A stretch of 64,000 bases of DNA from positions 1,736,001 through 1,800,000 of the forward strand of contig NZ_RKHO01000001.1 of NCBI RefSeq assembly GCF_003752505.1. Direction: 5' to 3'. A model generated the notes under the pieces. It had not been told where the DNA came from and made no database searches. It worked only from the letters and a program-made list of their open reading frames with translations. Positions within the stretch are counted from its first letter, which is position 1. Each line of letters starts with the position of its first letter. This DNA comes from Nocardioides aurantiacus. Lineage in GTDB: Bacteria; Actinomycetota; Actinomycetes; Propionibacteriales; Nocardioidaceae. Positions 1-64,000 of this stretch are shown in pieces. The translations under genes and the position numbers were made by a program.

Positions 1-1180
1 TGCGGCGGTAGTGCTCGGCGACCTCCACCTCCTTGCCCTCGTCCACCGTCAGCCCGCGGCGCAGGCTGCCGAGCGAGGCCGAGACCACGGAGCGCTTGAT
101 GTCGTCGAGCAGGTTGAGCCCGAGGCCCTTGCGGTCCTCGCTGACGTAGGCGATGCCGGCCGAGATCGCGTCCGGGACCGAGCGCAGCTCCAGCTCCTCG
201 CCGTCCAGGAGCAGGGTGCCGGTGGTGCTGCTGCCGTAGGAGCGGCCGAAGACGCTGCGGGCCAGCTCGGTGCGACCCGAGCCCATCAGCCCAGCGATGC
301 CCACGATCTCGCCCCGGCGCACGGTGAGGTCGGCGCCGCGGATCACGGCGCGGCTGCGGTCGAGCGGGTGGGCGACCGTCCAGTCGCGCAGCTCCAGGCG
401 CACCTCCCCGACGTCGGGGGTGCGGTCGGGGAAGCGGTGGTCGAGGTCGCGCCCGACCATGCCGCGGATGATCCGGTCCTCGTCGACGCTGTCCTCGGCG
501 ACGCCCAGCGTCTCGATGGAGCGGCCGTCGCGGATGATCGTGATGTCGTCGGCCACGGCTGCGATCTCGCCCAGCTTGTGGCTGATCATGATGCAGGTGA
601 CGCCCTTGGACTGCAGGTCGCGCAGCAGGTCGAGCAGGTGCGCGGCGTCGTCGTCGTTGAGGGCGGCCGTCGGCTCGTCGAGGATGAGCAGGCGGACCCG
701 CTTGGAGAGCGCCTTGGCGATCTCCACCAGCTGCTGCTTGCCGACGCCGAGGTGCTTGACCTGGGTCAGGGGGTTCTCCACCAGGCCGACCCGGGCGAGC
801 AGCTCGACGGCCTCGCTGTGGGCGCGGTCCCAGGAGATGATCCCCCGGCGGCTGGTCTCGTTGCCGAGGAAGATGTTCTCGGCGATGGAGAGCTCGGGGA
901 TGAGGGCGAGCTCCTGGTGGATGATCACCACGCCCGCGGCCTCGGAGTCGCGGATGCCCTTGAAGGCCACCTCCTCGCCGTCGAGCAGGATGGTGCCGTC
1001 GTAGCTGCCGTGGGGGTAGACCCCGCTCAGCACCTTCATCAGCGTCGACTTGCCGGCGCCGTTCTCGCCGCAGATGGCGTGCACGGTGCCCCGCCCGACG
1101 CGCAGGTCGACGCGGTCGAGCGCCTTGACGCCGGGGAACTGCTTGGTGATGCCGCGCATCTCCAGGATCGGTGCGTCCAT
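1..1180 (-). CDS. Multiple-sugar ABC transporter ATP-binding protein (MmsA/XylG-type), C-terminus cut by window edge
   Basis: This is the ATPase that powers import of a monosaccharide through a CUT2-type ABC transporter on the cytoplasmic face of the membrane. About 393 codons are visible from an ATG at 1180, of roughly 510 expected, and the frame runs off the left edge without a stop. The first ATPase domain shows Walker A GENGAGKST (residues 38-46), a Q-loop IIHQE, a signature-like LGVGKQQLVEIAKALS and Walker B LLILDEPTAAL. The second domain begins with the degenerate GLMGSGRTEL, as is usual for two-domain sugar ATPases. It lies 64 bp downstream of the ChvE-like binding protein on the same strand, so the two should be one operon, with the permease expected off the left end. 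The exact sugar cannot be read from the sequence. Confidence 0.93.
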   Translation of the reverse strand, partial: MDAPILEMRGITKQFPGVKALDRVDLRVGRGTVHAICGENGAGKSTLMKVLSGVYPHGSYDGTILLDGEEVAFKGIRDSEAAGVVIIHQELALIPELSIAENIFLGNETSRRGIISWDRAHSEAVELLARVGLVENPLTQVKHLGVGKQQLVEIAKALSKRVRLLILDEPTAALNDDDAAHLLDLLRDLQSKGVTCIMISHKLGEIAAVADDITIIRDGRSIETLGVAEDSVDEDRIIRGMVGRDLDHRFPDRTPDVGEVRLELRDWTVAHPLDRSRAVIRGADLTVRRGEIVGIAGLMGSGRTELARSVFGRSYGSSTTGTLLLDGEELELRSVPDAISAGIAYVSEDRKGLGLNLLDDIKRSVVSASLGSLRRGLTVDEGKEVEVAEHYRR

Positions 1181-1244
1181 CCCGGGTCCTCTCCGGTCGG
1201 TGGGGCCGGTGGCCGGTCACAGGAGTGACCGGCCACCGGCGGGG

Positions 1245-2318
1245 TCACTTCAGCTCGTCGGCGGTGTAGTAGCCGGAGTCGACCAGCACCTTCGTCACGT
1301 CGTCCTTGGTGACGGGCTGGGGCTCGAGCAGGTAGGACGGGACGACCTTGTTGCCGTTGTCGTAGGTCTCGTCGTCGTTGGTCTCCGGCTCGTCGCCGGA
1401 CTGGATCGACTTGACCATGTCCACGGTGACCTTCGCGAGCTCGCGGGTGTCCTTGAAGATCGTGGAGTACTGCTCGTCGGCCACGATGGACTTGACCGAG
1501 GCCAGCTCGGCGTCCTGGCCGGTCACCACGGGCAGCGGCTTGTCGCCCGAGCCGTAGCCGTTGGCCTTGAGCGCGGCGATGATGCCGAGCGAGAGGCCGT
1601 CGTACGGCGAGAGGACGCCCTGGACGTCCTTCTGCGTGTAGCTGCGGGTGAGGATGTCCTCCATGCGCTTCTGGGCGGTGGCGGGGTCCCAGCGCAGCGT
1701 GGCGGCCTGCTCGAAGTCGGTCTGGCCCGAGACGACCACCAGGTCGCCCGCGTCGATGGCCGGCTGCAGCTTGGACATCGCGCCCTTCCAGAAGAAGGTC
1801 GCGTTGTTGTCGTCGGGCGAGCCGGCGAACAGCTCGACGTTGTAGGGGCCCTTGCCGGACGCCTCGAGCCCCGCGAGCAGCGACTCGGCCTGCAGCACGC
1901 CGACCTGCTCGTTGTCGAAGGTCGTGTAGTAGTCGACGGCGTCGGTGTCGCGGATCAGCCGGTCGTAGGAGATGACGGGGATGTCGGAGTCGGCCGCGGT
2001 CTGCAGCACGTCGCCGAGGGCGGTGCCGTCGATCGCCGCGACGATGAGCACCTCGCTGCCCTTGGTCACCATGTTCTCGACCTGGGAGACCTGGGTGGGG
2101 ATGTCGTCCTCGGCGTACTGCAGGTCGACCTGGTAGCCCGCGTCCTCGAGCTGCTTCTTGATGTTGTTGCCGTCCGCGATCCAGCGCTCGGAGGACTTGG
2201 TCGGCATGGCGACACCGACGGTGCCCTTGTCGCCGTCGCCGCTGCCACCGCCGCTCCCGCAGGCGGCGAGGGTGAGGCTGAGGGCGGCGACGGCCATCGT
2301 CGCGACTGTCTTGCGCAT
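1245..2318 (-). CDS. chvE: ChvE-like multiple-sugar-binding lipoprotein
   Basis: This is the extracellular substrate-binding component of the sugar ABC transporter, 357 aa. The N-terminus is a lipoprotein signal peptide: MRKT, a hydrophobic stretch, then lipobox LTLAAC with the lipidated Cys at residue 20, followed by a Gly/Ser-rich linker. The mature part begins [18 protein letters not shown] and has the periplasmic-binding-protein (type I) layout typical of ChvE/MglB. It includes the [21 protein letters not shown] and [12 protein letters not shown] segments that line the sugar site in this family. The start is supported by an AGGAGA ribosome site just upstream of the ATG. Two LacI-type operators lie about 150-190 bp upstream, which suggests repression relieved by sugar. 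ChvE in Agrobacterium binds several aldoses, so the name is by family only. Confidence 0.92.
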
Positions 2319-2466
2319 GGGTTCTCCTGATCGGGTGAGGGCACGACGCCGCGTCGGGCCGTGGGGTGGTGGCGCGTCCGACGGGCGGCTGATCAGGCCG
2401 CACCGTCGGCGCCGGTGCTCGCGCGGACACCACGGCCCGCGGGGTGGTGGGGCCGTCGGAGCGGTG

Positions 2467-2480
2467 TGATAGCGCTAACA
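2467..2480. promoter_or_regulatory. LacI-family operator, site 1
   Basis: The sequence TGATAGCGCTAACA is a near-perfect palindrome around AGCGCT and matches the TGTTAGCGCTAACA form common to LacI/GalR-type operators. Site 2 lies 24 bp away centre to centre. Confidence 0.75.
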
Positions 2481-2490
2481 CGAGAGAGTG

Positions 2491-2504
2491 TGTTAGCGCT
2501 CACA
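2491..2504. promoter_or_regulatory. LacI-family operator, site 2
   Basis: TGTTAGCGCTCACA is a second near-palindromic LacI-type site with the same AGCGCT centre. The two sites together probably govern the sugar transporter operon. The MFS gene starts about 137 bp to the right and could also be affected. No LacI-family gene is present in the window. Confidence 0.75.
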
Positions 2505-2562
2505 TCCGAAGTCAAGCACCCCCGTCGCGAAAAGTGGCGCGTCCTCTCCGCGATAGTTGTTT

Positions 2563-2576
2563 GTGACCACGGTCAC
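2563..2576. promoter_or_regulatory. Perfect palindrome GTGACC-AC-GGTCAC upstream of MFS gene
   Basis: This is a 6-2-6 inverted repeat 65 bp before the ATG of the MFS transporter. It could be an operator for an unidentified regulator; nothing in the window names the protein. Confidence 0.35.
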
Positions 2577-2640
2577 CCGGGTAAGGAGGCGTCGTCACGC
2601 CCGGCCCGGGGCGCGATCCCCCGTGAGAGAGAACCTGCCC

Positions 2641-4113
2641 ATGTCCAGTCACACGACCGCGCCCGAGCGGCCGATCAAGAGCCTGATCCCCTCCCGCATG
2701 CACGACATGCCGTGGTCGCGGTTCCACTGGATGGTCGTCTTCGGTCTGGGCACCGCCTGGATCCTCGACGGGCTCGAGGTGCAGATCGTGGCCGCCGGCG
2801 GCTTCGAGAAGTCGCTCAGCATGAGCGCGGCCGACGTCGGCCTCGCCGGCACGGTCTACCTCCTCGGCGAGGTGGTCGGCGCGCTGGTCTTCGGCCGGAT
2901 GACCGACACCCTGGGCCGCAAGAAGATGTTCACGCTGACCCTCGCGGTCTACCTCGTCGGTGCCGCCCTGGCCGGTCTCGCCCCGACCATGGAGCTGTTC
3001 CTGGTCTGCCGCTTCATCTCCGGCATGGGCATCGGCGGCGAGTACTCCGCGGTCAACTCCGCGATCGACGAGCTGATCCCCGGCAAGCACCGCGGCCGGG
3101 TCGACCTCGCGATCAACGGCACCTACTGGCTCGGCGCGGCCCTGGGGGCGCTCGCCAGCTCGATCCTGCTGGACACCGATCGGTTCGCGGAGAACCTCGG
3201 CTGGCGGATCGCCTTCTTCATCGGCCCGGTCCTGGGTCTGGCGATCATCTACCTGCGGCGCCACATCCCCGAGAGCCCGCGCTGGATGCTGACGCACGGT
3301 CGCGCCGAGGAGGCGGAGCAGATCGTCTCCGGCATCGAGCAGTCGGTGCGCGACGGCGGCCGGGAGCTCCCCCACCACGACGACTCCGAGGCCCGCTGGA
3401 TCAAGGCCGGCAAGGGGCTCACGGGCAAGCAGCTGAGCTACGTGTTCTTCAAGCTTTACCCCACCCGCACCGTGCTCGGGCTGTCGCTGATGATCACGCA
3501 GAGCTTCCTCTACAACGCCATCTTCTTCACCTACGCGCTGGTGCTGAAGAACTTCTACGACCTGAGCGCCTCGCAGGCCGCGCTGTTCTTCTTCCCCTTC
3601 GCGATCGGCAACCTGCTCGGTCCGCTCCTGCTGGGCCCGCTGTTCGACACCGTGGGCAGGCGCAAGATGATCGGCGGCTGCTACGCCGGCAGCGGCATCG
3701 TGCTGGGCATCTCGGCCTTCCTCTTCCAGGCCGACGCCCTCACCGCGGTCACCCACACGGCGTTCTGGTGCGTCGCGTTCTTCTTCGCCTCCGCCGGGGC
3801 CTCGGCCGGCTACCTCACCGTCTCCGAGACCTTCCCGCAGGAGGTGCGCGGCCAGGCAATCTCCTACTTCTTCTGCATCGCCCAGCTCTTCGGCGCCCTG
3901 GGCCCCGTCCTGTACGGCGCCCTGATCGGTGACGGCACCGACCGCACGCCGATGTTCTGGGGCTACCTGCTCGCGACCGGCGTGATGCTCTTCGGTGCGC
4001 TGGTCGCCGCCGTGTGGGGCGTCGACGCCGAGGGCAAGTCACTGGAGGAGATCGCGCCGCCCCTCACCGAGTTCGACGAGGACGGCAACCAGAAGACCCT
4101 CCTCCCGGTCTGA
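2641..4113 (+). CDS. MFS transporter, metabolite:H+ symporter type
   Basis: This is a 490-aa inner-membrane transporter of the major facilitator superfamily, probably a proton-coupled importer of an organic acid or sugar. It has about twelve hydrophobic segments in two halves. The loop motif A signature GRMTDTLGRKK lies in the N-terminal half and the equivalent GPLFDTVGRRKM in the second. A conserved RFISGMGIGGEYSAVNSAI resembles the RxxxGxGxGxE signature of the sugar/metabolite porter group. An in-frame ATG exists at 2557, but the first 28 residues from there are Arg-rich and unlike a transporter; I chose 2641, where MSSHTTAPERPIKSLIPSRM leads into helix 1. The Usp gene follows 27 bp later, probably in the same transcript. 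The substrate is unknown. Confidence 0.88.
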   Translation: MSSHTTAPERPIKSLIPSRMHDMPWSRFHWMVVFGLGTAWILDGLEVQIVAAGGFEKSLSMSAADVGLAGTVYLLGEVVGALVFGRMTDTLGRKKMFTLTLAVYLVGAALAGLAPTMELFLVCRFISGMGIGGEYSAVNSAIDELIPGKHRGRVDLAINGTYWLGAALGALASSILLDTDRFAENLGWRIAFFIGPVLGLAIIYLRRHIPESPRWMLTHGRAEEAEQIVSGIEQSVRDGGRELPHHDDSEARWIKAGKGLTGKQLSYVFFKLYPTRTVLGLSLMITQSFLYNAIFFTYALVLKNFYDLSASQAALFFFPFAIGNLLGPLLLGPLFDTVGRRKMIGGCYAGSGIVLGISAFLFQADALTAVTHTAFWCVAFFFASAGASAGYLTVSETFPQEVRGQAISYFFCIAQLFGALGPVLYGALIGDGTDRTPMFWGYLLATGVMLFGALVAAVWGVDAEGKSLEEIAPPLTEFDEDGNQKTLLPV

Positions 4114-4140
4114 GCCACCACCCACCTACAGGAGCACGAC

Positions 4141-4695
4141 ATGGACGAGCAGCAGCAGCCCTACACCGTCGTCGTCGGCGTCAGCGCGACGTCGAAGTCA
4201 CCCACGGCGCTGGTGTGGGCCCGGGCCCAGGCCGAGGCCAACGACGGGCGGCTCGTCGCCGTCCGCGTCTACCAGCCCACCCACGTCCCGGGCGCTCCGT
4301 CCGGCACCGCGTCGCGGATCCCCCACGACCCGGCCGCACTGCACGCCCAGCAGCAGACGGCGCTGGAGCGCGACGTCGCCGAGGTGCTCGGGGCCGACCA
4401 CACGGCCGAGCTCCGGGTGGTGCGGGGCGGCAAGCGCCGCGGCCTCCTGGAGCAGGCGCAGGACGCGGACCTGCTGGTCATCGACGCCCCACGGACCGCG
4501 TCGATGTCGCCGTTGCTGGCGCACCGGATCGTGTACGCCGCCTCCTGCCCCGTCGTGGTGATGCCCCCGTCGATCTCGGGGGCGCCCGAGTCGGCGCTGT
4601 CGCGCTCGGCCAAGGCCGTCGGCCGCGCCGCCCTCCGCTCGGCCGGCACGAGCGGCCGGCCGGGCTACCGCCCTCCGGCGGGCCCGATCGACTAG
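4141..4695 (+). CDS. Universal stress protein family protein (single domain)
   Basis: This 184-aa cytoplasmic protein has one Usp fold: first beta strand YTVVVGVSATSKSPTALVWA, a central region, then DADLLVIDA and the last strand SCPVVVMPP. The C-terminal 35 residues are a low-complexity Ala/Ser/Pro tail outside the domain. The usual ATP-binding G-x2-G-x9-G-(S/T) motif is not clear; the corresponding stretch reads APRTASMSPLLAHRIVYAASCP, so nucleotide binding is doubtful. An AGGAG ribosome site precedes the ATG. The gene follows the MFS transporter closely, and Usp genes are often co-transcribed with transporters. It ends 5 bp before the convergent recQ stop codon. Confidence 0.75.
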   Translation: MDEQQQPYTVVVGVSATSKSPTALVWARAQAEANDGRLVAVRVYQPTHVPGAPSGTASRIPHDPAALHAQQQTALERDVAEVLGADHTAELRVVRGGKRRGLLEQAQDADLLVIDAPRTASMSPLLAHRIVYAASCPVVVMPPSISGAPESALSRSAKAVGRAALRSAGTSGRPGYRPPAGPID

Positions 4696-4700
4696 GGACC

Positions 4701-6560
4701 TCAGCCGGCCAGCACCTCGAGCAGGGCGTCGCCCCACTTCTCCAGCTTGCCGGCGCCGATGCCGGAGATGCCGCCCAGCGCCGCCTTGTCGGCGGGCACC
4801 TCCGCGGCGACCTGGCGCAGCGTGGCGTCGTGGAAGACGACGTACGCCGGGAGCCCGGCCTCCTTGGCCGTGACCGCCCGCCAGCCGCGCAGCCGCTCGA
4901 AGCGGGCCTCGCCCGCGGCGTCGAGCGGGGTGGCGTCAGCCGCCGCGCGACTGCCGCCACCGGAGCGTCGGCGGGTCGCCCGGGGCGCCTCGGTGCGCAG
5001 CGGCACCTGCCGGCCGGCGCGGAGCACCTCGTCGGAGCCCGGCGTCAGCTCCAGCGTGCCGTAGCCGTCGGCGGAGACGGCCAGCAACCGCCGGGCGAGC
5101 AGCTGTCGCACCACGCCCCGCCAGCCGGCGGCGTCGAGCTCGGTGCCGATGCCGAAGACGGTGAGGTCGGTGTGGCCGAGCTGGGTCACGCGCGGCGTGG
5201 CGTTGCCCAGCAGGATGTCGACGACGTGGCCCGCGCCGTAGCGCTGGCCGCGCTGGTGCAGCCGCACCACGGCCGAGAGCACCTTCTGCGCGGCGACCGT
5301 GCCGTCCCAGGTCTGCGGCGGGGTGGTGCAGGTGTCGCAGTTGCCGCACGGGCCCGACTCCTGCCCGAAGTAGGCCAGCAGCTGGACGCGGCGGCACTCC
5401 ACGGTCTCGCACAGCGCGAGCATCGCGTCGAGGTTCTGGCCCAGGCGCCGGCGGTGGGCGGCGTCGCCCTCGGAGGTGTCGATCATGCGCCGCTGCTGGA
5501 CGACGTCGGCCAGCCCGTAGGCCAGCCACGCGGTGGCCGAAGCGCCGTCGCGGCCCGCCCGGCCGGTCTCCTGGTAGTAGCCCTCGACGGACTTGGGCAG
5601 GTCGAGGTGGGCCACGAACCGCACGTCGGGCTTGTCGATGCCCATGCCGAACGCGATGGTCGCGGTCATCACGAGGCCGGGCTCGCGCAGGAAGCGCGCC
5701 TGGTGCTCGGCGCGGACCGAGGCGTCGAGCCCCGCGTGGTAGGGCAGCGCGGTGATGCCGTTCTTGACCAGGAAGGCGGCAGTCTCCTCCACCGACCTGC
5801 GCGAGAGGCAGTAGACGATGCCGGCGTCGCCCGCGTGCTCGGTGCGCAGCAGCTCGAGCAGCTGGGCGCGCGGGTTGTCCTTGGGCACGATGCGGTACTC
5901 GATGTTGGGGCGGTCGAAGCCGGCCACGAAGGTCCGCGCCGCGCCCAGGTGCAGCCGCTCGACGATGTCGGCGGCCGTCGCCTGCGTCGCCGTCGCGGTC
6001 AGCGCGATCCGCGGGACGCCGGGCCACCGGTCGCCGAGCACGGCGAGCTGGAGGTAGTCGGGCCGGAAGTCGTGGCCCCACGAGGAGACGCAGTGCGCCT
6101 CGTCGATGGCGAAGAGCGCGATCTCGCCGCGGTCGAGCAGCTGGAGCGTCGAGGGCACCGAGAGCCGCTCGGGGGCGAGGTAGAGCAGGTCGAGCTCGCC
6201 GCCGACGTAGGCCGCCTCGACCCGGCGCCGCTCCTCGAGGTCCTGCGTGGAGTTGAGGTAGGCCGCCCGGACGCCGAGCGCGGCGAGGGCGTCGACCTGG
6301 TCCTGCATCAGCGCGATCAGCGGCGAGACCACCACGCCGGTGCCGGGACGGACCAGCGCCGGCACCTGGTAGCACAGCGACTTGCCGCCGCCGGTCGGCA
6401 TCAGCACCAGGGCGTCTCCCCCGGCCACCACGGTGTCGATGACGGCCGCCTGCTCCCCGCGGAACTCGGGGTAGCCGAAGACGGTGCGCAGCGTCTCCAG
6501 CGGGCTGGTCGGGGCCGCAGCCGTCACGTCGCGCACGGGAGCCATCCTGCCCGACGCCAC
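4701..6560 (-). CDS. recQ: ATP-dependent DNA helicase RecQ
   Basis: This is a 3'-5' DNA helicase acting in recombinational repair, 619 aa and close to the usual bacterial length. Walker A is [12 protein letters not shown] with the Lys at residue 60, and the DEAH box [16 protein letters not shown] covers residues 153-156. Motif VI is [11 protein letters not shown]. The zinc-binding module is visible as [13 protein letters not shown] followed by CGNCDTC. A winged-helix region and a C-terminal HRDC domain follow (roughly residues 540-619, containing [20 protein letters not shown]). A second in-frame ATG at 6545 is an equally good start. The gene is divergent from the photolyase-like gene, so two putative DNA-repair genes share a short promoter region. 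Confidence 0.95.
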
Positions 6561-6598
6561 CGACCACCCCGTCGCGACCCGGCTGGCAGTCTGGGCGG

Positions 6599-7822
6599 GT
6601 GCCCTCCCTGCCCCCGCTGCCGGACGTCGACGACACCGGGGCGGTGGTGGCCTGGGTCTCCGAGCACCTCGGCGACCTGGCCCTGGAGGGACCCGACGGG
6701 ATCCGTCCCGGCGGCCACCGGGGTGGCCAGGCCGCGGCCGACCTCGCGCTCGCGACCCTCGACGTGGCCGGCTACGCCCGGTCGCGGTCCACGGTGCTGC
6801 CCGAGTCGCGCCGCGGGGCGACCCGGCTCTCGCCGTACGTCCGGCACGGGCTGCTGAGCCTGCCCGAGGTCTGGGGCGCCGTGGGCGACGCCCCGTCCTC
6901 GGACCGTCGCCGCTACCGCGACGAGCTGATGTGGCAGGAGTTCGCGCGCCACCTCTACGCCGGCACCGGCGCGGCGCTGGCCGAGCCGCTGCGCTACCAC
7001 CCGCCCCACCCGGCGAGCCCGCCCGCGTGGGAGGAGCAGATGGCCTGCACGTCGTGGCTGCGCGAGGAGCTCGAGGGCCAGGGCTGGCTGGTCAACCAGA
7101 CCCGGATGTGGTGGGCCTCCCACTGGACCGTCCGGCACGGTCGCGACTGGCGCGAGGGCGAGGACGACTTCTTCCGCCACCTGCTCGACGGGTCGCGCGC
7201 CGCCAACCGGCTCGGCTGGCAGTGGACCGTCGGCTCCGGCACCGGCAAGCCCTACGGCTTCAGCCGGTGGCAGGTGGAGAAGCGCGCGCCGCAGCTGTGC
7301 CGCTCCTGCCCGCTGCGCGACGCCTGCCCGGTCCAGGGCTGGCCCGACGCCGAGCGCGGGCCGCGCGTCGAGGGCGCAGCGGCAGGCACCGCCGAGGGCC
7401 CCGGGGCCGGCCCCGACGCACCGTCCCGCTCCGGCGACCCGGCGGCGGTCTGGCTCACCGCGGAGTCGCTGGGCGACGCAGATCCGGCGCTGGCCGCGCA
7501 CCCCGACCTCCCCGTCGTCTTCGTGTACGACGAGCCGCTGCTGCGCTCGCTGCGCCTGTCCGGCAAGCGCCTGGTGTTCCTGGCCGAGTGCCTCGCCGAC
7601 CTGGCCGAGCGCCGCGAGGTCGACGTGCGCCGGGGGCGGGTGGGCGAGGAGCTGGCCGGCACCGCCGTCGCCGCGACCTTCGCCCCGGTGCCGGGCTTCA
7701 CCCGTCGCTCGGCCGCGGTCGAGGTCGCCGACCTCCACCCGTGGCCGTGGCTGGTCCGTCCGGCCGGGCAGCGGCTCACCTCCTACAGCGCCTGGCGCAA
7801 GGGCGTGTCCCTCCGGGCGTGA
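6599..7822 (+). CDS. Photolyase/cryptochrome-family protein with permuted domain order
   Basis: This 407-aa protein (GTG start) carries the FAD-binding helical domain of photolyases at its N-terminus: [48 protein letters not shown] and [20 protein letters not shown] then [12 protein letters not shown]. The usual N-terminal antenna domain is absent. Instead residues about 283-407 look like that domain moved to the C-terminus: [17 protein letters not shown] parallels the VWFRRDLRLxDNPALAA opening, [13 protein letters not shown] the next strand, [11 protein letters not shown] the following helix, and [11 protein letters not shown] the domain end. Between the two sits a three-cysteine cluster [10 protein letters not shown] (residues 234-243) in place of the usual RIFNP tail, which might bind metal. 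Light-driven repair or photoreception is inferred from family only. Confidence 0.8.
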
Positions 7823-7846
7823 GACGGATCAGCCGCCGGGTGGACC

Positions 7847-9409
7847 TCAGGGCACCATCACACCCGGGTTGAGGACGCCGGTGGGGTCGAGGGCCGCCTT
7901 GACCGCGCGCAGCACCGTCACGCCGACCGGGCCGACCTCGCGGGCCAGCCAGGGGCGGTGGTCGGTGCCCACGGCGTGGTGGTGGGTGATGGTGCCGCCC
8001 GCGGCGAGGACGGCGTCGCTGGCCGCAGCCTTGGCGGCGAGCCACCGACCCAGCGGGTCCTCGCCCTGCCGCGCCGCGACGGTGAAGTAGAGCGAGCACC
8101 CGGTCTCGTAGACGTGGGAGACGTGGCACAGCACGAGCGTCCCCTCACCCAGGCCGTCCTGGAGCGCCTCGGTCACCGCGTCGCGGAGCCGGTCGACCCC
8201 GCTCCAGAACGTCGCCGTCTCGAGGGTCTCGACCAGGACGCCGGCATCGAGCATCGAGTCCCGGAGGTAGGGCGCCGCGAAGCGCCCCTCGCGCCAGTGC
8301 CGGCCGCGCTTCTCGCCCAGCGGCGACCCACCCGCCGCGGCCAGCGCCTCGGCGACCTCGGCCCGCCGTCGCTCCACCGCGTCGCCCTCGTGGCCGACCA
8401 CCATCAGGCACCCCGACACCCCCTCGCCGCCCACGTCGGACTGGCTGGCGAGGTTGAGCGCGGTCTCGGTCTCGTCGGAGAGCCGGACGATCGTCGGCAG
8501 CAGCTGGTGCTGCGCCAGGTGCCGCACCGCCTCCCGGCCGGCGGCGAAGGACTCGAACCGCCAGGCCTCGTGGACCTGCTCGGCCGGACGCGCACGGACC
8601 CGGACCGTGACCTCGGTGATCACGCCGAACGCCCCCTCCGAGCCCAGCAGCAGCTGCCGCAGGTCGGGGCCGGCCGCGCTGGCGGGGGCGGCCCCCGCGA
8701 CGATCTCCCCGACCGGTGTGGCGGCCCGCAGACCCACCACCATCTGGTCGAAGCGTCCGAAGCCCGCGCTGTTCTGGCCGCTGCTGCGCGTCGCGGCGAA
8801 GCCACCGATGCTCGCGTGCTCGAAGGACTGCGGGAAGTGGCCGAGGGTGAGGCCGTGCTCGGCCAGCGCCGCCTCGGCCTCGGGGCCGCGCATCCCCGGC
8901 TGCAGGGTGGCGGTCATCGAGACCGGGTCGACCGCGAGCAGGCCGTCCAGCCGCGCGAGGTCGAGGCTGACCACGCCGGCGTACCCCTCACGGGTGGCGA
9001 CGAGACCGCCGGTGACGGACGTGCCGCCACCGAACGGGACCACCGCGACGTGGTGCTCGCGCGCCCAGGCGAGCACCGCGACGACCTCGTCGTGGGACCC
9101 GGGGCGCACCACGGCGTCGGGGGCGTCGGACAGGTCGCCGGCGCGGGCGCGCAGCAGGTCGGGCGTCGACTTCCCCCGGGTCCGCGACCGGCGGGTGCCC
9201 TCGTCGGTGTGCACGTGGGCGGTCCCGACGGCTCCGGCCAGGGACGCCAGCAGCTCCTCCGCCAGGCCCGGCCCGGGCAGCACCACCCGGTCGACGGCCG
9301 GGGTCGGCACGGCCCCGAAGGCGGCGTCGACCAGGGCCTGGGTGGCCTCGGACAGGGGGCCGGCGAGGCGGGGGTCGCCCCAGCGCTGCGGGTGCATCTC
9401 TCGGGTCAT
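7847..9409 (-). CDS. FAD-binding oxidase, alkyl-dihydroxyacetonephosphate-synthase-like
   Basis: This is a 520-aa flavoprotein of the PCMH/vanillyl-alcohol-oxidase superfamily. The FAD-binding part includes VRPGSHDEVVAVLAWARE and VVPFGGGTSVTGG. The C-terminal half has LCHVSHVYETGCSLYFTVAA and a His triplet THHHAVGTDHRPWL (His 476-478), hallmarks of alkyl-DHAP synthase relatives, which exchange or oxidise groups on a glycerol-phosphate-like substrate. It is divergent from a TetR gene with only 17 bp between the start codons, and glpD lies beyond. The same trio occurs in Mycobacterium tuberculosis (Rv2249c-Rv2251), which supports a shared role in ether-lipid or glycerol-phosphate metabolism. 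The true substrate is not established. Confidence 0.88.
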   Translation of the reverse strand: MTREMHPQRWGDPRLAGPLSEATQALVDAAFGAVPTPAVDRVVLPGPGLAEELLASLAGAVGTAHVHTDEGTRRSRTRGKSTPDLLRARAGDLSDAPDAVVRPGSHDEVVAVLAWAREHHVAVVPFGGGTSVTGGLVATREGYAGVVSLDLARLDGLLAVDPVSMTATLQPGMRGPEAEAALAEHGLTLGHFPQSFEHASIGGFAATRSSGQNSAGFGRFDQMVVGLRAATPVGEIVAGAAPASAAGPDLRQLLLGSEGAFGVITEVTVRVRARPAEQVHEAWRFESFAAGREAVRHLAQHQLLPTIVRLSDETETALNLASQSDVGGEGVSGCLMVVGHEGDAVERRRAEVAEALAAAGGSPLGEKRGRHWREGRFAAPYLRDSMLDAGVLVETLETATFWSGVDRLRDAVTEALQDGLGEGTLVLCHVSHVYETGCSLYFTVAARQGEDPLGRWLAAKAAASDAVLAAGGTITHHHAVGTDHRPWLAREVGPVGVTVLRAVKAALDPTGVLNPGVMVP

Positions 9410-9411
9410 GC

Positions 9412-9444
9412 GTTACATTGTGACACATGTCGTCTGTCAGTAAC
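9412..9444. promoter_or_regulatory. Candidate TetR operator overlapping both divergent start codons
   Basis: Only 17 bp separate the two ATGs. Inverted arms GTTAC...GTAAC (9412-9416 and 9440-9444) enclose TGACA...TGTCA (9421-9425 and 9435-9439). This could be the autoregulatory site of the TetR protein. Confidence 0.35.
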
Positions 9445-10008
9445 ATCGACCGCGTGCTCGACGCCGCCCGCGAGGTCATCCTGACCGTCGGTCTGCGCCG
9501 CGCCACCCTGACCGACGTCGCCCGCCGGGCCGGGGTCTCGCGGATGACGGTCTACCGCGCCTTCCCCGACATGCAGGCGATCCTCGCCGAGCTGATGACC
9601 CGCGAGTGGGTCGCCGAGATCGACCCGGCGTCCGACGCCGTCGAGGCCGGCGGCGAGGGACCCGCGGACGTGCTCGCCCGCCGCTTCGCCGCCGCCGTCC
9701 GGGCGCTGCGCGAGAACCCGCTGTTCCGCCGCATCGTCGACGTCGACCCCGACCAGCTGCTCCCCTACCTGGTCGACCGTCGCGGCCGCTCCCAGGACCT
9801 GGTGCTCGACCTGGTGGCCGCGCGCATCTCCTCGGCCCAGGCCACCGGTGAGGTCCGGGACGGCGACCCGACGCTGCTGGCCCGGTCCCTGGTGCTCGCC
9901 GCGCACGGCTTCGCACTGTCGGCGCGCACCATGACCACCGACGGCGTGGCCGCGGCCGACCTCGACGCCGAGCTGGTGCAGCTCGTGCGTCGCTACCTCG
10001 CACCGTGA
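9427..10008 (+). CDS. TetR-family transcriptional regulator
   Basis: This is a 193-aa one-component repressor. The N-terminal helix-turn-helix is clear: RVLDAAREVILTVGLRRATL, then DVARRAGVSRMTVYRAFPDM. The C-terminal ligand-binding domain is the usual Ala/Leu-rich helical bundle with no recognisable signature. It is divergent from the alkyl-DHAP-synthase-like gene and overlaps glpD by 4 bp (GTGA), so it should be translated with glpD and control both transcripts. The first codon follows the neighbour's start by 17 bp, leaving almost no leader. The ligand is unknown; an acyl or glycerol-lipid metabolite would fit the context. Confidence 0.9.
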   Translation: MSSVSNIDRVLDAAREVILTVGLRRATLTDVARRAGVSRMTVYRAFPDMQAILAELMTREWVAEIDPASDAVEAGGEGPADVLARRFAAAVRALRENPLFRRIVDVDPDQLLPYLVDRRGRSQDLVLDLVAARISSAQATGEVRDGDPTLLARSLVLAAHGFALSARTMTTDGVAAADLDAELVQLVRRYLAP

Positions 10009-11573
10009 CCGGCCCCGGCGCGCGTGGGCCCGCCCGGGTCCGGCCCGGACTGGCAGGCGCCCCCGACCGGGTCGACCTGCTCGTGGTCGGCCTCGGCGTG
10101 ACCGGGGCCGGGGTCGCCCTCGACGCCGCGACGCGGGGGCTCACGGTCCTGGCGGTGGACGCCCACGACCTGGCCTTCGGCACCTCGCGCTGGTCGAGCA
10201 AGCTCGTCCACGGGGGGCTGCGCTACCTCGCGCACGGGCAGCTCGGCGTCGCCCGCGAGAGCGCCGTCGAGCGCGGGGTCCTGATGGAGACCACCGCGCC
10301 CCACCTCACCCGCTCCCTGCCGATGCTGCTGCCCCTGACCGGTGGGGTGTCGAGGCGGCAGGCCACGCTGGCGGCCGCCGGGCTCCGGGCCGGGGACGCC
10401 CTCCGGGCCGTCGCCGGCACGAGCGCGACGACCCTGCCCCGCACCCGCCGCGTCACGCGTGACCGGGCGCTGGACCTCGCCCCGGCGCTGCGGCGCTCAG
10501 GCCTGCGCGGCGCACTGCTGGGGTGGGACGGGCAGCTGGAGGACGACGCCCGGCTCGTCACCTGCCTCGCCCGCACCGCCGTCGCCCACGGCGCGGTCGT
10601 CCGGACCCGGGCCCGGGTGGTGTCGGCGACCGGCACCGGGGCGGTGCTGCGCGACGAGCGGAACGGCGAGGTCCACCGGGTGAGCGCCCGCGCCGTCGTG
10701 AACGCCACCGGCGTCTGGGCGGGTTCGGTGAGCCCGGAGGTCCGGCTCAAGCCCTCCCGCGGCACGCACCTGGTGCTGCGCTCCGCCACCCTGCCCGGCC
10801 TCGCCTCGGCCCTCACCGTGCCCGTGCCGGGCACGACCAGCCGCTTCGTGCTCGTCCTGCCCCAGCCCGACGGCACCGTCCACGTCGGGCTCACCGACGA
10901 GGAGACCGACGGCCCGCTCCCCGACGTGCCCGAGCCCAGCGAGGGCGAGGTCGACTTCCTGCTCGACGTGGTGAGCACCGTCCTGGAGGTGCCGGTGGGC
11001 CGCGCCGACGTCGTGGGGGCGTACGCCGGCCTGCGACCGCTGCTCGACGCCGACGGCGCCACCGCCGACCTGTCGCGCCGGCACGCGGTGCTGACCTCAC
11101 CCACGGGCGTCGTGACCGTGGTGGGCGGCAAGCTCACCACCTACCGGCGGATGGCCGAGGACGCCGTGGACGCCGTGGGACTCGCCACCGCGCCGTGCCG
11201 CACCCGGACCCTCCCCCTGCTCGGGGCCGCGTCACGGGCAGACCTGGCGCGGCTCGACGCCCCGCCCCGGCTCGTGCGCCGCTTCGGCACCGAGGCCGCG
11301 TTTGTCCTCGCCGACGCCGTCGAGGTCACCGGTCTCGGGGAGGCCGAGCTGCTCGCCCCGGGACCCCAGGCGGTGACGCTGGCCGAGCTCGTCTTCGGGG
11401 TCACCCACGAGGGCGCGGCCGACGTCGACGACCTGCTGGACCGGCGTACGCGCGTGGGGCTGGTGCCCGAGGACCGGGCCCGCGCGCTGCCGATGGCCCA
11501 GCGGGCGCTCCTGCTCGCGCGCCGCGAGCAGGGTCAGGCCCCGCCCACCGGGGATCCCGGCCCGACCTCGTGA
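10005..11573 (+). CDS. glpD: Aerobic glycerol-3-phosphate dehydrogenase
   Basis: This FAD enzyme oxidises sn-glycerol-3-phosphate to dihydroxyacetone phosphate and passes electrons to quinone at the membrane; 522 aa. The Rossmann motif VVGLGVTGAGVALDAATRGL covers residues 28-47, followed by the family signature SSKLVHGGLRYLAHGQLGVA. NATGVWAG, LKPSRGTHLVLR and VVGGKLTTYRRMAEDAVD are all typical of GlpD. The GTG start overlaps the TetR stop codon by 4 bp. The C-terminus overlaps the convergent HTH gene by 40 bp. Together with the upstream flavoprotein this suggests regulated use of glycerol phosphate or glycerol-based lipids. Confidence 0.95.
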   Translation: MTGPGARGPARVRPGLAGAPDRVDLLVVGLGVTGAGVALDAATRGLTVLAVDAHDLAFGTSRWSSKLVHGGLRYLAHGQLGVARESAVERGVLMETTAPHLTRSLPMLLPLTGGVSRRQATLAAAGLRAGDALRAVAGTSATTLPRTRRVTRDRALDLAPALRRSGLRGALLGWDGQLEDDARLVTCLARTAVAHGAVVRTRARVVSATGTGAVLRDERNGEVHRVSARAVVNATGVWAGSVSPEVRLKPSRGTHLVLRSATLPGLASALTVPVPGTTSRFVLVLPQPDGTVHVGLTDEETDGPLPDVPEPSEGEVDFLLDVVSTVLEVPVGRADVVGAYAGLRPLLDADGATADLSRRHAVLTSPTGVVTVVGGKLTTYRRMAEDAVDAVGLATAPCRTRTLPLLGAASRADLARLDAPPRLVRRFGTEAAFVLADAVEVTGLGEAELLAPGPQAVTLAELVFGVTHEGAADVDDLLDRRTRVGLVPEDRARALPMAQRALLLARREQGQAPPTGDPGPTS

Positions 11574-12475
11574 GGGGCGCGGCTGTCGCGTGGGGTCGGG
11601 CACGGACGCTCGGCGTGCAGCGCCGCGGCCGCCTCGCGCGCGGCCAGGGCCACACCCGCAGCGCGTGACTCGGTGCCCCGCCTGGTGCGGTCGGCGGCGG
11701 CGTTCGCGGTGACGAGCAGCTCGCGGGCCGCGCGGGCGCCCTCGTCGGCGTAGACCACCTCGGCGGCCGCCGTCGTGCGCGCCGTGCGGGCCGCGGTGTC
11801 GGCCACCGCGGCCGCCACCACCACGGCGGCGCGGGCCACGTCGCGGGTCGTCCGCTCGGCCGCGCTCCGCGCCTGGGCGGCCAGGACCCCCAGCCGCTCC
11901 CCGTCGGGGTCCTCGCCCGCGGCGACCCGGGCGTCGAGGGCCGCCCCCGCCGCAGCCGCGACCTGCGAGGCGGCGACGTCGGCCCGGACCCGGACCCGGG
12001 TGGCGGTGCGCAGCGCGTCTCGCGCGACGGTCCGGGCCGCCGCCTCGGCGGCGAACGCCCGGGCAGCGGCAGCCCGCTCGGCCGCCGCGGCGGCCCGCTC
12101 GGCGGCGTCCCGGGCCTCGGCGCGGAGCAGCTCCACGGCGAGGGCGGCGCCGCGGGCCTCCACCTCGAGGGCGACGGCCACGGCCTCGGCGACGACGGCC
12201 GCGGCCAGCGACTCGGTCGACGGCCACCAGGCCGTGGTGTCGGCGGGGTCCTGGCGGGCGTGGTCCTGGCGGGCGGGGTCCGGGCGCTCGTAGGCGCCGG
12301 AGCGGATCGCCATGACGTCGGAGCTGCGGAACCGGTGGTGCCCACCCGGCGTGCGGACGGAGGCGAGCCTGCCGGCCCTGACCCAACGGGCGACGGTCTT
12401 GCGGTCGACGTGGAGCAGGGCCGCCGCGGCACCCGGCGTCAGCAGCTCCGGGCCGAGCCGATCCCGATCCGTCAT
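11534..12475 (-). CDS. HTH (MerR/excisionase-type) DNA-binding protein with long Ala-rich coiled coil
   Basis: This 313-aa protein starts with a MerR-like winged helix: LLTPGAAAALLHVDRKTVAR, WVRAGRLASVRTPGGHHR, then FRSSDVMAIRSG, giving the complete BldC-type recognition helix and wing. After a short polar linker (DPARQDHARQDPADT) come about 200 residues of almost uninterrupted Ala/Arg/Glu/Val helix with heptad spacing, a probable coiled coil. The ATG at 12475 overlaps the stop codon of the GAF-ANTAR gene by 4 bp (ATGA), so the two are translationally coupled. The stretch from the upstream in-frame ATG at 12604 is a shadow of that neighbour. The gene overlaps the end of glpD by 40 bp on the opposite strand. 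Its target and partner are unknown. Confidence 0.75.
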   Translation of the reverse strand: MTDRDRLGPELLTPGAAAALLHVDRKTVARWVRAGRLASVRTPGGHHRFRSSDVMAIRSGAYERPDPARQDHARQDPADTTAWWPSTESLAAAVVAEAVAVALEVEARGAALAVELLRAEARDAAERAAAAAERAAAARAFAAEAAARTVARDALRTATRVRVRADVAASQVAAAAGAALDARVAAGEDPDGERLGVLAAQARSAAERTTRDVARAAVVVAAAVADTAARTARTTAAAEVVYADEGARAARELLVTANAAADRTRRGTESRAAGVALAAREAAAALHAERPCPTPRDSRAPHEVGPGSPVGGA

Positions 12476-13254
12476 GACGGGCTCCCTCCACGTCCGGATT
12501 GCTCCACGCGGGGTCGCGTCGTCCGGGCCCGACGGTCGACCTCGCCGACCAGGTCGGTGGCGACCGCACGGACCTTGGTGTTGCCGTGCGACGACGTCCG
12601 CCACAGGAACGCCTCGGCCGCCTGCTCGGGGAGGTCATATCGCTCCATCAGGATGCCGATCGCCTGCCCGATCAGCTGCCGGCTGGCCACGGCCTGGTTG
12701 AGCGACTCGACCTGGCGCGCCGTGCCCAGGGCCAGCGACGCGTGGGTGGCGAAGAAGGCCGCCACGGCCACGTCCTCGACGCTGATGTCGTCGCTGGTGG
12801 TGGAGTAGAGGTTCAGGCCACCGATGGTGCCGTGGTCGTCGAGGTGGAGCCGCACCCCCAGCTGCGAGCGCAGCCCGAGCGCCAGCGCCCCGGGCAGGTA
12901 GCGGGGCCAGCGCTCGTCGCCCGCGATGCGCGGCGCGGGGACGACGTCGTCGCCGTCCATGCTCGCCACGCACGGCCCCTCGTGGAGGGAGTACTGCAGG
13001 TCGTCGAGCTCGAGCACCAGGGCACTCGTCGAGGCGCGCGTGACGATCCGTCCGTCCCTCTCCACGGTCGAGACCCCGATGTGGTCGAAGGTGGGGAGCG
13101 CCTCGACGGCGCTGCGCACGATCACCTCGAGGGTGTCGTCGACCGTGGCGGGACGGTGCATCTGCTGGGCGGCGTGCGCGATGGAGCGCGCCATGGTGGT
13201 GTCCACGAGGGACCCCGTCTCTGAACGTCGTGCCTCACGAAGGGGCGGGGACAC
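12472..13254 (-). CDS. GAF and ANTAR domain signalling protein
   Basis: This is a 260-aa cytoplasmic regulator. Residues about 40-175 form a GAF sensor domain (DDTLEVIVRSAVEALPTFDH, SLHEGPCVAS, GLRSQLGVRLHLDDHGTIGG). Residues about 185-240 form an ANTAR RNA-binding domain (SRQLIGQAIGILMERYDLPE, then AFLWRTSSHGNTKVRAVA). ANTAR proteins bind paired hairpins in nascent mRNA and prevent termination; the GAF domain would supply the signal. The annotated first codon may be too early: an in-frame ATG giving MARSIAHAAQQ at residue 21 is an alternative. It is the upstream partner of the HTH/coiled-coil gene. The ligand is unknown. Confidence 0.9.
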   Translation of the reverse strand: MSPPLREARRSETGSLVDTTMARSIAHAAQQMHRPATVDDTLEVIVRSAVEALPTFDHIGVSTVERDGRIVTRASTSALVLELDDLQYSLHEGPCVASMDGDDVVPAPRIAGDERWPRYLPGALALGLRSQLGVRLHLDDHGTIGGLNLYSTTSDDISVEDVAVAAFFATHASLALGTARQVESLNQAVASRQLIGQAIGILMERYDLPEQAAEAFLWRTSSHGNTKVRAVATDLVGEVDRRARTTRPRVEQSGRGGSPS

Positions 13255-13364
13255 AGAGAGGCGTTCGCGGACGAGGCCCTGCGATCCGTCCCGAGGGACC
13301 CGGATCGGGAACCGTCGGTACTCCTGGTCACCCTACGCGCACCCGGCTGCGGGACCCGACGACC

Positions 13365-14420
13365 TCAGGCGTCGAGCACGACGTCCTCGCAGGGGGTCGA
13401 GCAGCACAGCAGGGTCTTGCCCTGGGCGACCTCACGCGGGCGGATGCCGCCCTGGTGCTCCATCTCGACGCGTCCGGACAGGACCTGGGTCGTGCAGGTC
13501 CCGCAGACGCCCTCCTGGCACGACGACGGCAGCGTGATCCCGGCGGCGGCGGCCGCCGAGAGCAGCGGGGTGCCCTCGCCGCAGCGGAAGGACCGACCGC
13601 TGCGGCGCAGCTCCACGGCGTACGTCGTCCCGGTGGAGGTCCCGGCGACCGGCGCCGGCGCGTCCGCGAACGAGAACGACTCCTCGTGGCACCGCGCCGG
13701 GTCGGCCCCGGCCTCGGCCAGCAGGTCGCGCACGGCCGCCATGTAGGGCGCCGGTCCGCACGTGAGGACCTCGCGCTCGGCGAGGTCGGGGGCCGCGGCG
13801 CGCAGCTGCTCCAGGCAGACGCGCCCGCGCGGACCGGTCCACGTCTCGTCCGCGGCGTCGGTCTCGCACACGACCACCACCCGGACCCCGGGGTGCTCGG
13901 CCTCGATGGTGCGCAGCTCCTCGCGGAAGACGATGTCGGCCGGCGTCCGCGCGTGGTGCACCAGGACGACGTCGACGTCCGCTCGGTCGGCGTGGACGGT
14001 GCGCAGCATCGACATGAGCGGCGTGATGCCGCTGCCCGCGGTGAGGAAGAGGTAGCGCGCGGCGGGGTGGTGGGTGGTGCTGAACCGCCCCAGCGGCCCG
14101 TCGGCGAGCACGCTGTCACCCACCCGCAGGTGGTCGTGGAGCCAGTTCGACACCGGACCGCCCGGCACCCGCTTGACGGTGATCGTCAGCTCCTCGGCGC
14201 GCCGCGGCGAGGAGGAGATGGTGTAGCAGCGGCTGAGCGGCTCCCCGGCGACCGGCACGGTCAGCGTGAGGTGCTGCCCCGGCTCGAAGTCGTACGCCGC
14301 GGGCACGGCGGGCCGGAGCACGAAGCTGCGCACGTCGTGGGTGACGTCGACGACGCACGTGCACAGCAGGGGCCCCGCGGTGCCGGACCCGGTCTCGGGA
14401 CGGCTGATGGTGGCGGTCAT
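13365..14420 (-). CDS. Oxygenase reductase component (FAD / plant-type 2Fe-2S), GbcB-like
   Basis: This 351-aa electron-transfer protein passes NAD(P)H electrons to the Rieske oxygenase encoded upstream. The FAD-binding barrel contains RCYTISSSP (from residue 64) and GPLGRFS. The nucleotide-binding domain contains FLTAGSGITPLMSMLRTVHA and VLTCGPAPYM. The C-terminal ferredoxin domain has Cys 301, 306 and 309 in SCQEGVCGTC, with Cys 339 or 340 as the fourth ligand. The ATG overlaps the oxygenase stop codon by 4 bp, so expression is coupled. The layout FAD-NAD-2Fe2S matches the glycine betaine, carnitine and stachydrine demethylase reductases. The substrate depends on the oxygenase. Confidence 0.92.
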   Translation of the reverse strand: MTATISRPETGSGTAGPLLCTCVVDVTHDVRSFVLRPAVPAAYDFEPGQHLTLTVPVAGEPLSRCYTISSSPRRAEELTITVKRVPGGPVSNWLHDHLRVGDSVLADGPLGRFSTTHHPAARYLFLTAGSGITPLMSMLRTVHADRADVDVVLVHHARTPADIVFREELRTIEAEHPGVRVVVVCETDAADETWTGPRGRVCLEQLRAAAPDLAEREVLTCGPAPYMAAVRDLLAEAGADPARCHEESFSFADAPAPVAGTSTGTTYAVELRRSGRSFRCGEGTPLLSAAAAAGITLPSSCQEGVCGTCTTQVLSGRVEMEHQGGIRPREVAQGKTLLCCSTPCEDVVLDA

Positions 14421-15688
14421 CGGGCCAGGTGCTCCTTCGTGCGATCGAGGTACCAGCTGGTGAAGGCGTCGACCTGGTACTCGCTGGCGGCGTACGGGCC
14501 GGGGAGGTAGGCCGGGCTGCTGACGCCCTGCTGGGCGCGGGCACAGAAGGCGCTGTCCTGCTCGTTGGTCTCGCGCCACACGTGGGTGAGGTGCTCGACG
14601 TCGTAGTCGACGCCCTCCTCGGCGTCCTCGTGCACCAGCCAGGTGGTGCGCACCAGCGTCCGGTCGGCCGAGATCGGCAGCACGCTGAACGTCACGGCGT
14701 GGTCGGCGAGGAAGTGGAACCACGCGTTGGGCTGGGTGTGCAGCGAGAGCCGGCCGAGCCGCGGGCTGTCGAGGTCGCCGAGCAGGCGCCTGCTCGCCGA
14801 GCGGCCGTCGAGGGTGTAGGACTCGCCGGCGCCGTCGAGCGCCTCGCGCTGCACCCGGAAGGCCGAGACCCGGTCCTGGAGGTCCTCCACCGCGCGGTAG
14901 GGCATCCCCCGCTCCTCGCAGGCCCGCTCCAGCTCGGCCTCGGCGCGCAGGTAGCGCTCGTGGGCGGGTCGCAGCCGCGCGGGGATCGCGTCCTCGGCGT
15001 ACCCGTAGGTGGGGAAGAAGGTGCAGATCAGCTCGGGGTGGCCGCCCTCGCAGTGGTAGCACTCGCGGTTGTTCTCCATCACCAGCTTCCAGTTGGCCTC
15101 CTCGACCAGGTCGACCTGGGCGGCGACCTTGGTGCGGTGCAGCTGGTGCGGCAGGAGGTACGGCGCGACGACGGCGGCCACCTCGTCGAAGTCGGTCGGC
15201 GGCTCCGGAGCCAGGCAGACGAACACCAGTCCGGCGACCACCCGCAGGTGCACCGACCGCAGCCCGAAGCAGCTCTTGTCGAAGCCGGCCGGCTGGTCGC
15301 CCGCGTGCAGCAACGAGCCGTCGGAGGCGTAGGTCCAGCGGTGGTAGCCGCAGACGATGTTGCCGACCGAGCCGGCGCGCTCGTCGAGGATGCGGGCGCC
15401 GCGGTGCCGGCAGACGTTGTGGAAGGCCCGCACGACCTCGTCGTCGTCGCGGACCACGATCACCGACCAGCTGCCCACCTCGACGGTGAGGAAGTCGCCC
15501 GGCTCGCGCAGCTCGGCCTCGGTGGCGACGAAGAGCCAGGTGTGGGCCAGGACGCCCGCGACGTCGGCGTCGAAGACGGCGGGGCTGGTGTAGAAGGGCG
15601 AGGCCAGCGGCCGGCCGGGCTCGCGCGCGGCCACGAGGGCGGCCAGGTCGAGCCGGTCGGCCCCGGTGGCCGGGACGGTGGTGGTCAT
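14417..15688 (-). CDS. Rieske non-heme iron oxygenase alpha subunit, GbcA-like
   Basis: This 423-aa oxygenase probably removes an N-methyl group (as formaldehyde) from a quaternary amine such as glycine betaine. The Rieske cluster ligands are Cys93/His95 in CRHRGARI and Cys113/His116 in CGYHRW. The catalytic domain carries the mononuclear iron ligands in ENNRECYHCEGGHPELIC (His 212 and His 217). The start at 15688 gives MTTTVPATGADRLDLAAL with a GAGGAG-like ribosome site upstream; the longer open frame upstream of it is a shadow of the next gene. It sits between its reductase and an FMN/FAD enzyme similar to dimethylglycine demethylase, a typical betaine-to-sarcosine arrangement. Stachydrine or another methylated amine is also possible. 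Confidence 0.9.
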   Translation of the reverse strand: MTTTVPATGADRLDLAALVAAREPGRPLASPFYTSPAVFDADVAGVLAHTWLFVATEAELREPGDFLTVEVGSWSVIVVRDDDEVVRAFHNVCRHRGARILDERAGSVGNIVCGYHRWTYASDGSLLHAGDQPAGFDKSCFGLRSVHLRVVAGLVFVCLAPEPPTDFDEVAAVVAPYLLPHQLHRTKVAAQVDLVEEANWKLVMENNRECYHCEGGHPELICTFFPTYGYAEDAIPARLRPAHERYLRAEAELERACEERGMPYRAVEDLQDRVSAFRVQREALDGAGESYTLDGRSASRRLLGDLDSPRLGRLSLHTQPNAWFHFLADHAVTFSVLPISADRTLVRTTWLVHEDAEEGVDYDVEHLTHVWRETNEQDSAFCARAQQGVSSPAYLPGPYAASEYQVDAFTSWYLDRTKEHLAR

Positions 15689-15710
15689 CGGGTGCTCCTC
15701 TCGGTGGGTC

Positions 15711-17747
15711 TCAGACGGCCGAGCAGAGCCGCAGCGCGTCGTACACCGCGGCGTGGATGTTGCGGCTGGTGACGGCGTCGCCGATGCGGAACAGCTGGAA
15801 CGCCCCGGCCGCACCGGGGGCGACAGGCTGCGGGCGCACGCCCAGCAGGGCGGGGTGGTCGACGGCCCCGCGGTTGCTCGAGAGCGGCACCAGCTCGTGG
15901 TAGAGCTCGTCGTTGGGCAGCGTGCCGTGCTCGACGACGACGTGGTCGACGTGGCGCTCGACGACGACGTCGGTGTAGTCGCTGCCGAGCCGCGCGACGA
16001 GCCCACCCCCCTCCCGTCGTACGCCGACCAGCCGGCGCGCGAGCGTGAGGGTGACGTCGTGCTCGGCGAAGGCCCGGAGGTAGGCCGGGGAGTTCATGCT
16101 GCCGACGTCGGGGGCCAGCATCCGCTCGGGCGTGACCAGCTCGACGACCGCGCCCCGTGTGGCCAGCAGCTCGGTCGCGTCCAGGGCGGGCTCGGCGCCG
16201 TGGTCGTCGTAGACCAGCACCCGTCCCTGCGGGTGGACCGCGCCGGACATGACGTCCCAGGTGTCGAGCACGAGGTGCTCGCCCTCGCCGCCGAACGTCG
16301 GGTCGGGCAGGCCGCCCGTGGCCACCACCACGACGTCCGGCTCCTCGGCCAGGACCGTCGCGACGTCGGCCCAGGTGCCGCAGCGCAGGTCGACGCCGTG
16401 GTGCTTGGCCTCGGAGACGCGCCAGTCGACGATGCCGATCAGGTCGCGCCGTCGCACCGAGGCCGAGGCGAGCCGCACCTGGCCGCCCGGGTGGTCCGAG
16501 GCCTCCAGCAACACCACCTCGTGGCCCCGCTCGCCGAGCACGCGCGCCGCCTCCAGACCGGCCGGACCGGCGCCGACCACGACCGCCCGCCGACGCCGGG
16601 GGGCCGCCGGCTGCACGTGCAGCAGCGTCCGCTCGCGACCGGTGGCGGCGTTGTGGATGCACGTGGCCTCGCCGGACCGGTAGATCGCGTCCAGGCAGTA
16701 GTTGGCGCCGACGCAGGGCCGGATCCGGTCCTCCTCGCCGGCCGCGACCTTGGCGACCAGGTGGGGGTCGGCCATCTGCGGGCGGGTCATGCCCACCAGG
16801 TCGAGCAGGCCCTCGCGGATCGCGTGGCGGGCGGTGGCGACGTCGGAGATCCGTGCGGCGTGCATCACCGGGACGCTGGTGGCACGGCGGATCTCGCCGG
16901 CGAAGTCGAGGAAGGGGGCGCTCGGGGTGCCCATCGAGGGGATCACCCGGGCCAGGGTCGCGTCGCTGCCGATGCTCCCGCGGATCACGCTGAGGAAGTC
17001 GACGCCGTCGTCGACGTACAGGCCCAGGGCGCGCAGCGCCTCCTCGCGCCCGAGCCCGTCGGCCGCGTCCTCGTCCATCGACATCCGCAGCCCGATGACG
17101 AAGTCCGGCCCGACCGCCGCGCGCACCGCCTGCACGACGCGCCGCGGGAACGCCGTCCGCTCCTCGAAGCCGCCGCCGAACGGGTCCTGGTCACGGTTGG
17201 TCGCCGGTGAGTGGAAGGCGTCGAAGAGGTGACCGTAGGACTGCAGCTCGATGCCGTCGAGCCCCGCGTCCCGGCAGCGCTGGGCGGCGCTCGCGTAGTC
17301 GGCGACGATCCGGTCGAGGTCCCACGCCTCGGCGACCTTGGGGACGCTGCGGTGGGCGGGCTCGCGCAGCGGCGAGGGGTGGACCAGGGGCAGCCAGTCC
17401 CCCGTGAAGTTGCTGGTGCGCCGCCCCAGGTGGGTCACCTGGCACATCACCGCGGCGCCCGCCTCGTGGACGTCGTCGGCGAGGCGCCGCAGCCACGGCA
17501 CGATCTCGTCGCGGTAGAGCAGCAGGTTGCCGAACGCCGGCGGGCTGTCCGGCGAGACCACGGCGGACCCGCCGATCATGGTCAGGCCGACCCCGCCGAC
17601 GGCCTTCTCGCGGTGGTAGAGGCGGTAGCGGTCCTTGGGCATCCCGTCCTCGGCGTACGCCGGTTCGTGGGAGGTGCTGACCACGCGGTTGCGCAGCGTC
17701 ACGTGCTTGAGCCGGAACGGCTGGAGCAGCGGGTCGTGGGACGGCAC
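15711..17747 (-). CDS. FMN/FAD NADH:flavin oxidoreductase, dimethylglycine/N-methylproline demethylase-like (DgcA type)
   Basis: This is a 678-aa multidomain enzyme of the trimethylamine-dehydrogenase / 2,4-dienoyl-CoA reductase family. An N-terminal FMN-binding TIM barrel begins DPLLQPFRLKHVTLRNRVV. A Cys-rich segment RPCVGANYCLDAIYRSGEAT supplies Cys 345, 351 and 363. Then comes a FAD/NAD module with VVVGAGPAGLEAARVLGERG (motif residues 392-397). In relatives the cluster has four Cys in a CxxC spacing; here residue 348, the expected second ligand, is Ala. I chose the GTG at 17747 because a longer reading to 17876 would enter the divergent LysR gene. It probably demethylates the product of the Rieske oxygenase encoded just downstream. 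Confidence 0.85.
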   Translation of the reverse strand: MPSHDPLLQPFRLKHVTLRNRVVSTSHEPAYAEDGMPKDRYRLYHREKAVGGVGLTMIGGSAVVSPDSPPAFGNLLLYRDEIVPWLRRLADDVHEAGAAVMCQVTHLGRRTSNFTGDWLPLVHPSPLREPAHRSVPKVAEAWDLDRIVADYASAAQRCRDAGLDGIELQSYGHLFDAFHSPATNRDQDPFGGGFEERTAFPRRVVQAVRAAVGPDFVIGLRMSMDEDAADGLGREEALRALGLYVDDGVDFLSVIRGSIGSDATLARVIPSMGTPSAPFLDFAGEIRRATSVPVMHAARISDVATARHAIREGLLDLVGMTRPQMADPHLVAKVAAGEEDRIRPCVGANYCLDAIYRSGEATCIHNAATGRERTLLHVQPAAPRRRRAVVVGAGPAGLEAARVLGERGHEVVLLEASDHPGGQVRLASASVRRRDLIGIVDWRVSEAKHHGVDLRCGTWADVATVLAEEPDVVVVATGGLPDPTFGGEGEHLVLDTWDVMSGAVHPQGRVLVYDDHGAEPALDATELLATRGAVVELVTPERMLAPDVGSMNSPAYLRAFAEHDVTLTLARRLVGVRREGGGLVARLGSDYTDVVVERHVDHVVVEHGTLPNDELYHELVPLSSNRGAVDHPALLGVRPQPVAPGAAGAFQLFRIGDAVTSRNIHAAVYDALRLCSAV

Positions 17748-17793
17748 GGTGCCAGTCTGGGAGCCGACCGGGGCCGGCGACCAGGCCGGGAAA

Positions 17794-17811
17794 CTGCACC
17801 GGTTCGTGCAG
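17794..17811. promoter_or_regulatory. LysR-type inverted repeat CTGCAC-N6-GTGCAG
   Basis: A perfect 6-6-6 inverted repeat sits 10 bp before the LysR ATG and 47 bp before the start of the divergent demethylase gene. It also contains a T-N11-A pattern. It is the obvious candidate binding site for the adjacent regulator. Confidence 0.55.
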
Positions 17812-17820
17812 AATCCCTGC

Positions 17821-18723
17821 ATGATCGATCGCCGCCTGCAGGTGCTCCGGATGGTAGCCGCGTGCGGCACCGTCACCGGCGCCGCCGAGGCGCTGCACTA
17901 CACCCCCTCGGCGGTCTCCCAGCAGCTGCGGTCGCTGAGCAGGGACCTCGGGGTGGAGCTCGTGGTCCAGGACGGGCGCCGGATCCGGTTGACCCCGGCC
18001 GCCCGGGTCCTGGTCGAGCGTTCCGACGACCTGTTCTCGGCCTGGGAGGAGGTCCGCGGCGACGTGGGCGCCGCGGACACCGGCGGCGTCGGCACGCTCC
18101 GGCTGTGCGGGTTCTCCACCGCGGCGTCGTCGCTGCTGCCGCAGGTGGCCCTGGCCGTCCGCGCCGTCCGCCCCCGCAGCCGGGTGCGCATCATCGAGGC
18201 CGACCCCGAGGAGTGCTTCGACCTGCTGCTGGCCGACGAGGCCGACGTGGCGGTGGTGGTGGCCACCGCCGCCGTCCCGGCCAGCACCGACCCCCGCTTC
18301 GAGCAGCACCACCTGCTGGAGGACCCCCTGGACCTGCTCGTGGCCACGACGCACCGGCTGGCCGGCGCGGAGTCCGTCCACCTCGGCGACCTGGCGCAGG
18401 AGACCTGGATCATGGACCGACCCGGTCGGCCCTACCACCAGCTGCTGCAGGCCGCCTGCGTCGCGGCGGGCTTCTCCCCCGCCGCCGCCCACGTCGCGAC
18501 CGAGTGGGACACCGGCGCGGCCCTGGTCGCCGCCGGCCTCGGGGTCTCCCTCGTCCCGCGCCTGGCCCACCTCCCCGCCGACCACGCCGTGGTCCGGATC
18601 CCGCTGCGCGGCGCCCCGGCGCCCTCGCGCCACATCCTCACCGGGGTGCGCCGCGGCAGCTCGCGGCAGCCGCTGATCGCGCTCGCGCTCGCCGAGCTGG
18701 CCGCACGCGCCCGGGCGCGCTAG
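17821..18723 (+). CDS. LysR-family transcriptional regulator
   Basis: This is a 300-aa regulator. The N-terminal winged helix reads LQVLRMVAACGTVTGAAEAL, then HYTPSAVSQQLRSLSRDLGV. The remaining 220 residues form the two-lobed co-inducer-binding domain, with HHLLEDPLDLLVATTHRLAG and GLGVSLVPRLAHLP typical of the family. The ATG at 17821 gives the normal family length; the open frame upstream of it is a shadow of the demethylase gene. It is divergent from the Rieske/demethylase operon and is its likely regulator. Its stop codon shares CTAG with the stop of the convergent neighbour. Confidence 0.9.
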   Translation: MIDRRLQVLRMVAACGTVTGAAEALHYTPSAVSQQLRSLSRDLGVELVVQDGRRIRLTPAARVLVERSDDLFSAWEEVRGDVGAADTGGVGTLRLCGFSTAASSLLPQVALAVRAVRPRSRVRIIEADPEECFDLLLADEADVAVVVATAAVPASTDPRFEQHHLLEDPLDLLVATTHRLAGAESVHLGDLAQETWIMDRPGRPYHQLLQAACVAAGFSPAAAHVATEWDTGAALVAAGLGVSLVPRLAHLPADHAVVRIPLRGAPAPSRHILTGVRRGSSRQPLIALALAELAARARAR

Positions 18724-19802
18724 GGAACCACCACGAGCTTGCCGACGTGTCGTCGCAGGGCCAGGTCGCGCTGCGCCTGCGCCACGTCCTCCAGGGCGTA
18801 CGTCGCCGCGACCACCGGACGCACCCGGCCCGACCTCGCCATCGCCACCAACCGGTCGAAGATCGCGGGCGTGTGCATCGTGGAGCCCACCAGCGAGCGG
18901 TTCGCGAGGTAGAGCCGACGCACGTCGAGGTGGACCTCCCACCCGTCCAGGGCGCCGGCCACCACCCACCGCCCACCCGGTCGCAGCAGCTCCAGGCCCT
19001 CGGCGACGAGCGGCCCCGCCACGACGTCGACCACGGCGTCGACACCTCCGGGAGCCGCCACGGCCGCGTCCTGGACCACCCGCCCCCGGCTGCGGTCCAC
19101 CACCACGTCGGCACCGGCCGCACGGACGTCGTCCGCCTTGGTGCCGCTGCACACCGCCACCACCCGTGCCCCGAGGGACCGCGCGAGCTGCACGGCCGCC
19201 AGGCCCACGCCACCCGAGGCACCCGTGACCAGGACCGTCGTGCCCTCGCGGACTCCCCCGCGCTCGACCATCCCCAGCGCCGTCCCGTAGGCGATCGGCA
19301 GGCAGGCCAGCTCCACGTCGCTGAGCGGCGACCCGTCGACCCGGTGTGCTCGCGTGGCCGGCACCACGACGTGCTCGGCGAAGCCGCCGTCCCGCTCGCT
19401 GCCGAGGACGTCGGCGGGGCGGGCGTCGTCCTCGGGACCGTCGTACTCCGCCGGGTCCACGAGGACCCGCGACCCCACCAGACCCTCGTCGGCCGGGTCG
19501 CCGACCGCGACGACCGTGCCCGCGACGTCACCCCCCTGGATGCGGGGGAAGTCCAGCGGCCCGAGCCAGCCCGCGGCCCCGTCCGAGCCGTAGGCGCCCT
19601 CGCGCGTCCAGATGTCGGTGTTGTTGCACCCCGCGGCCCCGACGCGCACGACGACCTCGCCCGGCCGCGGCCCCGGGACCGGGACGCGCCGCAGCTCGAT
19701 CGCGTCCAGCCCCCCGTGGCGCGTCGTCACCATCGCGCGCATCGACGACGGGAGGGTGGACGGCGACGGCCGCCCGGGGGACACCGCGCCTGGTCCGGTC
19801 AT
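18720..19802 (-). CDS. Zinc-less alcohol dehydrogenase / quinone oxidoreductase-like MDR protein
   Basis: This NAD(P)-dependent medium-chain dehydrogenase has about 360 aa from the ATG at 19802; another ATG at 19838 would add 12 residues. The GroES-like part has VPVPGPRPGEVVVRVGAAGC, then NNTDIWTREG and FPRIQGGDVAGTVVAVG. The Rossmann part has TTVLVTGASGGVGLAAVQLA. The catalytic-zinc pattern CGTDxH is replaced by CNNTDIW and there is no four-Cys structural zinc loop, so a quinone or enone reductase role is more likely than alcohol oxidation. It converges on the LysR gene with both stop codons sharing one CTAG. The substrate is unknown. Confidence 0.85.
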   Translation of the reverse strand: MTGPGAVSPGRPSPSTLPSSMRAMVTTRHGGLDAIELRRVPVPGPRPGEVVVRVGAAGCNNTDIWTREGAYGSDGAAGWLGPLDFPRIQGGDVAGTVVAVGDPADEGLVGSRVLVDPAEYDGPEDDARPADVLGSERDGGFAEHVVVPATRAHRVDGSPLSDVELACLPIAYGTALGMVERGGVREGTTVLVTGASGGVGLAAVQLARSLGARVVAVCSGTKADDVRAAGADVVVDRSRGRVVQDAAVAAPGGVDAVVDVVAGPLVAEGLELLRPGGRWVVAGALDGWEVHLDVRRLYLANRSLVGSTMHTPAIFDRLVAMARSGRVRPVVAATYALEDVAQAQRDLALRRHVGKLVVVP

Positions 19803-19940
19803 GCCCGCAGCCTGGCAGGCGTGGGCCCCGGTCCGCACCAGGGCGACCGCCTCGGCCGGTGCCAGCGCCTGGGGCTCGACCCGCAGGTGGCGCTCGTCCG
19901 GTGGCTCGGCGCACGGCGCCGGGCGCGTGCCGGACGCAGC

Positions 19941-20402
19941 TCAGCGACCGACGGCCTCCTCGAGGCGTACCAGGGTGTCGTCGAGCTGCTGCTCGGTGAC
20001 GAGGGGGAACCCGATCTTGTCGAGCAGGGCCTTGTCGGTCACGTGCGACCAGTCGTAGGTGTGACGCACGAGGGTCGCGTCCGAGCCCTGGGCCTCCAGC
20101 TCCCACATCCACTCCCACCCGGGGGGCTCCTGACCGGCGGGCGCCGTACGCCAGGCGAGCAGCTTGTTGGGGTCGAAGCCCGTCACGTGGTTCTCGGTCC
20201 GGTACTCCCCTCCCATGTGGTCGCCGGCCATGTTCATGGTGAACACCTCGCCCGATCCCTGGATCCGGTTCGACTTCTCCACCGACCGGACGAAACCCGA
20301 ACCGTCGAGCTCCACGTGACGCTCGGGGTTGGAGAGCACCTCGAAGATCTGCGCGCTCGGGGCGTTGATGGTGCGTTCGACGACGATCTTGGTCTCTGAC
20401 AT
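19941..20402 (-). CDS. SRPBCC (START-like) family protein
   Basis: This is a 153-aa soluble protein of the polyketide-cyclase/dehydrase, helix-grip fold superfamily. The opening KIVVERTINAPSAQIFEVLS NPERH and the later NHVTGFDPNKLLAWRTAP, then TLVRHTYDWSHVTDKAL, are the standard landmarks. Proteins of this family hold hydrophobic ligands in a deep pocket, and many are annotated only as polyketide cyclase-like. It stands alone between a dehydrogenase and a divergent transglutaminase-like gene. Its role cannot be inferred from context. Confidence 0.85.
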   Translation of the reverse strand: MSETKIVVERTINAPSAQIFEVLSNPERHVELDGSGFVRSVEKSNRIQGSGEVFTMNMAGDHMGGEYRTENHVTGFDPNKLLAWRTAPAGQEPPGWEWMWELEAQGSDATLVRHTYDWSHVTDKALLDKIGFPLVTEQQLDDTLVRLEEAVGR

Positions 20403-20416
20403 GGGCCGACCCTTGC

Positions 20417-20432
20417 TCGCCGTTCACGGCGA
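20417..20432. promoter_or_regulatory. Inverted repeat TCGCCG-TTCA-CGGCGA
   Basis: This perfect 6-4-6 inverted repeat lies 15 bp upstream of the SRPBCC start codon, in the divergent promoter region shared with the transglutaminase-like gene. It could be an operator or a leader hairpin. Confidence 0.35.
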
Positions 20433-20499
20433 TTCAAGGCCGCATCGGGCAACGGTGAGGTGGCAGGGTGTCGGCCAGCACGAACGGGGAGGTGCGCGC

Positions 20500-21030
20500 A
20501 TGTCGAGATCTCGCCTGGTCGACCTCGCCCACGACGTGCAGAGGCTGCCCTACCGGTGGCCGGCGCCGCCCGACGCTGCCAGCACGGAGCGTGCCGGCGC
20601 CGGCACGTGCGCCGGCAAGCACGCGCTGCTGGCTCAGCGCCTGGCCTCGGTGGGTCTCGTGAGTGGCCCGCTCGTCGTCGTGGGTCCGCTGGCACCTCCG
20701 ATCTGGCCCGACCTGGTCGGAGAGGCGGACGGCCTCCTCGAGGTGCACGAGTGCCTCACCGTCGTCACGCCGTGGGCAGGCCCCGTGACCGTCGACGTCA
20801 CCTGGCACCCTGCTGCCGTCGCGGCCGGGTTGCCAGGACTGGCGCCCGACTGGGACGGCTCGAGCGACACCCCGACAGCCGTCGCACCGGTCGGCCCTGG
20901 TCACGCCGTGGACCGCACGTCGCTGCGCGGCGCCAAGGAGAAGCTGCGCGAGCGCCTGTACAGCCGCGAGGAGAGGGCGCGTCGCGATCGCATCCTCCGC
21001 GAGATCGCGGCCCGCGCGCTCCGGCTCTGA
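20500..21030 (+). CDS. Small transglutaminase-like protein
   Basis: This 176-aa protein shows a compact transglutaminase/papain-like layout. Cys37 lies in AGAGTCAGKHALLAQRLASV, resembling the family's GxCxxKAxLLAxLLRxxG nucleophile helix. His83 lies in LLEVHECLTVV and Asp99 in GPVTVDVTWHP. The Cys-His-Asp order and spacing match the arylamine-transferase/transglutaminase-like group. The last 40 residues are an Arg/Glu-rich helix ending RRDRILREIAARALRL. It starts at ATG 20500; the upstream open frame is not coding-like. No signal peptide is visible, so it is probably cytoplasmic. The substrate is unknown, and the assignment rests on hand-matched motifs. Confidence 0.6.
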   Translation: MSRSRLVDLAHDVQRLPYRWPAPPDAASTERAGAGTCAGKHALLAQRLASVGLVSGPLVVVGPLAPPIWPDLVGEADGLLEVHECLTVVTPWAGPVTVDVTWHPAAVAAGLPGLAPDWDGSSDTPTAVAPVGPGHAVDRTSLRGAKEKLRERLYSREERARRDRILREIAARALRL

Positions 21031-21160
21031 GGCCGTCCGCCCGCACGCGGCACGCCCTGAGCCGCGTCTCCGCAGGCCGTGCGGGTGCACCGGTCGGGCC
21101 GGCAGGACGTGACCCTGCGACCCCGTGTCGAGTCCGGGCGGCGTCGGCTCCCCGCGGACC

Positions 21161-21184
21161 CGAGCCCGAGCCCGAGCCCGAGCC
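21161..21184. repeat. Tandem hexanucleotide (CGAGCC)x4
   Basis: Four perfect copies of CGAGCC follow one another in the intergenic region before the acyltransferase operon. This is slippage-prone simple sequence; no function is visible. Confidence 0.9.
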
Positions 21185-21321
21185 CACTGGACGATGACAC
21201 GCGTGGTCAGCGTCTCAGCGAGACCGACGGCGTCGTGACCGGGCGATCCGGCCGGTGCCCGCGCGGAACACCGGCCCAGGGCACGAGGTCCGACCGTCGT
21301 CGTCCGGTCGCCCCCGTCGAC

Positions 21322-21335
21322 GTGACCTTGGGCCC
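21322..21335. promoter_or_regulatory. Candidate DevR box (one mismatch)
   Basis: GTGACCTTGGGCCC fits GGGNCNNNNGNCCC with one mismatch. It lies about 90 bp before the acyltransferase/nitroreductase operon. Confidence 0.4.
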
Positions 21336-21425
21336 TGGCACGTCGACCCGGCACCCGGTGGGCTGGGCGGGCCGTCACACGGCGTCGCGTGGGAGGTGGG
21401 TGCCATCAGCTCGCCCCCAGGACGT

Positions 21426-22781
21426 GTGCCCTCCCGCAACCGCACCGTCGACCTGGTCCGTGTCGGCTCGATCCTGGTCGTCGTGGCCGGGCACTGGCTG
21501 ATGCAGGGCCTGTGGGTGGACGAGACCCACCACCTGCACCGCCGTGGCCTCCTCGAGCTGGCGACCTGGACGCACCCCCTGACCTGGCTCCTGCAGGTGA
21601 TGCCACTGGTCTTCCTCGTCGGCGGCTTCGCCAACGGCACGTCCTGGTCGTCCGCCCGCTCCCGGGGAGTCCCGTACGGCGCCTGGTTGGCCCACCGCGC
21701 CGCGCGCCTGACCCGGCCGATGGTGCAGCTGATCCTCGCGTGGGCGGGCGTCGTGGCCCTCGCGCCGGTCCTCTCGCTGCCGGCGGACTGGGTGCGCGTC
21801 GCCGCTCGTGCCGCGCTGGTGCCCACCTGGTTCCTGGCGGTCTACCTGGTCGTCGTCGCCCTCACCCCCCTCTGTCTCGCGGCGTGGGACCGCTGGCGAT
21901 GGCGCTCCGTGCTCGGTCTCGCTGCCGGGGCCGCCGTGCTGGACCTCGTCGGCGTCGTCACCGGGCACACCTGGTGGAGCGCCCCCAACGTCGCGCTCGT
22001 CTGGCTCGGCTGCCACCAGCTGGGCCTGGCCTGGCGCGAGGGCCGCGTCCCACGGCCGCGGGTCCTGGCGCTGGCCCTCGCGGGATGCGCGGGCCTGCTG
22101 CTGGTGCTCGTCACCTGGGGCCCGTACGCCGTGTCGATGGTCGGCCTGCGCGGCTTCGGCACGGACAACACGGTGCCGCCCCACGTCACGCTGCTGCTCC
22201 TGGGCACGGCGCAGGCGTGCCTGGTCCTGCTCGCCGATCCCTGGCTCGACCGTGCCTGCTCGCACCCGTTGGTATGGGTCTGCGTGGTCGCCGTCGAGAC
22301 GCGCGCCATGACCGTCTACCTGTGGCACATGACCGCCCTGGGCCTGGTGGCCGGCGCCTCCGTGGCCTCGGGCGGCCTCGGGCTGGGCCCGAGGCCGGAC
22401 AGTGCGGCGTGGTGGTGGTCCCGGCCTGCCTGGATCCTCGCCCTCGCCGCGACTACCGCCGTGCTCGTGGCTGCCACCGGGCGGTGGGAGACCCCACTGC
22501 CACCGGCGACGACCCGACGGGTGGCACCGGCGCTGCCGTGGGCGGCCATCGTCGTGGCCAGTGCATGCCTGGGGCTGCTGGCACGGGAGGTGCCCACCGA
22601 GCGACCCTGGCTGGCGGCCGCGCTGCTGCTCGGTCCGGTGCTCGCCCACCAGGCCCTGCACGGCGCCGCGGGACGAGACCCGCGTGGACGCTCGCACCAC
22701 CGGGACGGGTCGGGGGTCCTCGACCCACGGGACTCCGGTCCCTCCCCGAGAACCCCGCCGCGGTCCACGCTCGCACCATGA
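21426..22781 (+). CDS. Acyltransferase-3 family membrane protein (OafA/YrhL-like)
   Basis: This polytopic membrane protein of about 451 aa opens RNRTVDLVRVGSILVVVAGH WLMQ, the usual first helix of acyltransferase-3 proteins with a conserved Arg and His. These enzymes acylate extracytoplasmic sugars or lipids. Roughly ten hydrophobic segments follow, with WLAHRAARLTRPMVQLILAW and AMTVYLWHMTALGLVAGASV at the family's conserved positions. The C-terminal 45 residues are polar and Arg/Pro-rich. I chose GTG 21426 because helix 1 begins directly after it and an AGGA lies just upstream; GTG 21396 is possible. Its stop codon overlaps the nitroreductase ATG (ATGA). The acceptor is unknown. Confidence 0.8.
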   Translation: MPSRNRTVDLVRVGSILVVVAGHWLMQGLWVDETHHLHRRGLLELATWTHPLTWLLQVMPLVFLVGGFANGTSWSSARSRGVPYGAWLAHRAARLTRPMVQLILAWAGVVALAPVLSLPADWVRVAARAALVPTWFLAVYLVVVALTPLCLAAWDRWRWRSVLGLAAGAAVLDLVGVVTGHTWWSAPNVALVWLGCHQLGLAWREGRVPRPRVLALALAGCAGLLLVLVTWGPYAVSMVGLRGFGTDNTVPPHVTLLLLGTAQACLVLLADPWLDRACSHPLVWVCVVAVETRAMTVYLWHMTALGLVAGASVASGGLGLGPRPDSAAWWWSRPAWILALAATTAVLVAATGRWETPLPPATTRRVAPALPWAAIVVASACLGLLAREVPTERPWLAAALLLGPVLAHQALHGAAGRDPRGRSHHRDGSGVLDPRDSGPSPRTPPRSTLAP

Positions 22782-23767
22782 GCCCACCCACGTCGTCGGT
22801 GACGCACGAGCTGGTCCGCACAGCCTGCCTCGCACCCAGCGTCCACAACTCGCAACCGTGGTCCTGGCGGATCCCCGCCCCGGACGTCGTCGAGCTCTAC
22901 GCCGACCGGTCACGTCAGCTCGCCGACACCGACCCCCTGGGTCGTGAGCTGCGGCTCAGCTGCGGTGCGGCACTGCACCACCTCACGGTGGCGGCTCGCG
23001 CGTTCGGGTTCGAGCCCCACGTCGAGGTGGTGCTGGAGGCAGACCGGTCCACCGATCTCCTGGCCCGGACGTCCCTGGTCCCGGCCCAGGCGACCGAGAC
23101 CGACGTGACGCTGCTCGCAGCGCTCGAGAACCGGGTGACCGACCGTCGCGCCTTCACCGACTGGGAGGTGCCCCTCCCGCGGCTCGTGCACCTCGCGGAC
23201 GAGACGACGCCCTGGGGTGCGCACGCGCGCGTCCTCCACGAGACGGGCGAGGTGCAGCGGACCGAGGCACTGCTGGAGGAGGCCCGACGCGGCCTCCTCA
23301 CCGACACGACCCTGGGGGCGGAGCAGCAGGCGTGGCTCGACCGAGGCCCCCACGACGGCGTTCCGAGCGACAGCGCACGCCCGCGGCAGCGCGACGCCGA
23401 CCCCGCCCGGCCCACCCGCTTCGACCGGTGGACCGTGCCTCCCCATGCGTCCTCACCGGGTGGAGCACCGGAGCCCGAGCAGGGCCGCCTGCTGGGTGTG
23501 TACACCGCCGCCGACGACCCGCTCGCCTGGTTGCGGTCGGGCATGGCCTTGAGTGCCGTGTGGCTCGAGGCGACGCGACAGGGTCTGGCTGTCGCACCGC
23601 AGACCCACGCGCTCGAGCAGCCCCGGCTGCGCTCGCAGCTGCGTCACGACGTCTTCGACGACCTCGGGTGGCCCCAGGTCGTGCTGCGGGTCGGATGGCC
23701 GCAGTCGCGTCACCACCTGCTCCCCCACACCCCCCGGCGCCCGCTGTCCGAGGTCGTGCGTGCCTGA
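22778..23767 (+). CDS. Acg-type nitroreductase family protein
   Basis: This 329-aa protein belongs to the divergent nitroreductase group of M. tuberculosis Acg (Rv2032), a DosR-regulon member. The two-part nitroreductase signature is clear: VRTACLAPSVHNSQPWSWRI near the N-terminus, and RSGMALSAVWLEATRQGLAV in the C-terminal half. ALENRVTDRRAFTDWEVP is another family landmark. Acg binds FMN but lacks ordinary nitroreductase activity and may sequester flavin; that is knowledge of the family, not of this gene. It is coupled to the acyltransferase by a 4-bp overlap. A paralogue lies at 31629-32600, next to the DevR regulator. Confidence 0.88.
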   Translation: MSPPTSSVTHELVRTACLAPSVHNSQPWSWRIPAPDVVELYADRSRQLADTDPLGRELRLSCGAALHHLTVAARAFGFEPHVEVVLEADRSTDLLARTSLVPAQATETDVTLLAALENRVTDRRAFTDWEVPLPRLVHLADETTPWGAHARVLHETGEVQRTEALLEEARRGLLTDTTLGAEQQAWLDRGPHDGVPSDSARPRQRDADPARPTRFDRWTVPPHASSPGGAPEPEQGRLLGVYTAADDPLAWLRSGMALSAVWLEATRQGLAVAPQTHALEQPRLRSQLRHDVFDDLGWPQVVLRVGWPQSRHHLLPHTPRRPLSEVVRA

Positions 23768-23773
23768 GCCACC

Positions 23774-23787
23774 GGGCCAGAGGTCCC
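23774..23787. promoter_or_regulatory. Candidate DevR box
   Basis: GGGCCAGAGGTCCC matches the relaxed DevR/DosR core GGGNCNNNNGNCCC exactly and sits 35 bp before the ATG at 23823. Confidence 0.5.
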
Positions 23788-23822
23788 TGGTGAGCCCCGC
23801 GGCACGACGCCACAGTGGAGCG

Positions 23823-24134
23823 ATGGCCGACCCCGTCCGTCGCGTCGCTCGCGATCCGGTGACGCGCGCCCGAGGGCACCGCGCCGCGCTGCGGGCCCTG
23901 GCCACCCGGCTGTCCGAGGAGTACGCCGACGTGGCCACGCCCGGCCGGGTCGTCGCGGCGGCCCACCGGGCCGACCGGGCGTGCCGCGCCTCGGGAGATG
24001 GCGGTCTCGCTGACGTCGAGGAGCGCCTGCGCACGCTCCTGGACGCGTTGCGGAGTCGACGGGACCTCCTCCCCCGGGTCCGTCTCCCCGCGCCCGTGGT
24101 GCCCCACCCGCGGCGCGCCACCCCGGACCCGTGA
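23823..24134 (+). CDS. Small hypothetical protein, probably helical
   Basis: This is a 103-aa protein with no recognised domain. The central part reads ALRALATRLSEEYADVATPG RVVAAAHRAD, then LADVEERLRTLLDALRSRRD; both stretches look like amphipathic helices. The pattern LSEEYADVATPGRVV recalls short three-helix proteins of actinobacteria, but I cannot name a family. It has its own candidate DevR box immediately upstream, so it probably belongs to that regulon. The last 20 residues are Pro/Arg-rich and disordered. Its TGA overlaps a downstream GTG, but the frame starting there does not look like a protein. Confidence 0.5.
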   Translation: MADPVRRVARDPVTRARGHRAALRALATRLSEEYADVATPGRVVAAAHRADRACRASGDGGLADVEERLRTLLDALRSRRDLLPRVRLPAPVVPHPRRATPDP

Positions 24135-24501
24135 GCGCACCTGGTCCTGCGCCCTCGCGCACGCCCGTCGCTCCACCGGCCCGGTGGCCGACCTCCGTCG
24201 TGCTGCTCGTCCTGGTCGCCCAGGACCGCTCGGACCCGCTGGTCGGGCGCGAGCTGGCTGCGCATGCGCGGCACGACGGGCTCGTCGTACGGGCGCACCG
24301 CCGCCGCGAGGACGTCCCGGCGGGGCCGGTCGGTGTCGAGCACGGACGCAGACCCCCACGGCTCGAGGCGAGCGTCCCACGTCGCGGCGATCCGCGGGCT
24401 CGCGTCCGACACCGTCCCGGCGGCGCTCACCAGGGTCCGTCCCGCCACCCGACGACGAGACCCACCCCCGCGCGACGTAGGTGGGCCAGGCTGAAGTCCA
24501 G
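24135..24501. other. Gap without a supported gene
   Basis: About 370 bp lies between the small helical gene and the terminator of the Usp gene. An open frame beginning GTG at 24131 (overlapping the previous stop) runs through it, but it then continues 450 bp antisense to the Usp gene and has no recognisable protein pattern. I see no repeats or RNA genes. Confidence 0.5.
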
Positions 24502-24523
24502 GAAGCCCGGGTCCACGGGCTTC
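24502..24523 (-). terminator. Hairpin downstream of Usp gene
   Basis: GAAGCCCG-GGTCCA-CGGGCTTC forms a perfect 8-bp stem with a 6-nt loop, beginning 6 nt after the minus-strand Usp stop codon. There is no strong T tract, as is common for high-GC terminators. Confidence 0.6.
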
Positions 24524-24529
24524 TTCGGC

Positions 24530-25471
24530 TCAGGACGTGGCGGCCGGGGACGGAGCGTCACGCCGCTGCCCGCGCGTGCGACGACCGGGCACGCCCACGG
24601 GCACCACCATCACCGGCCACGACGCGTGCTCGACCACGTGCACCGACGTGGAGCCGGCACCCCGCGCCAGCTGCCGCGGGAGCGACCGCTGGTGACCGCC
24701 GACGACGACGAGATCGGGCTCGCCGTCCAGGGCCACCAGTGCCGCCCGCACGGACCCGGTCCTCACCTGCGTGCTGACGACCACGTCGGGGTAGGTCTGG
24801 GCGAGGCCTGCCACGGCCTCGGCCAGCGCGAGGCTCGCCTGCTCGCGACTCTCGTGCCGGCCCGCGACCAGCTCCTCGCGCGAGAGCGCGAAGGCTGCGT
24901 CCTCGACGCAGTGCACGACGGTCAGCGCACGGCCGGTCAGGTCCGCCTGTCGCCAGGCGGCCGCGAGGACCGGCTGTGACTCCTGCGCCGCGTCGGCCGC
25001 GACGACGATCCCGCCCGCGTGCCCGGCGGACGTGCCCGGGCGGTGGACCACGACGGGGCAGCTCGCGTGCTTGACGAGCGTGACTCCGACCGACCCGAGG
25101 ACGAAGCTGCGCAGGGGGCCGCGCCCGTGCGTGCCCACGACGACCAGTGCGGCCTCCTCCGACCGTCGCAGGAGCGCCTGACCGGCGTTGTCCAGCTCGT
25201 AGTCGGTGTCCACCTCCACCCGAGGTGCGACCTGGGCGACCAGCGCGCGCCCCGCCTCGAGGATCGCGGTGCCCTCCCGTCGGAGCAGGGCCTGGACCTC
25301 GACCGAGCTGACGACCGATGCATCGCCGAACGCGGCGCTCACGCTCGCGGCGTGCACCAGGGTCAGGCGCCGGCCCTCGAGCGACGCCTGGCCCGCGGCC
25401 CAGCGCAGGGCGTGCGTGGCCGACTCCGACCCGTCCAGGCCGACGACGACCGGTCCTCGTTGCATGCTCAT
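24530..25471 (-). CDS. Universal stress protein, tandem Usp domains
   Basis: This is a 313-aa cytoplasmic protein with two Usp domains. Domain 1 begins PVVVGLDGSESATHALRWAA and ends with the ATP-binding loop VVGTHGRGPLRSFVLGSVGV, a complete G-x2-G-x9-G-S type motif, then KHASCPVVVH. Domain 2 begins GGIVVAADAAQESQPVLAAA and ends LVVVGGHQRS, then EHASWPVMVVPVG; its nucleotide loop is poorer, so probably only domain 1 binds ATP. Tandem Usps of this type are prominent in the DosR regulon of mycobacteria. ATGs at 25471 and 25465 are both usable. It is divergent from the zinc alcohol dehydrogenase and has a near-match DevR box about 95 bp upstream. Confidence 0.92.
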   Translation of the reverse strand: MSMQRGPVVVGLDGSESATHALRWAAGQASLEGRRLTLVHAASVSAAFGDASVVSSVEVQALLRREGTAILEAGRALVAQVAPRVEVDTDYELDNAGQALLRRSEEAALVVVGTHGRGPLRSFVLGSVGVTLVKHASCPVVVHRPGTSAGHAGGIVVAADAAQESQPVLAAAWRQADLTGRALTVVHCVEDAAFALSREELVAGRHESREQASLALAEAVAGLAQTYPDVVVSTQVRTGSVRAALVALDGEPDLVVVGGHQRSLPRQLARGAGSTSVHVVEHASWPVMVVPVGVPGRRTRGQRRDAPSPAATS

Positions 25472-25565
25472 GGTTCCCCGTCCTCTCGCGCGGCGACGTC
25501 GCCACCTCCCGTCCAGGGTGCGGCGGAGACGGCGCGGACGGCAGGGCGTGGCGTCCTGACCCGTC

Positions 25566-25579
25566 GGGACGAACGGCTC
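25566..25579. promoter_or_regulatory. Candidate DevR box (one mismatch)
   Basis: GGGACGAACGGCTC fits GGGNCNNNNGNCCC with one mismatch, about 95 bp upstream of the minus-strand Usp start. Confidence 0.35.
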
Positions 25580-25681
25580 TGCTGACGCCGGGTCGACCCG
25601 CACGACAGGTCGGGACCACGACCTCCGCGCCGGGCCGTGGCCGACCGGTGCGGCCCCGTCCCAGCCCCGCGCCACGGCCCT

Positions 25682-25729
25682 AGGTCGACCTGGGCGAGGA
25701 CGTTCGCCCCCTCCCGGCTGCTCCGGGAG
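25682..25729 (+). promoter_or_regulatory. Three consecutive inverted repeats before the alcohol dehydrogenase
   Basis: In order these are: palindrome AGGTCGACCT (25682-25691); GGGCGA-GGACGT-TCGCCC (25692-25709); and CTCCCGG-CTGCT-CCGGGAG (25711-25729). The last ends about 30 bp before the ribosome site GAGGAGG. The first two look like operators; the third could be an RNA leader hairpin. Confidence 0.5.
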
Positions 25730-25771
25730 CGCCCAGGGTGGGAGCCAGCAACACCCCACGAGGAGGCCACC

Positions 25772-26812
25772 ATGCACGCGCTCGTCTACCACGGTGCCGG
25801 ACGACACAGCTGGGACGAGGTCCCCGACCCGTCCCTCCAGGACGACACCGACGTCATCGTCGGCATCGACGCCGTCACGATCTGCGGCACCGACCTGCAC
25901 GTCCTGCGCGGCGACCTCCCCGAGGTCGCGCCCGGCCGCGTGCTGGGGCACGAGGCCGTGGGCACGGTCGAGGAGGTCGGACCGGCCGTCCGCCAGGTCA
26001 GGCCGGGCGACCGGGTGCTGGTGTCGTGCATCTCGGCCTGCGGCAGCTGCCGTGCCTGCCGCCGCGCGCGCTACGGGCAGTGCAGCGGGGGTGGCGGCTG
26101 GCGACTGGGTCACACCCTCGACGGCGTGCAGGCGGAGTACGCCCGGGTGCCGTTCGCGGACTGGTCCACCTACCGGTTGCCGCGGTCGGTGGACGACGAG
26201 AGCGCCGTGCTGCTGGCGGACGTCCTGCCGACCGCCTACGAGGTGGGCGTGCTGAACGGCCACGTGGGGCCCGGTGACGTCGTCGTGGTGGTGGGCGCCG
26301 GCCCCATCGGCCTCGCCACGGTCGTGACGGCGCGACTGTTCTCCCCCGGTCGCATCGTCGTGGTCGACCCCGCCGCACCACGTCGGGACGCGGCCGCTGC
26401 CCTCGGGGCCGACGTCGTCGTGGGCGACGAGCCCGACTCCGTCCAGGAGCTGGTGGCCAGCCTCACCGACGGCGAGGGCGCTGACGTCGTCGTCGAGGCG
26501 GTCGGCGCACCCGAGAGCTTCGAGCTGTGCACGCGGCTCGTGCGCGCCGGTGGCCGGGTCGCCAACGTCGGGGTCCACGGCGCCCCCGCGTCGTTGCACC
26601 TGGAGTCGCTGTGGGGCAGCGACCTCACCATCACCACCGGCCTCGTCGACACCGGCACCATCCCCACCCTGCTGCGCCTGGTCGCCGACGGACGGCTCGA
26701 CCCCACGTCCCTGGTGACGCACCGATTCGGCCTGACCGAGATCGGACGTGCGTACGACGTGTTCGCCCGTCCCGCCGAGACCGGGGCCGTCAAGGTCGTG
26801 CTGAGCCGCTGA
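25772..26812 (+). CDS. Zinc-dependent alcohol dehydrogenase (MDR family)
   Basis: This 346-aa oxidoreductase should interconvert an alcohol and an aldehyde with NAD(P). The catalytic zinc site is intact: CGTDLH near residue 38 and GHEAVG near residue 60. The structural zinc loop has its four Cys in CISACGSCRACRRARYGQC. The Rossmann motif is VVVVGAGPIGLATVV. The ATG at 25772 follows a strong GAGGAGG ribosome site; the open frame upstream of it is not coding-like. It is divergent from a tandem Usp and lies within the DevR-like cluster, where fermentative alcohol dehydrogenases would help re-oxidise NADH when oxygen is short. That role is inference. Confidence 0.92.
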   Translation: MHALVYHGAGRHSWDEVPDPSLQDDTDVIVGIDAVTICGTDLHVLRGDLPEVAPGRVLGHEAVGTVEEVGPAVRQVRPGDRVLVSCISACGSCRACRRARYGQCSGGGGWRLGHTLDGVQAEYARVPFADWSTYRLPRSVDDESAVLLADVLPTAYEVGVLNGHVGPGDVVVVVGAGPIGLATVVTARLFSPGRIVVVDPAAPRRDAAAALGADVVVGDEPDSVQELVASLTDGEGADVVVEAVGAPESFELCTRLVRAGGRVANVGVHGAPASLHLESLWGSDLTITTGLVDTGTIPTLLRLVADGRLDPTSLVTHRFGLTEIGRAYDVFARPAETGAVKVVLSR

Positions 26813-26834
26813 GTGGGCTGGCCCCGCGGGGGCA

Positions 26835-27560
26835 TCACTGCCGGGGGTCGCTCCCCTGCTCGCCCACCCTCTCGTGGACGAAGCGTCCGAGCGCGTCCGC
26901 GTCGCCCGACGCCAACCACCGCTGCACCCCGGTCGGGTCACGGCGCTCGAGCTCGTCCAGGCACGCCCGCCGCAGGTCGAGCAGCAGGTCGAGGGTCGTG
27001 GGCTCCGTGCGCCGGCCCAGCTCACGCGACGTGGCCAGCCACAGCCGCACCAGGCGACGGGTCGTGCACCCGGACAGCTGCCCGGGGCCACGCGGCAGCG
27101 GTCGCGCGTCGTCCGCCTCGGCCGACCGCCAGGACCGGGCGCGGACGATCTGGTGCAGCGAGGGTGCCGACCCGCTCGGCCGCTGCGTGCGCAGGTGCCG
27201 GCGGAGCCGCTCCCACGACGGCGGAGTCGTGAGCACGACCAGGGCCCACGGCGCCAGCGTCCACGGTCCCAGCAGCTCGACCGACCCTGCCAGCAGGGGG
27301 ACGGCTGCGGCGACGAGCAGCGCCGGCACCACGGTGCGGTGGGGATCCCGTCCTGTCGCGTACGCCACGATCACGGCGTTCAGGCCGACGAGGGCCCAGG
27401 CGGTCAGGAAGGTCGCCAGGACCAGCGCCGCGCCCAGGGTGATCGATCCGAGCGTCCCTGCGGCCACCAGTCCGACGACCCAGGCCCACCACCACACCCG
27501 GAGCAGCGCCACGGCGGCACGCGCCGACCACCGGGACCGCGGCACCCCCGGGCCGCTCAC
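26835..27560 (-). CDS. Membrane protein with four hydrophobic segments, function unknown
   Basis: This is about 241 aa from GTG 27560. The N-terminal half has hydrophobic stretches LLRVWWWAWVVGLVAAGTLG, LVLATFLTAWALVGLNAVIV, VVPALLVAAAVPLLAGSVEL and LAPWALVVLTTPP, then a soluble, Arg-rich C-terminal half with RRLVRLWLATSRELGR and TLDLLLDLRRACLDELERRD, which look helical. I recognise no family, though the C-terminal WLASGDADALGRFV is distinctive. The GTG overlaps the TGA of the slipin-like fragment upstream (GTGA), the reason I preferred it to the ATG at 27623. It lies between the alcohol dehydrogenase and a Usp in the DevR-like cluster. Confidence 0.6.
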   Translation of the reverse strand: MSGPGVPRSRWSARAAVALLRVWWWAWVVGLVAAGTLGSITLGAALVLATFLTAWALVGLNAVIVAYATGRDPHRTVVPALLVAAAVPLLAGSVELLGPWTLAPWALVVLTTPPSWERLRRHLRTQRPSGSAPSLHQIVRARSWRSAEADDARPLPRGPGQLSGCTTRRLVRLWLATSRELGRRTEPTTLDLLLDLRRACLDELERRDPTGVQRWLASGDADALGRFVHERVGEQGSDPRQ

Positions 27561-27769
27561 GGGACCGTGGGGGCCGGTTCCGCGACCGCAGCCGTGGGAC
27601 GGACGTGGCCGGAGGCCTGCCACGGCAGCGTGGGGCCGGCCGACGCGGCGCCCCCCTCCGGCGACACGTCCACGCTGACGTGGTCGCGCGTGATGGTGCC
27701 CTGCGACTGGATGGGCATCGTGACGACGAGCACGAGGCTCGACCAGATGGCGACGGGCATGGCGCGCAC
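27557..27769 (-). pseudogene. Fragment of a slipin/stomatin (band 7) gene
   Basis: A 70-codon open frame contains VTMPIQSQGTITRDHVSVDV at residues 16-35. This reproduces the conserved core of bacterial slipins (roughly VTMPIQSQGIITRDNVSVDV) almost word for word. The rest of the roughly 250-aa family is missing: there is no N-terminal membrane hairpin, and the frame ends in unrelated Pro/Ala-rich sequence. It overlaps the GTG of the downstream membrane-protein gene, so it may still be translated as a leader peptide. I read it as a gene remnant. Confidence 0.6.
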
Positions 27770-27772
27770 TCC

Positions 27773-27889
27773 TCAGGACGGTGGGCCGGACGTGGCCGGA
27801 AGCCGGCCGCGATCGGTGTCCCGGGAACCGGGCGTCTCGGCGCGTCCGGTGACCACCTCGATGGTCACGATCCCGGCGTTCTCACCCAT
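27773..27889 (-). CDS. Very small ORF upstream of the slipin fragment
   Basis: A 38-codon frame starts at ATG 27889 (MGENAGIVTIEVVTGRAETP) and ends 3 bp before the slipin fragment's first ATG. The tight spacing suggests one transcript, but there is no recognised domain and codon evidence is thin. It may be a leader peptide or chance. Confidence 0.25.
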   Translation of the reverse strand: MGENAGIVTIEVVTGRAETPGSRDTDRGRLPATSGPPS

Positions 27890-27977
27890 GTCGGTCCCCC
27901 TGCCGCCGCGTGGGGCCACCTGCTCATCAGACCGACCGTCACGGCCGTGCCGACAGGGCCGAGGGGCCTGGCGGCGC

Positions 27978-27991
27978 GGGGCTCAGGTCCC
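27978..27991. promoter_or_regulatory. Candidate DevR box
   Basis: GGGGCTCAGGTCCC matches GGGNCNNNNGNCCC exactly and lies about 80 bp before the GTG of the downstream Usp gene. Confidence 0.5.
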
Positions 27992-28070
27992 TGCTCCGGC
28001 CCCACGCACCAGGCCAGGCTGGGGCCCGAGGTCGCGTGGGCGACCCTGCGGGCAGGACCGAGGAGGAACC

Positions 28071-28961
28071 GTGCACACCACACCGGGGACCATCGTGGTC
28101 GGCGTCGACGGCTCGGAGCACGCCGACCGGGCGGCCCGCTGGGCGGCCGAGCAGGCGGCCGCCGAGCACCGGACGGTGACGCTCGTGCACACCGTGAGCG
28201 CCGTGACACCGACCTACCTCGACGCCGCCCTCGCCGACCCCCGCACGGCACGCTCGAGGTTGCAGGCCGGCGGCGAACAGGTGCTCGACGCTGCCGCCGC
28301 GGTCGTGGACGCGGCAGCACCGGGTCTCGAGGTCCGCCGGGTGTTCGAGCTCGTGGACACCCGCCAAGGTCTGCTGCAGCTGTCCGAGGACGCCGCCATG
28401 GTGGTCGTCGGCTCCCGTGGCCGGGGGCCGTTGCGGTCGCTGCTCCTGGGCTCGGTGTCGGCGGCCCTGGTCCGGCACGCGAGCTGTCCGGTCACCGTGG
28501 TGCGTCCCGAGCGCGGCGGGACGCCGCGCCACGGTGTCGTGGTGGGGCTGGACGGCTCGGCGGAGTCCCTCCCGGTGCTCGAGCACGCCTACCGCCAGGC
28601 GTCGCTCCACGCCCATCGACTCACGATCCTCCACTGCAGGTGGGACGTCGCACCGGGCACCGCAACTGCCTACCTCGTCCCGGACGACCTGGCCCTGGCC
28701 GACGACGAGCCCGAGGGCCTCGGTCTCGCCGAGGCGACGGCCGGAATGGCCGAGAAGTACCCCGACATGCGGGCCCGTGCGCGGCTGGGACAGGGGCGGG
28801 CGGAGGACGTGCTGGCCCACCTCTCGCACAGCATGGACCTCGTCGTGGTCGGCACCCACCACCACGGCCGCGGCCACCGCGCCCTGGTCGGCTCGGTGTC
28901 CGCCGCGGTCGTCGAGCACGCCTGGTGTCCCGTCACCGTCGTCCCCATGGCGGGGTCCTAG
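28071..28961 (+). CDS. Universal stress protein, tandem Usp domains
   Basis: This is a 296-aa protein with two Usp domains. Domain 1 runs from GTIVVGVDGSEHADRAARWA to VVGSRGRGPLRSLLLGSVSA and ASCPVTVVRP; domain 2 from HGVVVGLDGSAESLPVLEHA to VVGTHHHGRGHRALVGSVSA and AWCPVTVVPM. Both ends carry the G-x2-G-x9-G-S nucleotide loop, so both domains may bind ATP. GTG 28071 is preceded by AGGAGGA. It has a candidate DevR box upstream and is the closest relative here of the Usp at 24530-25471. A role in energy-limited survival is inferred from mycobacterial Usps. Confidence 0.92.
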   Translation: MHTTPGTIVVGVDGSEHADRAARWAAEQAAAEHRTVTLVHTVSAVTPTYLDAALADPRTARSRLQAGGEQVLDAAAAVVDAAAPGLEVRRVFELVDTRQGLLQLSEDAAMVVVGSRGRGPLRSLLLGSVSAALVRHASCPVTVVRPERGGTPRHGVVVGLDGSAESLPVLEHAYRQASLHAHRLTILHCRWDVAPGTATAYLVPDDLALADDEPEGLGLAEATAGMAEKYPDMRARARLGQGRAEDVLAHLSHSMDLVVVGTHHHGRGHRALVGSVSAAVVEHAWCPVTVVPMAGS

Positions 28962-29061
28962 AGGTGGGCACGCATACCGGGCCGTGGCTCGGGATCCTCG
29001 CGCCGTACGCCCTGGGAGGTCCGGCGCCCAGCACGTTCCTGCGACCCGCGGTCCAGGCCTG

Positions 29062-30708
29062 CTAGCGGAGTGGGACCGACCAGGTCACCACGGTGCCCTG
29101 GGGGGACGACTCCACGCGGCACGAGCCGCCGAGCTGGGCCGCACGCTCGCGCATGTTGCCGAGCCCGCTCTCGGACGCGGTGGCCGGGATGCCCGTGCCG
29201 GTGTCGGAGACGACCAGGTCGAGCTGCTCGCCGGCCGTCACCTCCACGCTGATGCTCCTCGCCCCGGAGTGCCGCACCGCGTTCGACAGCGCCTCGGACA
29301 GCACGGCGAGCAGGTGGGGCGCCAGCTGGTGGTCCACGACGGTGCGCAGCGGACCGGTCAGCATCAGCCGCGGCCGGAACTGCAACGTCGTCGCGGCCCG
29401 GTCCACCAGCCCGGTGATCTCGGTCTGGATGTCCCCCGCGCCCTGCCCGGCGCCCAGGTCGAAGATCGAGCGACGGATGTCACCGATGGTGGCGTCGAGG
29501 TCCCTGATGGCCTGCTCCAACCGTTCCCTGACACGGGGAGACCCGGCCAACGGCACCACGCTCTGCAGGCTGAGACCCACCGCGAAGAGACGCTGGATGA
29601 CCAGGTCGTGAAGGTCGCGTCCGATGCGGTCCCGGTCCTCGAAGAGGCTCAGCCGCTGGTGGGCCTCCCGTGCCCGCAGCACGGTCATCGCCAGCGCGGC
29701 CTGCTCGGCGAAGCCCTCCGGGAGCCGCGGGTCGACGATCCGGAACAGGTGCTGGTGCTCCGGCGACCAGGCCAGCGCCAGCGCGCCCTCGACGTGCCGC
29801 CCCGAGCGCAGTGGCACCACGACCGCAGGACCCAGGACCGGCCACCCCGGCAGGTCGCCGGGCACGAGCGCCCGTGGGTCGCGGCGGACGTCGACGACGG
29901 TGATCGACTCACCGCCCCGCACCACCGTGGCCGTCAACGACTGCTCCAGCGGCAGCCGACGCAGGTCCTCCGGAGAGACGCGGGGACCACTCACCGCCCT
30001 GACCTCCAGCGAGCCGTCGGTGTCGACGACGACCCAGGCGACGTCGGCGGCCGCGGCGGCGCGGGCCCGGTCGGCGATCACCTGCAGCGAGTCGGACCCG
30101 GCGGCGTCGGCACCCGAGAGCACGGCGGTGACCTCGGCGGTCGCCGCCAACCAGTTCTCGCGACGTCCGGCCTCCTCGTAGAGCCGTGCGTTCTCGATGG
30201 CGACACCCGCGGCGGAGGCCAGGGCGACCACCACGTCCTCGTCCAGGTCGTCGAAGTCGCCGCCCCCGGACTTCTCGGTCAGGTAGAGGTTGCCGAACAC
30301 CCGGTCGCGCGTCCGCACCGGGACACCGAGGAAGGAGTGCATCGGCGGGTGGCCGGCCGGGAACCCGAAGGACTCCGGGTGCGCGCCGAGGTCGTGCAGC
30401 CGCAACGGCTCGGGTCGGTCGATGAGGAGCCCGAGGATGCCGTGCCCGGTGGGGAGGTGCCCGATCTCGACGACCTGCGACTCCGCCATGCCGCGGTGGA
30501 TGAACGTGCGCAGGCCCTGCCGGGGCGGGGTGTCCAGGACCCCGAGCGCGGTGTACCGCGCCCCGGTCAGCTCGCGTGCGATCTCCACGATGCGGGCCAG
30601 CACGCCGTCCAGCGTGAGGTCGGCCGACATGGAGACCACGGCACTGAGCAGCAGCCGCAGCCGGGCCCGCTCCTCCCCGGGGGCGTGCTCGTCCGGGGCC
30701 GGGCTCAC
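29062..30708 (-). CDS. devS: DevS/DosS-like GAF sensor histidine kinase
   Basis: This 548-aa cytoplasmic kinase has GAF-A (about 30-175), GAF-B (about 195-340), HisKA_3 and HATPase_c domains. GAF-A contains GFPAGHPPMHSFLGVPVRTR and GNLYLTEKSGGG, nearly matching mycobacterial DevS/DosT; His120 sits where the haem-binding His region of those sensors lies, so it may sense oxygen, NO or redox state. The phosphoacceptor is His367 in RIGRDLHDLVIQRLFAVG. The ATPase has an N-box LSEALSNAVRHSGA and G-boxes DTGTGIP and GLGNMRERAAQLGG. GTG 30708 overlaps the devR stop codon (GTGA); the long open frame upstream is a shadow of devR. No transmembrane segment is present. Confidence 0.9.
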   Translation of the reverse strand: MSPAPDEHAPGEERARLRLLLSAVVSMSADLTLDGVLARIVEIARELTGARYTALGVLDTPPRQGLRTFIHRGMAESQVVEIGHLPTGHGILGLLIDRPEPLRLHDLGAHPESFGFPAGHPPMHSFLGVPVRTRDRVFGNLYLTEKSGGGDFDDLDEDVVVALASAAGVAIENARLYEEAGRRENWLAATAEVTAVLSGADAAGSDSLQVIADRARAAAAADVAWVVVDTDGSLEVRAVSGPRVSPEDLRRLPLEQSLTATVVRGGESITVVDVRRDPRALVPGDLPGWPVLGPAVVVPLRSGRHVEGALALAWSPEHQHLFRIVDPRLPEGFAEQAALAMTVLRAREAHQRLSLFEDRDRIGRDLHDLVIQRLFAVGLSLQSVVPLAGSPRVRERLEQAIRDLDATIGDIRRSIFDLGAGQGAGDIQTEITGLVDRAATTLQFRPRLMLTGPLRTVVDHQLAPHLLAVLSEALSNAVRHSGARSISVEVTAGEQLDLVVSDTGTGIPATASESGLGNMRERAAQLGGSCRVESSPQGTVVTWSVPLR

Positions 30709-31370
30709 CGCTGCGGGTGCTTGAGCGAGAAGATCGCCGCCTGGGTGCGGCTCTCGAGCCCCAGCTTGGCCAGCATCGACGACACGTAGTTCTTCACCGT
30801 CTTCTCGGCGAGGAACATGGCCTCGGCCATCTGACGGTTCGTCATGCCCTCGCCGATGAGCCCGAGGATGCGCAGCTCCTGCTCGGTCAGCTGCTCCAGC
30901 GCCGGGTCGGACCGGGGCCCCTCGCGCAGCCGTTCCAGCACCTGGGCGGTGACCGCGGGGTCGAGCATCGACTGCCCGGCTGCCACCCGTCGTACGGTGT
31001 CGAGGAGGTCGTTGCCGCCGACCTGCTTGAGGATGTAGCCCGCCGCGCCGGCCATGATGGCGGCGAACAGCGCGTCGTCGTCGTCGTACGAGGTCAGGAT
31101 CAGTGCCTTGATCTCGGGGTTGCGCGACCGGATCTCGCGGCACACGTCGATCCCCGAACCGTCCGGCAGCCGGGCGTCGAGGATCGCCACGTGGGGCCGG
31201 GTCGCCGGTATCCGACGCTGCGCCTCGGCCGCGAGGCCGGACTCCCCCACGACGACGATGTCGTCCGTGCTCTCCAGCAGGTCCCGGATCCCGCGTCGGA
31301 CGATCTCGTGGTCGTCGAGCAGGTACACGCGCACTGGATCCGCGCTGCCGGGGGTGGACGCGTCAGCCAT
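30705..31370 (-). CDS. devR: DevR/DosR-like NarL-family response regulator
   Basis: This 221-aa regulator is the partner of the kinase encoded directly downstream. The receiver domain starts VRVYLLDDHEIVRRGIRDLL; the phosphoacceptor Asp lies in HVAILDARLPDGSG, and the switch Thr/Lys in LILTSYDDD and GYILKQVGG. The C-terminal LuxR helix-turn-helix reads LTEQELRILGLIGEGMTNRQ, then MAEAMFLAEKTVKNYVSSML AKL, close to mycobacterial DevR, including the Lys-Asn helix that reads the DNA. It likely controls the surrounding Usp, Acg and dehydrogenase genes through GGGNCNNNNGNCCC sites. A one-mismatch site 57 bp upstream suggests autoregulation. Confidence 0.92.
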   Translation of the reverse strand: MADASTPGSADPVRVYLLDDHEIVRRGIRDLLESTDDIVVVGESGLAAEAQRRIPATRPHVAILDARLPDGSGIDVCREIRSRNPEIKALILTSYDDDDALFAAIMAGAAGYILKQVGGNDLLDTVRRVAAGQSMLDPAVTAQVLERLREGPRSDPALEQLTEQELRILGLIGEGMTNRQMAEAMFLAEKTVKNYVSSMLAKLGLESRTQAAIFSLKHPQR

Positions 31371-31426
31371 GGTGCGAATCTAGTCCTCCCCGGCCGTGGT
31401 GGCGATGGCCCCGGACCTCGGCCTCC

Positions 31427-31440
31427 AGGACCTTCGACCC
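31427..31440. promoter_or_regulatory. Candidate DevR box (one mismatch) between devR and the second Acg gene
   Basis: AGGACCTTCGACCC fits the relaxed DevR core with one mismatch. It lies 57 bp before devR and 70 bp before the divergent small ORF, so it could serve both directions. Confidence 0.4.
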
Positions 31441-31509
31441 TGCTCGGGCGACGCGGCGAATACGACCCTGGGGCTCGGAGACGCACCGACACCGGCAGGG
31501 GTGGGGACC

Positions 31510-31632
31510 ATGCGCGCGGAGGAGGTGGCGGGCACGCTCACCGCCCTGCTGGACCCCGTCCGCGCGGGCGGGCACGACGTCGTCATGGCCCGGCCCGAGG
31601 TCGCCGGGCTGCTGCTCGGCGGAGTGCCGTGA
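31510..31632 (+). CDS. Small ORF coupled to the second Acg-type nitroreductase
   Basis: This 40-aa frame begins MRAEEVAGTLTALLDPVRAG and ends in GLLLGGVP. Its TGA overlaps the GTG start of the nitroreductase gene (GTGA), the same coupling used throughout this cluster. I recognise no domain. It could be a real small protein or a leader peptide. Confidence 0.4.
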   Translation: MRAEEVAGTLTALLDPVRAGGHDVVMARPEVAGLLLGGVP

Positions 31633-32600
31633 CCGCGCCCGCCGTGGAACAGCTGCGGCGGGTGGTCGAGCTGGCGTGCCGGGCCCCCAGCGTGCACAAC
31701 AGCCAGCCGTGGCGGTGGCGTGCCCACGACGGAGGCTCCCTCGAGCTGTGGGCCGATCGCTCACGACAGCTGACCATCGCCGATCCGCAGGGGCGCGATC
31801 TGGCCCTCAGCTGCGGCGCCGCCATCCACCACGCCGTCACGTGCGGTCCGGCCCTGGGCCTGTGGGGCCGCGTCGAGCTCGCGCCCGACCCCTCCCGGAC
31901 CGACCTGCTGGCCCGGCTCGGCTTCGAGGTGGGAGTCGTCGCTGCCGACGCAGCGGACCGGCTGCTGACCCTCGAACGGCGGTCCACCGACCGGCGTCGC
32001 TTCACCCGCTGGCCCGTCCCGCGGCCGCGGCTGCTGGAGCTGGCGGCCGCGGCGGTGCCGTGGGGTGCCTCGGCGGTCCCCGTCACCGCGTCGGGCGAGC
32101 GAGCCCGCGCCGAGGTGCTCGTGCTGCGCGCCCAGGAGGAGCAGGCTCGGGATCCGGCGCTGGTGGAGGAGCAGCGGGGGTGGCTGGACCACGGCCGGGC
32201 CGACGGCATCGTCGGCCGGGTCGCCGCACCGACGCGCAGCCCGCGTCCCGAGCTCCCCCACCGCTCCCGGTCCGACACCACGGACCTCGTGCCCCGGCTG
32301 CTGGACGGCACGGACGGGCTGCTCGTGCTGTGCACGGCGAGTGACGACCAGCTCCACTGGCTACGCGCCGGCGCCGCCTTGAGCGCGGTGTGGTTCGGGG
32401 CCACGCGGAGCGGTCTGTCCCTGGTGCCCCTCAGCCAGGTCGTGGAGGTCGCGACGACCCGACGCGACCTCCGGCGCGAGGTCCTGTCCGGCGCGGCGCA
32501 CCCGCAGCTGCTGCTGCGCGTCGGCTGGCAGGAGATCGGACGCGCCACGATGCCGCGCACTCCACGCCGACCTCTGCACGAGGTGCTCGACTGGCTCTAG
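31629..32600 (+). CDS. Acg-type nitroreductase family protein (second copy)
   Basis: This 323-aa protein is a paralogue of the one at 22778-23767. It has LACRAPSVHNSQPWRWRAHD near the N-terminus, LTLERRSTDRRRFTRWPVPR in the middle and RAGAALSAVWFGATRSGLSL in the C-terminal half, the Acg pattern. It should bind FMN, but catalytic activity is not assured. It is divergent from devR with a near-match DevR site between, matching the arrangement of acg in mycobacterial DosR regulons. Its TAG and the stop codon of the convergent Usp gene share one CTAG. Confidence 0.88.
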   Translation: MTAPAVEQLRRVVELACRAPSVHNSQPWRWRAHDGGSLELWADRSRQLTIADPQGRDLALSCGAAIHHAVTCGPALGLWGRVELAPDPSRTDLLARLGFEVGVVAADAADRLLTLERRSTDRRRFTRWPVPRPRLLELAAAAVPWGASAVPVTASGERARAEVLVLRAQEEQARDPALVEEQRGWLDHGRADGIVGRVAAPTRSPRPELPHRSRSDTTDLVPRLLDGTDGLLVLCTASDDQLHWLRAGAALSAVWFGATRSGLSLVPLSQVVEVATTRRDLRREVLSGAAHPQLLLRVGWQEIGRATMPRTPRRPLHEVLDWL

Positions 32601-33562
32601 GTCGCCCGACGCCCGGGACCATGGCCCCCGCGCGACGACGGCGTCGTCCCGAGCGGCCGCGGGACGGCCGCGTCCCGTCCCACCGGGTCCACGACCACGA
32701 CCGGGCAGCTCGCGTGGTTCAGCACCGCCCGGGTCACCGGTCCCAGGTGCGAGCCCCACGGCAGCGTCGGCTCGTGCCGGCCCACCACGACGCGTCCCAC
32801 GTCGTGCGACTGGGCCACCAGGACGTCCGCCGGCCGACCGTGGACCACCACCACCTCGTGCGGAACCTGCTCGAACTCCGCCACCAGGTCGGCGAAGCCG
32901 TGTCGCAGCTGCGCGGCGAGCGCCGACGACTGCGCGCGCTCCACCTGGCTGCCGAACGCGTCGACGTCGAAGGCCGGTGACCAGAACCACGCCTGCACCA
33001 GTCGGACGCGTCCTCCGACGAGCCGGGCCTGCTCGAAGGCGTGCCGCACCACCTGGGCCGAGCTGACCGGGTCCTCCACCCCGACCACGACCACGTCGCT
33101 CGGGGCGGGGTCCTCACCCCACCCGTCCGGTACGGCGACCACCGGGGCGTGGGCCCGGGAGGCGACTCCGTTGGTGACCGAGAGGGTCGGGACCGCGTGG
33201 GTCCGTCCCATCCGGTGGTGCTGCAGCACCACGAGGGCGGCGTGCTCGCTCACCCCCACCAGGGCACCGACCACCGGGCCGTGCGCGATCTCGGTGCTGA
33301 CCGTCGCCGTGGCGTCGAGGAGCTCGGTGACGCGGCGTCCGCACTCGTGGAGGAACTCGGCCCCGATGCGTCGCCACTCGCCCTCCACCAGGTGCACGTC
33401 CACGTCGCCGGTCGGGCCTACCCACAGCGGCCCCACCGCCACGGCGAGGTGCACCCCGCACCCTCGACGCCGGGCCTCCGCGGCGGCCAGCTCGAGCGAG
33501 GCCGTGCAGTCCTCACCCGGGCTGACGCACACCAGCACCTTGTGCGGCTCGATGTCCATCAT
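32597..33562 (-). CDS. Universal stress protein, tandem Usp domains (divergent)
   Basis: This is about 321 aa from ATG 33562 (or 33559). Domain 1 starts HKVLVCVSPGEDCTASLELA and is atypical: its end reads VVLQHHRMGR and AHAPVVAVPDG, without the G-rich ATP loop. Domain 2 starts SDVVVVGVEDPVSSAQVVRH and ends VVVGRHEPTLPWGSHLGPVT, then NHASCPVVVVDPV, with a partly conserved loop. It lies 28 bp downstream of another Usp gene on the same strand, so they form an operon, and it converges on the second Acg gene. It may have diverged to a non-ATP-binding role. Confidence 0.85.
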   Translation of the reverse strand: MMDIEPHKVLVCVSPGEDCTASLELAAAEARRRGCGVHLAVAVGPLWVGPTGDVDVHLVEGEWRRIGAEFLHECGRRVTELLDATATVSTEIAHGPVVGALVGVSEHAALVVLQHHRMGRTHAVPTLSVTNGVASRAHAPVVAVPDGWGEDPAPSDVVVVGVEDPVSSAQVVRHAFEQARLVGGRVRLVQAWFWSPAFDVDAFGSQVERAQSSALAAQLRHGFADLVAEFEQVPHEVVVVHGRPADVLVAQSHDVGRVVVGRHEPTLPWGSHLGPVTRAVLNHASCPVVVVDPVGRDAAVPRPLGTTPSSRGGHGPGRRAT

Positions 33563-33590
33563 CGTCGTCTCCCTCGTCCCGCGGTCACTC

Positions 33591-34508
33591 CTACCGGAGC
33601 AGCGCCCCGTCGTGCTCCAGCTGCAGCTGCTGGACGCCGGGCGACTCGTCGGCCTGGGGCTCGATCTCGACGGGGCAGGCGCTGTGGCGCAGCAGTGCCC
33701 GTGCGGTGCTGCCGATGTGGCCGACGGGGAAGGCCCGCGGACGACGGGCCAGCAGCACGAGGTCGGACTCGTGCGTGGCGTCGCAGAGCACCCGGGCCGG
33801 CTGCCCGTGCACCACCCGGACCTCGAGCTCGACGTGCGGGTGCTGGTCCAGGAGCGGTGCCACCTCGAGCCCGATCGCGTCCCGGGCGCGGCTCTCCCAC
33901 TCCGAGGTGTCGGCCCGGTCCAGCACCAGGTCGTCGTAGACCCGTCCGAGCTCCCAGGCGTGGAGCACCAGCAAGCGGTCGCCACGCTGGGAGGCCAGCT
34001 CGAAACCCCGCCGCAGCAGCCGGTGCGAGTGCTCGGTGGACTTGATCCCCACCAGCACCTGGCCCCGCGGGGCCGGGGCCACGTGGTCGGCCGACACGGC
34101 CACCACCGGGCAGCTCGCGCGCGCCGCGACCGCGGTGACCGTGGTGCCGGTCAGGATCCGGTCGAGGCTCGGTCCCCGTTCGTGCCCCAGCACCAGCAGC
34201 GCGGCCTCGCGTCCGGTGTCGACCAGTCTCTGGATGCGCGGCCCCGCCAGCAGCGACGTCGTCACCACGTCCTCCCGCAGCACCTCCAGCGCGGTGGCCC
34301 GGGCCTGGGTGAGCAGGGTCTCCCCCGCGTCGTCGAGGTCGAGCGGGACCAGGGGTGCCATCGGGCTGATGGGGACGTAGGAGGGCACCACGTGCACCAG
34401 CCGCAGTCGGGCACCGTCTCGGTGGGCCTCCCGGGCGGCCCACCGCACCGCGGCGTTGCTGCCCACGGACCAGTCGACCCCCACGACGTACGTCGGGTCA
34501 GTGCTCAT
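33591..34508 (-). CDS. Universal stress protein, tandem Usp domains
   Basis: This 305-aa protein has domain 1 from TYVVGVDWSVGSNAAVRWAA to LLVLGHERGPSLDRILTGTT and RASCPVVAVSAD, and domain 2 from GQVLVGIKSTEHSHRLLRRG to LVLLARRPRAFPVGHIGSTA and HSACPVEIEPQAD. The nucleotide loops are altered (HERGPS and RRPRAFPVGHIGS), so ATP binding is uncertain. It is first in a two-gene Usp operon and has an exact DevR-type site about 82 bp upstream of its ATG. The C-terminal tail is acidic and Gln-rich. Confidence 0.88.
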   Translation of the reverse strand: MSTDPTYVVGVDWSVGSNAAVRWAAREAHRDGARLRLVHVVPSYVPISPMAPLVPLDLDDAGETLLTQARATALEVLREDVVTTSLLAGPRIQRLVDTGREAALLVLGHERGPSLDRILTGTTVTAVAARASCPVVAVSADHVAPAPRGQVLVGIKSTEHSHRLLRRGFELASQRGDRLLVLHAWELGRVYDDLVLDRADTSEWESRARDAIGLEVAPLLDQHPHVELEVRVVHGQPARVLCDATHESDLVLLARRPRAFPVGHIGSTARALLRHSACPVEIEPQADESPGVQQLQLEHDGALLR

Positions 34509-34830
34509 CTCGAAGTCCTCTCGCTGGGTGAGGTCTCCACGCTCGTGTCCGGTCGGGGCGGGGGCCAGGGCCCGTCGTCACCGCGGGGTGGGACGTTGGG
34601 CCCCGTCTCCCCCCGTCATGAGGGCGTCGGACCGCCGGCCGGTCGAGCGAGACGTGGCCGTGCGTGGTCGCTCCTGGCTCGCGCCCGCCTGCAGCCACCG
34701 GGGCAGGGGCGCCCGCTACGACCACGGAGGACGTTGTTCCCTGCCCGGCGCGGCCGGTGGGTCCTAGCCTCGCGTGCAGGGGGCGGGGGTGCGCCTCCAC
34801 TGCTCTCGGCCGAACTCCTGTGGGGGCGAC
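34509..34830. other. Divergent promoter region (Usp operon / HdeD-like gene)
   Basis: About 320 bp without a gene. The only feature I can support is the DevR-type site at 34590-34603. Confidence 0.6.
34590..34603. promoter_or_regulatory. Candidate DevR box
   Basis: GGGACGTTGGGCCC matches GGGNCNNNNGNCCC exactly, about 82 bp upstream of the minus-strand Usp operon. Confidence 0.5.
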
Positions 34831-35396
34831 ATGTCACACGACTGGTACACGACGAGCGCGGCCGGGCTCCTGGTGCGGGGCGTGGTGGCCATGGCCTTCG
34901 GCGTCGTCGTCATGGTCTCGCCGGTGACCTCCGGCCTGACGTTCGTGATGTTGTGGGCTTCTGGGTCCTCGTGGACGCCGTGGGTGCGCTGGTCCAGTCG
35001 GTGCGGCCCGGCACGACCGGCCGGATCTGGTTCGGGCTGCTCGGTGGCCTCGGTCTCGTCGCCGCGGTGCTGGCGATCGTGACGCCGGCGATGACCGCGG
35101 TGGCCGCGACCTGGGCCGTCGGGGTCTGGTTGGCGTTCCGCGGAGGCGTGGAGCTGTTCGGCGCCGTCGGTGCCACCGTCGACACGTCGCGGTGGTTGCT
35201 CGTCGTCAGTGGCGGCATCTCGGTTCTGGTGGGCGTGCTGCTGGCGGCGAACCCGGGCCGCGCAGCCATCGCGCTCGCCACGTGGTTCGGCGTCGCCCTG
35301 CTGGTGTGGGGTGTCATCCACCTGGGTCTCGCCCACGTCGTGCACCGACATGCCCGAGACCGGACGGTCACGACCGGGCGAACCGTCGACCGGTGA
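34831..35396 (+). pseudogene. HdeD-like (DUF308) membrane protein, frameshifted
   Basis: Two adjacent frames together make one HdeD-type membrane protein of about 188 aa. The first frame gives SHDWYTTSAAGLLVRGVVAM and VSPVTSGLTFVMLW. The second, from about 34956, gives GFWVLVDAVGALVQSV and then the remaining helices (LVVSGGISVLVGVLLAANPG). The joint falls at TGGGCTTC around 34955: one extra G there would restore a single frame. This is either a recent inactivating deletion or a sequencing error in a G run. The family has six short helices. Its role in actinobacteria is not known. Confidence 0.75.
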
Positions 35397-35772
35397 GGCT
35401 GGTCGGCTCGATCTGCACGACGTTGTACCGGGGGGTCTCGGGCCGGTCCCAGGGCAGGGTCAGCAGGTCGTCCACCAGGTGGGCCTCGTCCTCGGGGAGC
35501 AGCCGGGCGGTCCCGCGGACGACCACGCTCGTGGCGAGCCGATCGTCGTGGCTGTCCACCTCCAGGGCGACGGCCGATCCCATCACCACCCCCAGCAGCT
35601 TGGTGCCCTCCTCGGTGAGGAAGTAGAGGTGGCCGCCACGGATGGTGAAGGTGATCGGCAGGATGTGGATCTCGTCGACCACGGCGAAGGCCAGCCGCCC
35701 GACGTCGGCGACGCGCAGCTCCTCCCAGCACTCGGTCTGGCTCAGCTCCTCGACGACGGACGTCTCGCTCAT
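35368..35772 (-). CDS. Pyridoxamine 5'-phosphate oxidase-fold protein
   Basis: This 134-aa split-barrel protein begins SETSVVEELSQTECWEELRV, then DVGRLAFAVVDEIHILPITF, the usual opening of the PNPOx-like/FMN- or F420-binding family. Later landmarks are GTKLLGVVMGSAVALEVDSH and SVVVRGTARLLPEDE. These small proteins are frequent in DosR regulons and often bind flavin, F420 or haem; the ligand here cannot be decided. It overlaps the end of the convergent HdeD-like gene by 29 bp. A near-match DevR box lies 54 bp upstream. Confidence 0.85.
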   Translation of the reverse strand: MSETSVVEELSQTECWEELRVADVGRLAFAVVDEIHILPITFTIRGGHLYFLTEEGTKLLGVVMGSAVALEVDSHDDRLATSVVVRGTARLLPEDEAHLVDDLLTLPWDRPETPRYNVVQIEPTSLTGRRFARS

Positions 35773-36081
35773 GGTGTCCTCCTCTTTCCCGGCTCCACCT
35801 CACCGCGCCCCCGACCGCACGGTCAGGGACGTGGGTCACCACTCACCGGGACCTCCGTCGCCGTGGGAGAGGGTCCAGCCGGGCCCGTCCCGCTCAGCTG
35901 GTGCTCGAGGTGGTGCAGGACGCGGCCCCCCGGTGGCCGTGCCGAGGCGCAGATCAGGATGCGCGGCCGCGACCGGGCGTCGAGCCCTCCCCGGTCGGGT
36001 CCCGACGGGTGACGACCTTGGTCCCTACAGCCGGGCAGACCGCTCGCGCAGGATCGCAGGGACCACCACCGAGGAGGGCCC
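35773..36081. other. Divergent promoter region between two DevR-cluster units
   Basis: About 310 bp without a gene. It holds a one-mismatch DevR-type site at 35826-35839 and a weaker two-mismatch one (ACGACCTTGGTCCC, 36012-36025) facing the plus-strand gene. Confidence 0.55.
35826..35839. promoter_or_regulatory. Candidate DevR box (one mismatch)
   Basis: GGGACGTGGGTCAC fits the relaxed core with one mismatch, 54 bp before the pyridoxamine-oxidase-fold gene. Confidence 0.4.
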
Positions 36082-37074
36082 ATGACCGCGACGACCTGTC
36101 CCGTCCACGTCGACGCCGAGCTCGACGCGGGTCTCAGCCGCTGGCTGTGGCTGGTCACGTGGCTGCTCGTGATCCCGCACCACGTCGTCCTCGCCTTCCT
36201 GTGGCTGGCCTCCGCGGTGCGCAGCGTGGTGGCGTCGGAGCAGGGCGGTCACGAACCGGGGTACGGCACCACCTCCACGCCGCCACCGCCGCGGGGCGGG
36301 CCCGCCACGGCGCCGCTGCCGCCACGGCCCCACGACTCCGGCTGGACCGCCGGCCGCGTCGTGTCGCTGACCCTCGGGGCGCTCCTGGTGGCCTCGGCCG
36401 TGGGACTGGGGCTGCCTGCCGGTGCTCTGGCTGCGGCCGACCTCGGGGGCCGCGACGACGAGGGGTTCGTGACGAGCGACGAGCAGCCGATCACGACCCC
36501 GACGTACGCCCTGGTGTCCTCCAACCTGGAGCTGCACGCAGACGCACCCCCGACGCTCACCCCGTCGGCACTGCTGGGTGACACCCGGCTGAGCGTCGAC
36601 CCGGCGGGGGCGCGGCCGCTGTTCGTCGGCATCGCCCCCACCGCCGCCGCCGAGGACTACCTGCGCGACGTCGAGCGGGACGTGCTCACCGACGTCCGGG
36701 CGGGCGAACCCGTGCTGCTGCGACGGGGGGATGCGGCGCCCACGTCGCCACCGGGAGAGGTGGGGATCTGGGCAGCACGCAGCTCGGGCCTCGGGGAGCA
36801 GAGCCTCACCTGGACCCCCGAGGAAGGCGACTGGACGGTGGTCGTGATGAACGCCGACGGCAGCGCCGGTGTCGACGTCCAGGCCGCGGCCGGCGCCGAG
36901 GTCCCGGCCCTGGGACGCCTGGTGTGGAGCCTCCTGGCGGTGGCACTGCTGGTGCTCCTGGCCGGCGTCGCCCTGGTGGCTGCGGCACTGCGGGGCGTGT
37001 CCCGGTACGACGTCCGCACCCGCGACCGCACGGCCACGGGCACGGGCGCGGGCGCAGGCGCAGGCACGCTGTGA
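36082..37074 (+). CDS. Membrane protein with DUF4389-like N-terminus
   Basis: This 330-aa protein opens CPVHVDAELDAGLSRWLWLV, then TWLLVIPHHVVLAFLWLAS, which resembles the start of DUF4389 proteins but breaks off after one helix. A Pro-rich linker follows, then a second helix (VSLTLGALLVASAVGLGLPA), a soluble extracytoplasmic region (about residues 135-280, with LFVGIAPTAAAEDYLRDVER and EGDWTVVVMNADGS) and a last helix (VWSLLAVALLVLLAGVALVA). The C-terminus is a Gly/Ala repeat. Its TGA overlaps the GTG of the next gene, so they are coupled. The function is unknown. Confidence 0.7.
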   Translation: MTATTCPVHVDAELDAGLSRWLWLVTWLLVIPHHVVLAFLWLASAVRSVVASEQGGHEPGYGTTSTPPPPRGGPATAPLPPRPHDSGWTAGRVVSLTLGALLVASAVGLGLPAGALAAADLGGRDDEGFVTSDEQPITTPTYALVSSNLELHADAPPTLTPSALLGDTRLSVDPAGARPLFVGIAPTAAAEDYLRDVERDVLTDVRAGEPVLLRRGDAAPTSPPGEVGIWAARSSGLGEQSLTWTPEEGDWTVVVMNADGSAGVDVQAAAGAEVPALGRLVWSLLAVALLVLLAGVALVAAALRGVSRYDVRTRDRTATGTGAGAGAGTL

Positions 37075-37508
37075 CCGGCGACGAGCACGAGCTCACCAGC
37101 TCGCAGTGCCGCGAGCTGCTGGCCGGTGGGGTCTTGGGACGGGTGGCCTTCTGCACCGGGGACGGGCCCCGGATCCTGCCGGTCAACTACACCGTGGTCG
37201 ACGACGCGGTGGTGTTCCGCACCTCGGCCTACGGAGCCCTCGCCGCGCACGACTGGAGGTCGCCGCTGGCCTTCGAGGTGGACGCGGTCGACCACGTGGC
37301 CCAGGTCGGGTGGAGCGTGCTGGCCATCGGCGCCGGTGAGCGCGTCGCCGACGCCGACGTGCTCGAGCGGATCCGGATCGCGGGCGACCCCCGACCGTGG
37401 CCCACGGGCTCACGGCCCCTCTACGTCCGCCTGGAGTGGCGCGAGCTCACCGGAAGGGTCGTCGGTGCCGAGGACGACGTGCTGCCGCCCCGTCGCGGAC
37501 AGGACTGA
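37071..37508 (+). CDS. Pyridoxamine 5'-phosphate oxidase-fold protein (second copy)
   Basis: This 145-aa split-barrel protein starts HELTSSQCRELLAGGVLGRV, then AFCTGDGPRILPVNYTVVDD AVVF, a textbook PNPOx-like opening. AAHDWRSPLAFEVDAVDHVA and GWSVLAIGAGERV follow. Some relatives bind F420 or flavin and act in stress defence. It is translationally coupled to the upstream membrane protein (GTGA). It differs clearly from the copy at 35368-35772, so the pair is not a recent duplication. Confidence 0.85.
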   Translation: MTGDEHELTSSQCRELLAGGVLGRVAFCTGDGPRILPVNYTVVDDAVVFRTSAYGALAAHDWRSPLAFEVDAVDHVAQVGWSVLAIGAGERVADADVLERIRIAGDPRPWPTGSRPLYVRLEWRELTGRVVGAEDDVLPPRRGQD

Positions 37509-37548
37509 CGGGCCCCGGTCGACCCGAGGTCGGCGGTCCGGCCGTGAG

Positions 37549-37562
37549 GGGACCTTCGGCCC
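37549..37562. promoter_or_regulatory. Candidate DevR box
   Basis: GGGACCTTCGGCCC matches GGGNCNNNNGNCCC exactly and sits about 58 bp before the ABC transporter operon. Confidence 0.5.
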
Positions 37563-37620
37563 GGGACAGGCCCAGCACGTGGTGCGCACCCTGGACGCAG
37601 GACCGATCCCTGGAGGACAC

Positions 37621-38592
37621 GTGCCCACCCCCGCGTCTGCCGTACGTCGACACGACCCCGCCCACGCTCGAGGTCAGGCGGAGGTCGCGCCGGCCCCGGT
37701 GGCCGAGCCCGCACTCGTGACCATCGGGCTGACCAAGCGGTTCCGTGGCACCTCGGCGCTGGACGGCGTCGACCTCGAGGTGCCCACCGGGGTGGTGTTC
37801 GGCTACCTCGGACCCAACGGAGCCGGGAAGACCACCACGATCCGCATCCTCGCCGGCCTGGCGCGACCCACCGCGGGCACCGCCCGCGTGTTCGGGCACG
37901 ACGTGGTCTCGGACCGCGAGGCCGCGCAGCGCGAGCTCGGCTACCTGCCCGGCGACTTCGTGGGGTATCCCGAGCTCACCGGCCGCGAGCACCTCACCTA
38001 CCTCGCCCGCGTGCGTGGCGGAGTGTCCTGGCGACGTGTCCGGCGTCTCGCCGAGCGCCTGGGACTCGACCTGGACAAGCGGCTGGGCGCGATGTCGCAC
38101 GGCAACCGGCAGAAGGTCGGGCTGGTCCAGGCGTTCATGCACGAGCCCCGGCTGCTGGTCCTCGACGAGCCGACGGCGGGCCTGGACCCCCTGGTGCGAC
38201 GCGAGTTCCTCGGGCTCGTGCGCGAGGCACGCCAGGACGGGGGCACGGTCTTCCTGTCCTCCCACGTGCTCAGCGAGGTCGAGGCCGTGGCCGACCGGGT
38301 CGCGATCCTCGGGTCGGGCCGGGTCCTGGTCACGGGCTCGGTCGAGGAGCTCCGGCGCCGCGCGAGGCGGAGCATCGACCTGGTCTTCGTCGGGCCGCCG
38401 CCGCTCGCCGCCCTGCGGGACGCAGCAGGAGTCCACGACCTGCGCAGCACGGGGCGTACGGCGCACCTGACGCTGGAGGGCTCGGCCGCGGCCCTGATGT
38501 CCGCCGCTGCCCCCTACGGCATCGAGAACGTCGTCAGCCACGAGCCCGACCTGGAGGACGTCTTCCTCGACCTGTACGCCGGGAGGCCGTGA
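37621..38592 (+). CDS. ABC transporter ATP-binding protein (drug/exporter type)
   Basis: This 323-aa ATPase carries an N-terminal extension of about 35 residues, then a standard domain: GYLGPNGAGKTTTIRILAGL (Walker A), signature MSHGNRQKVGLVQAFM, Walker B LLVLDEPTAGLD and LSSHVLSEVEAVADRVAIL. The C-terminal domain after residue 240 resembles DrrA-type ATPases, which pair with a separate permease. GTG 37621 has GGAGGA upstream. The permease GTG overlaps its TGA. An exact DevR-type site upstream places this exporter in the same regulon. The substrate is unknown. Confidence 0.88.
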   Translation: MPTPASAVRRHDPAHARGQAEVAPAPVAEPALVTIGLTKRFRGTSALDGVDLEVPTGVVFGYLGPNGAGKTTTIRILAGLARPTAGTARVFGHDVVSDREAAQRELGYLPGDFVGYPELTGREHLTYLARVRGGVSWRRVRRLAERLGLDLDKRLGAMSHGNRQKVGLVQAFMHEPRLLVLDEPTAGLDPLVRREFLGLVREARQDGGTVFLSSHVLSEVEAVADRVAILGSGRVLVTGSVEELRRRARRSIDLVFVGPPPLAALRDAAGVHDLRSTGRTAHLTLEGSAAALMSAAAPYGIENVVSHEPDLEDVFLDLYAGRP

Positions 38593-39389
38593 CCGTGCTG
38601 CGCAACGTCTTCACCAAGGCCCTGCGCGACCAGCGCTGGGCGCTGCTCGGCTGGGGCACCGGTCTGGTGCTCCTGGTGCTGGCCGAGTCGTCGGTGTGGC
38701 CCACCATCCGGGACATGCCCGACCTCGACCGCCTGCTCGAGGGATACCCCCGTGCCCTGGAGGAGCTGTTCGACCTCTCCGCGATGACGACGGCCACCGG
38801 ATTCATGAACGCCGAGCTGTTCACGCTCGTGCTGCCGATGCTGTTCATCATCTTCGGCGTCACCCGGGGTGCCCGCATGGTCGCCGGCGAGGAGGAGGCA
38901 GGCACGCTCGGCCCGCTGCTCGTGACGCGCCTGTCCCCCCGCTCCCTGCTGCTCCAGAAGGCAGCCGCCCTCGTGGTGGCCGTGGTGGCTCTCGGCCTGG
39001 TGCTCCTGTCCAGCACCTGGGCGTCCTCGACCTTCTTCGACCTCGGCCTCTCCGTCCCTGACATCGCGTCCGGCACGCTGGCGGTGGTCCTGCTCGGCAC
39101 GGAGTTCGGGCTCCTCGCCCTCGCCGTGGGCGCAGCGAGCGGTCGGCGCGCCCTCGCCCTGGGCGTGGCGGGCTCGCTCGCGCTGGCCAGCTACCTCCTG
39201 TACGCCCTCGGCCTCCTCGTCGACGCCCTCGAGCCGTGGCGGATGATCTCCCCCTTCGCGCAGGCGCTCTCCCAGGGTCCGTTGGGCGCCGGGGTGCCGC
39301 CCTCCTTCGCCTGGCTGCTGCTCGGGGCCGCGGTCGTGGTGGCAGCGTCGCTGCCGGTCTTCACCCGGCGCGACGTGCGGGGGGCGTGA
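38589..39389 (+). CDS. ABC-2 type transporter permease
   Basis: This 266-aa membrane protein (GTG start, 4-bp overlap with the ATPase) opens FTKALRDQRWALLGWGTGLV, typical of ABC-2 permeases. Six hydrophobic segments follow, with the conserved cytoplasmic GARMVAGEEEAGTLGPLLVT between helices 2 and 3. It would form the transmembrane channel of an exporter with the preceding ATPase. The flavodoxin gene starts 2 bp after its stop codon, so all three are one operon. The substrate is not predictable. Confidence 0.88.
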   Translation: MTVLRNVFTKALRDQRWALLGWGTGLVLLVLAESSVWPTIRDMPDLDRLLEGYPRALEELFDLSAMTTATGFMNAELFTLVLPMLFIIFGVTRGARMVAGEEEAGTLGPLLVTRLSPRSLLLQKAAALVVAVVALGLVLLSSTWASSTFFDLGLSVPDIASGTLAVVLLGTEFGLLALAVGAASGRRALALGVAGSLALASYLLYALGLLVDALEPWRMISPFAQALSQGPLGAGVPPSFAWLLLGAAVVVAASLPVFTRRDVRGA

Positions 39390-39390
39390 C

Positions 39391-39915
39391 GTGGCCACCG
39401 CCACCGACGCGCTCGTCGTGGTCGAGTCGATGTGGGGCCACACCCGGGCGGTCGCCGAGGCCGTGGCCCGCGGGCTGAGGTCGGCCGGGCCCGTGCTCGA
39501 CGTCGGCGACGCCCCGGTCCAGCTGCCCGACGGCACCGTGCTGCTGGTGGTGGGCGGACCCACCCATGCGTTCTCGATGAGCCGGCGGTCGACCCGCCAC
39601 GAGGCCGCCGCCCGCGGTGCTCCGGAGGTCCGGGAAGCCACGGGCATCCGTGAGTGGCTCGACGGCCTCGTCCCCACGGCAGGTCTCCGGGTCGCCACGT
39701 TCGACACCCGCGTGGACAGGGTGCGGCGCCTCCCGGGATCGGCTGCGCGATCGGCCGGGAGACGGGTCCGGCACCGGGGGCTGGGGCGCGTGATGTCGAC
39801 CGAGAGCTTCTACGTCGCCGACGTCGGCGGGCCGTTGCTCCCCGGCGAGCTCGCGCGTGCCACCACGTGGGGAGCCCGGCTCGCGATGCAGGTCGCCGGT
39901 CCTGAGACCCCCTAG
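39391..39915 (+). CDS. Flavodoxin-domain protein
   Basis: This is a 174-aa FMN-binding electron carrier or quinone-reductase-like protein (GTG start). The phosphate loop is VVESMWGHTRAVAEAVARGL, the second loop VVGGPTHAFSMSRRSTRHEA, and ATFDTRVDRVRRLPGSAARS and STESFYVADVGGPLLPGELA complete the fold. It is last in the ABC exporter operon. Flavodoxin-like proteins in DosR-type clusters probably handle electrons under low oxygen; its partner is unknown. Confidence 0.85.
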   Translation: MATATDALVVVESMWGHTRAVAEAVARGLRSAGPVLDVGDAPVQLPDGTVLLVVGGPTHAFSMSRRSTRHEAAARGAPEVREATGIREWLDGLVPTAGLRVATFDTRVDRVRRLPGSAARSAGRRVRHRGLGRVMSTESFYVADVGGPLLPGELARATTWGARLAMQVAGPETP

Positions 39916-40059
39916 TCACGCCCGCGGCGCCGGAGCGCCGCGCGGCAGGTGTCGCGCAGGTCGGCCAGTCGTTCTCGCCGCCTGGGGTCGGTCTCCTCGT
40001 CGCGCCCCGTGCGCCGGACACCGGACACCGGGCGCCCGAGCGTCAGCCACGTCCCGGAG

Positions 40060-40260
40060 GTGACAGCCAGGTGCCTCTCCCCCGAGGCCGACCTGGTGGT
40101 GGCAGCGGTCCTGCCGCCCGTCGCCGTCCATTCCCTGCGCGAGGTCCGAGACCCGCAGGAGCTCCCGTTCGCGGCTCTGCCACTGGTCTTCGCGGCGCAC
40201 CAGCTCGAGGAGGCGCTGGTCTGGCGGGGCGCCGAGGCGACGGGTGGGGCGCCGTGCTCC
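40060..40260 (+). pseudogene. Remnant of a DUF6629-type membrane protein
   Basis: Residues from GTG 40060 read RCLSPEADLVVAAVLPPVAV, then HSLREVRDPQELPFAALPLV FAAHQLEEALVWRG. This closely follows the N-terminus of a common actinobacterial membrane protein (I recall MCWSAEADLVAG... through LPLAALPLLLGAHQ). After position 40230 the similarity stops, and the remaining helices of the family are missing. The frame stays open and runs into the next gene in phase, so a fused product cannot be ruled out. I read it as a truncated gene. Confidence 0.55.
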
Positions 40261-40413
40261 TCCTGGGCCACGACGCCCGGACCTCGGTGCTGGTGCTCGT
40301 GCGTGCGCAGCGCCGGGGAGAGGGGGGATCGGGGGCGGACCACCTCGGATCGGCTCCCGGGGCTGCGGAGTGTCAGGCCCCTGAGCCGCCCGACCCTGTC
40401 GCACAGTGGGGCG

Positions 40414-41004
40414 ATGTCTCGTCCCGGTTCCCCGTCGGCCCCGCTGCTCGCGCGTGGCGTGCAGCGACCCTGGGACCCGCGCGTGTGGGGGACCGTCGTC
40501 GGTGCCGTCGGCGGTTCGGTGTTCGTGTGGGCCAACCGGTCCGACCTCCCCTCCCCGTGGCCGGACCTGACCATGGTCGCCTGGACGGCCGCGCTCGTGG
40601 CCTACCTGTACTGGGTGTTCGTACGGCCTCGTCCCTTCCGGCCGGTCGCCGACCTCCCCCGTCGAGCCGGGACGGTCTACCTCCTCAGCGTCGTCGGCAT
40701 GCTGCTGCTCATCCGGGTCGGGAGCGCCGTGCTGGGGCACCTCGACCACGCCGAGCTGCGGCCGCCGGTCATCGTCGCCGCGGTCGGAGCACACTTCCTC
40801 CCCTTCGCCCGGGCCTTCCGGACCCCGGTGTTCTGGACGCTCGGCTGGGTCATGGTGGCCATCGGCGCGGTGGGCGTGGTCGGCGGCTGGTTCGGCGGGA
40901 CGAGCACCGCAGCGGCGGTGACCGTCGTCGCCGGGATCGTGATGCTGGCGGTCATCACCCGTGACGCCGCCACGGGCGGGGGCACCGCCCACCAGGACGG
41001 CTGA
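40414..41004 (+). CDS. Membrane protein, function unknown
   Basis: This 196-aa protein has about five hydrophobic segments: VWGTVVGAVGGSVFVW, MVAWTAALVAYLYWVFVRP, AGTVYLLSVVGMLLLIRVGS, RTPVFWTLGWVMVAIGAVGV and AAAVTVVAGIVMLAVI. The loop between helices 3 and 4 has RPPVIVAAVGAHFLPFARAF. I do not recognise the family. The promoter context (CACAGTGGGGCGATG) is nearly the same as before the small gene at 23823 (CACAGTGGAGCGATG), and a degenerate DevR half-site lies upstream, so it may be in the same regulon. Confidence 0.65.
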   Translation: MSRPGSPSAPLLARGVQRPWDPRVWGTVVGAVGGSVFVWANRSDLPSPWPDLTMVAWTAALVAYLYWVFVRPRPFRPVADLPRRAGTVYLLSVVGMLLLIRVGSAVLGHLDHAELRPPVIVAAVGAHFLPFARAFRTPVFWTLGWVMVAIGAVGVVGGWFGGTSTAAAVTVVAGIVMLAVITRDAATGGGTAHQDG

Positions 41005-41066
41005 GGTGCAGGGAGCCTGCCCACCGTGGCACCAGGTCGCGCGGCGCCTGCGCACCGGGTCCGACG

Positions 41067-41717
41067 TCAGAACAGGAAGCCTTCCCGGCGCGCTCTGCTC
41101 ACCAGGTCGAGCTTGGAGTGGGCGCCCAGCTTCACCCGCAACGAGGCGACCTGGTTGCCGATCGTGAAGGGGCTCAGTCCCAGGCGCTCGGCGATCGCCG
41201 GGTTGGTCAGGCCCTCCGCGACCAGGGCCAGGACCTCCGACTCCCGGGCCGTGAGGGCCACACCCGAGGTCGGCCCGACCACGGGGCTCGGCACGTCGGA
41301 CCGCACGGCGTGCAGCACCTCCCCCAGGCCAGCCGTCTTCCGCACGTAGGCGTGCACCCCGGCGCGCAGCGCGCGTTGCTCGACGACCGCGTCGTCGTGG
41401 CTGGTGAGCATGACGATGCGCGCCTCGGGAACGAGCTGACGGACCTCCGGGAGGGAGGCGATCGCGTCGCCGTCGGGCAGCTGGCGATCCAGCACCAGCA
41501 CGTCCGGAGACCATGCCGCCAGCTCCGCGAGCGCACCGCCCAACGTGCCCGCAGACCCCACGACGCACAGCCCGGGTTGGGCACCGAGGACGGCGCTGAC
41601 GCTGTCGACGAAGAGCTGGTGGTCGTCGACGATGACGACCCGCACGCAGTCACCGACGCCGCTCCCGCCGTCGGGGCGGCCCAGCACGGTCACGGCCTCG
41701 GCAGAGCTGGTCGGCAT
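41067..41717 (-). CDS. NarL/LuxR-family response regulator
   Basis: This 216-aa regulator starts at ATG 41717 (an ATG at 41783 would add 22 residues unlike a receiver). The receiver domain is CVRVVIVDDHQLFVDSVSAV, with Asp in DVLVLDRQLPDGD, Thr/Ser in IVMLTSHDD and Lys in AYVRKTAGLG. The LuxR helix-turn-helix is LTARESEVLALVAEGLTNPA, then IAERLGLSPFTIGNQVASLR. It lies 211 bp downstream of the MASE1 histidine kinase on the same strand. NarL-type regulators normally pair with HisKA_3 kinases, whereas that kinase is of the ordinary HisKA type, so partnership is only suggested by position. Confidence 0.88.
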   Translation of the reverse strand: MPTSSAEAVTVLGRPDGGSGVGDCVRVVIVDDHQLFVDSVSAVLGAQPGLCVVGSAGTLGGALAELAAWSPDVLVLDRQLPDGDAIASLPEVRQLVPEARIVMLTSHDDAVVEQRALRAGVHAYVRKTAGLGEVLHAVRSDVPSPVVGPTSGVALTARESEVLALVAEGLTNPAIAERLGLSPFTIGNQVASLRVKLGAHSKLDLVSRARREGFLF

Positions 41718-41928
41718 GGCACATCGTCCAACGGCGCGAGCGTCGGCCGACAGGCTCGTTCGTACTAGGCCGGTCTGACGCATCCGATCCCTTGTCGTGC
41801 CGCGTCGCGCAGGTCAGCCTTGGCACGGGCACGAGACGCATCGGTGGCCCGAGACGCGGTCGTGGTGGGTGCGAGCCCCCTGTTCGAGGACCCACCACGA
41901 CCGCGGTCTGTCACGGGGCTGCGACTCC

Positions 41929-43986
41929 TCATGCGCCTGCCGCTCCTCGGTGCCGTCCAGGTGCCACGGCCCGGACGACGTCGGGAAGGCCGACGCGCAT
42001 GATCGTGCCCCCCGTGGCGGTGTTCTCCACGGCGCTGATGGTGCCGCCGTGCCTCTCCACCACCCGGGCGCAGATCGCGAGCCCCAGCCCCGTTCCCGGG
42101 ACCGCAGCGTCGGTCGGGGCACGGAAGAACGTCTCGAACACCCTCCCTCGCAGCGACGGGTCGATGCCGAGACCGTTGTCGGCCACCTCCAGCACGACCT
42201 GCCCGCCGTCCTCGTCGGCGTCTCGCTGACGACGGACCTCCACCCGCGGCTCGACGCCCGGCGCGACGTACTTGGCCGCGTTGCTCAGCAGGTTGGTGAA
42301 CAGCTGGCGGAGCAGCGTCTCGTCACCGCACACCCGACCCAGGTCGCCGTACGACACCCACGGCGTGGGACCCACCGCCGGGCCGACGACCTCGACCACG
42401 TCATCGAGGAGCCGCACCAGGTCGACCTCCACCGGCTCGAGGGGCTGGTCGCCGGCCCGTGCGTAGTCCAGCAGCTCCTCGATGAGGGTCATCGCCCGCT
42501 CGGCGGAGGAGTAGACCCGCAGCAGGCTCTGTCGTGGGAGCGTGGCGTCGGCGGGGAGGTCGTCGAGCTGGTCGTCGACGATCTCGGCCCAGCTCATGGT
42601 CGCGGCGATGGGGTTGCGCAGGTCGTGCGCGACCATGCCGGTGAACCCCTCCAGGTCGCGCAGGTAGGCGTGCTCCTCGGTGACGTCGCGCATGCTCACC
42701 ACCGCCAGTCGACGGGTGCCGCCCACGGCGCCGGCCGTGTCCTCGACCTGGAGGGGCGAGGCGTTCACGGACAGCACCGTCCGCCGACCGCTCCCAGGCT
42801 CCTGCCGCAGCAGGATGCGGTTCTCCACCACGACGCCCGACAACGCCTCGGTGACCGGGCGGCGCCCCTCGTCCAGGGCCGCCCCGTCCAGCTCGCGCAG
42901 CCCGTACGCGTCGGCGCTGCGCAGGGTCTCCTGCCCGTCGGGTTCCCCCGGACCACCCATGCGACGTGCGGCTGCGTTCCGGATGAGCAGCCTTCCCTGG
43001 TCGTCGACCACCACGAGCCCGTCCACCATCACGTCCAGGACGGTGTCGAGCACGGACTTCTGCCGTCGCGTCTCCTGCTCCGACGCGAGCGCCCGCTCGA
43101 GCAGCACGTGGCGATCCTTCAGGCCGGCCGCCAGCAGCTGGGTCAGCGCACTGTTCAGCAGCACGAACAGCTGGACGAGGAGCGCCCGGTGCCCCTGGTC
43201 GAGAACAGCGCCGAACGGCCCCAGCCCCAGCAGGCTGGCCACTGCCACGAGGACCCCGACGAGGAAGCTGTGGGCGGCTGCCACCACCGGGCTGAAGCGA
43301 CTGCCGACCCACACCGAGGTCGTCACCACGACGAACGACAGCGGCAGCTGACCACGCGTGCCGAACACCCACTGCGCGACCAGCACCGTGGCGATCGCTG
43401 CGGCGGCGTACTCCGCGCCCGCCCAGGGCCGGACCCGGGTCGTGAGCAGGTCGGGAAGCCGTCGCCCGCTCCGCCGGGCGGCCAGCACCGCCATCACCAA
43501 CGTGACCACCATGAACGTGGCGCACGCGTTTCGCACCACCCACGAGACCCCCAGCACGAGCGAGAGCTCCGCCCCGTCGGCCACCGCACCCGCCACCCCG
43601 ACCGCAGCCCCCAGGGGAGCCGAGACCACCGCACCCAGCGCCACCCACAGCACGCCCCACGTGGCGGTGACGTCCTTCGTGGCCCGATGGGCGACCAGCG
43701 CGTAGGCCACGCCCTGGGTCACGTTCGCCAGGCCGAGCAGCACCGACCCGACCAGCCCCACCCCCAGCAGGGCCTGGCCCCCGGCCGCCAGGACGAACAG
43801 CACGCCGACGTGGGGCCACCACCGACCACCCTCGCGGGCCCAGACCATCCACAGGGCCACCACACCAGCAGCAGGCCAGAACAACGCGAGTCCCGTCTCG
43901 GGCAGCAACCACTGCCGTCCCACGACCAGGGCGGCGGCGAAGGCGATCGCCCACCCCGTGCTTGCGACCCATCGGTGCTGCGACAT
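41929..43986 (-). CDS. MASE1-PAS histidine kinase
   Basis: This is a 685-aa membrane-bound sensor kinase. The N-terminal 300 residues form a MASE1 integral-membrane sensor of about eight helices (LALFWPAAGVVALWMVWARE, LANVTQGVAYALVAHRATKD, ACATFMVVTLVMAVLAARRS). A PAS domain follows (MVDGLVVVDDQGRLLIRNAA). The HisKA box is EGFTGMVAHDLRNPIAATMS and the ATPase has NLLSNAAKYVAP, ADNGLGIDP and GTGLGLAICARVVERHGG. It is an ordinary HisKA-type kinase rather than HisKA_3. The ligand is unknown. A hairpin lies in its 5' leader at 44053-44072. Confidence 0.92.
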   Translation of the reverse strand: MSQHRWVASTGWAIAFAAALVVGRQWLLPETGLALFWPAAGVVALWMVWAREGGRWWPHVGVLFVLAAGGQALLGVGLVGSVLLGLANVTQGVAYALVAHRATKDVTATWGVLWVALGAVVSAPLGAAVGVAGAVADGAELSLVLGVSWVVRNACATFMVVTLVMAVLAARRSGRRLPDLLTTRVRPWAGAEYAAAAIATVLVAQWVFGTRGQLPLSFVVVTTSVWVGSRFSPVVAAAHSFLVGVLVAVASLLGLGPFGAVLDQGHRALLVQLFVLLNSALTQLLAAGLKDRHVLLERALASEQETRRQKSVLDTVLDVMVDGLVVVDDQGRLLIRNAAARRMGGPGEPDGQETLRSADAYGLRELDGAALDEGRRPVTEALSGVVVENRILLRQEPGSGRRTVLSVNASPLQVEDTAGAVGGTRRLAVVSMRDVTEEHAYLRDLEGFTGMVAHDLRNPIAATMSWAEIVDDQLDDLPADATLPRQSLLRVYSSAERAMTLIEELLDYARAGDQPLEPVEVDLVRLLDDVVEVVGPAVGPTPWVSYGDLGRVCGDETLLRQLFTNLLSNAAKYVAPGVEPRVEVRRQRDADEDGGQVVLEVADNGLGIDPSLRGRVFETFFRAPTDAAVPGTGLGLAICARVVERHGGTISAVENTATGGTIMRVGLPDVVRAVAPGRHRGAAGA

Positions 43987-44180
43987 ACCTGCAGCCTCCT
44001 CGCTCTGACCGCGCCTGCGTAGACATGCCGAGCAGATAGTGCATCCGTACCTCTCCCCGCCCGTCCGGGGAGGCGGGGCGACCAGGAGTCCCCGCGAGGA
44101 GACTGGCTGTGCGCCGACATGGTCTGCGTCCCCGCGACCAGCAACGCCGGAGACGTACGTCGTCCAGATGGTCGGTGTCG
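43987..44180. other. Leader region of the MASE1 kinase
   Basis: Contains the hairpin CTCCCCG-CCCGTC-CGGGGAG (44053-44072), overlapping an alternative pairing CCCCGCC/GGCGGGG. No gene is visible. Confidence 0.5.
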
Positions 44181-44261
44181 TGCAGAACGCCCCTGACCTG
44201 CATCTGTGCCGGTCAGGGGCGGTGCAACGGTCGGGCTGACAGGATGTGGACCTGCGACCCC
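44181..44261 (-). repeat. tRNA 3'-end copy A with terminator (degenerate attachment-site-like)
   Basis: Read on the minus strand this is the T-arm and acceptor 3' strand of a tRNA (GGGGTCGCAGGTCCACATCC, then TGTCAGCCCGACCG) followed by a terminator hairpin CCCCTGACC/GGTCAGGGG. Compared with copies B and C it carries substitutions in the T-loop, so it is the oldest copy. No 5' tRNA half accompanies it. Confidence 0.7.
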
Positions 44262-44646
44262 GTGGCCAGCAGCTCTGTGAGCCGCAACTCGCCGGGGCCA
44301 CCTTGGAGGTTCTGCACCAGTAGGTGTTGAAGCTGCTGGACCGGGGTGCGGTCTGGGTCCTCCGAGACACCTCCCCGCTTGTCACCCACCGCGTTCAGTG
44401 CCTGGGAGGCCCACACCAGCACCGCGTACCGGCAGCGGCGTACCGCCCGCCCCAGCTCTTCGCGTTCCACCCTGGCCGTCGTCTCCGGCCGCATGTACAT
44501 CGCCGAGCCCGCCCTCGCTGCGGACGTCTCCGACGTGCTCCGAGAGCCCGCCGACAGCACCCACGACGAGGCGCGGCCGCGCTGAGCCACGACCGCACAT
44601 GACGGCGTGCGCGTCAGGTGGCCCAGGTGGGAGGCAGCGAGTACAT
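44262..44646. other. Stretch between att-like copies A and B
   Basis: About 385 bp with no supported gene; open frames here overlap each other and match nothing I know. It may be what remains of an older insertion. Confidence 0.5.
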
Positions 44647-44770
44647 GGTGAATCAGGCGTCATCTGGGGGTGGGGGTCACGTTGCAGAACGCCCCCGACC
44701 TGCATCTCTGCAGGTCGGGGGCGGTGCATCGGTCGGGCTGACAGGATTTGAACCTGCGACCCCTTGTCCA
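44647..44770 (-). repeat. tRNA 3'-end copy B with terminator (left boundary of the 7.8-kb island)
   Basis: On the minus strand it reads TGGACAAGGGGTCGCAGG, TTCAAATCCTGTCAGCCCG, ACC: part of an anticodon stem, variable loop, complete T-arm and acceptor strand of a tRNA, best matching tRNA-Pro. A perfect 14-bp hairpin follows, then a conserved tail ending GTGAATCAGGCGTCATC on the plus strand. The same block recurs at 52426-52552 in the same orientation. Confidence 0.8.
44691..44722 (-). terminator. Terminator hairpin of tRNA fragment copy B
   Basis: GCCCCCGACCTGCA and TGCAGGTCGGGGGC form a perfect 14-bp stem around the loop TCTC, directly downstream of the tRNA 3' end on the minus strand. Confidence 0.75.
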
Positions 44771-45386
44771 GATCGCGCTCTCGGATAGAGTCGTGCGAAG
44801 TTTGCGGTCTAGCGCGCTGACCTGCAACAACACGTCCTCTGGACGTGCGCAGGGTTTGCTGCGAAGGGCTGCGACGTGAGGGCTTTGAGCGATTAAACGG
44901 CGAATAACCGCGTCACGCCAGCGTCACCTCAACCTGGCGTCCACCCGGGCGAACCGCCCTACCGATCAGACCACCTGCCCGCTTTCGAGCAGGACCTGAA
45001 CTCCCTGGATCATGGCAAGTCCTCGTGTGGGCCTCGGGAGAGACGGACATGCCCCGGTTTCCTTGTCGATCAGCTGCCCTTCAGATCCGACAAGGCCTCT
45101 GGTGGGTGGCCCACGGGTACGAGTGCGAACGGAAGCCAGGTGCCAGTTCGAGCTTCGTTTTGCGCGTTCCAGAAGCAGCCCCGGGCGGCGATCCTGGCGG
45201 AAAGCGCCCCGGGCGCGAGGACCCAGGATCGACTCGTGTCCAGAGCTGGTCGAGCGCTGTCCCGCCGCCTGTTCCAATCCCCGGACGGCCTTCAGTGTGA
45301 CAGGTGACGGAACCTGCGCACCCGGCGGAAACTCGACACTCGGATAGCACCGGGGCCACCTGCCGCACCTACTTGCCGTCGTACTC
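44771..45386. other. Gap inside the island, left side
   Basis: About 615 bp next to att-like copy B with somewhat lower GC than the core genome. Several open frames exist but none shows a family pattern, and I find no integrase or excisionase fragment. Confidence 0.5.
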
Positions 45387-45725
45387 GTGCCTTCCGAAGG
45401 CTCGTTCGCACAGACCCGCGACTTCTTCTCCACGCTCCTAGAGACGCCTCCTTCCTGGGAGGCCGACGGGTTCGTCGCCTTCCACGCGCCGGACGGCTCC
45501 AGTCTCGAGCTGCTTGCATCGCGCTTCGTTCCGGAGTACGGCTTGAACCAGGGGGTGGCTTTTGGCTTCCTTGTTGACGACCTCGCTGGCGCATCATCTG
45601 ACGTCCAGAACGCCGGCGGAACGCTAGTGGGGGAACCCGTCCGCACAGACGACCTGCACTACCGCCACTTCCGCGGCCCGGATGGGCGCACTTACGGACT
45701 CGTCCAGCGGCTGACTGCCGACTGA
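45387..45725 (+). CDS. VOC (glyoxalase/bleomycin-resistance) family protein, possibly truncated
   Basis: This 112-aa protein reads FAQTRDFFSTLLETPPSWEA, then DGFVAFHAPDGSSLELLAS, and DLAGASSDVQNAGGTLVGEP and YRHFRGPDGRTYGLVQR: one VOC domain with metal-binding-like Glu and His positions. The first beta strand (HLLAVVLVP) lies upstream of the GTG at 45387, in the same frame, which opens only after a TAG at 45345 and has no better start codon. The normal N-terminus may therefore have been lost. Its function is unknown. Confidence 0.6.
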   Translation: MPSEGSFAQTRDFFSTLLETPPSWEADGFVAFHAPDGSSLELLASRFVPEYGLNQGVAFGFLVDDLAGASSDVQNAGGTLVGEPVRTDDLHYRHFRGPDGRTYGLVQRLTAD

Positions 45726-46124
45726 CTAGGCGTCGGACGTAAAGTGTCGGTGGGTCGGACTCCCCTGCTGACCCAGACTGCGGGGAAGTACTTGGCGTAG
45801 GCGTCTCACCGACCCCTACTCAACGCCCACAAGAGTCGGTTCGAGGCGACCAGGCCGATTGGCGGGCCCCACAAGGCGCAAGGGTCAGATGGTGAGAACT
45901 TTCCTTACTCCGTCAAGGCACCGGCTCCGCCGGTGCCGCGCCCGGACTGCGGGCGGCGCTAGCGCGCCGTCCTCGCCGGCCGCATGCCGCTCCCCGTACA
46001 GACGTGAAGAGCCTCTCCCCCACTCGCGACAGACGACAACCCCCGGATCGAGACCCGAGGGCTGCCGAAAGGACGAATTGTGTTGTCTCAGGCGGTGACA
46101 GCGCTTCCCCGCCGCTGGTCAGAA
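45726..46124. other. Gap with strong hairpin
   Basis: No gene is supported. At 45917-45937 GGCACCGGC-TCC-GCCGGTGCC forms a perfect 9-bp stem with a 3-nt loop, perhaps a terminator, without a T tract. Confidence 0.5.
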
Positions 46125-46245
46125 TCACTTGGACTCCTTCACCGTCGTCTGCGGGTTCGCCTTGCCGTACTTCGACGTGACATAGGGACCCGAGATCGCG
46201 CTGCGGTGCTTGCCACCGCCGGCTCTTCGGCTCCTGGGTCGACAC
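46125..46245 (-). pseudogene. Small HRSAISG-motif protein, frameshifted
   Basis: The minus strand encodes GGGKHRSAISGPYVTSKYGK, then ANPQTTVKESK and a stop. This matches a small actinobacterial family I recall (HRSAxxGxxVT...HPxTTVxExK, about 40-70 aa, unknown function). In its own frame there is a stop and no start codon upstream. A GTG at 46245 (MSTQEPKS) lies one nucleotide out of phase: the span is 121 nt, one more than 40 codons. It looks like a single-base insertion near GAGCCGGCGG, or a sequencing error. Confidence 0.5.
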
Positions 46246-46435
46246 CTGGCTCACATGGGTATTTCCCCCCTCGCCCTCTAGACACTCCTGCTGTGGGAAC
46301 TGCCATCGTTGCGTCACTTCAGAGTCTCGACTGGACCCGGCACGCGACATCGCCGGTCGCGGGCGATTCGACCGCTCGGACATGTCATCACACCCCAGGA
46401 AGCGTCGGCAGCGCTGGCGACATCGCCGAAACGAG

Positions 46436-47578
46436 TCATGCAGGAGTGCGCAATAGGTGGCCGGAGAACACGCCAAGCCCAGTACGCACCGTCACCACGC
46501 CCCACGCAACCAAGAGCCCGATGTAGAAGACAACTGCGGCGGTCACCAGGAAGTGCGCACCCGTGATGGCGGCCAGGCCTGACGTTCCGGTGACGACCGT
46601 GCCAACTGGGAAGGTGAAGGACCACCAGGTCAGCGAGAACGGCATCCCTGCGCGCACGGTGCGGATCGTGATGGCGATCGCAAGCGCCAGCCACAGCATG
46701 GCGAACCCCCACATGGGTGCGCCGTAGACGAGTCCCATGGCCTCGAACGCGCGCCCGTACGGCGCGGGGTAGACGCCGGTGGCTGTCGCCCCCAGAGTGT
46801 GCGCGGCGGTGATCGACTGGCCGAGCGGGCCGAGCACGATCCACAGCGTGGGCACCGCAGCAGCGGCCCCGACCTTGTGGTGCACCAGCCGGGTCCAGAT
46901 CATCGCGATCACGACCAGGCTGGCCACGATGGTCAGGCCGAACATCATCGTGCAGGCCAGCTGCATGGTGAGCTGCCACTGACCGGCGGGCAGGTGGGGC
47001 AGCAGCAGCGGGCCGGTGGCCGCGCTCACCATGGGCGGCACGATCGGCATCAGCCAACCACCGAAGGCGGCATCCGGCTTCACCTCGTGGGTGGTGAAGG
47101 CCTTGTAGGGCACGGCGACCGCTGTCCAGAGACCGAGCAGGGTGCCCGCGGTCCAGAGCACGAAGTCCATACCGATCGCTGTCCCCTGACCGACCAGCGG
47201 CTGACCGACCAGCAGGGCACCTGCACCGACAGTCATCAGCGCCATCGCCGGGGCGCCGTAGAAGTGCGACATCGCCGGGTTGTCGAGGTGGCCCCGCGCG
47301 GCGCGAGGGTGCTGCGTCCAGTGAACGATCGTCGCAGTACTGATGACGGCGAGCAGGAGCACGTCGAGCACCCACACAGTCCGTGCGAACAGCAGCAGAC
47401 CGGGGACCTTGACGGGCAACGTCGCGGCCGCGTTCGCGACGATGCCCGTGCCCATCACCGAGGCAAACCAGTTCGGGCCGATGAACCCGAACGCGGGCTG
47501 TCCCTCGAGAGCAGACAGGAAAGGACGACGGTCCGCGGGGCGCTCGGTGGTGCTGATGCGGGCTTGAAGAATGCTCAT
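46436..47578 (-). CDS. TDT family transporter (TehA/Mae1/SLAC1-like)
   Basis: This is a 380-aa membrane protein of the tellurite-resistance/dicarboxylate transporter family, with ten helices. It opens FGFIGPNWFASVMGTGIVAN, the family's first helix, then PAMSHFYGAPAMALMTVGAG, WLMPIVPPMVSAATGPLLLP, SITAAHTLGATATGVYP and FTFPVGTVVTGTSGLAAITG. Relatives export sulfite, C4-dicarboxylates or anions. ATG 47578 is the natural start; the open frame above it is a shadow. It is divergent from a LysR gene with a perfect 16-bp palindrome between, a common TDT-LysR arrangement. The substrate is unknown, sulfite being a fair guess. Confidence 0.88.
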   Translation of the reverse strand: MSILQARISTTERPADRRPFLSALEGQPAFGFIGPNWFASVMGTGIVANAAATLPVKVPGLLLFARTVWVLDVLLLAVISTATIVHWTQHPRAARGHLDNPAMSHFYGAPAMALMTVGAGALLVGQPLVGQGTAIGMDFVLWTAGTLLGLWTAVAVPYKAFTTHEVKPDAAFGGWLMPIVPPMVSAATGPLLLPHLPAGQWQLTMQLACTMMFGLTIVASLVVIAMIWTRLVHHKVGAAAAVPTLWIVLGPLGQSITAAHTLGATATGVYPAPYGRAFEAMGLVYGAPMWGFAMLWLALAIAITIRTVRAGMPFSLTWWSFTFPVGTVVTGTSGLAAITGAHFLVTAAVVFYIGLLVAWGVVTVRTGLGVFSGHLLRTPA

Positions 47579-47624
47579 GACCAAAGTCTGCGAGCCCCGA
47601 GGGTGGGTCAGTAGCCCCCGCCGA

Positions 47625-47640
47625 GTTGTGCATGCACAAC
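47625..47640. promoter_or_regulatory. Perfect 16-bp palindrome GTTGTGCATGCACAAC
   Basis: Lies between the divergent TDT transporter and LysR genes. Its inner part TTGTGCATGCACAA fits the LysR T-N11-A operator form. Probable LysR binding site. Confidence 0.65.
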
Positions 47641-47670
47641 CAGAGCTTGTGACTGCCGTAGGTTGGGCCC

Positions 47671-48597
47671 GTGTCCTCTCCCCACCTCCCTGACCTCGAT
47701 GCGCTACGGCTGCTGGTGGGCATCGCCCGGCACGGCAGCATCGGTGCCGCGGCACGCACCAACGGCATCAGCCAGCAGGCCGCGTCCGAACGAGTGCGGG
47801 CGATGGAGGCCCAGACCGGACTGACCCTCGTGCGACGCGGCGCACGTGGATCGCAACTCACCGAGGCCGGCGTGGTCGTCACCGAGTGGGCGGCGCGGCT
47901 GCTCGACCTGGCCGACGAGGTAGACATCGCGATCGAAGGTCTGCGCGGCGACGTCAGCCGCGAGCTCGTGGTGTGGGCCAGCATGACGATCGCGGAGAGT
48001 CTGATCCCCCGCTGGCTGGTGCAATTGCGCCAACGACAGCTTGGCGAGGGCTACCGGGCCACGGCAGTGAGTCTCAATGCGTCCAACAGCCGCGACGTAG
48101 TCGAGGCCGTGCGCGAAGGAACAGCCCACGTGGGCTTCGTCGAAGGAGTCGAGGCGCCGGTCGGGGTGCGGTCGGTGACGGTCGCCCAGGACGAACTCTT
48201 CCTGGTCACCGCGGCCGGCACACCGTTGAGTCGGAGGCGCACTCCCCTGACGCCCGACGAGGTGGCACACCTTGCGCTGACCAGTCGCGAAGAAGGCTCA
48301 GGCACCCGCGAGGTGCTCGAGATCGCCCTGGCCAAGCATGGCTTGGAGGTCGGCGACCCGGAGGTGGAGCTCACCACTGCGACCGCCATCCGTGAAGCGG
48401 TCCTGGCCGGCAGCGCGCCAGCGTTCCTCAGCCGGCGCGTCGTCGCGCGCGACGTGGACTCCGGGAACTTGACCGTCGTGGCAGTCATGGAACTCGACCT
48501 GCGACGGTACTTCCGCGCCATCTGGGTAGGAACCAAGAACCCGCCGGCAGGGTCCGTGCGTGACCTCGTCGCAATCGCGCGTGCCACTGAGCGCTGA
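47671..48597 (+). CDS. LysR-family transcriptional regulator
   Basis: This 308-aa regulator (GTG start) has the helix-turn-helix LDALRLLVGIARHGSIGAAA, then RTNGISQQAASERVRAMEAQ. The substrate-binding domain follows with SRELVVWASMTIAESLIPRW, AVREGTAHVGFVEGVEAPVG and TSREEGSGTREVLEIALAKH. The last motif is shared with CysB/CbbR-like regulators that sense small anions or thiol-pathway intermediates. It is divergent from the TDT transporter and almost certainly its regulator. Codon choice is less GC-extreme than in the core genes, consistent with an acquired segment. Confidence 0.9.
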   Translation: MSSPHLPDLDALRLLVGIARHGSIGAAARTNGISQQAASERVRAMEAQTGLTLVRRGARGSQLTEAGVVVTEWAARLLDLADEVDIAIEGLRGDVSRELVVWASMTIAESLIPRWLVQLRQRQLGEGYRATAVSLNASNSRDVVEAVREGTAHVGFVEGVEAPVGVRSVTVAQDELFLVTAAGTPLSRRRTPLTPDEVAHLALTSREEGSGTREVLEIALAKHGLEVGDPEVELTTATAIREAVLAGSAPAFLSRRVVARDVDSGNLTVVAVMELDLRRYFRAIWVGTKNPPAGSVRDLVAIARATER

Positions 48598-48664
48598 CCA
48601 CCAGAGTGCCCACACCGCCTGATGTCCCACGAAATGAGGTCCGAAGATCACGGACGAGCCGAGC

Positions 48665-49309
48665 TTGCGCTCGCGGGCCGGAGTTGACCCCGGGCCGCCT
48701 GCCCCTGCCAGCAAACGAGCACGCGTCCACGACGACCCGGTCGGCCGCTTGAACGAGCTCGCCGATCAGTGGCGGCTTGAAGGTCCGAGCACTTCCAGGT
48801 TCGTGCCCTGGTTCGACCCCGACGGGGCAGGAACCAGGGCCCAGGTCCTGCTTCTCATGGAGGCGCCCGGCCCAAGAACGGTCGCCGCGGGCGACCTCGG
48901 CTTCAGCTCGCTCGACAACGACGATCCCACCACCCGACAAGTCCACCGGGCACTGACCGCGTCCAAGCTCGACCCAGCACACTGCCTGCGGTGGAACGTC
49001 GTTCCCTGGGCTCTGACCGGACTCGACGGTCGGCGCCGCAGCCCCCGGGTCGATGACCTGGAAGACGCCCGGCCCGCCTTGAGCGCGCTGCTCGCCGAAC
49101 TCATCGACCTCCGTGTCGTGGTGCCCTTCGGGCACGCGGCGCTTGAGGGCTGGATGAGGTACCTCACGCTCGCCCGCCACCCGGTCGTCGTCCCCACCCT
49201 GGCCGTTCCCCATCCCTCACCCGCCAACGGACACCGGCGCCAGGAAGCCGTCCAACGCACCACCACCGCGCTTGACCGAGCAGCCGATCTCTGCCGGCGA
49301 GCGGCCTGA
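48665..49309 (+). CDS. Uracil-DNA glycosylase superfamily protein
   Basis: This protein of about 214 aa has LNELADQWRLEGPSTSRFVP, then RAQVLLLMEAPGPR, where the usual GxxPG active-site loop of UDG families appears as MEAPGPR, and VPHPSPANGHRRQEA, where the C-terminal HPSP loop is intact. VVVPFGHAALEGWMRYL and NVVPWAL also fit the fold. It could be a family 4/5-like enzyme, although the four iron-sulfur Cys are absent (only Cys in HCLRW and LCRRA), so activity is not certain. The only start in frame is TTG 48665; a start further in is possible. Confidence 0.7.
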   Translation: MRSRAGVDPGPPAPASKRARVHDDPVGRLNELADQWRLEGPSTSRFVPWFDPDGAGTRAQVLLLMEAPGPRTVAAGDLGFSSLDNDDPTTRQVHRALTASKLDPAHCLRWNVVPWALTGLDGRRRSPRVDDLEDARPALSALLAELIDLRVVVPFGHAALEGWMRYLTLARHPVVVPTLAVPHPSPANGHRRQEAVQRTTTALDRAADLCRRAA

Positions 49310-49380
49310 CATGTGTGCGCAATCAAGTGCCGTTGACCTCTTGTATGCAGCTCGGCCCCAAGCGACATAACGTCGTGCCC

Positions 49381-50034
49381 ATGCTCGGAACCCTCAGGCA
49401 AGGCGCGTTGGCACTCGTCGTCGTCTTGGCCCTCGACGGTTGCGGAGGATCGCCTGAGACGACCAGCGACACCTCGACTGACCACTCCTCAGGGCAGACG
49501 ATCTCGGTCGCCGGCGCCTCGGCTCAGAGATGGGGCGAAGGAGACTATGGAGTCGTTCTCGCACACGGCGCTGCCTTCGACGCAGCCAGCTGGGAGACGC
49601 AGGCCGTCGCGATCGCCAACCAGGGAGCGAGCGTGATCGCTGTCGAGGACGTCGACACGGAGACCATTGGCGGCGCCGTGAAGCAGCTACAGGACGAAGG
49701 ACTCGCCAACGTCGCGCTCGTCGGAGCCAGCGCTGGGGCCGACACCATCCTCGATCTTGCGAGCCAGGACCCAGAGCTGGCTGATCAGCTGATCCTGCTG
49801 TCGCCGAACGCAACGGTCGAGGGGCTCGGGGAGGAGCCAAAGCTCTTCGTGGCCAGCAAGGACGAGCCCGTGGCCCACGTCTCGACGGAGCTGGCCGCCT
49901 CCTCCCCCGGTGAGGAGAACGTGGTGATGATCCTCCCGGGATCGGCCCACGCGCAGAACATCTTCGCCACCGACCAGGCCGGTCCGGTCCTCGACGCGAT
50001 GCTTCAGCGCCTCAAGCGCTTCGCTGGCCCGTGA
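49381..50034 (+). CDS. Alpha/beta-hydrolase-fold lipoprotein
   Basis: This is a 217-aa exported protein. The signal peptide LGTLRQGALALVVVLALDGC ends in a lipobox, then a Ser/Thr-rich linker. The mature part follows an alpha/beta-hydrolase pattern: GDYGVVLAHGAAFDAASWET (oxyanion region HG), NVALVGASAGADTILDLASQ (nucleophile elbow G-x-S-x-G, GASAG) and VVMILPGSAHAQNIFA (catalytic His in GSAHAQ). It probably acts outside the cytoplasmic membrane as an esterase or dienelactone-hydrolase-like enzyme. ATG 49381 was chosen because it gives the signal peptide. The sigma factor gene follows 34 bp later. Confidence 0.8.
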   Translation: MLGTLRQGALALVVVLALDGCGGSPETTSDTSTDHSSGQTISVAGASAQRWGEGDYGVVLAHGAAFDAASWETQAVAIANQGASVIAVEDVDTETIGGAVKQLQDEGLANVALVGASAGADTILDLASQDPELADQLILLSPNATVEGLGEEPKLFVASKDEPVAHVSTELAASSPGEENVVMILPGSAHAQNIFATDQAGPVLDAMLQRLKRFAGP

Positions 50035-50068
50035 GCTCGCACGGAGCCGTGGTGCGCGGCGCGACCTG

Positions 50069-50656
50069 GTGAACCGATCCCGAAAGCGCGTCGTACCCAG
50101 GCTCGTGAGATCGCTACGCCCGGGCTCGCGGGCACCCGGTAGGACGGCCGAGGCCGACGAGCGGGTGCTGACCGAGCTCTACCTACGGCACGGGACGGCC
50201 CTGATGACCTTCGTGCTGCGCCTGGTCGATGACCGGGGCCGCGCCGAGGACGTCGTGCAAGAAACGATGCTCCGCGGCTGGCGCAACCTGGACAAGATCG
50301 ATCCGTCCCGTGGTGAGCCGCGGGCCTACCTGTTCGCGGTGGCCCGCAACCTGGTCATCGATTTGTGGCGCGCTGACGCGCGCCGCCCACGACTCATCGG
50401 CGAAGACGACGCCTCGGCAGCCCAGTCGGTCGGTGATCGTGCAGACGCGGTCGTCGACGCCTTCGTCGTCGAGCAGGCGCTGGACCGGCTCTCACCCGAA
50501 CACCGGGCCGTGGTCGACGAGCTCTACTACCGCGGCGCCACGGTCACCGAGGCCGCCAGCACCCTCGGACTGCGCCCCGGCACCGTGAAGTCACGGTCGT
50601 ACTACGCGATCCGCATCCTGCGGACCGCGTTCGAAGAGATGGGAGTCGAGCGATGA
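50069..50656 (+). CDS. ECF RNA polymerase sigma factor (SigK/SigL-like)
   Basis: This 195-aa alternative sigma factor (GTG start) has region 2, LYLRHGTALMTFVLRLVDDR, then GRAEDVVQETMLRGWRNLD and FAVARNLVIDLWRADARRPR, and region 4, HRAVVDELYYRGATVTEAAS, then TLGLRPGTVKSRSYYAIRIL. It overlaps the anti-sigma gene by 4 bp (ATGA), so the two are made together. A secreted protein gene follows and the hydrolase-fold lipoprotein precedes, both likely members of its regulon. Its signal is unknown. Confidence 0.93.
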   Translation: MNRSRKRVVPRLVRSLRPGSRAPGRTAEADERVLTELYLRHGTALMTFVLRLVDDRGRAEDVVQETMLRGWRNLDKIDPSRGEPRAYLFAVARNLVIDLWRADARRPRLIGEDDASAAQSVGDRADAVVDAFVVEQALDRLSPEHRAVVDELYYRGATVTEAASTLGLRPGTVKSRSYYAIRILRTAFEEMGVER

Positions 50657-51306
50657 ACGAGCACGAGGAGGACCACACTCACACCCGGCTGCGCGAGCTG
50701 CTGGGCCCCTACGTCCTGGGCGGTCTCGACGCCGACGACCGGGCTCGGCTCAAGGCCCATCTCCCGACCTGTGCCGCGTGCCGCGACGAGCTCGCGACGT
50801 ACGCCGGGCTGCCGGCGCTGCTGCGGGACGGGGCGCCGGCATCAGCACACCGCGAAACTTCCGATGCTGCCTTGGGGGACGCGGTCGGAGCCCTGAGGAC
50901 CCGCCGTCGACGTCGCCGGCTCCAGCTGACCGCGGCCGCCGCGGTCGCGCTGGTCGCCGGAGCGGGTGTCGGCACGGCGCTGGTACTCGGTCCTGACACA
51001 CCGGTCGGAACGACTCTCGCGCTGGGCGCACCGGCGGGTGTGAGCGCCACCGGTGCGACCTCTTTGAGCGCCAAGCCCTGGGGCACGTCGGTCGAGCTCG
51101 ACCTGCGGGGGCTCCCACAAGACGAGCAGTTCATCGCCTGGCTGGTCTCACCCGAGGGAGAGCGCCAGCAGGTCGCCACCTGGGGATCGACCGGCAACGG
51201 CGAGGCGCACGTGACCGGGGCGGCGGCATTCGTCACGCGCGACGTGGCCCAGGTGCGAGTCACCGACTCCGACGGTGATCTCGTGCTCTCCACCACTACC
51301 CGGTGA
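50653..51306 (+). CDS. Anti-sigma factor (RskA/RslA-like, zinc-finger type)
   Basis: This 217-aa membrane protein has an N-terminal cytoplasmic zinc-binding anti-sigma domain, RLRELLGPYVLGGLDADDRA, then LKAHLPTCAACRDELATYAG with the His-x3-Cys-x2-Cys motif. A single transmembrane helix follows (LTAAAAVALVAGAGVGTALV, about residues 98-117). The extracytoplasmic domain (KPWGTSVELDLRGLPQDEQF, AWLVSPEGERQQVATWGSTG) is the RskA/RslA C-terminal type. It should hold the sigma factor inactive until an external signal triggers release. Confidence 0.93.
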   Translation: MNEHEEDHTHTRLRELLGPYVLGGLDADDRARLKAHLPTCAACRDELATYAGLPALLRDGAPASAHRETSDAALGDAVGALRTRRRRRRLQLTAAAAVALVAGAGVGTALVLGPDTPVGTTLALGAPAGVSATGATSLSAKPWGTSVELDLRGLPQDEQFIAWLVSPEGERQQVATWGSTGNGEAHVTGAAAFVTRDVAQVRVTDSDGDLVLSTTTR

Positions 51307-51364
51307 ACCGATCCGCCGGCGACGGCGTACCCATGCGTGACATCCGACGAAAAAGGAACCCACC

Positions 51365-52057
51365 ATGAAGAAGATGACCACCGCCCTCACCGCCCTCACC
51401 GTGACCGCGGCGCTCGGCGGCACCTACGCCGCCACCGCCGGCAGCGCCTCCGCCGCCCCTGGGCCTGGGCACCGCGACCGCCACCACGCGACCAAGTCCG
51501 TGGACGTCGAGATCCTCGCCCCCGCACGCGGCGACAACGCCGGCATCGCCGGAGCCGGATGGTTCGTCGACCTCGACATCGACTTCCACGACACCACCCT
51601 GGCAGGCACCGGCTTCACCGCCAACCAGTTGACCGGGCCGGCCGCGCACAACAACACCGCTCCCTTCCCCGGTAGCTTCTCGACCGGTGCCGACGACCGG
51701 ATGCCCGGCCTGGTCGTGCTCACCAGCACCACCAACAGCACCCTGCCCGGCTTCTCCGGGCCCGGAACCAACCTGGCCAACCTGTTCAACCTCACCGGCG
51801 TCACCGACCGCTCCAGGAACGACGTCGAGATCTGGGACACCTGGATCGTCGGCGCCCCGATCGCCGGCAAGGACGTCACCACCAGGCTGACCGTCGCCGT
51901 CATCGACGACCTGAACCACGACGGCATCTACAACGACGCACCCGCCGTCGTCACCGACCAGAACGCCGACGGACGCATCGACCGCCGCGACCTGGAAGCC
52001 ATCGGCGTCGCCTCCAAGGTCGAGACCGTCGACTTCCGCATCAACGGCGCGTCCTGA
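51365..52057 (+). CDS. Secreted protein with spondin-like and EF-hand-like segments
   Basis: This is a 230-aa exported protein. A classical signal peptide (KKMTTALTALTVTAALGGTY, AATAGSASAAP with cleavage likely after ASAA) is followed by VDVEILAPARGDNAGIAGAG WFVDLDIDF. The middle has PFPGSFSTGADDRMPGLVVL and TNLANLFNLTGVTDRSRNDV EIWDTWIVGAP. The C-terminus has acidic repeats like calcium-binding loops: DDLNHDGIYNDAP and DQNADGRIDRRDLEAIG. It follows the anti-sigma gene by 58 bp with a strong AAAAAGGAA ribosome site and is probably the main target of the sigma factor. The family is unnamed to me. Confidence 0.75.
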   Translation: MKKMTTALTALTVTAALGGTYAATAGSASAAPGPGHRDRHHATKSVDVEILAPARGDNAGIAGAGWFVDLDIDFHDTTLAGTGFTANQLTGPAAHNNTAPFPGSFSTGADDRMPGLVVLTSTTNSTLPGFSGPGTNLANLFNLTGVTDRSRNDVEIWDTWIVGAPIAGKDVTTRLTVAVIDDLNHDGIYNDAPAVVTDQNADGRIDRRDLEAIGVASKVETVDFRINGAS

Positions 52058-52425
52058 AGGGGAATCCGAACGCGCGTCCCTCGTCGCGCACCACTCCTCA
52101 CTTCGTGTGACCTGCCGGTCGAACGGGTCAACCTCGACGCCGTCGCACCTAGGCTGAGACGGGGGCAGGCAGACTCGAGGAATGCTGACACCCCGCTTGG
52201 AGCCAGGATGACTGCCCTGTCCGTCGCAGGCGCCATCCGCACTTGGGCATGATCACCTCCGTCGTCACCGGAGCAGTGGCCGGCGTCGCCATGGGTTTGT
52301 GCTGCAGCAAAGACACGACGGCACACCCTGGGCCGAGCGTGTGCGGCGTCGGGCCCGGGCAGTGCGCTCGAGCGCGAGCGGCCAGAGTCGCATCACCAAT
52401 GCCGAGCTGACGCAGATCGCACAGG
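52058..52425. other. Gap with decayed repeat unit
   Basis: About 370 bp without a complete gene. Its right part (52302-52420) is copy 1 of a 119-bp repeat whose second copy lies at 53773-53890. Confidence 0.6.
52302..52420 (+). repeat. Dispersed repeat, copy 1
   Basis: Starts CTGCAGCAAAGACACGACGG and shares most of its 119 bp with copy 2 at 53773-53890. One plus-strand frame is coding-like (QQRHDGTPWAERVRRRARAV, then RSSASGQSRITNAELTQIAQ) and ends in TGA right at att-like copy C. Differences between copies include a 2-nt deletion, so at least one is broken. Confidence 0.7.
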
Positions 52426-52552
52426 GGTGAATAAGTGCGTCATCTGGGGGGGTGGGGGTCAAATTGCAGAACGCCCCTGACCTACATCTCTGCAGGTCAG
52501 GGGCGGTGCATCGGTCGGGCTGACAGGATTTGAACCTGCGACCCCTTGTCCA
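52426..52552 (-). repeat. tRNA 3'-end copy C with terminator (right boundary of the 7.8-kb island)
   Basis: Same block and orientation as copy B: TGGACAAGGGGTCGCAGG, TTCAAATCCTGTCAGCCCG, ACC on the minus strand, hairpin and the GTGAATAAGTGCGTCATC tail. Copies B and C are about 7.78 kb apart. This is the pattern left by an element that integrates at a tRNA 3' end. Confidence 0.8.
52473..52504 (-). terminator. Terminator hairpin of tRNA fragment copy C
   Basis: GCCCCTGACCTACA and TGCAGGTCAGGGGC form a 14-bp stem with one mismatch around TCTC, downstream of the tRNA 3' end on the minus strand. Confidence 0.7.
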
Positions 52553-52990
52553 TCTCACCAGCCCAGTACTTCTTTGCTGCGATGGGCTTCGTTTGGCTCT
52601 GACCTGCGAAAAGACCTCGCGGCCAGCCAGTTTCCTTTGGCCTCACGGGCCGGCCTCTGCTGGTTTTGGACCCAATTAGTGGTGAATAAGTGCGGCACGA
52701 CACAAGGGCCCCCGGCACTCGGTCGTGCCGCCCTGACTTTGTTGGTCTTCGACGCTAGACCCACGCCCGGTAGCGAGCCACCGGTCCCGCGTAAGTCTTG
52801 CCGCTCATCGACTTCAGACAGTCATCTCGCGGCCCGTTTACACCCGCAATTCTTCCCATGCACATGTCACGTGCCCATGCGGCAGACCAGGCCACCCTGA
52901 TGGGGCGAAGTACCGTGGGGCTTCGCTGGATGGCCCATCTACGCGGCGCCGACCCAAGGGGGCACCGCCACAAGAAGCCTCAGCGGCGCG
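52553..52990. other. Gap right of att-like copy C
   Basis: About 440 bp of lower-GC sequence with no supported gene. The 14-mer GGTGAATAAGTGCG from the tail of copy C recurs at 52681-52694, a possible trace of another junction. Confidence 0.5.
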
Positions 52991-53490
52991 TCAGTCGTAG
53001 CGGGTGAACGTGGTGGGGGTGCTGTCGAGGTTTCCGTCCAGGGTGTCGAACTGGACGACGGTCGACTCCCCATTGGCGCGTGTGATTTGCACGACCGACT
53101 CGAAAGACTCCGGGCTGCCATCGGCTTGAACCCAGACCCGTCCGCCTTTGAAAGCACGCACACGCCGACTCGCTCGGTGAGTGGTGCGTCGACCAGGCTG
53201 GCCGAGAAGGTCGCCCAGTCCCTGTCGGGGACTTCCAGGACCCATTTTTTCACGCGGGCTAGCGGGACGACGGTGGCCCGGTCGACGTTGATGTTGGAAC
53301 GCGGCGTTCGCTGGACACCGTTCAAACAGACCTCCTCGGGCGCGTCTAGCGATGCCATCGACGGCTTGCTGTTCGGTTCACTATTCGAAGCAGAGGAGCA
53401 TGCGCCGAGGAGCAGAGAGCTGACCATCATGTAGGCGATGGGCACACCAACTGTACGAAGCGCTTCTCTCGCGAGTCCGCCACCGTTCAT
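52991..53490 (-). pseudogene. Lipoprotein gene with internal frameshift
   Basis: The first part, from ATG 53490, encodes a lipoprotein signal VPIAYMMVSSLLLGACSSAS and then APEEVCLNGVQRTPRSNINV and PDRDWATFSASLVDAPLTER. The second part, in another frame and ending at 52991, continues sensibly: RAFKGGRVWVQADGSPESFE, then SVVQITRANGESTVVQFDTL DG and a TYD-like end. The frames switch near 53160 at GTGTGCGTG, where a 2-nt change would join them into about 166 aa. Small Cys-containing actinobacterial lipoproteins of this kind have no known function. Confidence 0.55.
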
Positions 53491-54234
53491 GCGGACGCGG
53501 TGACAGTTCGTGTGCGTTGGCAGGCGAGATGCTTGGGGTCGTCTGTCACCGGATGATTGCGTGCCCACTGGACGTGGCACCGGTGGCCGCTAGGTCTTGT
53601 TCTGATTGCACGGCACAAACCTGCGAAGTCTGAGTGGCCGGTCGTGGCCCAGCCACATGTCGATGCTGTTGCTGGAGAATTCCGGGGAGGTCGTCCCGCT
53701 CACGGACCGCGAACCGAACCCCGGAATCGGCCGACAGGACCACTGTCAGGTTCGAGGCCAACACCGGCTCCACTGCAGCAAAGGCACGACGGCACACCCA
53801 GGGCCGAGCGTGCGCGGCGTCGGGCCTGCAGTGCTCGCGAGCGCGAGCGGCCAGAATCGCATCATCAACCCCGAGCGGAGGCAGCTCGCCCACGAAGACT
53901 TCTTCAGGATCCCAGGAGCAGTCACGTCCGCGCCCAGCTTCCGATGCGTGGACGTCCTGCTCGTACACGACGACCCCACGCTCAACACGAGCTCGACCAG
54001 CGATACCAGCCCGGCGTCGTCCACGTTGCCTCAGCACTGCAGCCCGACCGATGTAAGTGTCTCGCGTCGTTGAAGCTGGGTCGGCGTCATGGTCGGCGCG
54101 ATGATGCCGTAAGAGATCTCTGGCGCGACCTCCGTAGCTGAGACTAGTTGTGTCTCTGCACGACCTTGCTGCACCCTGGCGTCATCGGATCGATCGGGCA
54201 GCAAACCCGCCTGTTTCCGTGGAAGGCTGACCGA
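53491..54234. other. Decayed region with second copy of the dispersed repeat
   Basis: About 740 bp where every open frame overlaps another and none matches a family. Copy 2 of the 119-bp repeat lies at 53773-53890. Confidence 0.55.
53773..53890 (+). repeat. Dispersed repeat, copy 2
   Basis: Starts CTGCAGCAAAGGCACGACGG. Relative to copy 1 it has scattered substitutions and a net loss of bases around CCTGCAGTGCTCGC, which breaks the shared reading frame. The two copies are about 1.35 kb apart in the same orientation. Confidence 0.7.
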
Positions 54235-54693
54235 GTGAGCGATGATCGGAATCTCGTTGCGGCGGAAGGCGTAGCTCCAGATGGGGAACCGTGGATGCTC
54301 CTGTACGCACCTGAAGGTGAATTGGGGCACCCTCACCACTTGGTTCTCTTCGTGCGCGGGCGCGAGCACGAAAGCAGGTCCGGGTTCGACATCCCCGGAT
54401 CAACTGAGATCGGCTTCGGCGCTGGGCTCAAGCCTGGGGTGGGAAACTACTACCTGTACGGACTCACCACCTCCCGGATCCGAACGATTCGCGCAGAGAG
54501 TCAAGACGTCACCCGCCAGTCCCAGGCGGCCACCCTGGCCTGTTCGGACGCGTCAACGGAAGGCGGGGATTCGCTGCGAGTCTTCGTCCTAGTCCGGCCC
54601 GCCGTCGAGGACGTAACAGCCCTCGTAGGTCTAGATCAAGCAGGACACCAAGTGCAGCGGATACACCTCACGGCTCCACCAGAACGGTCATAG
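54235..54693 (+). CDS. Hypothetical protein
   Basis: This is a 152-aa soluble protein with no recognised family. It reads DDRNLVAAEGVAPDGEPWML, then LYAPEGELGHPHHLVLFVRG and NYYLYGLTTSRIRTIRAESQ, and ends TALVGLDQAGHQVQRIHL. The alternating hydrophobic pattern suggests a beta-rich domain. I chose GTG 54235 because GGAAGG lies 8 nt upstream; the frame is open further left without a clear start. It stands alone in the accessory region. Confidence 0.5.
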   Translation: MSDDRNLVAAEGVAPDGEPWMLLYAPEGELGHPHHLVLFVRGREHESRSGFDIPGSTEIGFGAGLKPGVGNYYLYGLTTSRIRTIRAESQDVTRQSQAATLACSDASTEGGDSLRVFVLVRPAVEDVTALVGLDQAGHQVQRIHLTAPPERS

Positions 54694-54741
54694 CGAACAA
54701 AAGCGCCGCGATACAGCACGGTCGGGCCCCTCGCTCTTTTG

Positions 54742-54760
54742 GGCGGCGGCAGGCGCCGCC
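54742..54760 (+). other. Hairpin in the leader of the next gene
   Basis: GGCGGCG-GCAGG-CGCCGCC is a perfect 7-bp stem ending 8 nt before the ATG at 54769. It could mask the ribosome site. Confidence 0.4.
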
Positions 54761-54768
54761 AGGTGCGT

Positions 54769-55326
54769 ATGGTTGAGCTTGTGAACCCGTCCCGACGCCG
54801 CGGCAGCAGGATCGGTCAGGCCCTCGTCAAGACCGCACCGGAGGGCACGGTCGTCCGGCTCGAGATACGGGTCGAGCGTGGCCACGAAGCCGGCCCGCAG
54901 GTTCGGCTGCTCCTCAACGGCAAGGACCCGCTCGGCAGGAGACACTTCATCACAGGCAACCATCCACGGGACCTGTTCGAGACCGGTGCCCTGCTGCCGA
55001 CCGACCCGCCTCGCCGAGTCGCGCTGTACGGATGCGGGTGCGGCATCTTCGGCTGCTCCGCCCTCACAGGGCTCATCAGCCGCACCGGCGACCAGATCAC
55101 GTGGAGCGACTTCTACGACTTCCACGCCGGCGAGTACGACGGACCGTTCCACGAAGACTCGACGTGGCCCGACCCCGTTCACGACCCGGACGCAGACGAA
55201 GACCTCCTGCCGACCCAGCTGAACCTGCCCAGCATCACCTTCGACGCCGAGCAGTACCTCGACGTCGTCCACGACGCGACCCAGGGATGGTCACAGGAGT
55301 GCGGGCGCCGCAGCGAGTGGACGTAG
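54769..55326 (+). CDS. Hypothetical protein with Cys-rich CGCGIFGC motif
   Basis: This is about 185 aa. The distinctive centre is VALYGCGCGIFGCSALTGLI, then SRTGDQITWSDFYDFHAGEY DGPF, a pattern I associate with an unnamed actinobacterial family. The three Cys in CGCGIFGC could bind metal. The N-terminal part (GTVVRLEIRVERGHEAGPQV, RLLLNGKDPLGR) is beta-rich, and the C-terminus is acidic. Starts at ATG 54769 or GTG 54781 are both possible. It is followed 24 bp later by another orphan gene on the same strand. Confidence 0.6.
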   Translation: MVELVNPSRRRGSRIGQALVKTAPEGTVVRLEIRVERGHEAGPQVRLLLNGKDPLGRRHFITGNHPRDLFETGALLPTDPPRRVALYGCGCGIFGCSALTGLISRTGDQITWSDFYDFHAGEYDGPFHEDSTWPDPVHDPDADEDLLPTQLNLPSITFDAEQYLDVVHDATQGWSQECGRRSEWT

Positions 55327-55350
55327 ACCGTCGCCGGTCACACTGAGCAC

Positions 55351-55944
55351 ATGAGTGTCCTGCGACCCGCCGCCGACACCACCCCGGCCGGCTGGATCCT
55401 CGCCGCCGCACGGACCGGCGACGCGCCGACCGTGCTGCGCTACGGCCCACCCGGGTTCGACACCTACCTGCGCCTCCCAGTCGACGGCAACGTCGTCTTC
55501 GACATGGGGCCCGGTGCCGGGGTCCACCCGATGGAGGCCCGGCTCCAGGTGCTCGCAGCGCACACCACCACCCCCGATATCGCCTACGTCGGGGTGTGGC
55601 ACGGGCACGGGTTCGCCAACGGACCCGACCCAGTCGCACCGGTCGTGCCCCTGCCGAACGCGTGGATGTACCTGTTCACCGGCCCCGTGACAGCGACGCG
55701 GTACGCCCAACAGACCGTGTGGTCCTTTCCCGACGGCACGCCGGACGCCGGCATTGCCGCCGAGCCGGACCTGGTGTGGCCGGACGACCACTCGTGGTGC
55801 CTGGCGTGTGAGGTCGATGAGGAGATCGAGTTCAGCATCGGCTGCTCTGCGGCGGTCGCCGCGGCCCTCGAGGCAGTCCTGCCCGGGCGGGCACGCCGCG
55901 TTGCCTACGGCGAGGACGCGCCACGGGAGCGCGCCCGCCGGTAG
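55351..55944 (+). CDS. Hypothetical protein
   Basis: This 197-aa protein has landmarks GWILAAARTGDAPTVLRYGP, PPGFDTYLRLPVDGN, AYVGVWHGHGFAN, and PDDHSWCLACEVDEEIEFSI, then GCSAAVAAALEAVLPG. The second half (DLVWPDDHSWCLACEVDEEIE) is a pattern I have seen in uncharacterised actinobacterial proteins, but I know no function. No signal peptide or membrane helix is present. It probably shares a transcript with the Cys-rich protein upstream. An immunity-like role is conceivable but unsupported. Confidence 0.6.
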   Translation: MSVLRPAADTTPAGWILAAARTGDAPTVLRYGPPGFDTYLRLPVDGNVVFDMGPGAGVHPMEARLQVLAAHTTTPDIAYVGVWHGHGFANGPDPVAPVVPLPNAWMYLFTGPVTATRYAQQTVWSFPDGTPDAGIAAEPDLVWPDDHSWCLACEVDEEIEFSIGCSAAVAAALEAVLPGRARRVAYGEDAPRERARR

Positions 55945-56073
55945 CCACGAGACCATGCGCACGTTCCAGCACTCCAGCTGGCCACAGCGGCACCCCCGAC
56001 AGCAGGCGTACATGCCACTAACCCCGTCGCGTTGCACGGTCGGGCCAGCCGACCGCTCGACTACCGTGCGGTG

Positions 56074-56799
56074 ATGCCCGACGCCATCTACGAAGACCCG
56101 CGCCTGGCCGCGCTGTACGACACCTTCGACGGCGAGCGCGACGACCTGGCGGCCTACGTGGACCTGGCCCGCGAGCTGGAGGCTCGCGACGTCGTCGACC
56201 TGGGATGTGGCACCGGCGCGCTGGCGCTGCTCCTCGCCGCTTCGGGGTGTCGTGTGGTCGGGGTCGACCCGGCTGCCGCGTCCCTGGAAGTGGCGCGCAC
56301 GAAGCCGGGCGCGGGACAGGTGAGATGGGTCCTCGGTGACGCCTCGACTCTGCCGCACGACCGGGCGGACCTGGTGACGATGACCGGCAACGTCGCCCAG
56401 GTCTTCCTCACCGAGACCGACTGGCACGCCACCCTCCGCGGCGCGCACGCAGCGTTGCGGCCAGGCGGTCACCTCGTCTTCGAGACGAGACGCCCCGACC
56501 GCCGAGCTTGGGAGGACTGGGCCGCGGACACCTCCCCGAGGACCCTGGTGGTGCCCGGAGTCGGACAGGTGGAGCACCGCCGGCAGGTTCTCGACGTGGA
56601 CCTCCCATTCGTACGGTTCCAGCACCAGTACCGGATCGGCTCAGACGGCGCCGTGCTCTCGTCTGACTCGACGCTGCGGTTCTGGCGCGACGACGAGATC
56701 CTCGGAAGCCTCGACGCGAACGGCTACGAGGTCGTCGAGGTCCGCGACGCACCGGACCGCCCCGGCCGGGAGTGGATCTACGTCGCCCACCGCAGGTAG
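56074..56799 (+). CDS. SAM-dependent methyltransferase, class I
   Basis: This 241-aa protein opens IYEDPRLAALYDTFDGERDD, then DVVDLGCGTGALALLLAASG, the SAM-binding motif I with all its glycines, followed by CRVVGVDPAAASLEVARTKP (acidic motif II) and DLVTMTGNVAQVFLTETDWH. RGAHAALRPGGHLVFETRRP is the usual post-II strand. The C-terminal domain (FVRFQHQYRIGSDGAVLSSD) resembles small-molecule methyltransferases rather than RNA ones. ATG 56074 follows GTG 56071; either could serve. The substrate is unknown. Confidence 0.85.
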   Translation: MPDAIYEDPRLAALYDTFDGERDDLAAYVDLARELEARDVVDLGCGTGALALLLAASGCRVVGVDPAAASLEVARTKPGAGQVRWVLGDASTLPHDRADLVTMTGNVAQVFLTETDWHATLRGAHAALRPGGHLVFETRRPDRRAWEDWAADTSPRTLVVPGVGQVEHRRQVLDVDLPFVRFQHQYRIGSDGAVLSSDSTLRFWRDDEILGSLDANGYEVVEVRDAPDRPGREWIYVAHRR

Positions 56800-56988
56800 G
56801 TCCCACGCTGCGTAGCGCGGGCACCCTTCCAGGCGAGGGGCAACGTCGAGTACCTGTCACGCAACGAGGGCACCCGCCCCCGCCTGCAGGATCGACCGCG
56901 CCGTGCGCCAAAGTCGCCCTGCCCAACCCGATCAGGCTCATTCGAGCGGGTGCAGACCTCTGCACGGCGGCAGCAAAGACGTCATGGC

Positions 56989-57453
56989 TCACCACATGCC
57001 GCGCAACGCGGCCTGGGCCACACGGAGCAGGTCCAGGAGGTCGACGGGGAAGAAGAGAACATCGGCCGACTCCAGGTCTGCCGGTGACCACCACCGCCAG
57101 CCAGTCACCGACGCTCGTTCGAGGGCCGTCCAACCATCCGACGTGGGCGACGCACCGTCCACCCGGGCCGCGAAGTAGTGCTCCACCTGATCGGTCACGA
57201 CACCGTGGCTGCGAAACGTCGTCTCCGCGGTCCGCAGTGGCCCCAGCAGGTTCGTCAACTCGAAACCGGTCTCCTCGCGCACCTCCCGCAACGCAGCCGC
57301 CCGCAACGACTCTCCGTCCCGCACGCCACCCCCAGGCGTCAACCACCATCGAGGAGCGGCCGCGTCGGACAGGTCCAACCCCTCGAACAGCAACGTCTCG
57401 CCGGCCGCGTTCAACAGCAGCACCCGGGCCACCGTCCGCTGCACGTTCGACAT
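56989..57453 (-). CDS. NUDIX hydrolase
   Basis: This 154-aa enzyme hydrolyses a nucleoside-diphosphate-linked substrate. The Nudix box is complete: GGGVRDGESLRAAALREVRE, then ETGFEL, matching G-x5-E-x7-REUXEE. The protein begins QRTVARVLLLNAAGETLLFE and ends SADVLFFPVDLLDLLRVAQA. It is divergent from a DUF1707 gene. A housekeeping (8-oxo-dGTP-like) or specific role cannot be told apart. Confidence 0.9.
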   Translation of the reverse strand: MSNVQRTVARVLLLNAAGETLLFEGLDLSDAAAPRWWLTPGGGVRDGESLRAAALREVREETGFELTNLLGPLRTAETTFRSHGVVTDQVEHYFAARVDGASPTSDGWTALERASVTGWRWWSPADLESADVLFFPVDLLDLLRVAQAALRGMW

Positions 57454-57588
57454 CCCACGACCGTACGCATGCGGCTCGCCGACGTACGTATCCAGGCACC
57501 CGCCCGGCACCCGGGGTGTCGCATCGACCGCGCACGACACGCGCAACGCCTCACCGGCCGCCAGGCCACCGAGTGCCACCATCGGCAG

Positions 57589-58029
57589 ATGAGCACGCCC
57601 CTGGACGCAGCAGCCCTCAGCGCGCTGTCCGAACGCGTAGGCGACACCGAACGCGACACCGTCATCGCCGACCTCAACGGCCACCACGCCCACGGGCGCC
57701 TGACCGCCGACGAGCTCGACCGACGCCAGTCGCTCGCGTTGAGCGCCGTCACCAGGTACGACCTGCTTCAACTCACCTCCGACCTGCCCCAGACCCGCAC
57801 GCCTTCGCGAGCCGGAACCGCCGGACTCGCTGCACCGCAGGCCGTCGCGGTCGCACGCCGGGTCGGCATCGCTGCGGTGACCGCATCACCGGTCCTCGGG
57901 GCAGCGTGGTGGCTGGGAAACGTGTACGAGTACGGCACCGGCGTCGAGGTCGGGTTCACCGCCACCGTCGTCGGTGGCGTCATCGGGTACGCCACCCACG
58001 CCGTCCGCGACCGCATGCGCCGCCGGTAG
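57589..58029 (+). CDS. DUF1707 (SHOCT-like) membrane protein
   Basis: This is a 146-aa protein. The N-terminus is a clear DUF1707 domain: VGDTERDTVIADLNGHHAHG, then RLTADELDRRQSLALSAVTR, a small domain widespread in actinobacteria that often precedes a membrane part. Two hydrophobic segments follow (VGIAAVTASPVLGAAWWLG and FTATVVGGVIGYATHAV) and a basic tail RDRMRRR. A role in membrane-associated regulation is inferred from the family; nothing specific is known. Confidence 0.85.
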   Translation: MSTPLDAAALSALSERVGDTERDTVIADLNGHHAHGRLTADELDRRQSLALSAVTRYDLLQLTSDLPQTRTPSRAGTAGLAAPQAVAVARRVGIAAVTASPVLGAAWWLGNVYEYGTGVEVGFTATVVGGVIGYATHAVRDRMRRR

Positions 58030-58172
58030 TCGCGCGCCGGCTGTGCAGGAACCGGCTAGGAACGACCGGTCCCCATACAGGTCCGCAAGCGCCACCGGTG
58101 GGGTCAGCCGCACGGGCCAGCAGACTTGGTCAGAGCACTGCCACGAGGCCTCACGAACGGCACAATGACCTC

Positions 58173-58451
58173 GTGCCCACCCTCAAGCCCCGGTCACGCC
58201 ATCCACAGGGCCCCGGACGGCGCCTCGAGGACGGCACCGGGCCGCAGGCCCGCCGGCCCGACCGCGTCGCCCGGTTGTGCCTGGGCCTCGCCATCATCGG
58301 AGCCCTCATCGGTCTCGTCGGATTCGTGGCGCTCAACGAGAGCCAGGCGCTGACCCTCAGCCGCATTGTCACTGGTGCCGCACTCCTCATCTGGCTTGTC
58401 ACCAAAGTCGTTCGCCGACGGCGATCCGCCGCTGCGGACCAGCCCCGATGA
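58173..58451 (+). CDS. Small two-helix membrane protein
   Basis: This is a 92-aa protein (GTG start). A basic N-terminus (TLKPRSRHPQGPGRRLEDG) precedes two hydrophobic segments, RLCLGLAIIGALIGLVGFVA and SRIVTGAALLIWLVTKVV, then RRRRSAAADQPR. I recognise no family. Its TGA overlaps the ATG of the next gene (ATGA), so the two small membrane proteins are coupled and may interact. Confidence 0.6.
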   Translation: MPTLKPRSRHPQGPGRRLEDGTGPQARRPDRVARLCLGLAIIGALIGLVGFVALNESQALTLSRIVTGAALLIWLVTKVVRRRRSAAADQPR

Positions 58452-58885
58452 CACGGCCGGCGAACGGTTCGACGGTGACGCCCCAAACCGCCTACCTCGA
58501 CGTACGGGCACTCCCATGGCGCCCCCGAGCACGCGTCATGAAAGCCAACACGCTCCGCGACCTCGACCCGACCGACGTCTCCGAAGACATCGCCGGGTTC
58601 CTCATCGGCCTCGCGGTCTGGGTCGTCATCATCATCACCGCGCCCATCCTCGTGCTCGTCCTCGCCGCCGCCCTCCTCTCGATCGAGCTCCCCATCGTCA
58701 TCGCGGTCGCAGTCCTCCTCACCGCAGCCCGCTTCTGCGGGCTCATCCCGTGGTCGGTTGTCGTCCTCGACCCACACACCGGCACCGAAACCCACGAGCG
58801 CTACCGGAACCTGCTCCGCGCCGTAGCCCGCATCCGCGGCGTCAACCACAACCGGCACGTCGACGTCCGCTGGGCCTGGGCCTAA
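58448..58885 (+). CDS. Membrane protein, function unknown
   Basis: This is a 145-aa protein coupled to the preceding gene by a 4-bp overlap. It reads LPWRPRARVMKANTLRDLDP, then IAGFLIGLAVWVVIIITAPI LVLVLAAALLSIELPIVIAV (a long double hydrophobic segment) and GLIPWSVVVLDPHTGTETHE, RYRNLLRAVARIRGVNHN. Two or three helices are likely, with a cytoplasmic C-terminal domain. I do not recognise a family. The orphan HTH gene follows 78 bp later. Confidence 0.55.
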   Translation: MTRPANGSTVTPQTAYLDVRALPWRPRARVMKANTLRDLDPTDVSEDIAGFLIGLAVWVVIIITAPILVLVLAAALLSIELPIVIAVAVLLTAARFCGLIPWSVVVLDPHTGTETHERYRNLLRAVARIRGVNHNRHVDVRWAWA

Positions 58886-58963
58886 CCCACCGAACCCGAC
58901 ACCCCAGACCCAGACCCAGCCGCAGTCGTTTCGCCCCAACCAGCGCCGGGCACCCTGCACGCC

Positions 58964-59938
58964 GTGGCACCCGAACACACCGGAAGCGACGACGCCGCCG
59001 ACACCCCCGGCAGCCCCGACAGCACCGACGACGTCGAGCCGACCGAGCTGATCACCCACGCCCAAGCCGCCGCCCTACTCGGCTGCCACACCTCCAGCGT
59101 CTCCAAGTTCATCCGCAGCGGCCGACTAACCTCCACCGGCGTACGCGGACCAGGGACCGGCACCCTCCACCTCGACCAAGTCCTCGCACTACGCGAAGAA
59201 CGCCTCCGCGCCGAAGCCGAACGACGCTTCCGCTACGACCGCGTCGACCCACAACGACGCACACCGCCACCCGAACTCGGCGACCACGAATGGCTCAGCG
59301 TCGCCCAAACCGCAGCCAGACTCGGCGTCACCGAACAGGCCGTACGCGCCCGCGCAGACCGCGGGACCATCCCGCACACCCGACACGGGAAACGCATCTG
59401 GATCCGGGCCGACCACCTTCAGCAATGGGCCGCCGCCCGCGCCACCACCAGCGCAGACGACCTACCCGCCCCCACGCCCAACCAAGCCCTCACCGGCGCC
59501 CACCCCCAGCCAAACCACCCGGGACCTACACCACCCCGCTCACACGATGGGGACCACCCGACCCCGCCAGGGACCGCCAACAGACCTGACACGATGCCCA
59601 ACATGAGCAGCACTAGCTGGGACAAGACCGCAAGCCTGTACGACGGGCCCCGCGCAGTCGGTGGACGACTCCACGTCACACCCGACCAGCGCCTTCAGTT
59701 CCGTCCCCACGGCTTCGACCGCGCCCTCGGCGGCCGCACCCTCGACATCGGCCTGGACACCACCACCCGACTCAGCCGGACCAAACGCACCTGGTTCGCA
59801 CCCCGCCGCCACGTGCTCGTCGAAACAGCCGACGGGACCCGCGCCCGGCCCCTCGTCAACGGCGCCGCCGACCTCATCGAACGCCTCGCCGGCGCCGCCC
59901 GCACCGCAGGCGCCAACCCCGACGTGGACAACCACTAG
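58964..59938 (+). CDS. Double HTH (excisionase-type) protein with C-terminal GRAM/PH-like domain
   Basis: This 324-aa protein (GTG start) carries two separate MerR/excisionase-like helix-turn-helix units: ITHAQAAALLGCHTSSVSKF, then IRSGRLTSTGVRGPGTG near residues 30-70, and WLSVAQTAARLGVTEQAVRA, then RADRGTIPHTRHGKRIWIRA near residues 110-155. After a Pro-rich linker, about 100 residues resemble a GRAM/PH-type beta domain: YDGPRAVGGRLHVTPDQRLQ, FRPHGFDRALGGRTLDIGLD, HVLVETADGTRARPLVNGA. An internal MPNMSSTSW could begin a separate C-terminal protein, but the frame is continuous. DNA-binding plus lipid- or ligand-binding domains is an unusual mix. Confidence 0.6.
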   Translation: MAPEHTGSDDAADTPGSPDSTDDVEPTELITHAQAAALLGCHTSSVSKFIRSGRLTSTGVRGPGTGTLHLDQVLALREERLRAEAERRFRYDRVDPQRRTPPPELGDHEWLSVAQTAARLGVTEQAVRARADRGTIPHTRHGKRIWIRADHLQQWAAARATTSADDLPAPTPNQALTGAHPQPNHPGPTPPRSHDGDHPTPPGTANRPDTMPNMSSTSWDKTASLYDGPRAVGGRLHVTPDQRLQFRPHGFDRALGGRTLDIGLDTTTRLSRTKRTWFAPRRHVLVETADGTRARPLVNGAADLIERLAGAARTAGANPDVDNH

Positions 59939-60015
59939 CAACCCCCAGGCCCGCGCACCTGGCCAGAACCCGCAGACCGCCGACGCAGGGGCGCGACCCG
60001 TGGAACACTCACAAC

Positions 60016-60321
60016 GTGCCCAGCCGCCACGCCCACCACCGCCCCGCCCGCGCGCAGGACACAAACAACTCCCCCAAGAACAGGCGCCAGAAGTTCGCCG
60101 CCACGCTGCGCGGCAACCCCACGCTGCTACCCCGGGCCCTGCTCCAGTTTGCCCTCTCGCTGAGCGTCATCGCCGCCGTCCTGTGGATCTTCGGAGCCCC
60201 CGAGAAGTTCCAGCACTACAGCTACCTCGCCGGCACGTGGATGGCGTTCTGGTTCTTGGGCGAGATCGAGCGGCGGACGCAACCCGAACCTCCGTCCGAG
60301 CCCGCACCTCCGTCGACCTGA
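60016..60321 (+). CDS. Small membrane protein
   Basis: This is a 101-aa protein from GTG 60016. A basic N-terminus (NNSPKNRRQKFAATLRGNPT) precedes LLPRALLQFALSLSVIAAVL WIFG and YLAGTWMAFWFLGEIERR, two hydrophobic segments, and a Pro-rich tail. No family is recognised. It stands between two DNA-binding-type orphans. Confidence 0.5.
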   Translation: MPSRHAHHRPARAQDTNNSPKNRRQKFAATLRGNPTLLPRALLQFALSLSVIAAVLWIFGAPEKFQHYSYLAGTWMAFWFLGEIERRTQPEPPSEPAPPST

Positions 60322-60448
60322 CCGCCTGAGCGCACGGCGAGGCGACCTTGCCGACTGACGCGCTACCTCGCGCACGACCGGGCATGCACCGCATCCGGAT
60401 CGGCGAGCCTGAACTCGTACAGAGAACAGCACGACCTGGAGTGGTGCG

Positions 60449-60754
60449 ATGCCGCCCCGACGTCGACGTGCCGGATACCGCCCAGGGCAGCTGTCACCAG
60501 AGCTACGTGCCGCCATCGCCGCCGAAGCCGATCAGCTCGGGCAGATCACTGAGCCGCTCGAGCTCATCGACGCGGTCGGCGACGTGTACGCCGCCCTCGA
60601 CACCGCACTCGAACCGGTCGCGCTGCCGCGGCTGCGCGCGGTCGCGGAACTGCGACGCCAAGGCTGGTCCTACGACCGGCTCGCCGAGGCGACCAAGCTG
60701 TCGAAGACCCGGGTCGCGCAACTCGCCCGCGAGGCTGTCGCACGCGGCCTTTAA
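60449..60754 (+). CDS. Small HTH protein
   Basis: This 101-aa protein has a helical N-terminal part (GQLSPELRAAIAAEADQLGQ, ITEPLELIDAVGDVYAALDT) and a clear C-terminal helix-turn-helix: VAELRRQGWSYDRLAEATKL, then SKTRVAQLAREAVARGL, similar to the sigma-like/terminase-type HTH of small actinobacterial DNA-binding proteins. No partner is adjacent. It may be a regulator left from a mobile element. Confidence 0.65.
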   Translation: MPPRRRRAGYRPGQLSPELRAAIAAEADQLGQITEPLELIDAVGDVYAALDTALEPVALPRLRAVAELRRQGWSYDRLAEATKLSKTRVAQLAREAVARGL

Positions 60755-60861
60755 CCGGGGTATGTCCCTGATGCCGGAAAGCGCGCTACTGGGACGGCCC
60801 CGGTCAGCCTGGCCAGGTGAGGCAGTCGCCTCGGTCGACGCGTTTGGTCGATAGTGGGGCC

Positions 60862-61101
60862 ATGAACCCCCCTGGTCCTCCTCGTGTCGTCGCCTCTGGA
60901 AATGACACCGATGCCGAGGCTTCGCTCACATGCGAGGCGCGAGTGCTGATCTCATGTGGGCTGGTCGTCCTGTTCAGCGGCCTGTTCCTCGCGGTCTTCA
61001 GCGACGGCCAACTCGGTCTGTTCCTGGGCATGGCCGTGGCGGCCGCTGGTGCACTGATGGCGCTACCGCGCATGGTGGCTGCGGCTATCTCACGCCGCTG
61101 A
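60862..61101 (+). CDS. Small membrane protein
   Basis: This 79-aa protein from ATG 60862 has two hydrophobic segments, VLISCGLVVLFSGLFLAVFS and GLFLGMAVAAAGALMALPRM, and a short basic tail. The open frame continues upstream to 60817 but the ATG at 60862 is the better start. No family is recognised. A small hairpin ACCGG-GGCTT-CCGGT (61104-61118) lies between it and the convergent membrane-protein gene. Confidence 0.5.
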   Translation: MNPPGPPRVVASGNDTDAEASLTCEARVLISCGLVVLFSGLFLAVFSDGQLGLFLGMAVAAAGALMALPRMVAAAISRR

Positions 61102-61151
61102 AGACCGGGGCTTCCGGTGGCCACCCGAGGGGTTTCGCTGCGGCGTCGTCC

Positions 61152-61697
61152 CTAGAGACCGCCCCCGGCGGCGCGCATCCGCTGCTCGTTGCGGGTGCCC
61201 CTCCAGCGCCGGACCTTGAACCACCACGCGACGTACAGGGCCGCCGGTACGTCGACCGCGAGAGCCCACAACCAGGTGCGGTCGTTATCGCTATACAGCT
61301 CACCGGCAACACCCACCGCCTGGGTGCGGACCTCGTCCCCGGCCCGGCCGATGCCTTCGTCGTACTCGGCTTCGTCGTCGTAGACGCTCCCGTCGTCGCT
61401 GATGAAGACCCCGACCCAGTGGCAGCCGCCGCGGCCGCTGCAGTCCTCCTCGACGGCCGTGAACGTGCCCCACGCGCCCTCGTTGCGTGACGCGTCCAAG
61501 AACGTCGAGAACCCGAAGATCGTGACGACCAGCAGGCCAGCGGCGGGGACGAACAGCCCCCATGTGTCCATGAGCCTCTCCGACGGCGCCTGCAGCGACT
61601 GCCACCAGCGCCACAACGCCCGCGCCCTGGCTCGGGTGCCGCGCCCAGTCCCTTCCTCCGGCGAGGGCGAGCGCTGGACGTGAGACACGGACGACAT
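61152..61697 (-). CDS. Membrane protein with extracytoplasmic Cys pair
   Basis: This 181-aa protein has one helix near residues 48-66 (GLFVPAAGLLVVTIFGFSTF), an extracytoplasmic segment with EEDCSGRGGCHWVGVFIS, then acidic SDDGSVYDDEAEYDEGIG, and a second helix (TWLWALAVDVPAALYVAWWF). The two Cys in DCSGRGGC could form a disulfide. It resembles small proteins of unknown function with a VEEDCSGRGGCxWxGxF pattern that I have seen in actinobacteria. The C-terminus is basic and cytoplasmic. Confidence 0.6.
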   Translation of the reverse strand: MSSVSHVQRSPSPEEGTGRGTRARARALWRWWQSLQAPSERLMDTWGLFVPAAGLLVVTIFGFSTFLDASRNEGAWGTFTAVEEDCSGRGGCHWVGVFISDDGSVYDDEAEYDEGIGRAGDEVRTQAVGVAGELYSDNDRTWLWALAVDVPAALYVAWWFKVRRWRGTRNEQRMRAAGGGL

Positions 61698-61834
61698 CGT
61701 GCCTGACCCGCGAGCCGGCAGCAGTGATCTTGGCTCGAATGTGACGCGGCCGGTGCTGTCGCGGTCCGCGTTCTACAACCCGTCTCCACACCAGAGCATC
61801 CGCCCGGCACTGCCCCACGTGGTTGGCTGCAGAC

Positions 61835-62119
61835 ATGGACCGTGAGCAGGCCGACGCGCACCAGCAGGACCTCGAGAGGCTCGAGATCTTCGACGCCCTG
61901 GTAGCTGCCGGGGCCCGAAGGGATGAGGTGCTCCAGCTCGTGAGCCAAGCTCCCGACCCCGACGCGGCCGTACAAGCCATCCAAGACCTTCTGCACATCG
62001 CCGAGGTCCCCGCCGCCGCAGTCATCGACCTGCAGATCCGACATCTGACCATCAGCGGGCGCGAACGAGTCCTAGCGTCCCGCGACGAGCTCCGTGCGCA
62101 AATCGAGGGCCGACGCTGA
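61835..62119 (+). CDS. Small protein with gyrase-A-like C-terminal segment
   Basis: This is about 94 aa from ATG 61835; a TTG at 61823 would add four residues. The N-terminal half is helical (LERLEIFDALVAAGARRDEV, LQLVSQAPDPDAAVQAIQDL). The second half reads PAAAVIDLQIRHLTISGRER, which echoes the GyrA/ParC tower-helix motif ILDLQLRRLTxLERxK. A fragment of, or a small homologue of, that topoisomerase segment is possible; it lacks every catalytic part of gyrase. Its function is unknown. Confidence 0.5.
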   Translation: MDREQADAHQQDLERLEIFDALVAAGARRDEVLQLVSQAPDPDAAVQAIQDLLHIAEVPAAAVIDLQIRHLTISGRERVLASRDELRAQIEGRR

Positions 62120-62203
62120 GCGACACGGGCCCGTCGACGCGATGAGCTCCCTCCAGGGCAGTGGCGGGGTCGTCGGACTGCCCCTATGTGACGGCACCGC
62201 ACA

Positions 62204-62746
62204 ATGAGCGCCATGGGGAACCCAGACGACGTGCGGCCGACACCCGCAGCCGAGCTCGAGGTCCTGCTCGAGCAGTGGGTCCTTGACGACGGGAACTACC
62301 CGCAGTTCAAGGCCCGCCGGACCAAGCGGTTCGCGCTCCAGCTCGACCTAGCGGACTCACACCGGCTCCGCCCCACACCTCATGAGCCCATAGGGGCTTG
62401 TCGAACCGGTGGCGTGGCCACCTACGAGATCACCGCCGACGTCGTCCACCACACAGCGGTCGAAGGCCTCGCCGAGGACGACCACGCCGTGGTCCTCGAC
62501 TTCGGGCCACGTGCGTACTACTCGGGCCACGACCCAGCCATCGCCCGGCTGCGTGTCGGCGACCGGGTCGCGTTCAAGGCCACGCTGCTCGTCGACCCCT
62601 ACGACTACGTCGAGATGTTGGCGCCCCTGGAGGGCTTCCCGGCCCTCGTCCACACGTGGTCCGTCGACCGGCTCCAAGCCGACCATCCGGCCGGCTCCAG
62701 AGACGGTTGGCAGGACCAGCCGCGCACGTCCGAGAACAGACGCTAG
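62204..62746 (+). CDS. Hypothetical protein
   Basis: This 180-aa protein shows PAAELEVLLEQWVLDDGNYP, QFKARRTKRFALQLDLADS, ITADVVHHTAVEGLAEDDHA, VVLDFGPRAYYSGHDP and RVAFKATLLVDPYDYVEMLA, then PLEGFPALVHTWSVDRL. The YEITADVVH...VLDFG...VAF pattern looks like an OB-fold or beta-barrel single-domain protein. I recognise no family. ATG 62204 and ATG 62213 are both usable. It lies alone near the right end of the accessory region. Confidence 0.5.
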   Translation: MSAMGNPDDVRPTPAAELEVLLEQWVLDDGNYPQFKARRTKRFALQLDLADSHRLRPTPHEPIGACRTGGVATYEITADVVHHTAVEGLAEDDHAVVLDFGPRAYYSGHDPAIARLRVGDRVAFKATLLVDPYDYVEMLAPLEGFPALVHTWSVDRLQADHPAGSRDGWQDQPRTSENRR

Positions 62747-63164
62747 CCGTACCTCGACACGACGTACCTCCTCACGTGCACCGACACCGGCGAAGCTCCC
62801 ACCCGCCAACGCCGACGCTGACCCGTCTCAGGTCCGCCTCAGCCGAGCACGGTTCCACAGATCGGCGTCCTCCGTGGCCTCGTGACAACCTGCGGCGCAA
62901 GTCTCATCTCACCGCCGCGCTTATAGCCACCGCTTCGAGCCCGCTCGCCTCACCGCACCCAGATGGCCCACCACGCCCTCCTGCCTGGACTCCGACTGGG
63001 TTCTCGCCGCTACGCCCCTGACCAAGTGCCAAATCCGAGCGCAGACGCGCCTGTGGCTCGCGGACGCGGCATCTACATCTCCGAGATGGACCTGGGAACC
63101 GTGCAGTGGGAGCGGCCGCGCAGGAACGTGACGCGACGGTCCGTCGGCGGCATCGGCGTCGGAG
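62747..63164. other. Gap without a supported gene
   Basis: About 420 bp. Open frames here are short or antisense to each other, and none has a family pattern. I see no repeats. Confidence 0.5.
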
Positions 63165-63599
63165 TCACCGCGGTAGTCGCAGGTCCAGGCTGATCCCGTA
63201 GTCGTGCGCCTTCTCGTTCACGACGCGCTGCAGGTGCTCGGGGTGCGCTACGACCTGGTCGAGGACCAGAACAAGGCGTCCTACGTCTGCCGTCGCCGCG
63301 ATGGACTCGACGTCGTCGACCTCAGCGAGACGGGCACGCCCGAGCGTGACCTGCAGGTGCCGGATCAGGTGGTCCAGCACGTCGGGCTCATGGCGGACGA
63401 GCTCAAGGTCGCCACTCTCGATCAGTGGTCGAAAGCGGGTCTCGACCGACGCCGGAAGCGGCCCGCGCCACACCACGACCATCGTGTTCGCCTCGGTGGC
63501 GTACACCTGCTTGGTGTGGCCCTGGAATTCGTGCGACAACAAGTTCTCGAACTCGCCCCAGAACCTGTCGGGCCAAGACTCGTCCTGCCGCTGCTCCAT
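63165..63599 (-). CDS. Hypothetical protein
   Basis: This 144-aa protein from ATG 63599 reads EQRQDESWPDRFWGEFENLL, then SHEFQGHTKQVYATEANTMV VVWRGPLPASVETRFRPL, and HLIRHLQVTLGRARLAEVDD, then VHPEHLQ-like and NEKAHDYGISLDLRLP. The order of strands and helices suggests a compact alpha/beta domain. I recognise no family. The longer open frame to 63800 adds an improbable basic N-terminus, so I used the ATG with the better protein-like start. Confidence 0.5.
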   Translation of the reverse strand: MEQRQDESWPDRFWGEFENLLSHEFQGHTKQVYATEANTMVVVWRGPLPASVETRFRPLIESGDLELVRHEPDVLDHLIRHLQVTLGRARLAEVDDVESIAATADVGRLVLVLDQVVAHPEHLQRVVNEKAHDYGISLDLRLPR

Positions 63600-63787
63600 G
63601 GCCGCCACCGTAGAACGACCCGCTCCCTTGAGTCTGGACAAGCCCGAACCGGTGCGCGCCCGGCCGTGGAACCATGCGCTATGACCACTGGTGACCGAAG
63701 GGCAGGCCGCGTTCCTGACCGTCACCACAGCCTTGGCCATGACCGTGTGGTCTCGGGTCCGGGCACCGAATTGCTCACACGGTGGGG

Positions 63788-64000
63788 ATGAGCGCTTCAC
63801 GTCGAGCCGGACGGGTGGGACTCGTCGTAGAGCTGACGGTGTTCCTAGCGGCCGCGGCGTCGTTCCTGCTGTTGCGCTTCGTGCGGGTGCCCGAGGTGGT
63901 CACCGTGGTGCTGTCGCTGGTCTCTCTTCCGGGCATGGCGACTGAGATGTTCCTGCGGTTGACGCTGGGTGCGACCGGCATCTCGACAGTTCTGCCCTAT
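63788..64000 (+). CDS. Membrane protein, truncated by window end
   Basis: About 71 codons are visible from ATG 63788: SASRRAGRVGLVVELTVFLA, then AAASFLLLRFVRVPEVVTVV LSLVSLPGMATEMFLRLTL. At least two hydrophobic segments are present and the frame is open to the edge. Nothing more can be said from the visible part. Confidence 0.4.
   Translation, partial: MSASRRAGRVGLVVELTVFLAAAASFLLLRFVRVPEVVTVVLSLVSLPGMATEMFLRLTLGATGISTVLPY

Follow-up and report, generated by a model that had tools for sequence, protein, structure and literature searches.

A fused actinobacterial member of the FAD-first, antenna-last photolyases encoded in Nocardioides aurantiacus

A gene for a 407-residue photolyase-like protein was located in the window, the 64,000-nucleotide stretch of Nocardioides aurantiacus DNA that was analysed, and its features are collected in Table 1. 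An earlier note, made from the sequence alone, had named recQ as the divergent neighbour; this was confirmed, but the linkage looks incidental, as the two genes are adjacent in 1 of the 55 loci searched (L002 only, with flanks of at most 3 kb), and a functional link with recQ was rejected. On the other side a gene for a FAD-linked oxidase (PF02913, PF01565; 7847-9409, minus strand) is convergent with the photolyase gene, and beyond it lies a gene for a TetR-type regulator (9427-10008, plus strand); neither was found within the short flanks (up to 3 kb) of the 55 loci. Screening of the host genome with a FAD-part profile (E ≤ 1) returned the gene described here and one ordinary antenna-first class I photolyase.

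Table 1. Positions within the window of the reversed-order photolyase gene, its parts and its divergent neighbour
Feature	Positions	Strand	Basis
Reversed-order photolyase gene	6599..7822	+	407 aa, GTG start, stop included in span
Predicted FAD-binding catalytic domain, residues 1-251	6599..7351	+	Pfam PF03441, phmmer
C150, first putative Fe-S ligand	7046..7048	+	56/56; aligned with upstream Cys of three FeS-BCPs
N166 to M170, CPD-type lesion-pocket motif	7094..7108	+	N and M 56/56
C234-x2-C237-x5-C243, other three putative Fe-S ligands	7298..7327	+	56/56, 28/28; FeS-BCP CxxC...CP
Linker, residues 252-281	7352..7441	+	Lowest model confidence, pLDDT blocks 85 and 62; gappy in homologue alignment
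Antenna-like alpha/beta domain, C-terminal, residues 282-407	7442..7819	+	PDB profile search, hhalign, predicted secondary structure
Closing motif around W399, counterpart of FSRYWR in relatives	7775..7804	+	W399 56/56; antenna-part alignment
recQ, divergent neighbour, not part of the system	4701..6560	−	TIGR01389, E 1.3e-221

Orthologues in other genomes mark this as a real, conserved gene: two genomes of the same genus carry it at 87 and 85% identity and two more at 65 and 64%, and the position of the start codon agrees with that of the homologues. Some match was obtained in 39 of 58 genomes searched, with a full-length protein in five only; the other matches covered the FAD part only at 30-46% identity (one of them weak, at residues 8-58), and 20 of 25 such loci inspected were antenna-first photolyases as judged by motif. 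At least 80 loci from named genomes, ranked by similarity among the matches listed, formed the homologue set, and among the matches listed Nocardioides potassii is the closest relative. From these, 55 loci were taken into an alignment of fused homologues, with split, most cut-off and odd loci excluded and L077, cut at its start, retained. The FAD motif was not found in locus L088. Two loci, L061 and L077, are titled Bifidobacterium breve and are suspected to be mislabelled bins, the gene being carried among other environmental actinobacterial bins. Viral contigs gave 42 pattern matches, none of which was confirmed as a relative.

Photolyases usually carry the antenna domain first and the FAD domain after it. 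The earlier note had read the present protein as having these two domains in swapped order, and this was borne out at both ends. For the N-terminal half, PF03441 was matched at residues 156-217 (E 1.5e-9), and residues 70-216 matched 1tez and 1owl by phmmer with E values of about 2.5e-13. An AlphaFold2 model of the whole protein had a mean pLDDT of 93.8 and a pTM of 0.93, with the C-terminal domain folded as an alpha/beta unit with five strands. Structure rows obtained from VIA for this model spanned residues 1-259, covering the FAD half, with one row extending to residue 349. That row, 7pub_Ff, is a Trypanosoma mitoribosome assembly chain with a photolyase fold, which may carry a domain after its FAD domain.

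Single-sequence scans of the C-terminal part stayed below significance. PF00875 gave E 0.12 and 12.8 bits against a cut-off of 26.6, a search with the 128-residue C-terminal piece returned nothing at E ≤ 0.1, and NCBIfam gave one chance-level match to another family (E 0.032). The identity of the tail as an antenna domain was therefore assessed by profile comparison. When a profile of 30 C-parts was run by hmmsearch against PDB sequences, all 28 matches at E ≤ 0.1 were photolyases or cryptochromes (one of them within a fusion protein), the matches fell in the N-terminal antenna domain, and the best E was 1.9e-7. Alignment by hhalign of 76 C-parts with 20 antenna-first photolyases gave 96.8% probability and a score of 74.2 over template columns 4-110, against 23.1 for the best of 100 column-shuffled decoys and 13.8 for the alignment when reversed; an earlier run with a narrower, mostly actinobacterial C-part set had reached 68.6% only. 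Against three single class I sequences the C-domain gave 94.0, 88.8 and 96.8%, and the host's own class I photolyase aligns with the C-domain profile through residue 151. The closing motif that had been noticed at the C-terminus is also there, with W399 invariant, and we take it to resemble the closing motif of class I antenna domains. On this profile evidence a photolyase antenna domain in shortened form makes up residues about 282-407; the comparison of the C-terminal residues alone with the antenna domain, as the note had proposed, stays below significance for the single sequence and gives matches with profiles. A truncated FAD domain with an unrelated tail, as the insignificant single-sequence Pfam scan of the tail might suggest, is refuted at the profile level by both hhalign and the PDB hmmsearch, and we give it almost no weight.

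The earlier note had left open whether this architecture was published; it is already described, and the 407-residue protein is a fused actinobacterial member. In an mBio 2022 paper (PMC9426592), Phr4 (FAD) and Phr5 (antenna) of Synechococcus and Cyanobium are encoded by neighbouring genes and Phr6 is a merged form with reverse domain order; a heterodimer or a programmed frameshift is raised there for Phr4/Phr5, and a Synechococcus heterodimer had already been suggested in 2012 (PMC3441193). Phr4 cysteines are given as C169, C254, C257 and C263 (PMC9426592). The Nocardioides protein likewise has the FAD domain first and the antenna second, in a family that is fused or two-gene, and its four Cys, with C150 upstream and CxxCx5C about 85 residues later, are spaced as in Phr4 to within one residue. 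It differs in being actinobacterial, in sharing only 32-33% identity with two Cyanobium rows and in its shorter C-domain; in addition, positions 167 and 199 are Gln and Ser in five actinobacterial rows including, in the Nocardioides protein, Q167/S199, as against His and Asp in other family rows.

The Cys-x2-Cys-x5-Cys cluster pointed out in the note is present as C234, C237 and C243, but it is not an oddity of this protein: it belongs to a site of the type found in FeS-BCPs, the prokaryotic Fe-S (6-4) photolyases, together with C150, which the note had not named. All four Cys are kept in every one of the 56 aligned fused homologues and of the 28 rows of a set that includes split forms. In an alignment they coincide with the four Cys of three FeS-BCP proteins, verified as such in that all three match PF04244 and one, L127, matches PhrB (4dja) at 1.7e-125. 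With its ligands conserved in this way, a putative Fe-S site formed by the four Cys is probable, in agreement with the metal or Fe-S site that had been thought possible. FeS-BCP also offers, in PhrB, the nearest solved fold for the FAD half. In contrast to the 407-residue protein, however, FeS-BCPs are antenna-first, with a PF04244 domain and a His/Leu pocket; the protein studied here has no PF04244 match, has its FAD domain first and lacks a His at N166. Class I CPD photolyases share its pocket residues and have the nearest antenna domain among those compared, but they are antenna-first, and no Fe-S cysteines occur in the seven aligned.

NewPHL proteins, as described in PMC13274461 and PMC9426592, also have an N-terminal FAD domain, an inverted topology and an HNxxRMW-type pocket. 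The loci that we label NewPHL-like differ from the 407-residue protein in that L034, L132 and L133 are without the Fe-S cysteines and CxxC is absent in 9 of 10 loci from Pseudomonadota; the antenna profile finds no match in their C-parts, apart from that of L132 (86.4%). This last locus is cyanobacterial and FAD-first, has no Fe-S cysteines and may connect the NewPHL-like proteins with the reversed-order Fe-S group.

The distribution of the two halves was surveyed by running FAD-part and antenna-part profiles over the same 862 genomes from four phyla. A strong FAD-half match was defined as E ≤ 1e-80, a cut chosen after the score gap (5e-66 to 5e-85) had been seen, and in many genomes only part of the first-pass candidates was scored, so that absences are soft. 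The antenna half is present in all 51 genomes with a strong FAD-half match; four of these 51 (G000, G058, G060 and G063) are search centres that supplied profile rows. In Cyanobacteria a strong FAD match (at least 320 bits) was found in 25 of 146 genomes and a strong antenna match in the same 25; chance would give identical sets at 1e-28 if genomes were independent, and as they are related this figure is a guide only. The cyanobacterial antenna matches (E 7.4e-47 or better) are separate ORFs with stop-to-stop frames of 138 to 177 residues. By match position, 14 of the 25 pairs lie within 250 bases and three within 0.9-1.9 kb on one strand, and the remaining eight are not neighbours, four being more than 400 kb apart on one contig and four on different contigs, with the halves at least tens of kb apart. 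In Actinobacteria the genomes with a strong FAD match and those with a strong antenna match are likewise the same, 20 of 296, with the two matches in every case on one strand, in frame and as in one ORF with 88 to 109 bases between them; both halves were also found in 2 of 299 genomes of Pseudomonadota. Chloroflexota contributed 4 of 121 genomes with a strong FAD match and the antenna half; G327, whose FAD match is partial (E 5e-55) and which does hold the antenna half, was counted separately, and G279 holds an antenna half with no FAD-half match at the cut used, which counts against the two-part reading.

Thirteen weaker FAD matches (E 1e-40 to 5e-66) came without a strong antenna-half match. 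Two of these, in G090 and G171, are without Fe-S cysteines, that in G357 is a class I photolyase, and the other ten are in Pseudomonadota, where nine are FAD-first without CxxC. The C-parts of these nine, taken together, gave 13.5% against the antenna profile, which is no match, and the proteins are NewPHL-like by these marks. Divergence of the two halves is correlated (Mantel r 0.76, reached by 0 of 2000 permutations), a result for which shared descent alone would suffice. Among 20 non-fused loci examined, no second ORF was present in three (L105, L110 and L114), and in L108 the similarity of the second ORF breaks off. Two Chloroflexota loci also carry a gene of FeS-BCP type near the FAD/antenna pair, about 1.3 kb upstream with one ORF between in L127 (1270-5462) and about 0.15 kb away in L138 (1-3000), in what are possible photorepair clusters.

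Two-gene forms occur in Cyanobacteria, Chloroflexota, Acidobacteriota and on one Deinococcus plasmid. On the last (L032:2812-4103) the two genes overlap and the second is annotated as a hypothetical protein; other Deinococcus plasmids, L031 and L033, carry the fused form. In a tree of FAD domains the fused and split states change four times by parsimony, and at least three changes are forced by well-supported branches when the split label is set against all other rows; the fused forms of Cyanobium have the split forms of Synechococcus as their sister group. Class I stands clear of all the reversed forms (100/100), but no clean separation is seen between these and the NewPHL-like and FeS-BCP rows; the tree brings long branches together, the FeS-BCP rows being very long, and it does not fix the deep relations, the root or the direction of change. 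Adjacent gene pairs have the FAD gene first, and 5 of 17 overlap by four bases, so that they offer a natural source of a FAD-first fusion. Given the split-gene relatives and the four changes of state, fusion of neighbouring genes is a simpler and likelier origin of the domain order than circular permutation, with the direction unproven. The note had instead proposed a circular permutation. In a true permutation of one antenna-first photolyase gene the two-gene forms would be later splits. The closeness of the C-domain to class I antenna domains is what a permuted class I gene would be expected to show, but split forms in four groups, repeated changes between the two states and the eight cyanobacterial genomes in which the halves are not neighbours make this origin unlikely, and the claim is not supported in the form given. 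A search of open-access literature for circular permutation of photolyases returned nothing on the FAD-first order by title.

The same two parts being separate proteins in other phyla, the Nocardioides gene would represent a two-part enzyme in fused form, with a domain order given by a FAD gene that stood first and an antenna gene that stood second. In this enzyme the N-terminal domain would bind FAD and be catalytic, C150, C234, C237 and C243 would hold a [4Fe-4S] cluster, and the C-domain would dock on the FAD domain, where it may carry a light-collecting cofactor or act only as a structural lid; in two-gene forms the parts would be expected to associate physically. Two residues of the Synechococcus enzyme, N349 and N386, are listed as FAD contacts in PMC9426592. 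W184 and W207 are invariant (28/28 in the set with split forms) and are presumably two of the three electron-transfer tryptophans. Judged from sequence, the 407-residue protein is most likely a light-dependent DNA-repair flavoprotein, a CPD photolyase of the SPL (short photolyase-like protein) or Phr4-Phr6 kind, with a probability of roughly 0.8.

This specificity is suggested by pocket residues of CPD type, namely N166, M170, N203 and W209. N166 and M170, at positions that we take to be the sites telling CPD from (6-4) enzymes, are invariant in both the 56 fused homologues and the 28 rows with split forms, and the same positions are Asn/Met in 7 of 7 class I photolyases aligned and His/Leu in 3 of 3 FeS-BCPs. 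E109, in our understanding a catalytic-site residue of CPD photolyases, varies in the family (Ala in L101, Gln in L032), which counts against this assignment, as does the exchange of His and Asp for Gln and Ser at positions 167 and 199 in the actinobacterial rows. In the mBio 2022 paper (PMC9426592) a (6-4) activity is predicted for Phr4/5/6 from the Fe-S cysteines, whereas the residues point to CPD; besides the pocket, N203 is present in all 56 fused homologues and, on our own reading, is the counterpart of an Asn whose place is taken by water in the (6-4) photolyases of prokaryotes (2025 paper, PMC12083526), and SPLs are described as CPD enzymes in PMC9649867. We therefore regard a (6-4) photolyase as unlikely. 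Still less probable is a photoreceptor or redox sensor of the cryptochrome kind that performs no repair, for which the combination of Fe-S and flavin would be suitable: the lesion-pocket residues are invariant, and Phr4/Phr5 gives UV protection. According to PMC9426592, a phr4 mutant of Synechococcus RS9916 shows 20 to 30 times lower UV-C survival, with no measurable effect of phr4 loss after UV-B, and an E. coli strain deficient in phr is protected against UV-C by phr4/phr5.

The CPD photolyase reading connects the protein with the SPLs, described as CPD photolyases with an Fe-S cluster and without an N-terminal antenna domain that may root the family (PMC9649867, citing Xu 2021). According to PMC9178010, S. 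elongatus has the SPL SePhrC in addition to an FeS-BCP and a class I enzyme. The Nocardioides protein resembles SPLs in its FAD domain with an Fe-S site, CPD-type pocket and missing N-terminal antenna, but SPLs are described as antenna-less, whereas it has a C-terminal antenna and the sampled cyanobacteria have a separate antenna ORF. The surveyed cyanobacterial genome G100 bears on this difference. Its class I photolyase matches 1owl (Anacystis nidulans) over all 484 residues with 1049 bits, suggesting a near relative of S. elongatus, although, unlike S. elongatus PCC 7942 as published, it has no FeS-BCP at E ≤ 1. Apart from a chance-level match of 12.5 bits, the only other photolyase-like gene found in it is a 305-residue FAD gene with four Cys, and three bases after the stop of that gene starts a gene for a 144-residue antenna protein, which scores 22.6 bits against PF00875 (cut-off 26.6) and has no NCBIfam match. 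A small antenna protein that scores below the Pfam cut-off would explain why SPLs appear antenna-less, and since 51 of 51 genomes with the strong FAD half hold the antenna half, SPLs may have their antenna on another polypeptide.

We tentatively suggest, at somewhat less than even odds, that SPLs, which have been proposed as antenna-less ancestors of the whole photolyase and cryptochrome family, are one of the two subunits of a photolyase, the other being an antenna protein that is encoded separately, in some genomes far away, and can score below the Pfam cut-off, that the fused reversed form is its single-chain version, and that the ancestral photolyase may have been a two-protein Fe-S enzyme from which antenna-first and FAD-first forms arose as separate fusions. 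Unlinked pairs of FAD and antenna genes were not found in print in the open-access literature. The survey yields a testable statement, that an Fe-S cluster alone does not mark a (6-4) enzyme, and predicts a role as photolyase subunit for an orphan protein of about 140 residues, even when its gene is far from that of its partner. SPLs would then possibly not be antenna-less, a point of consequence for the disputed rooting of the photolyase/cryptochrome family.
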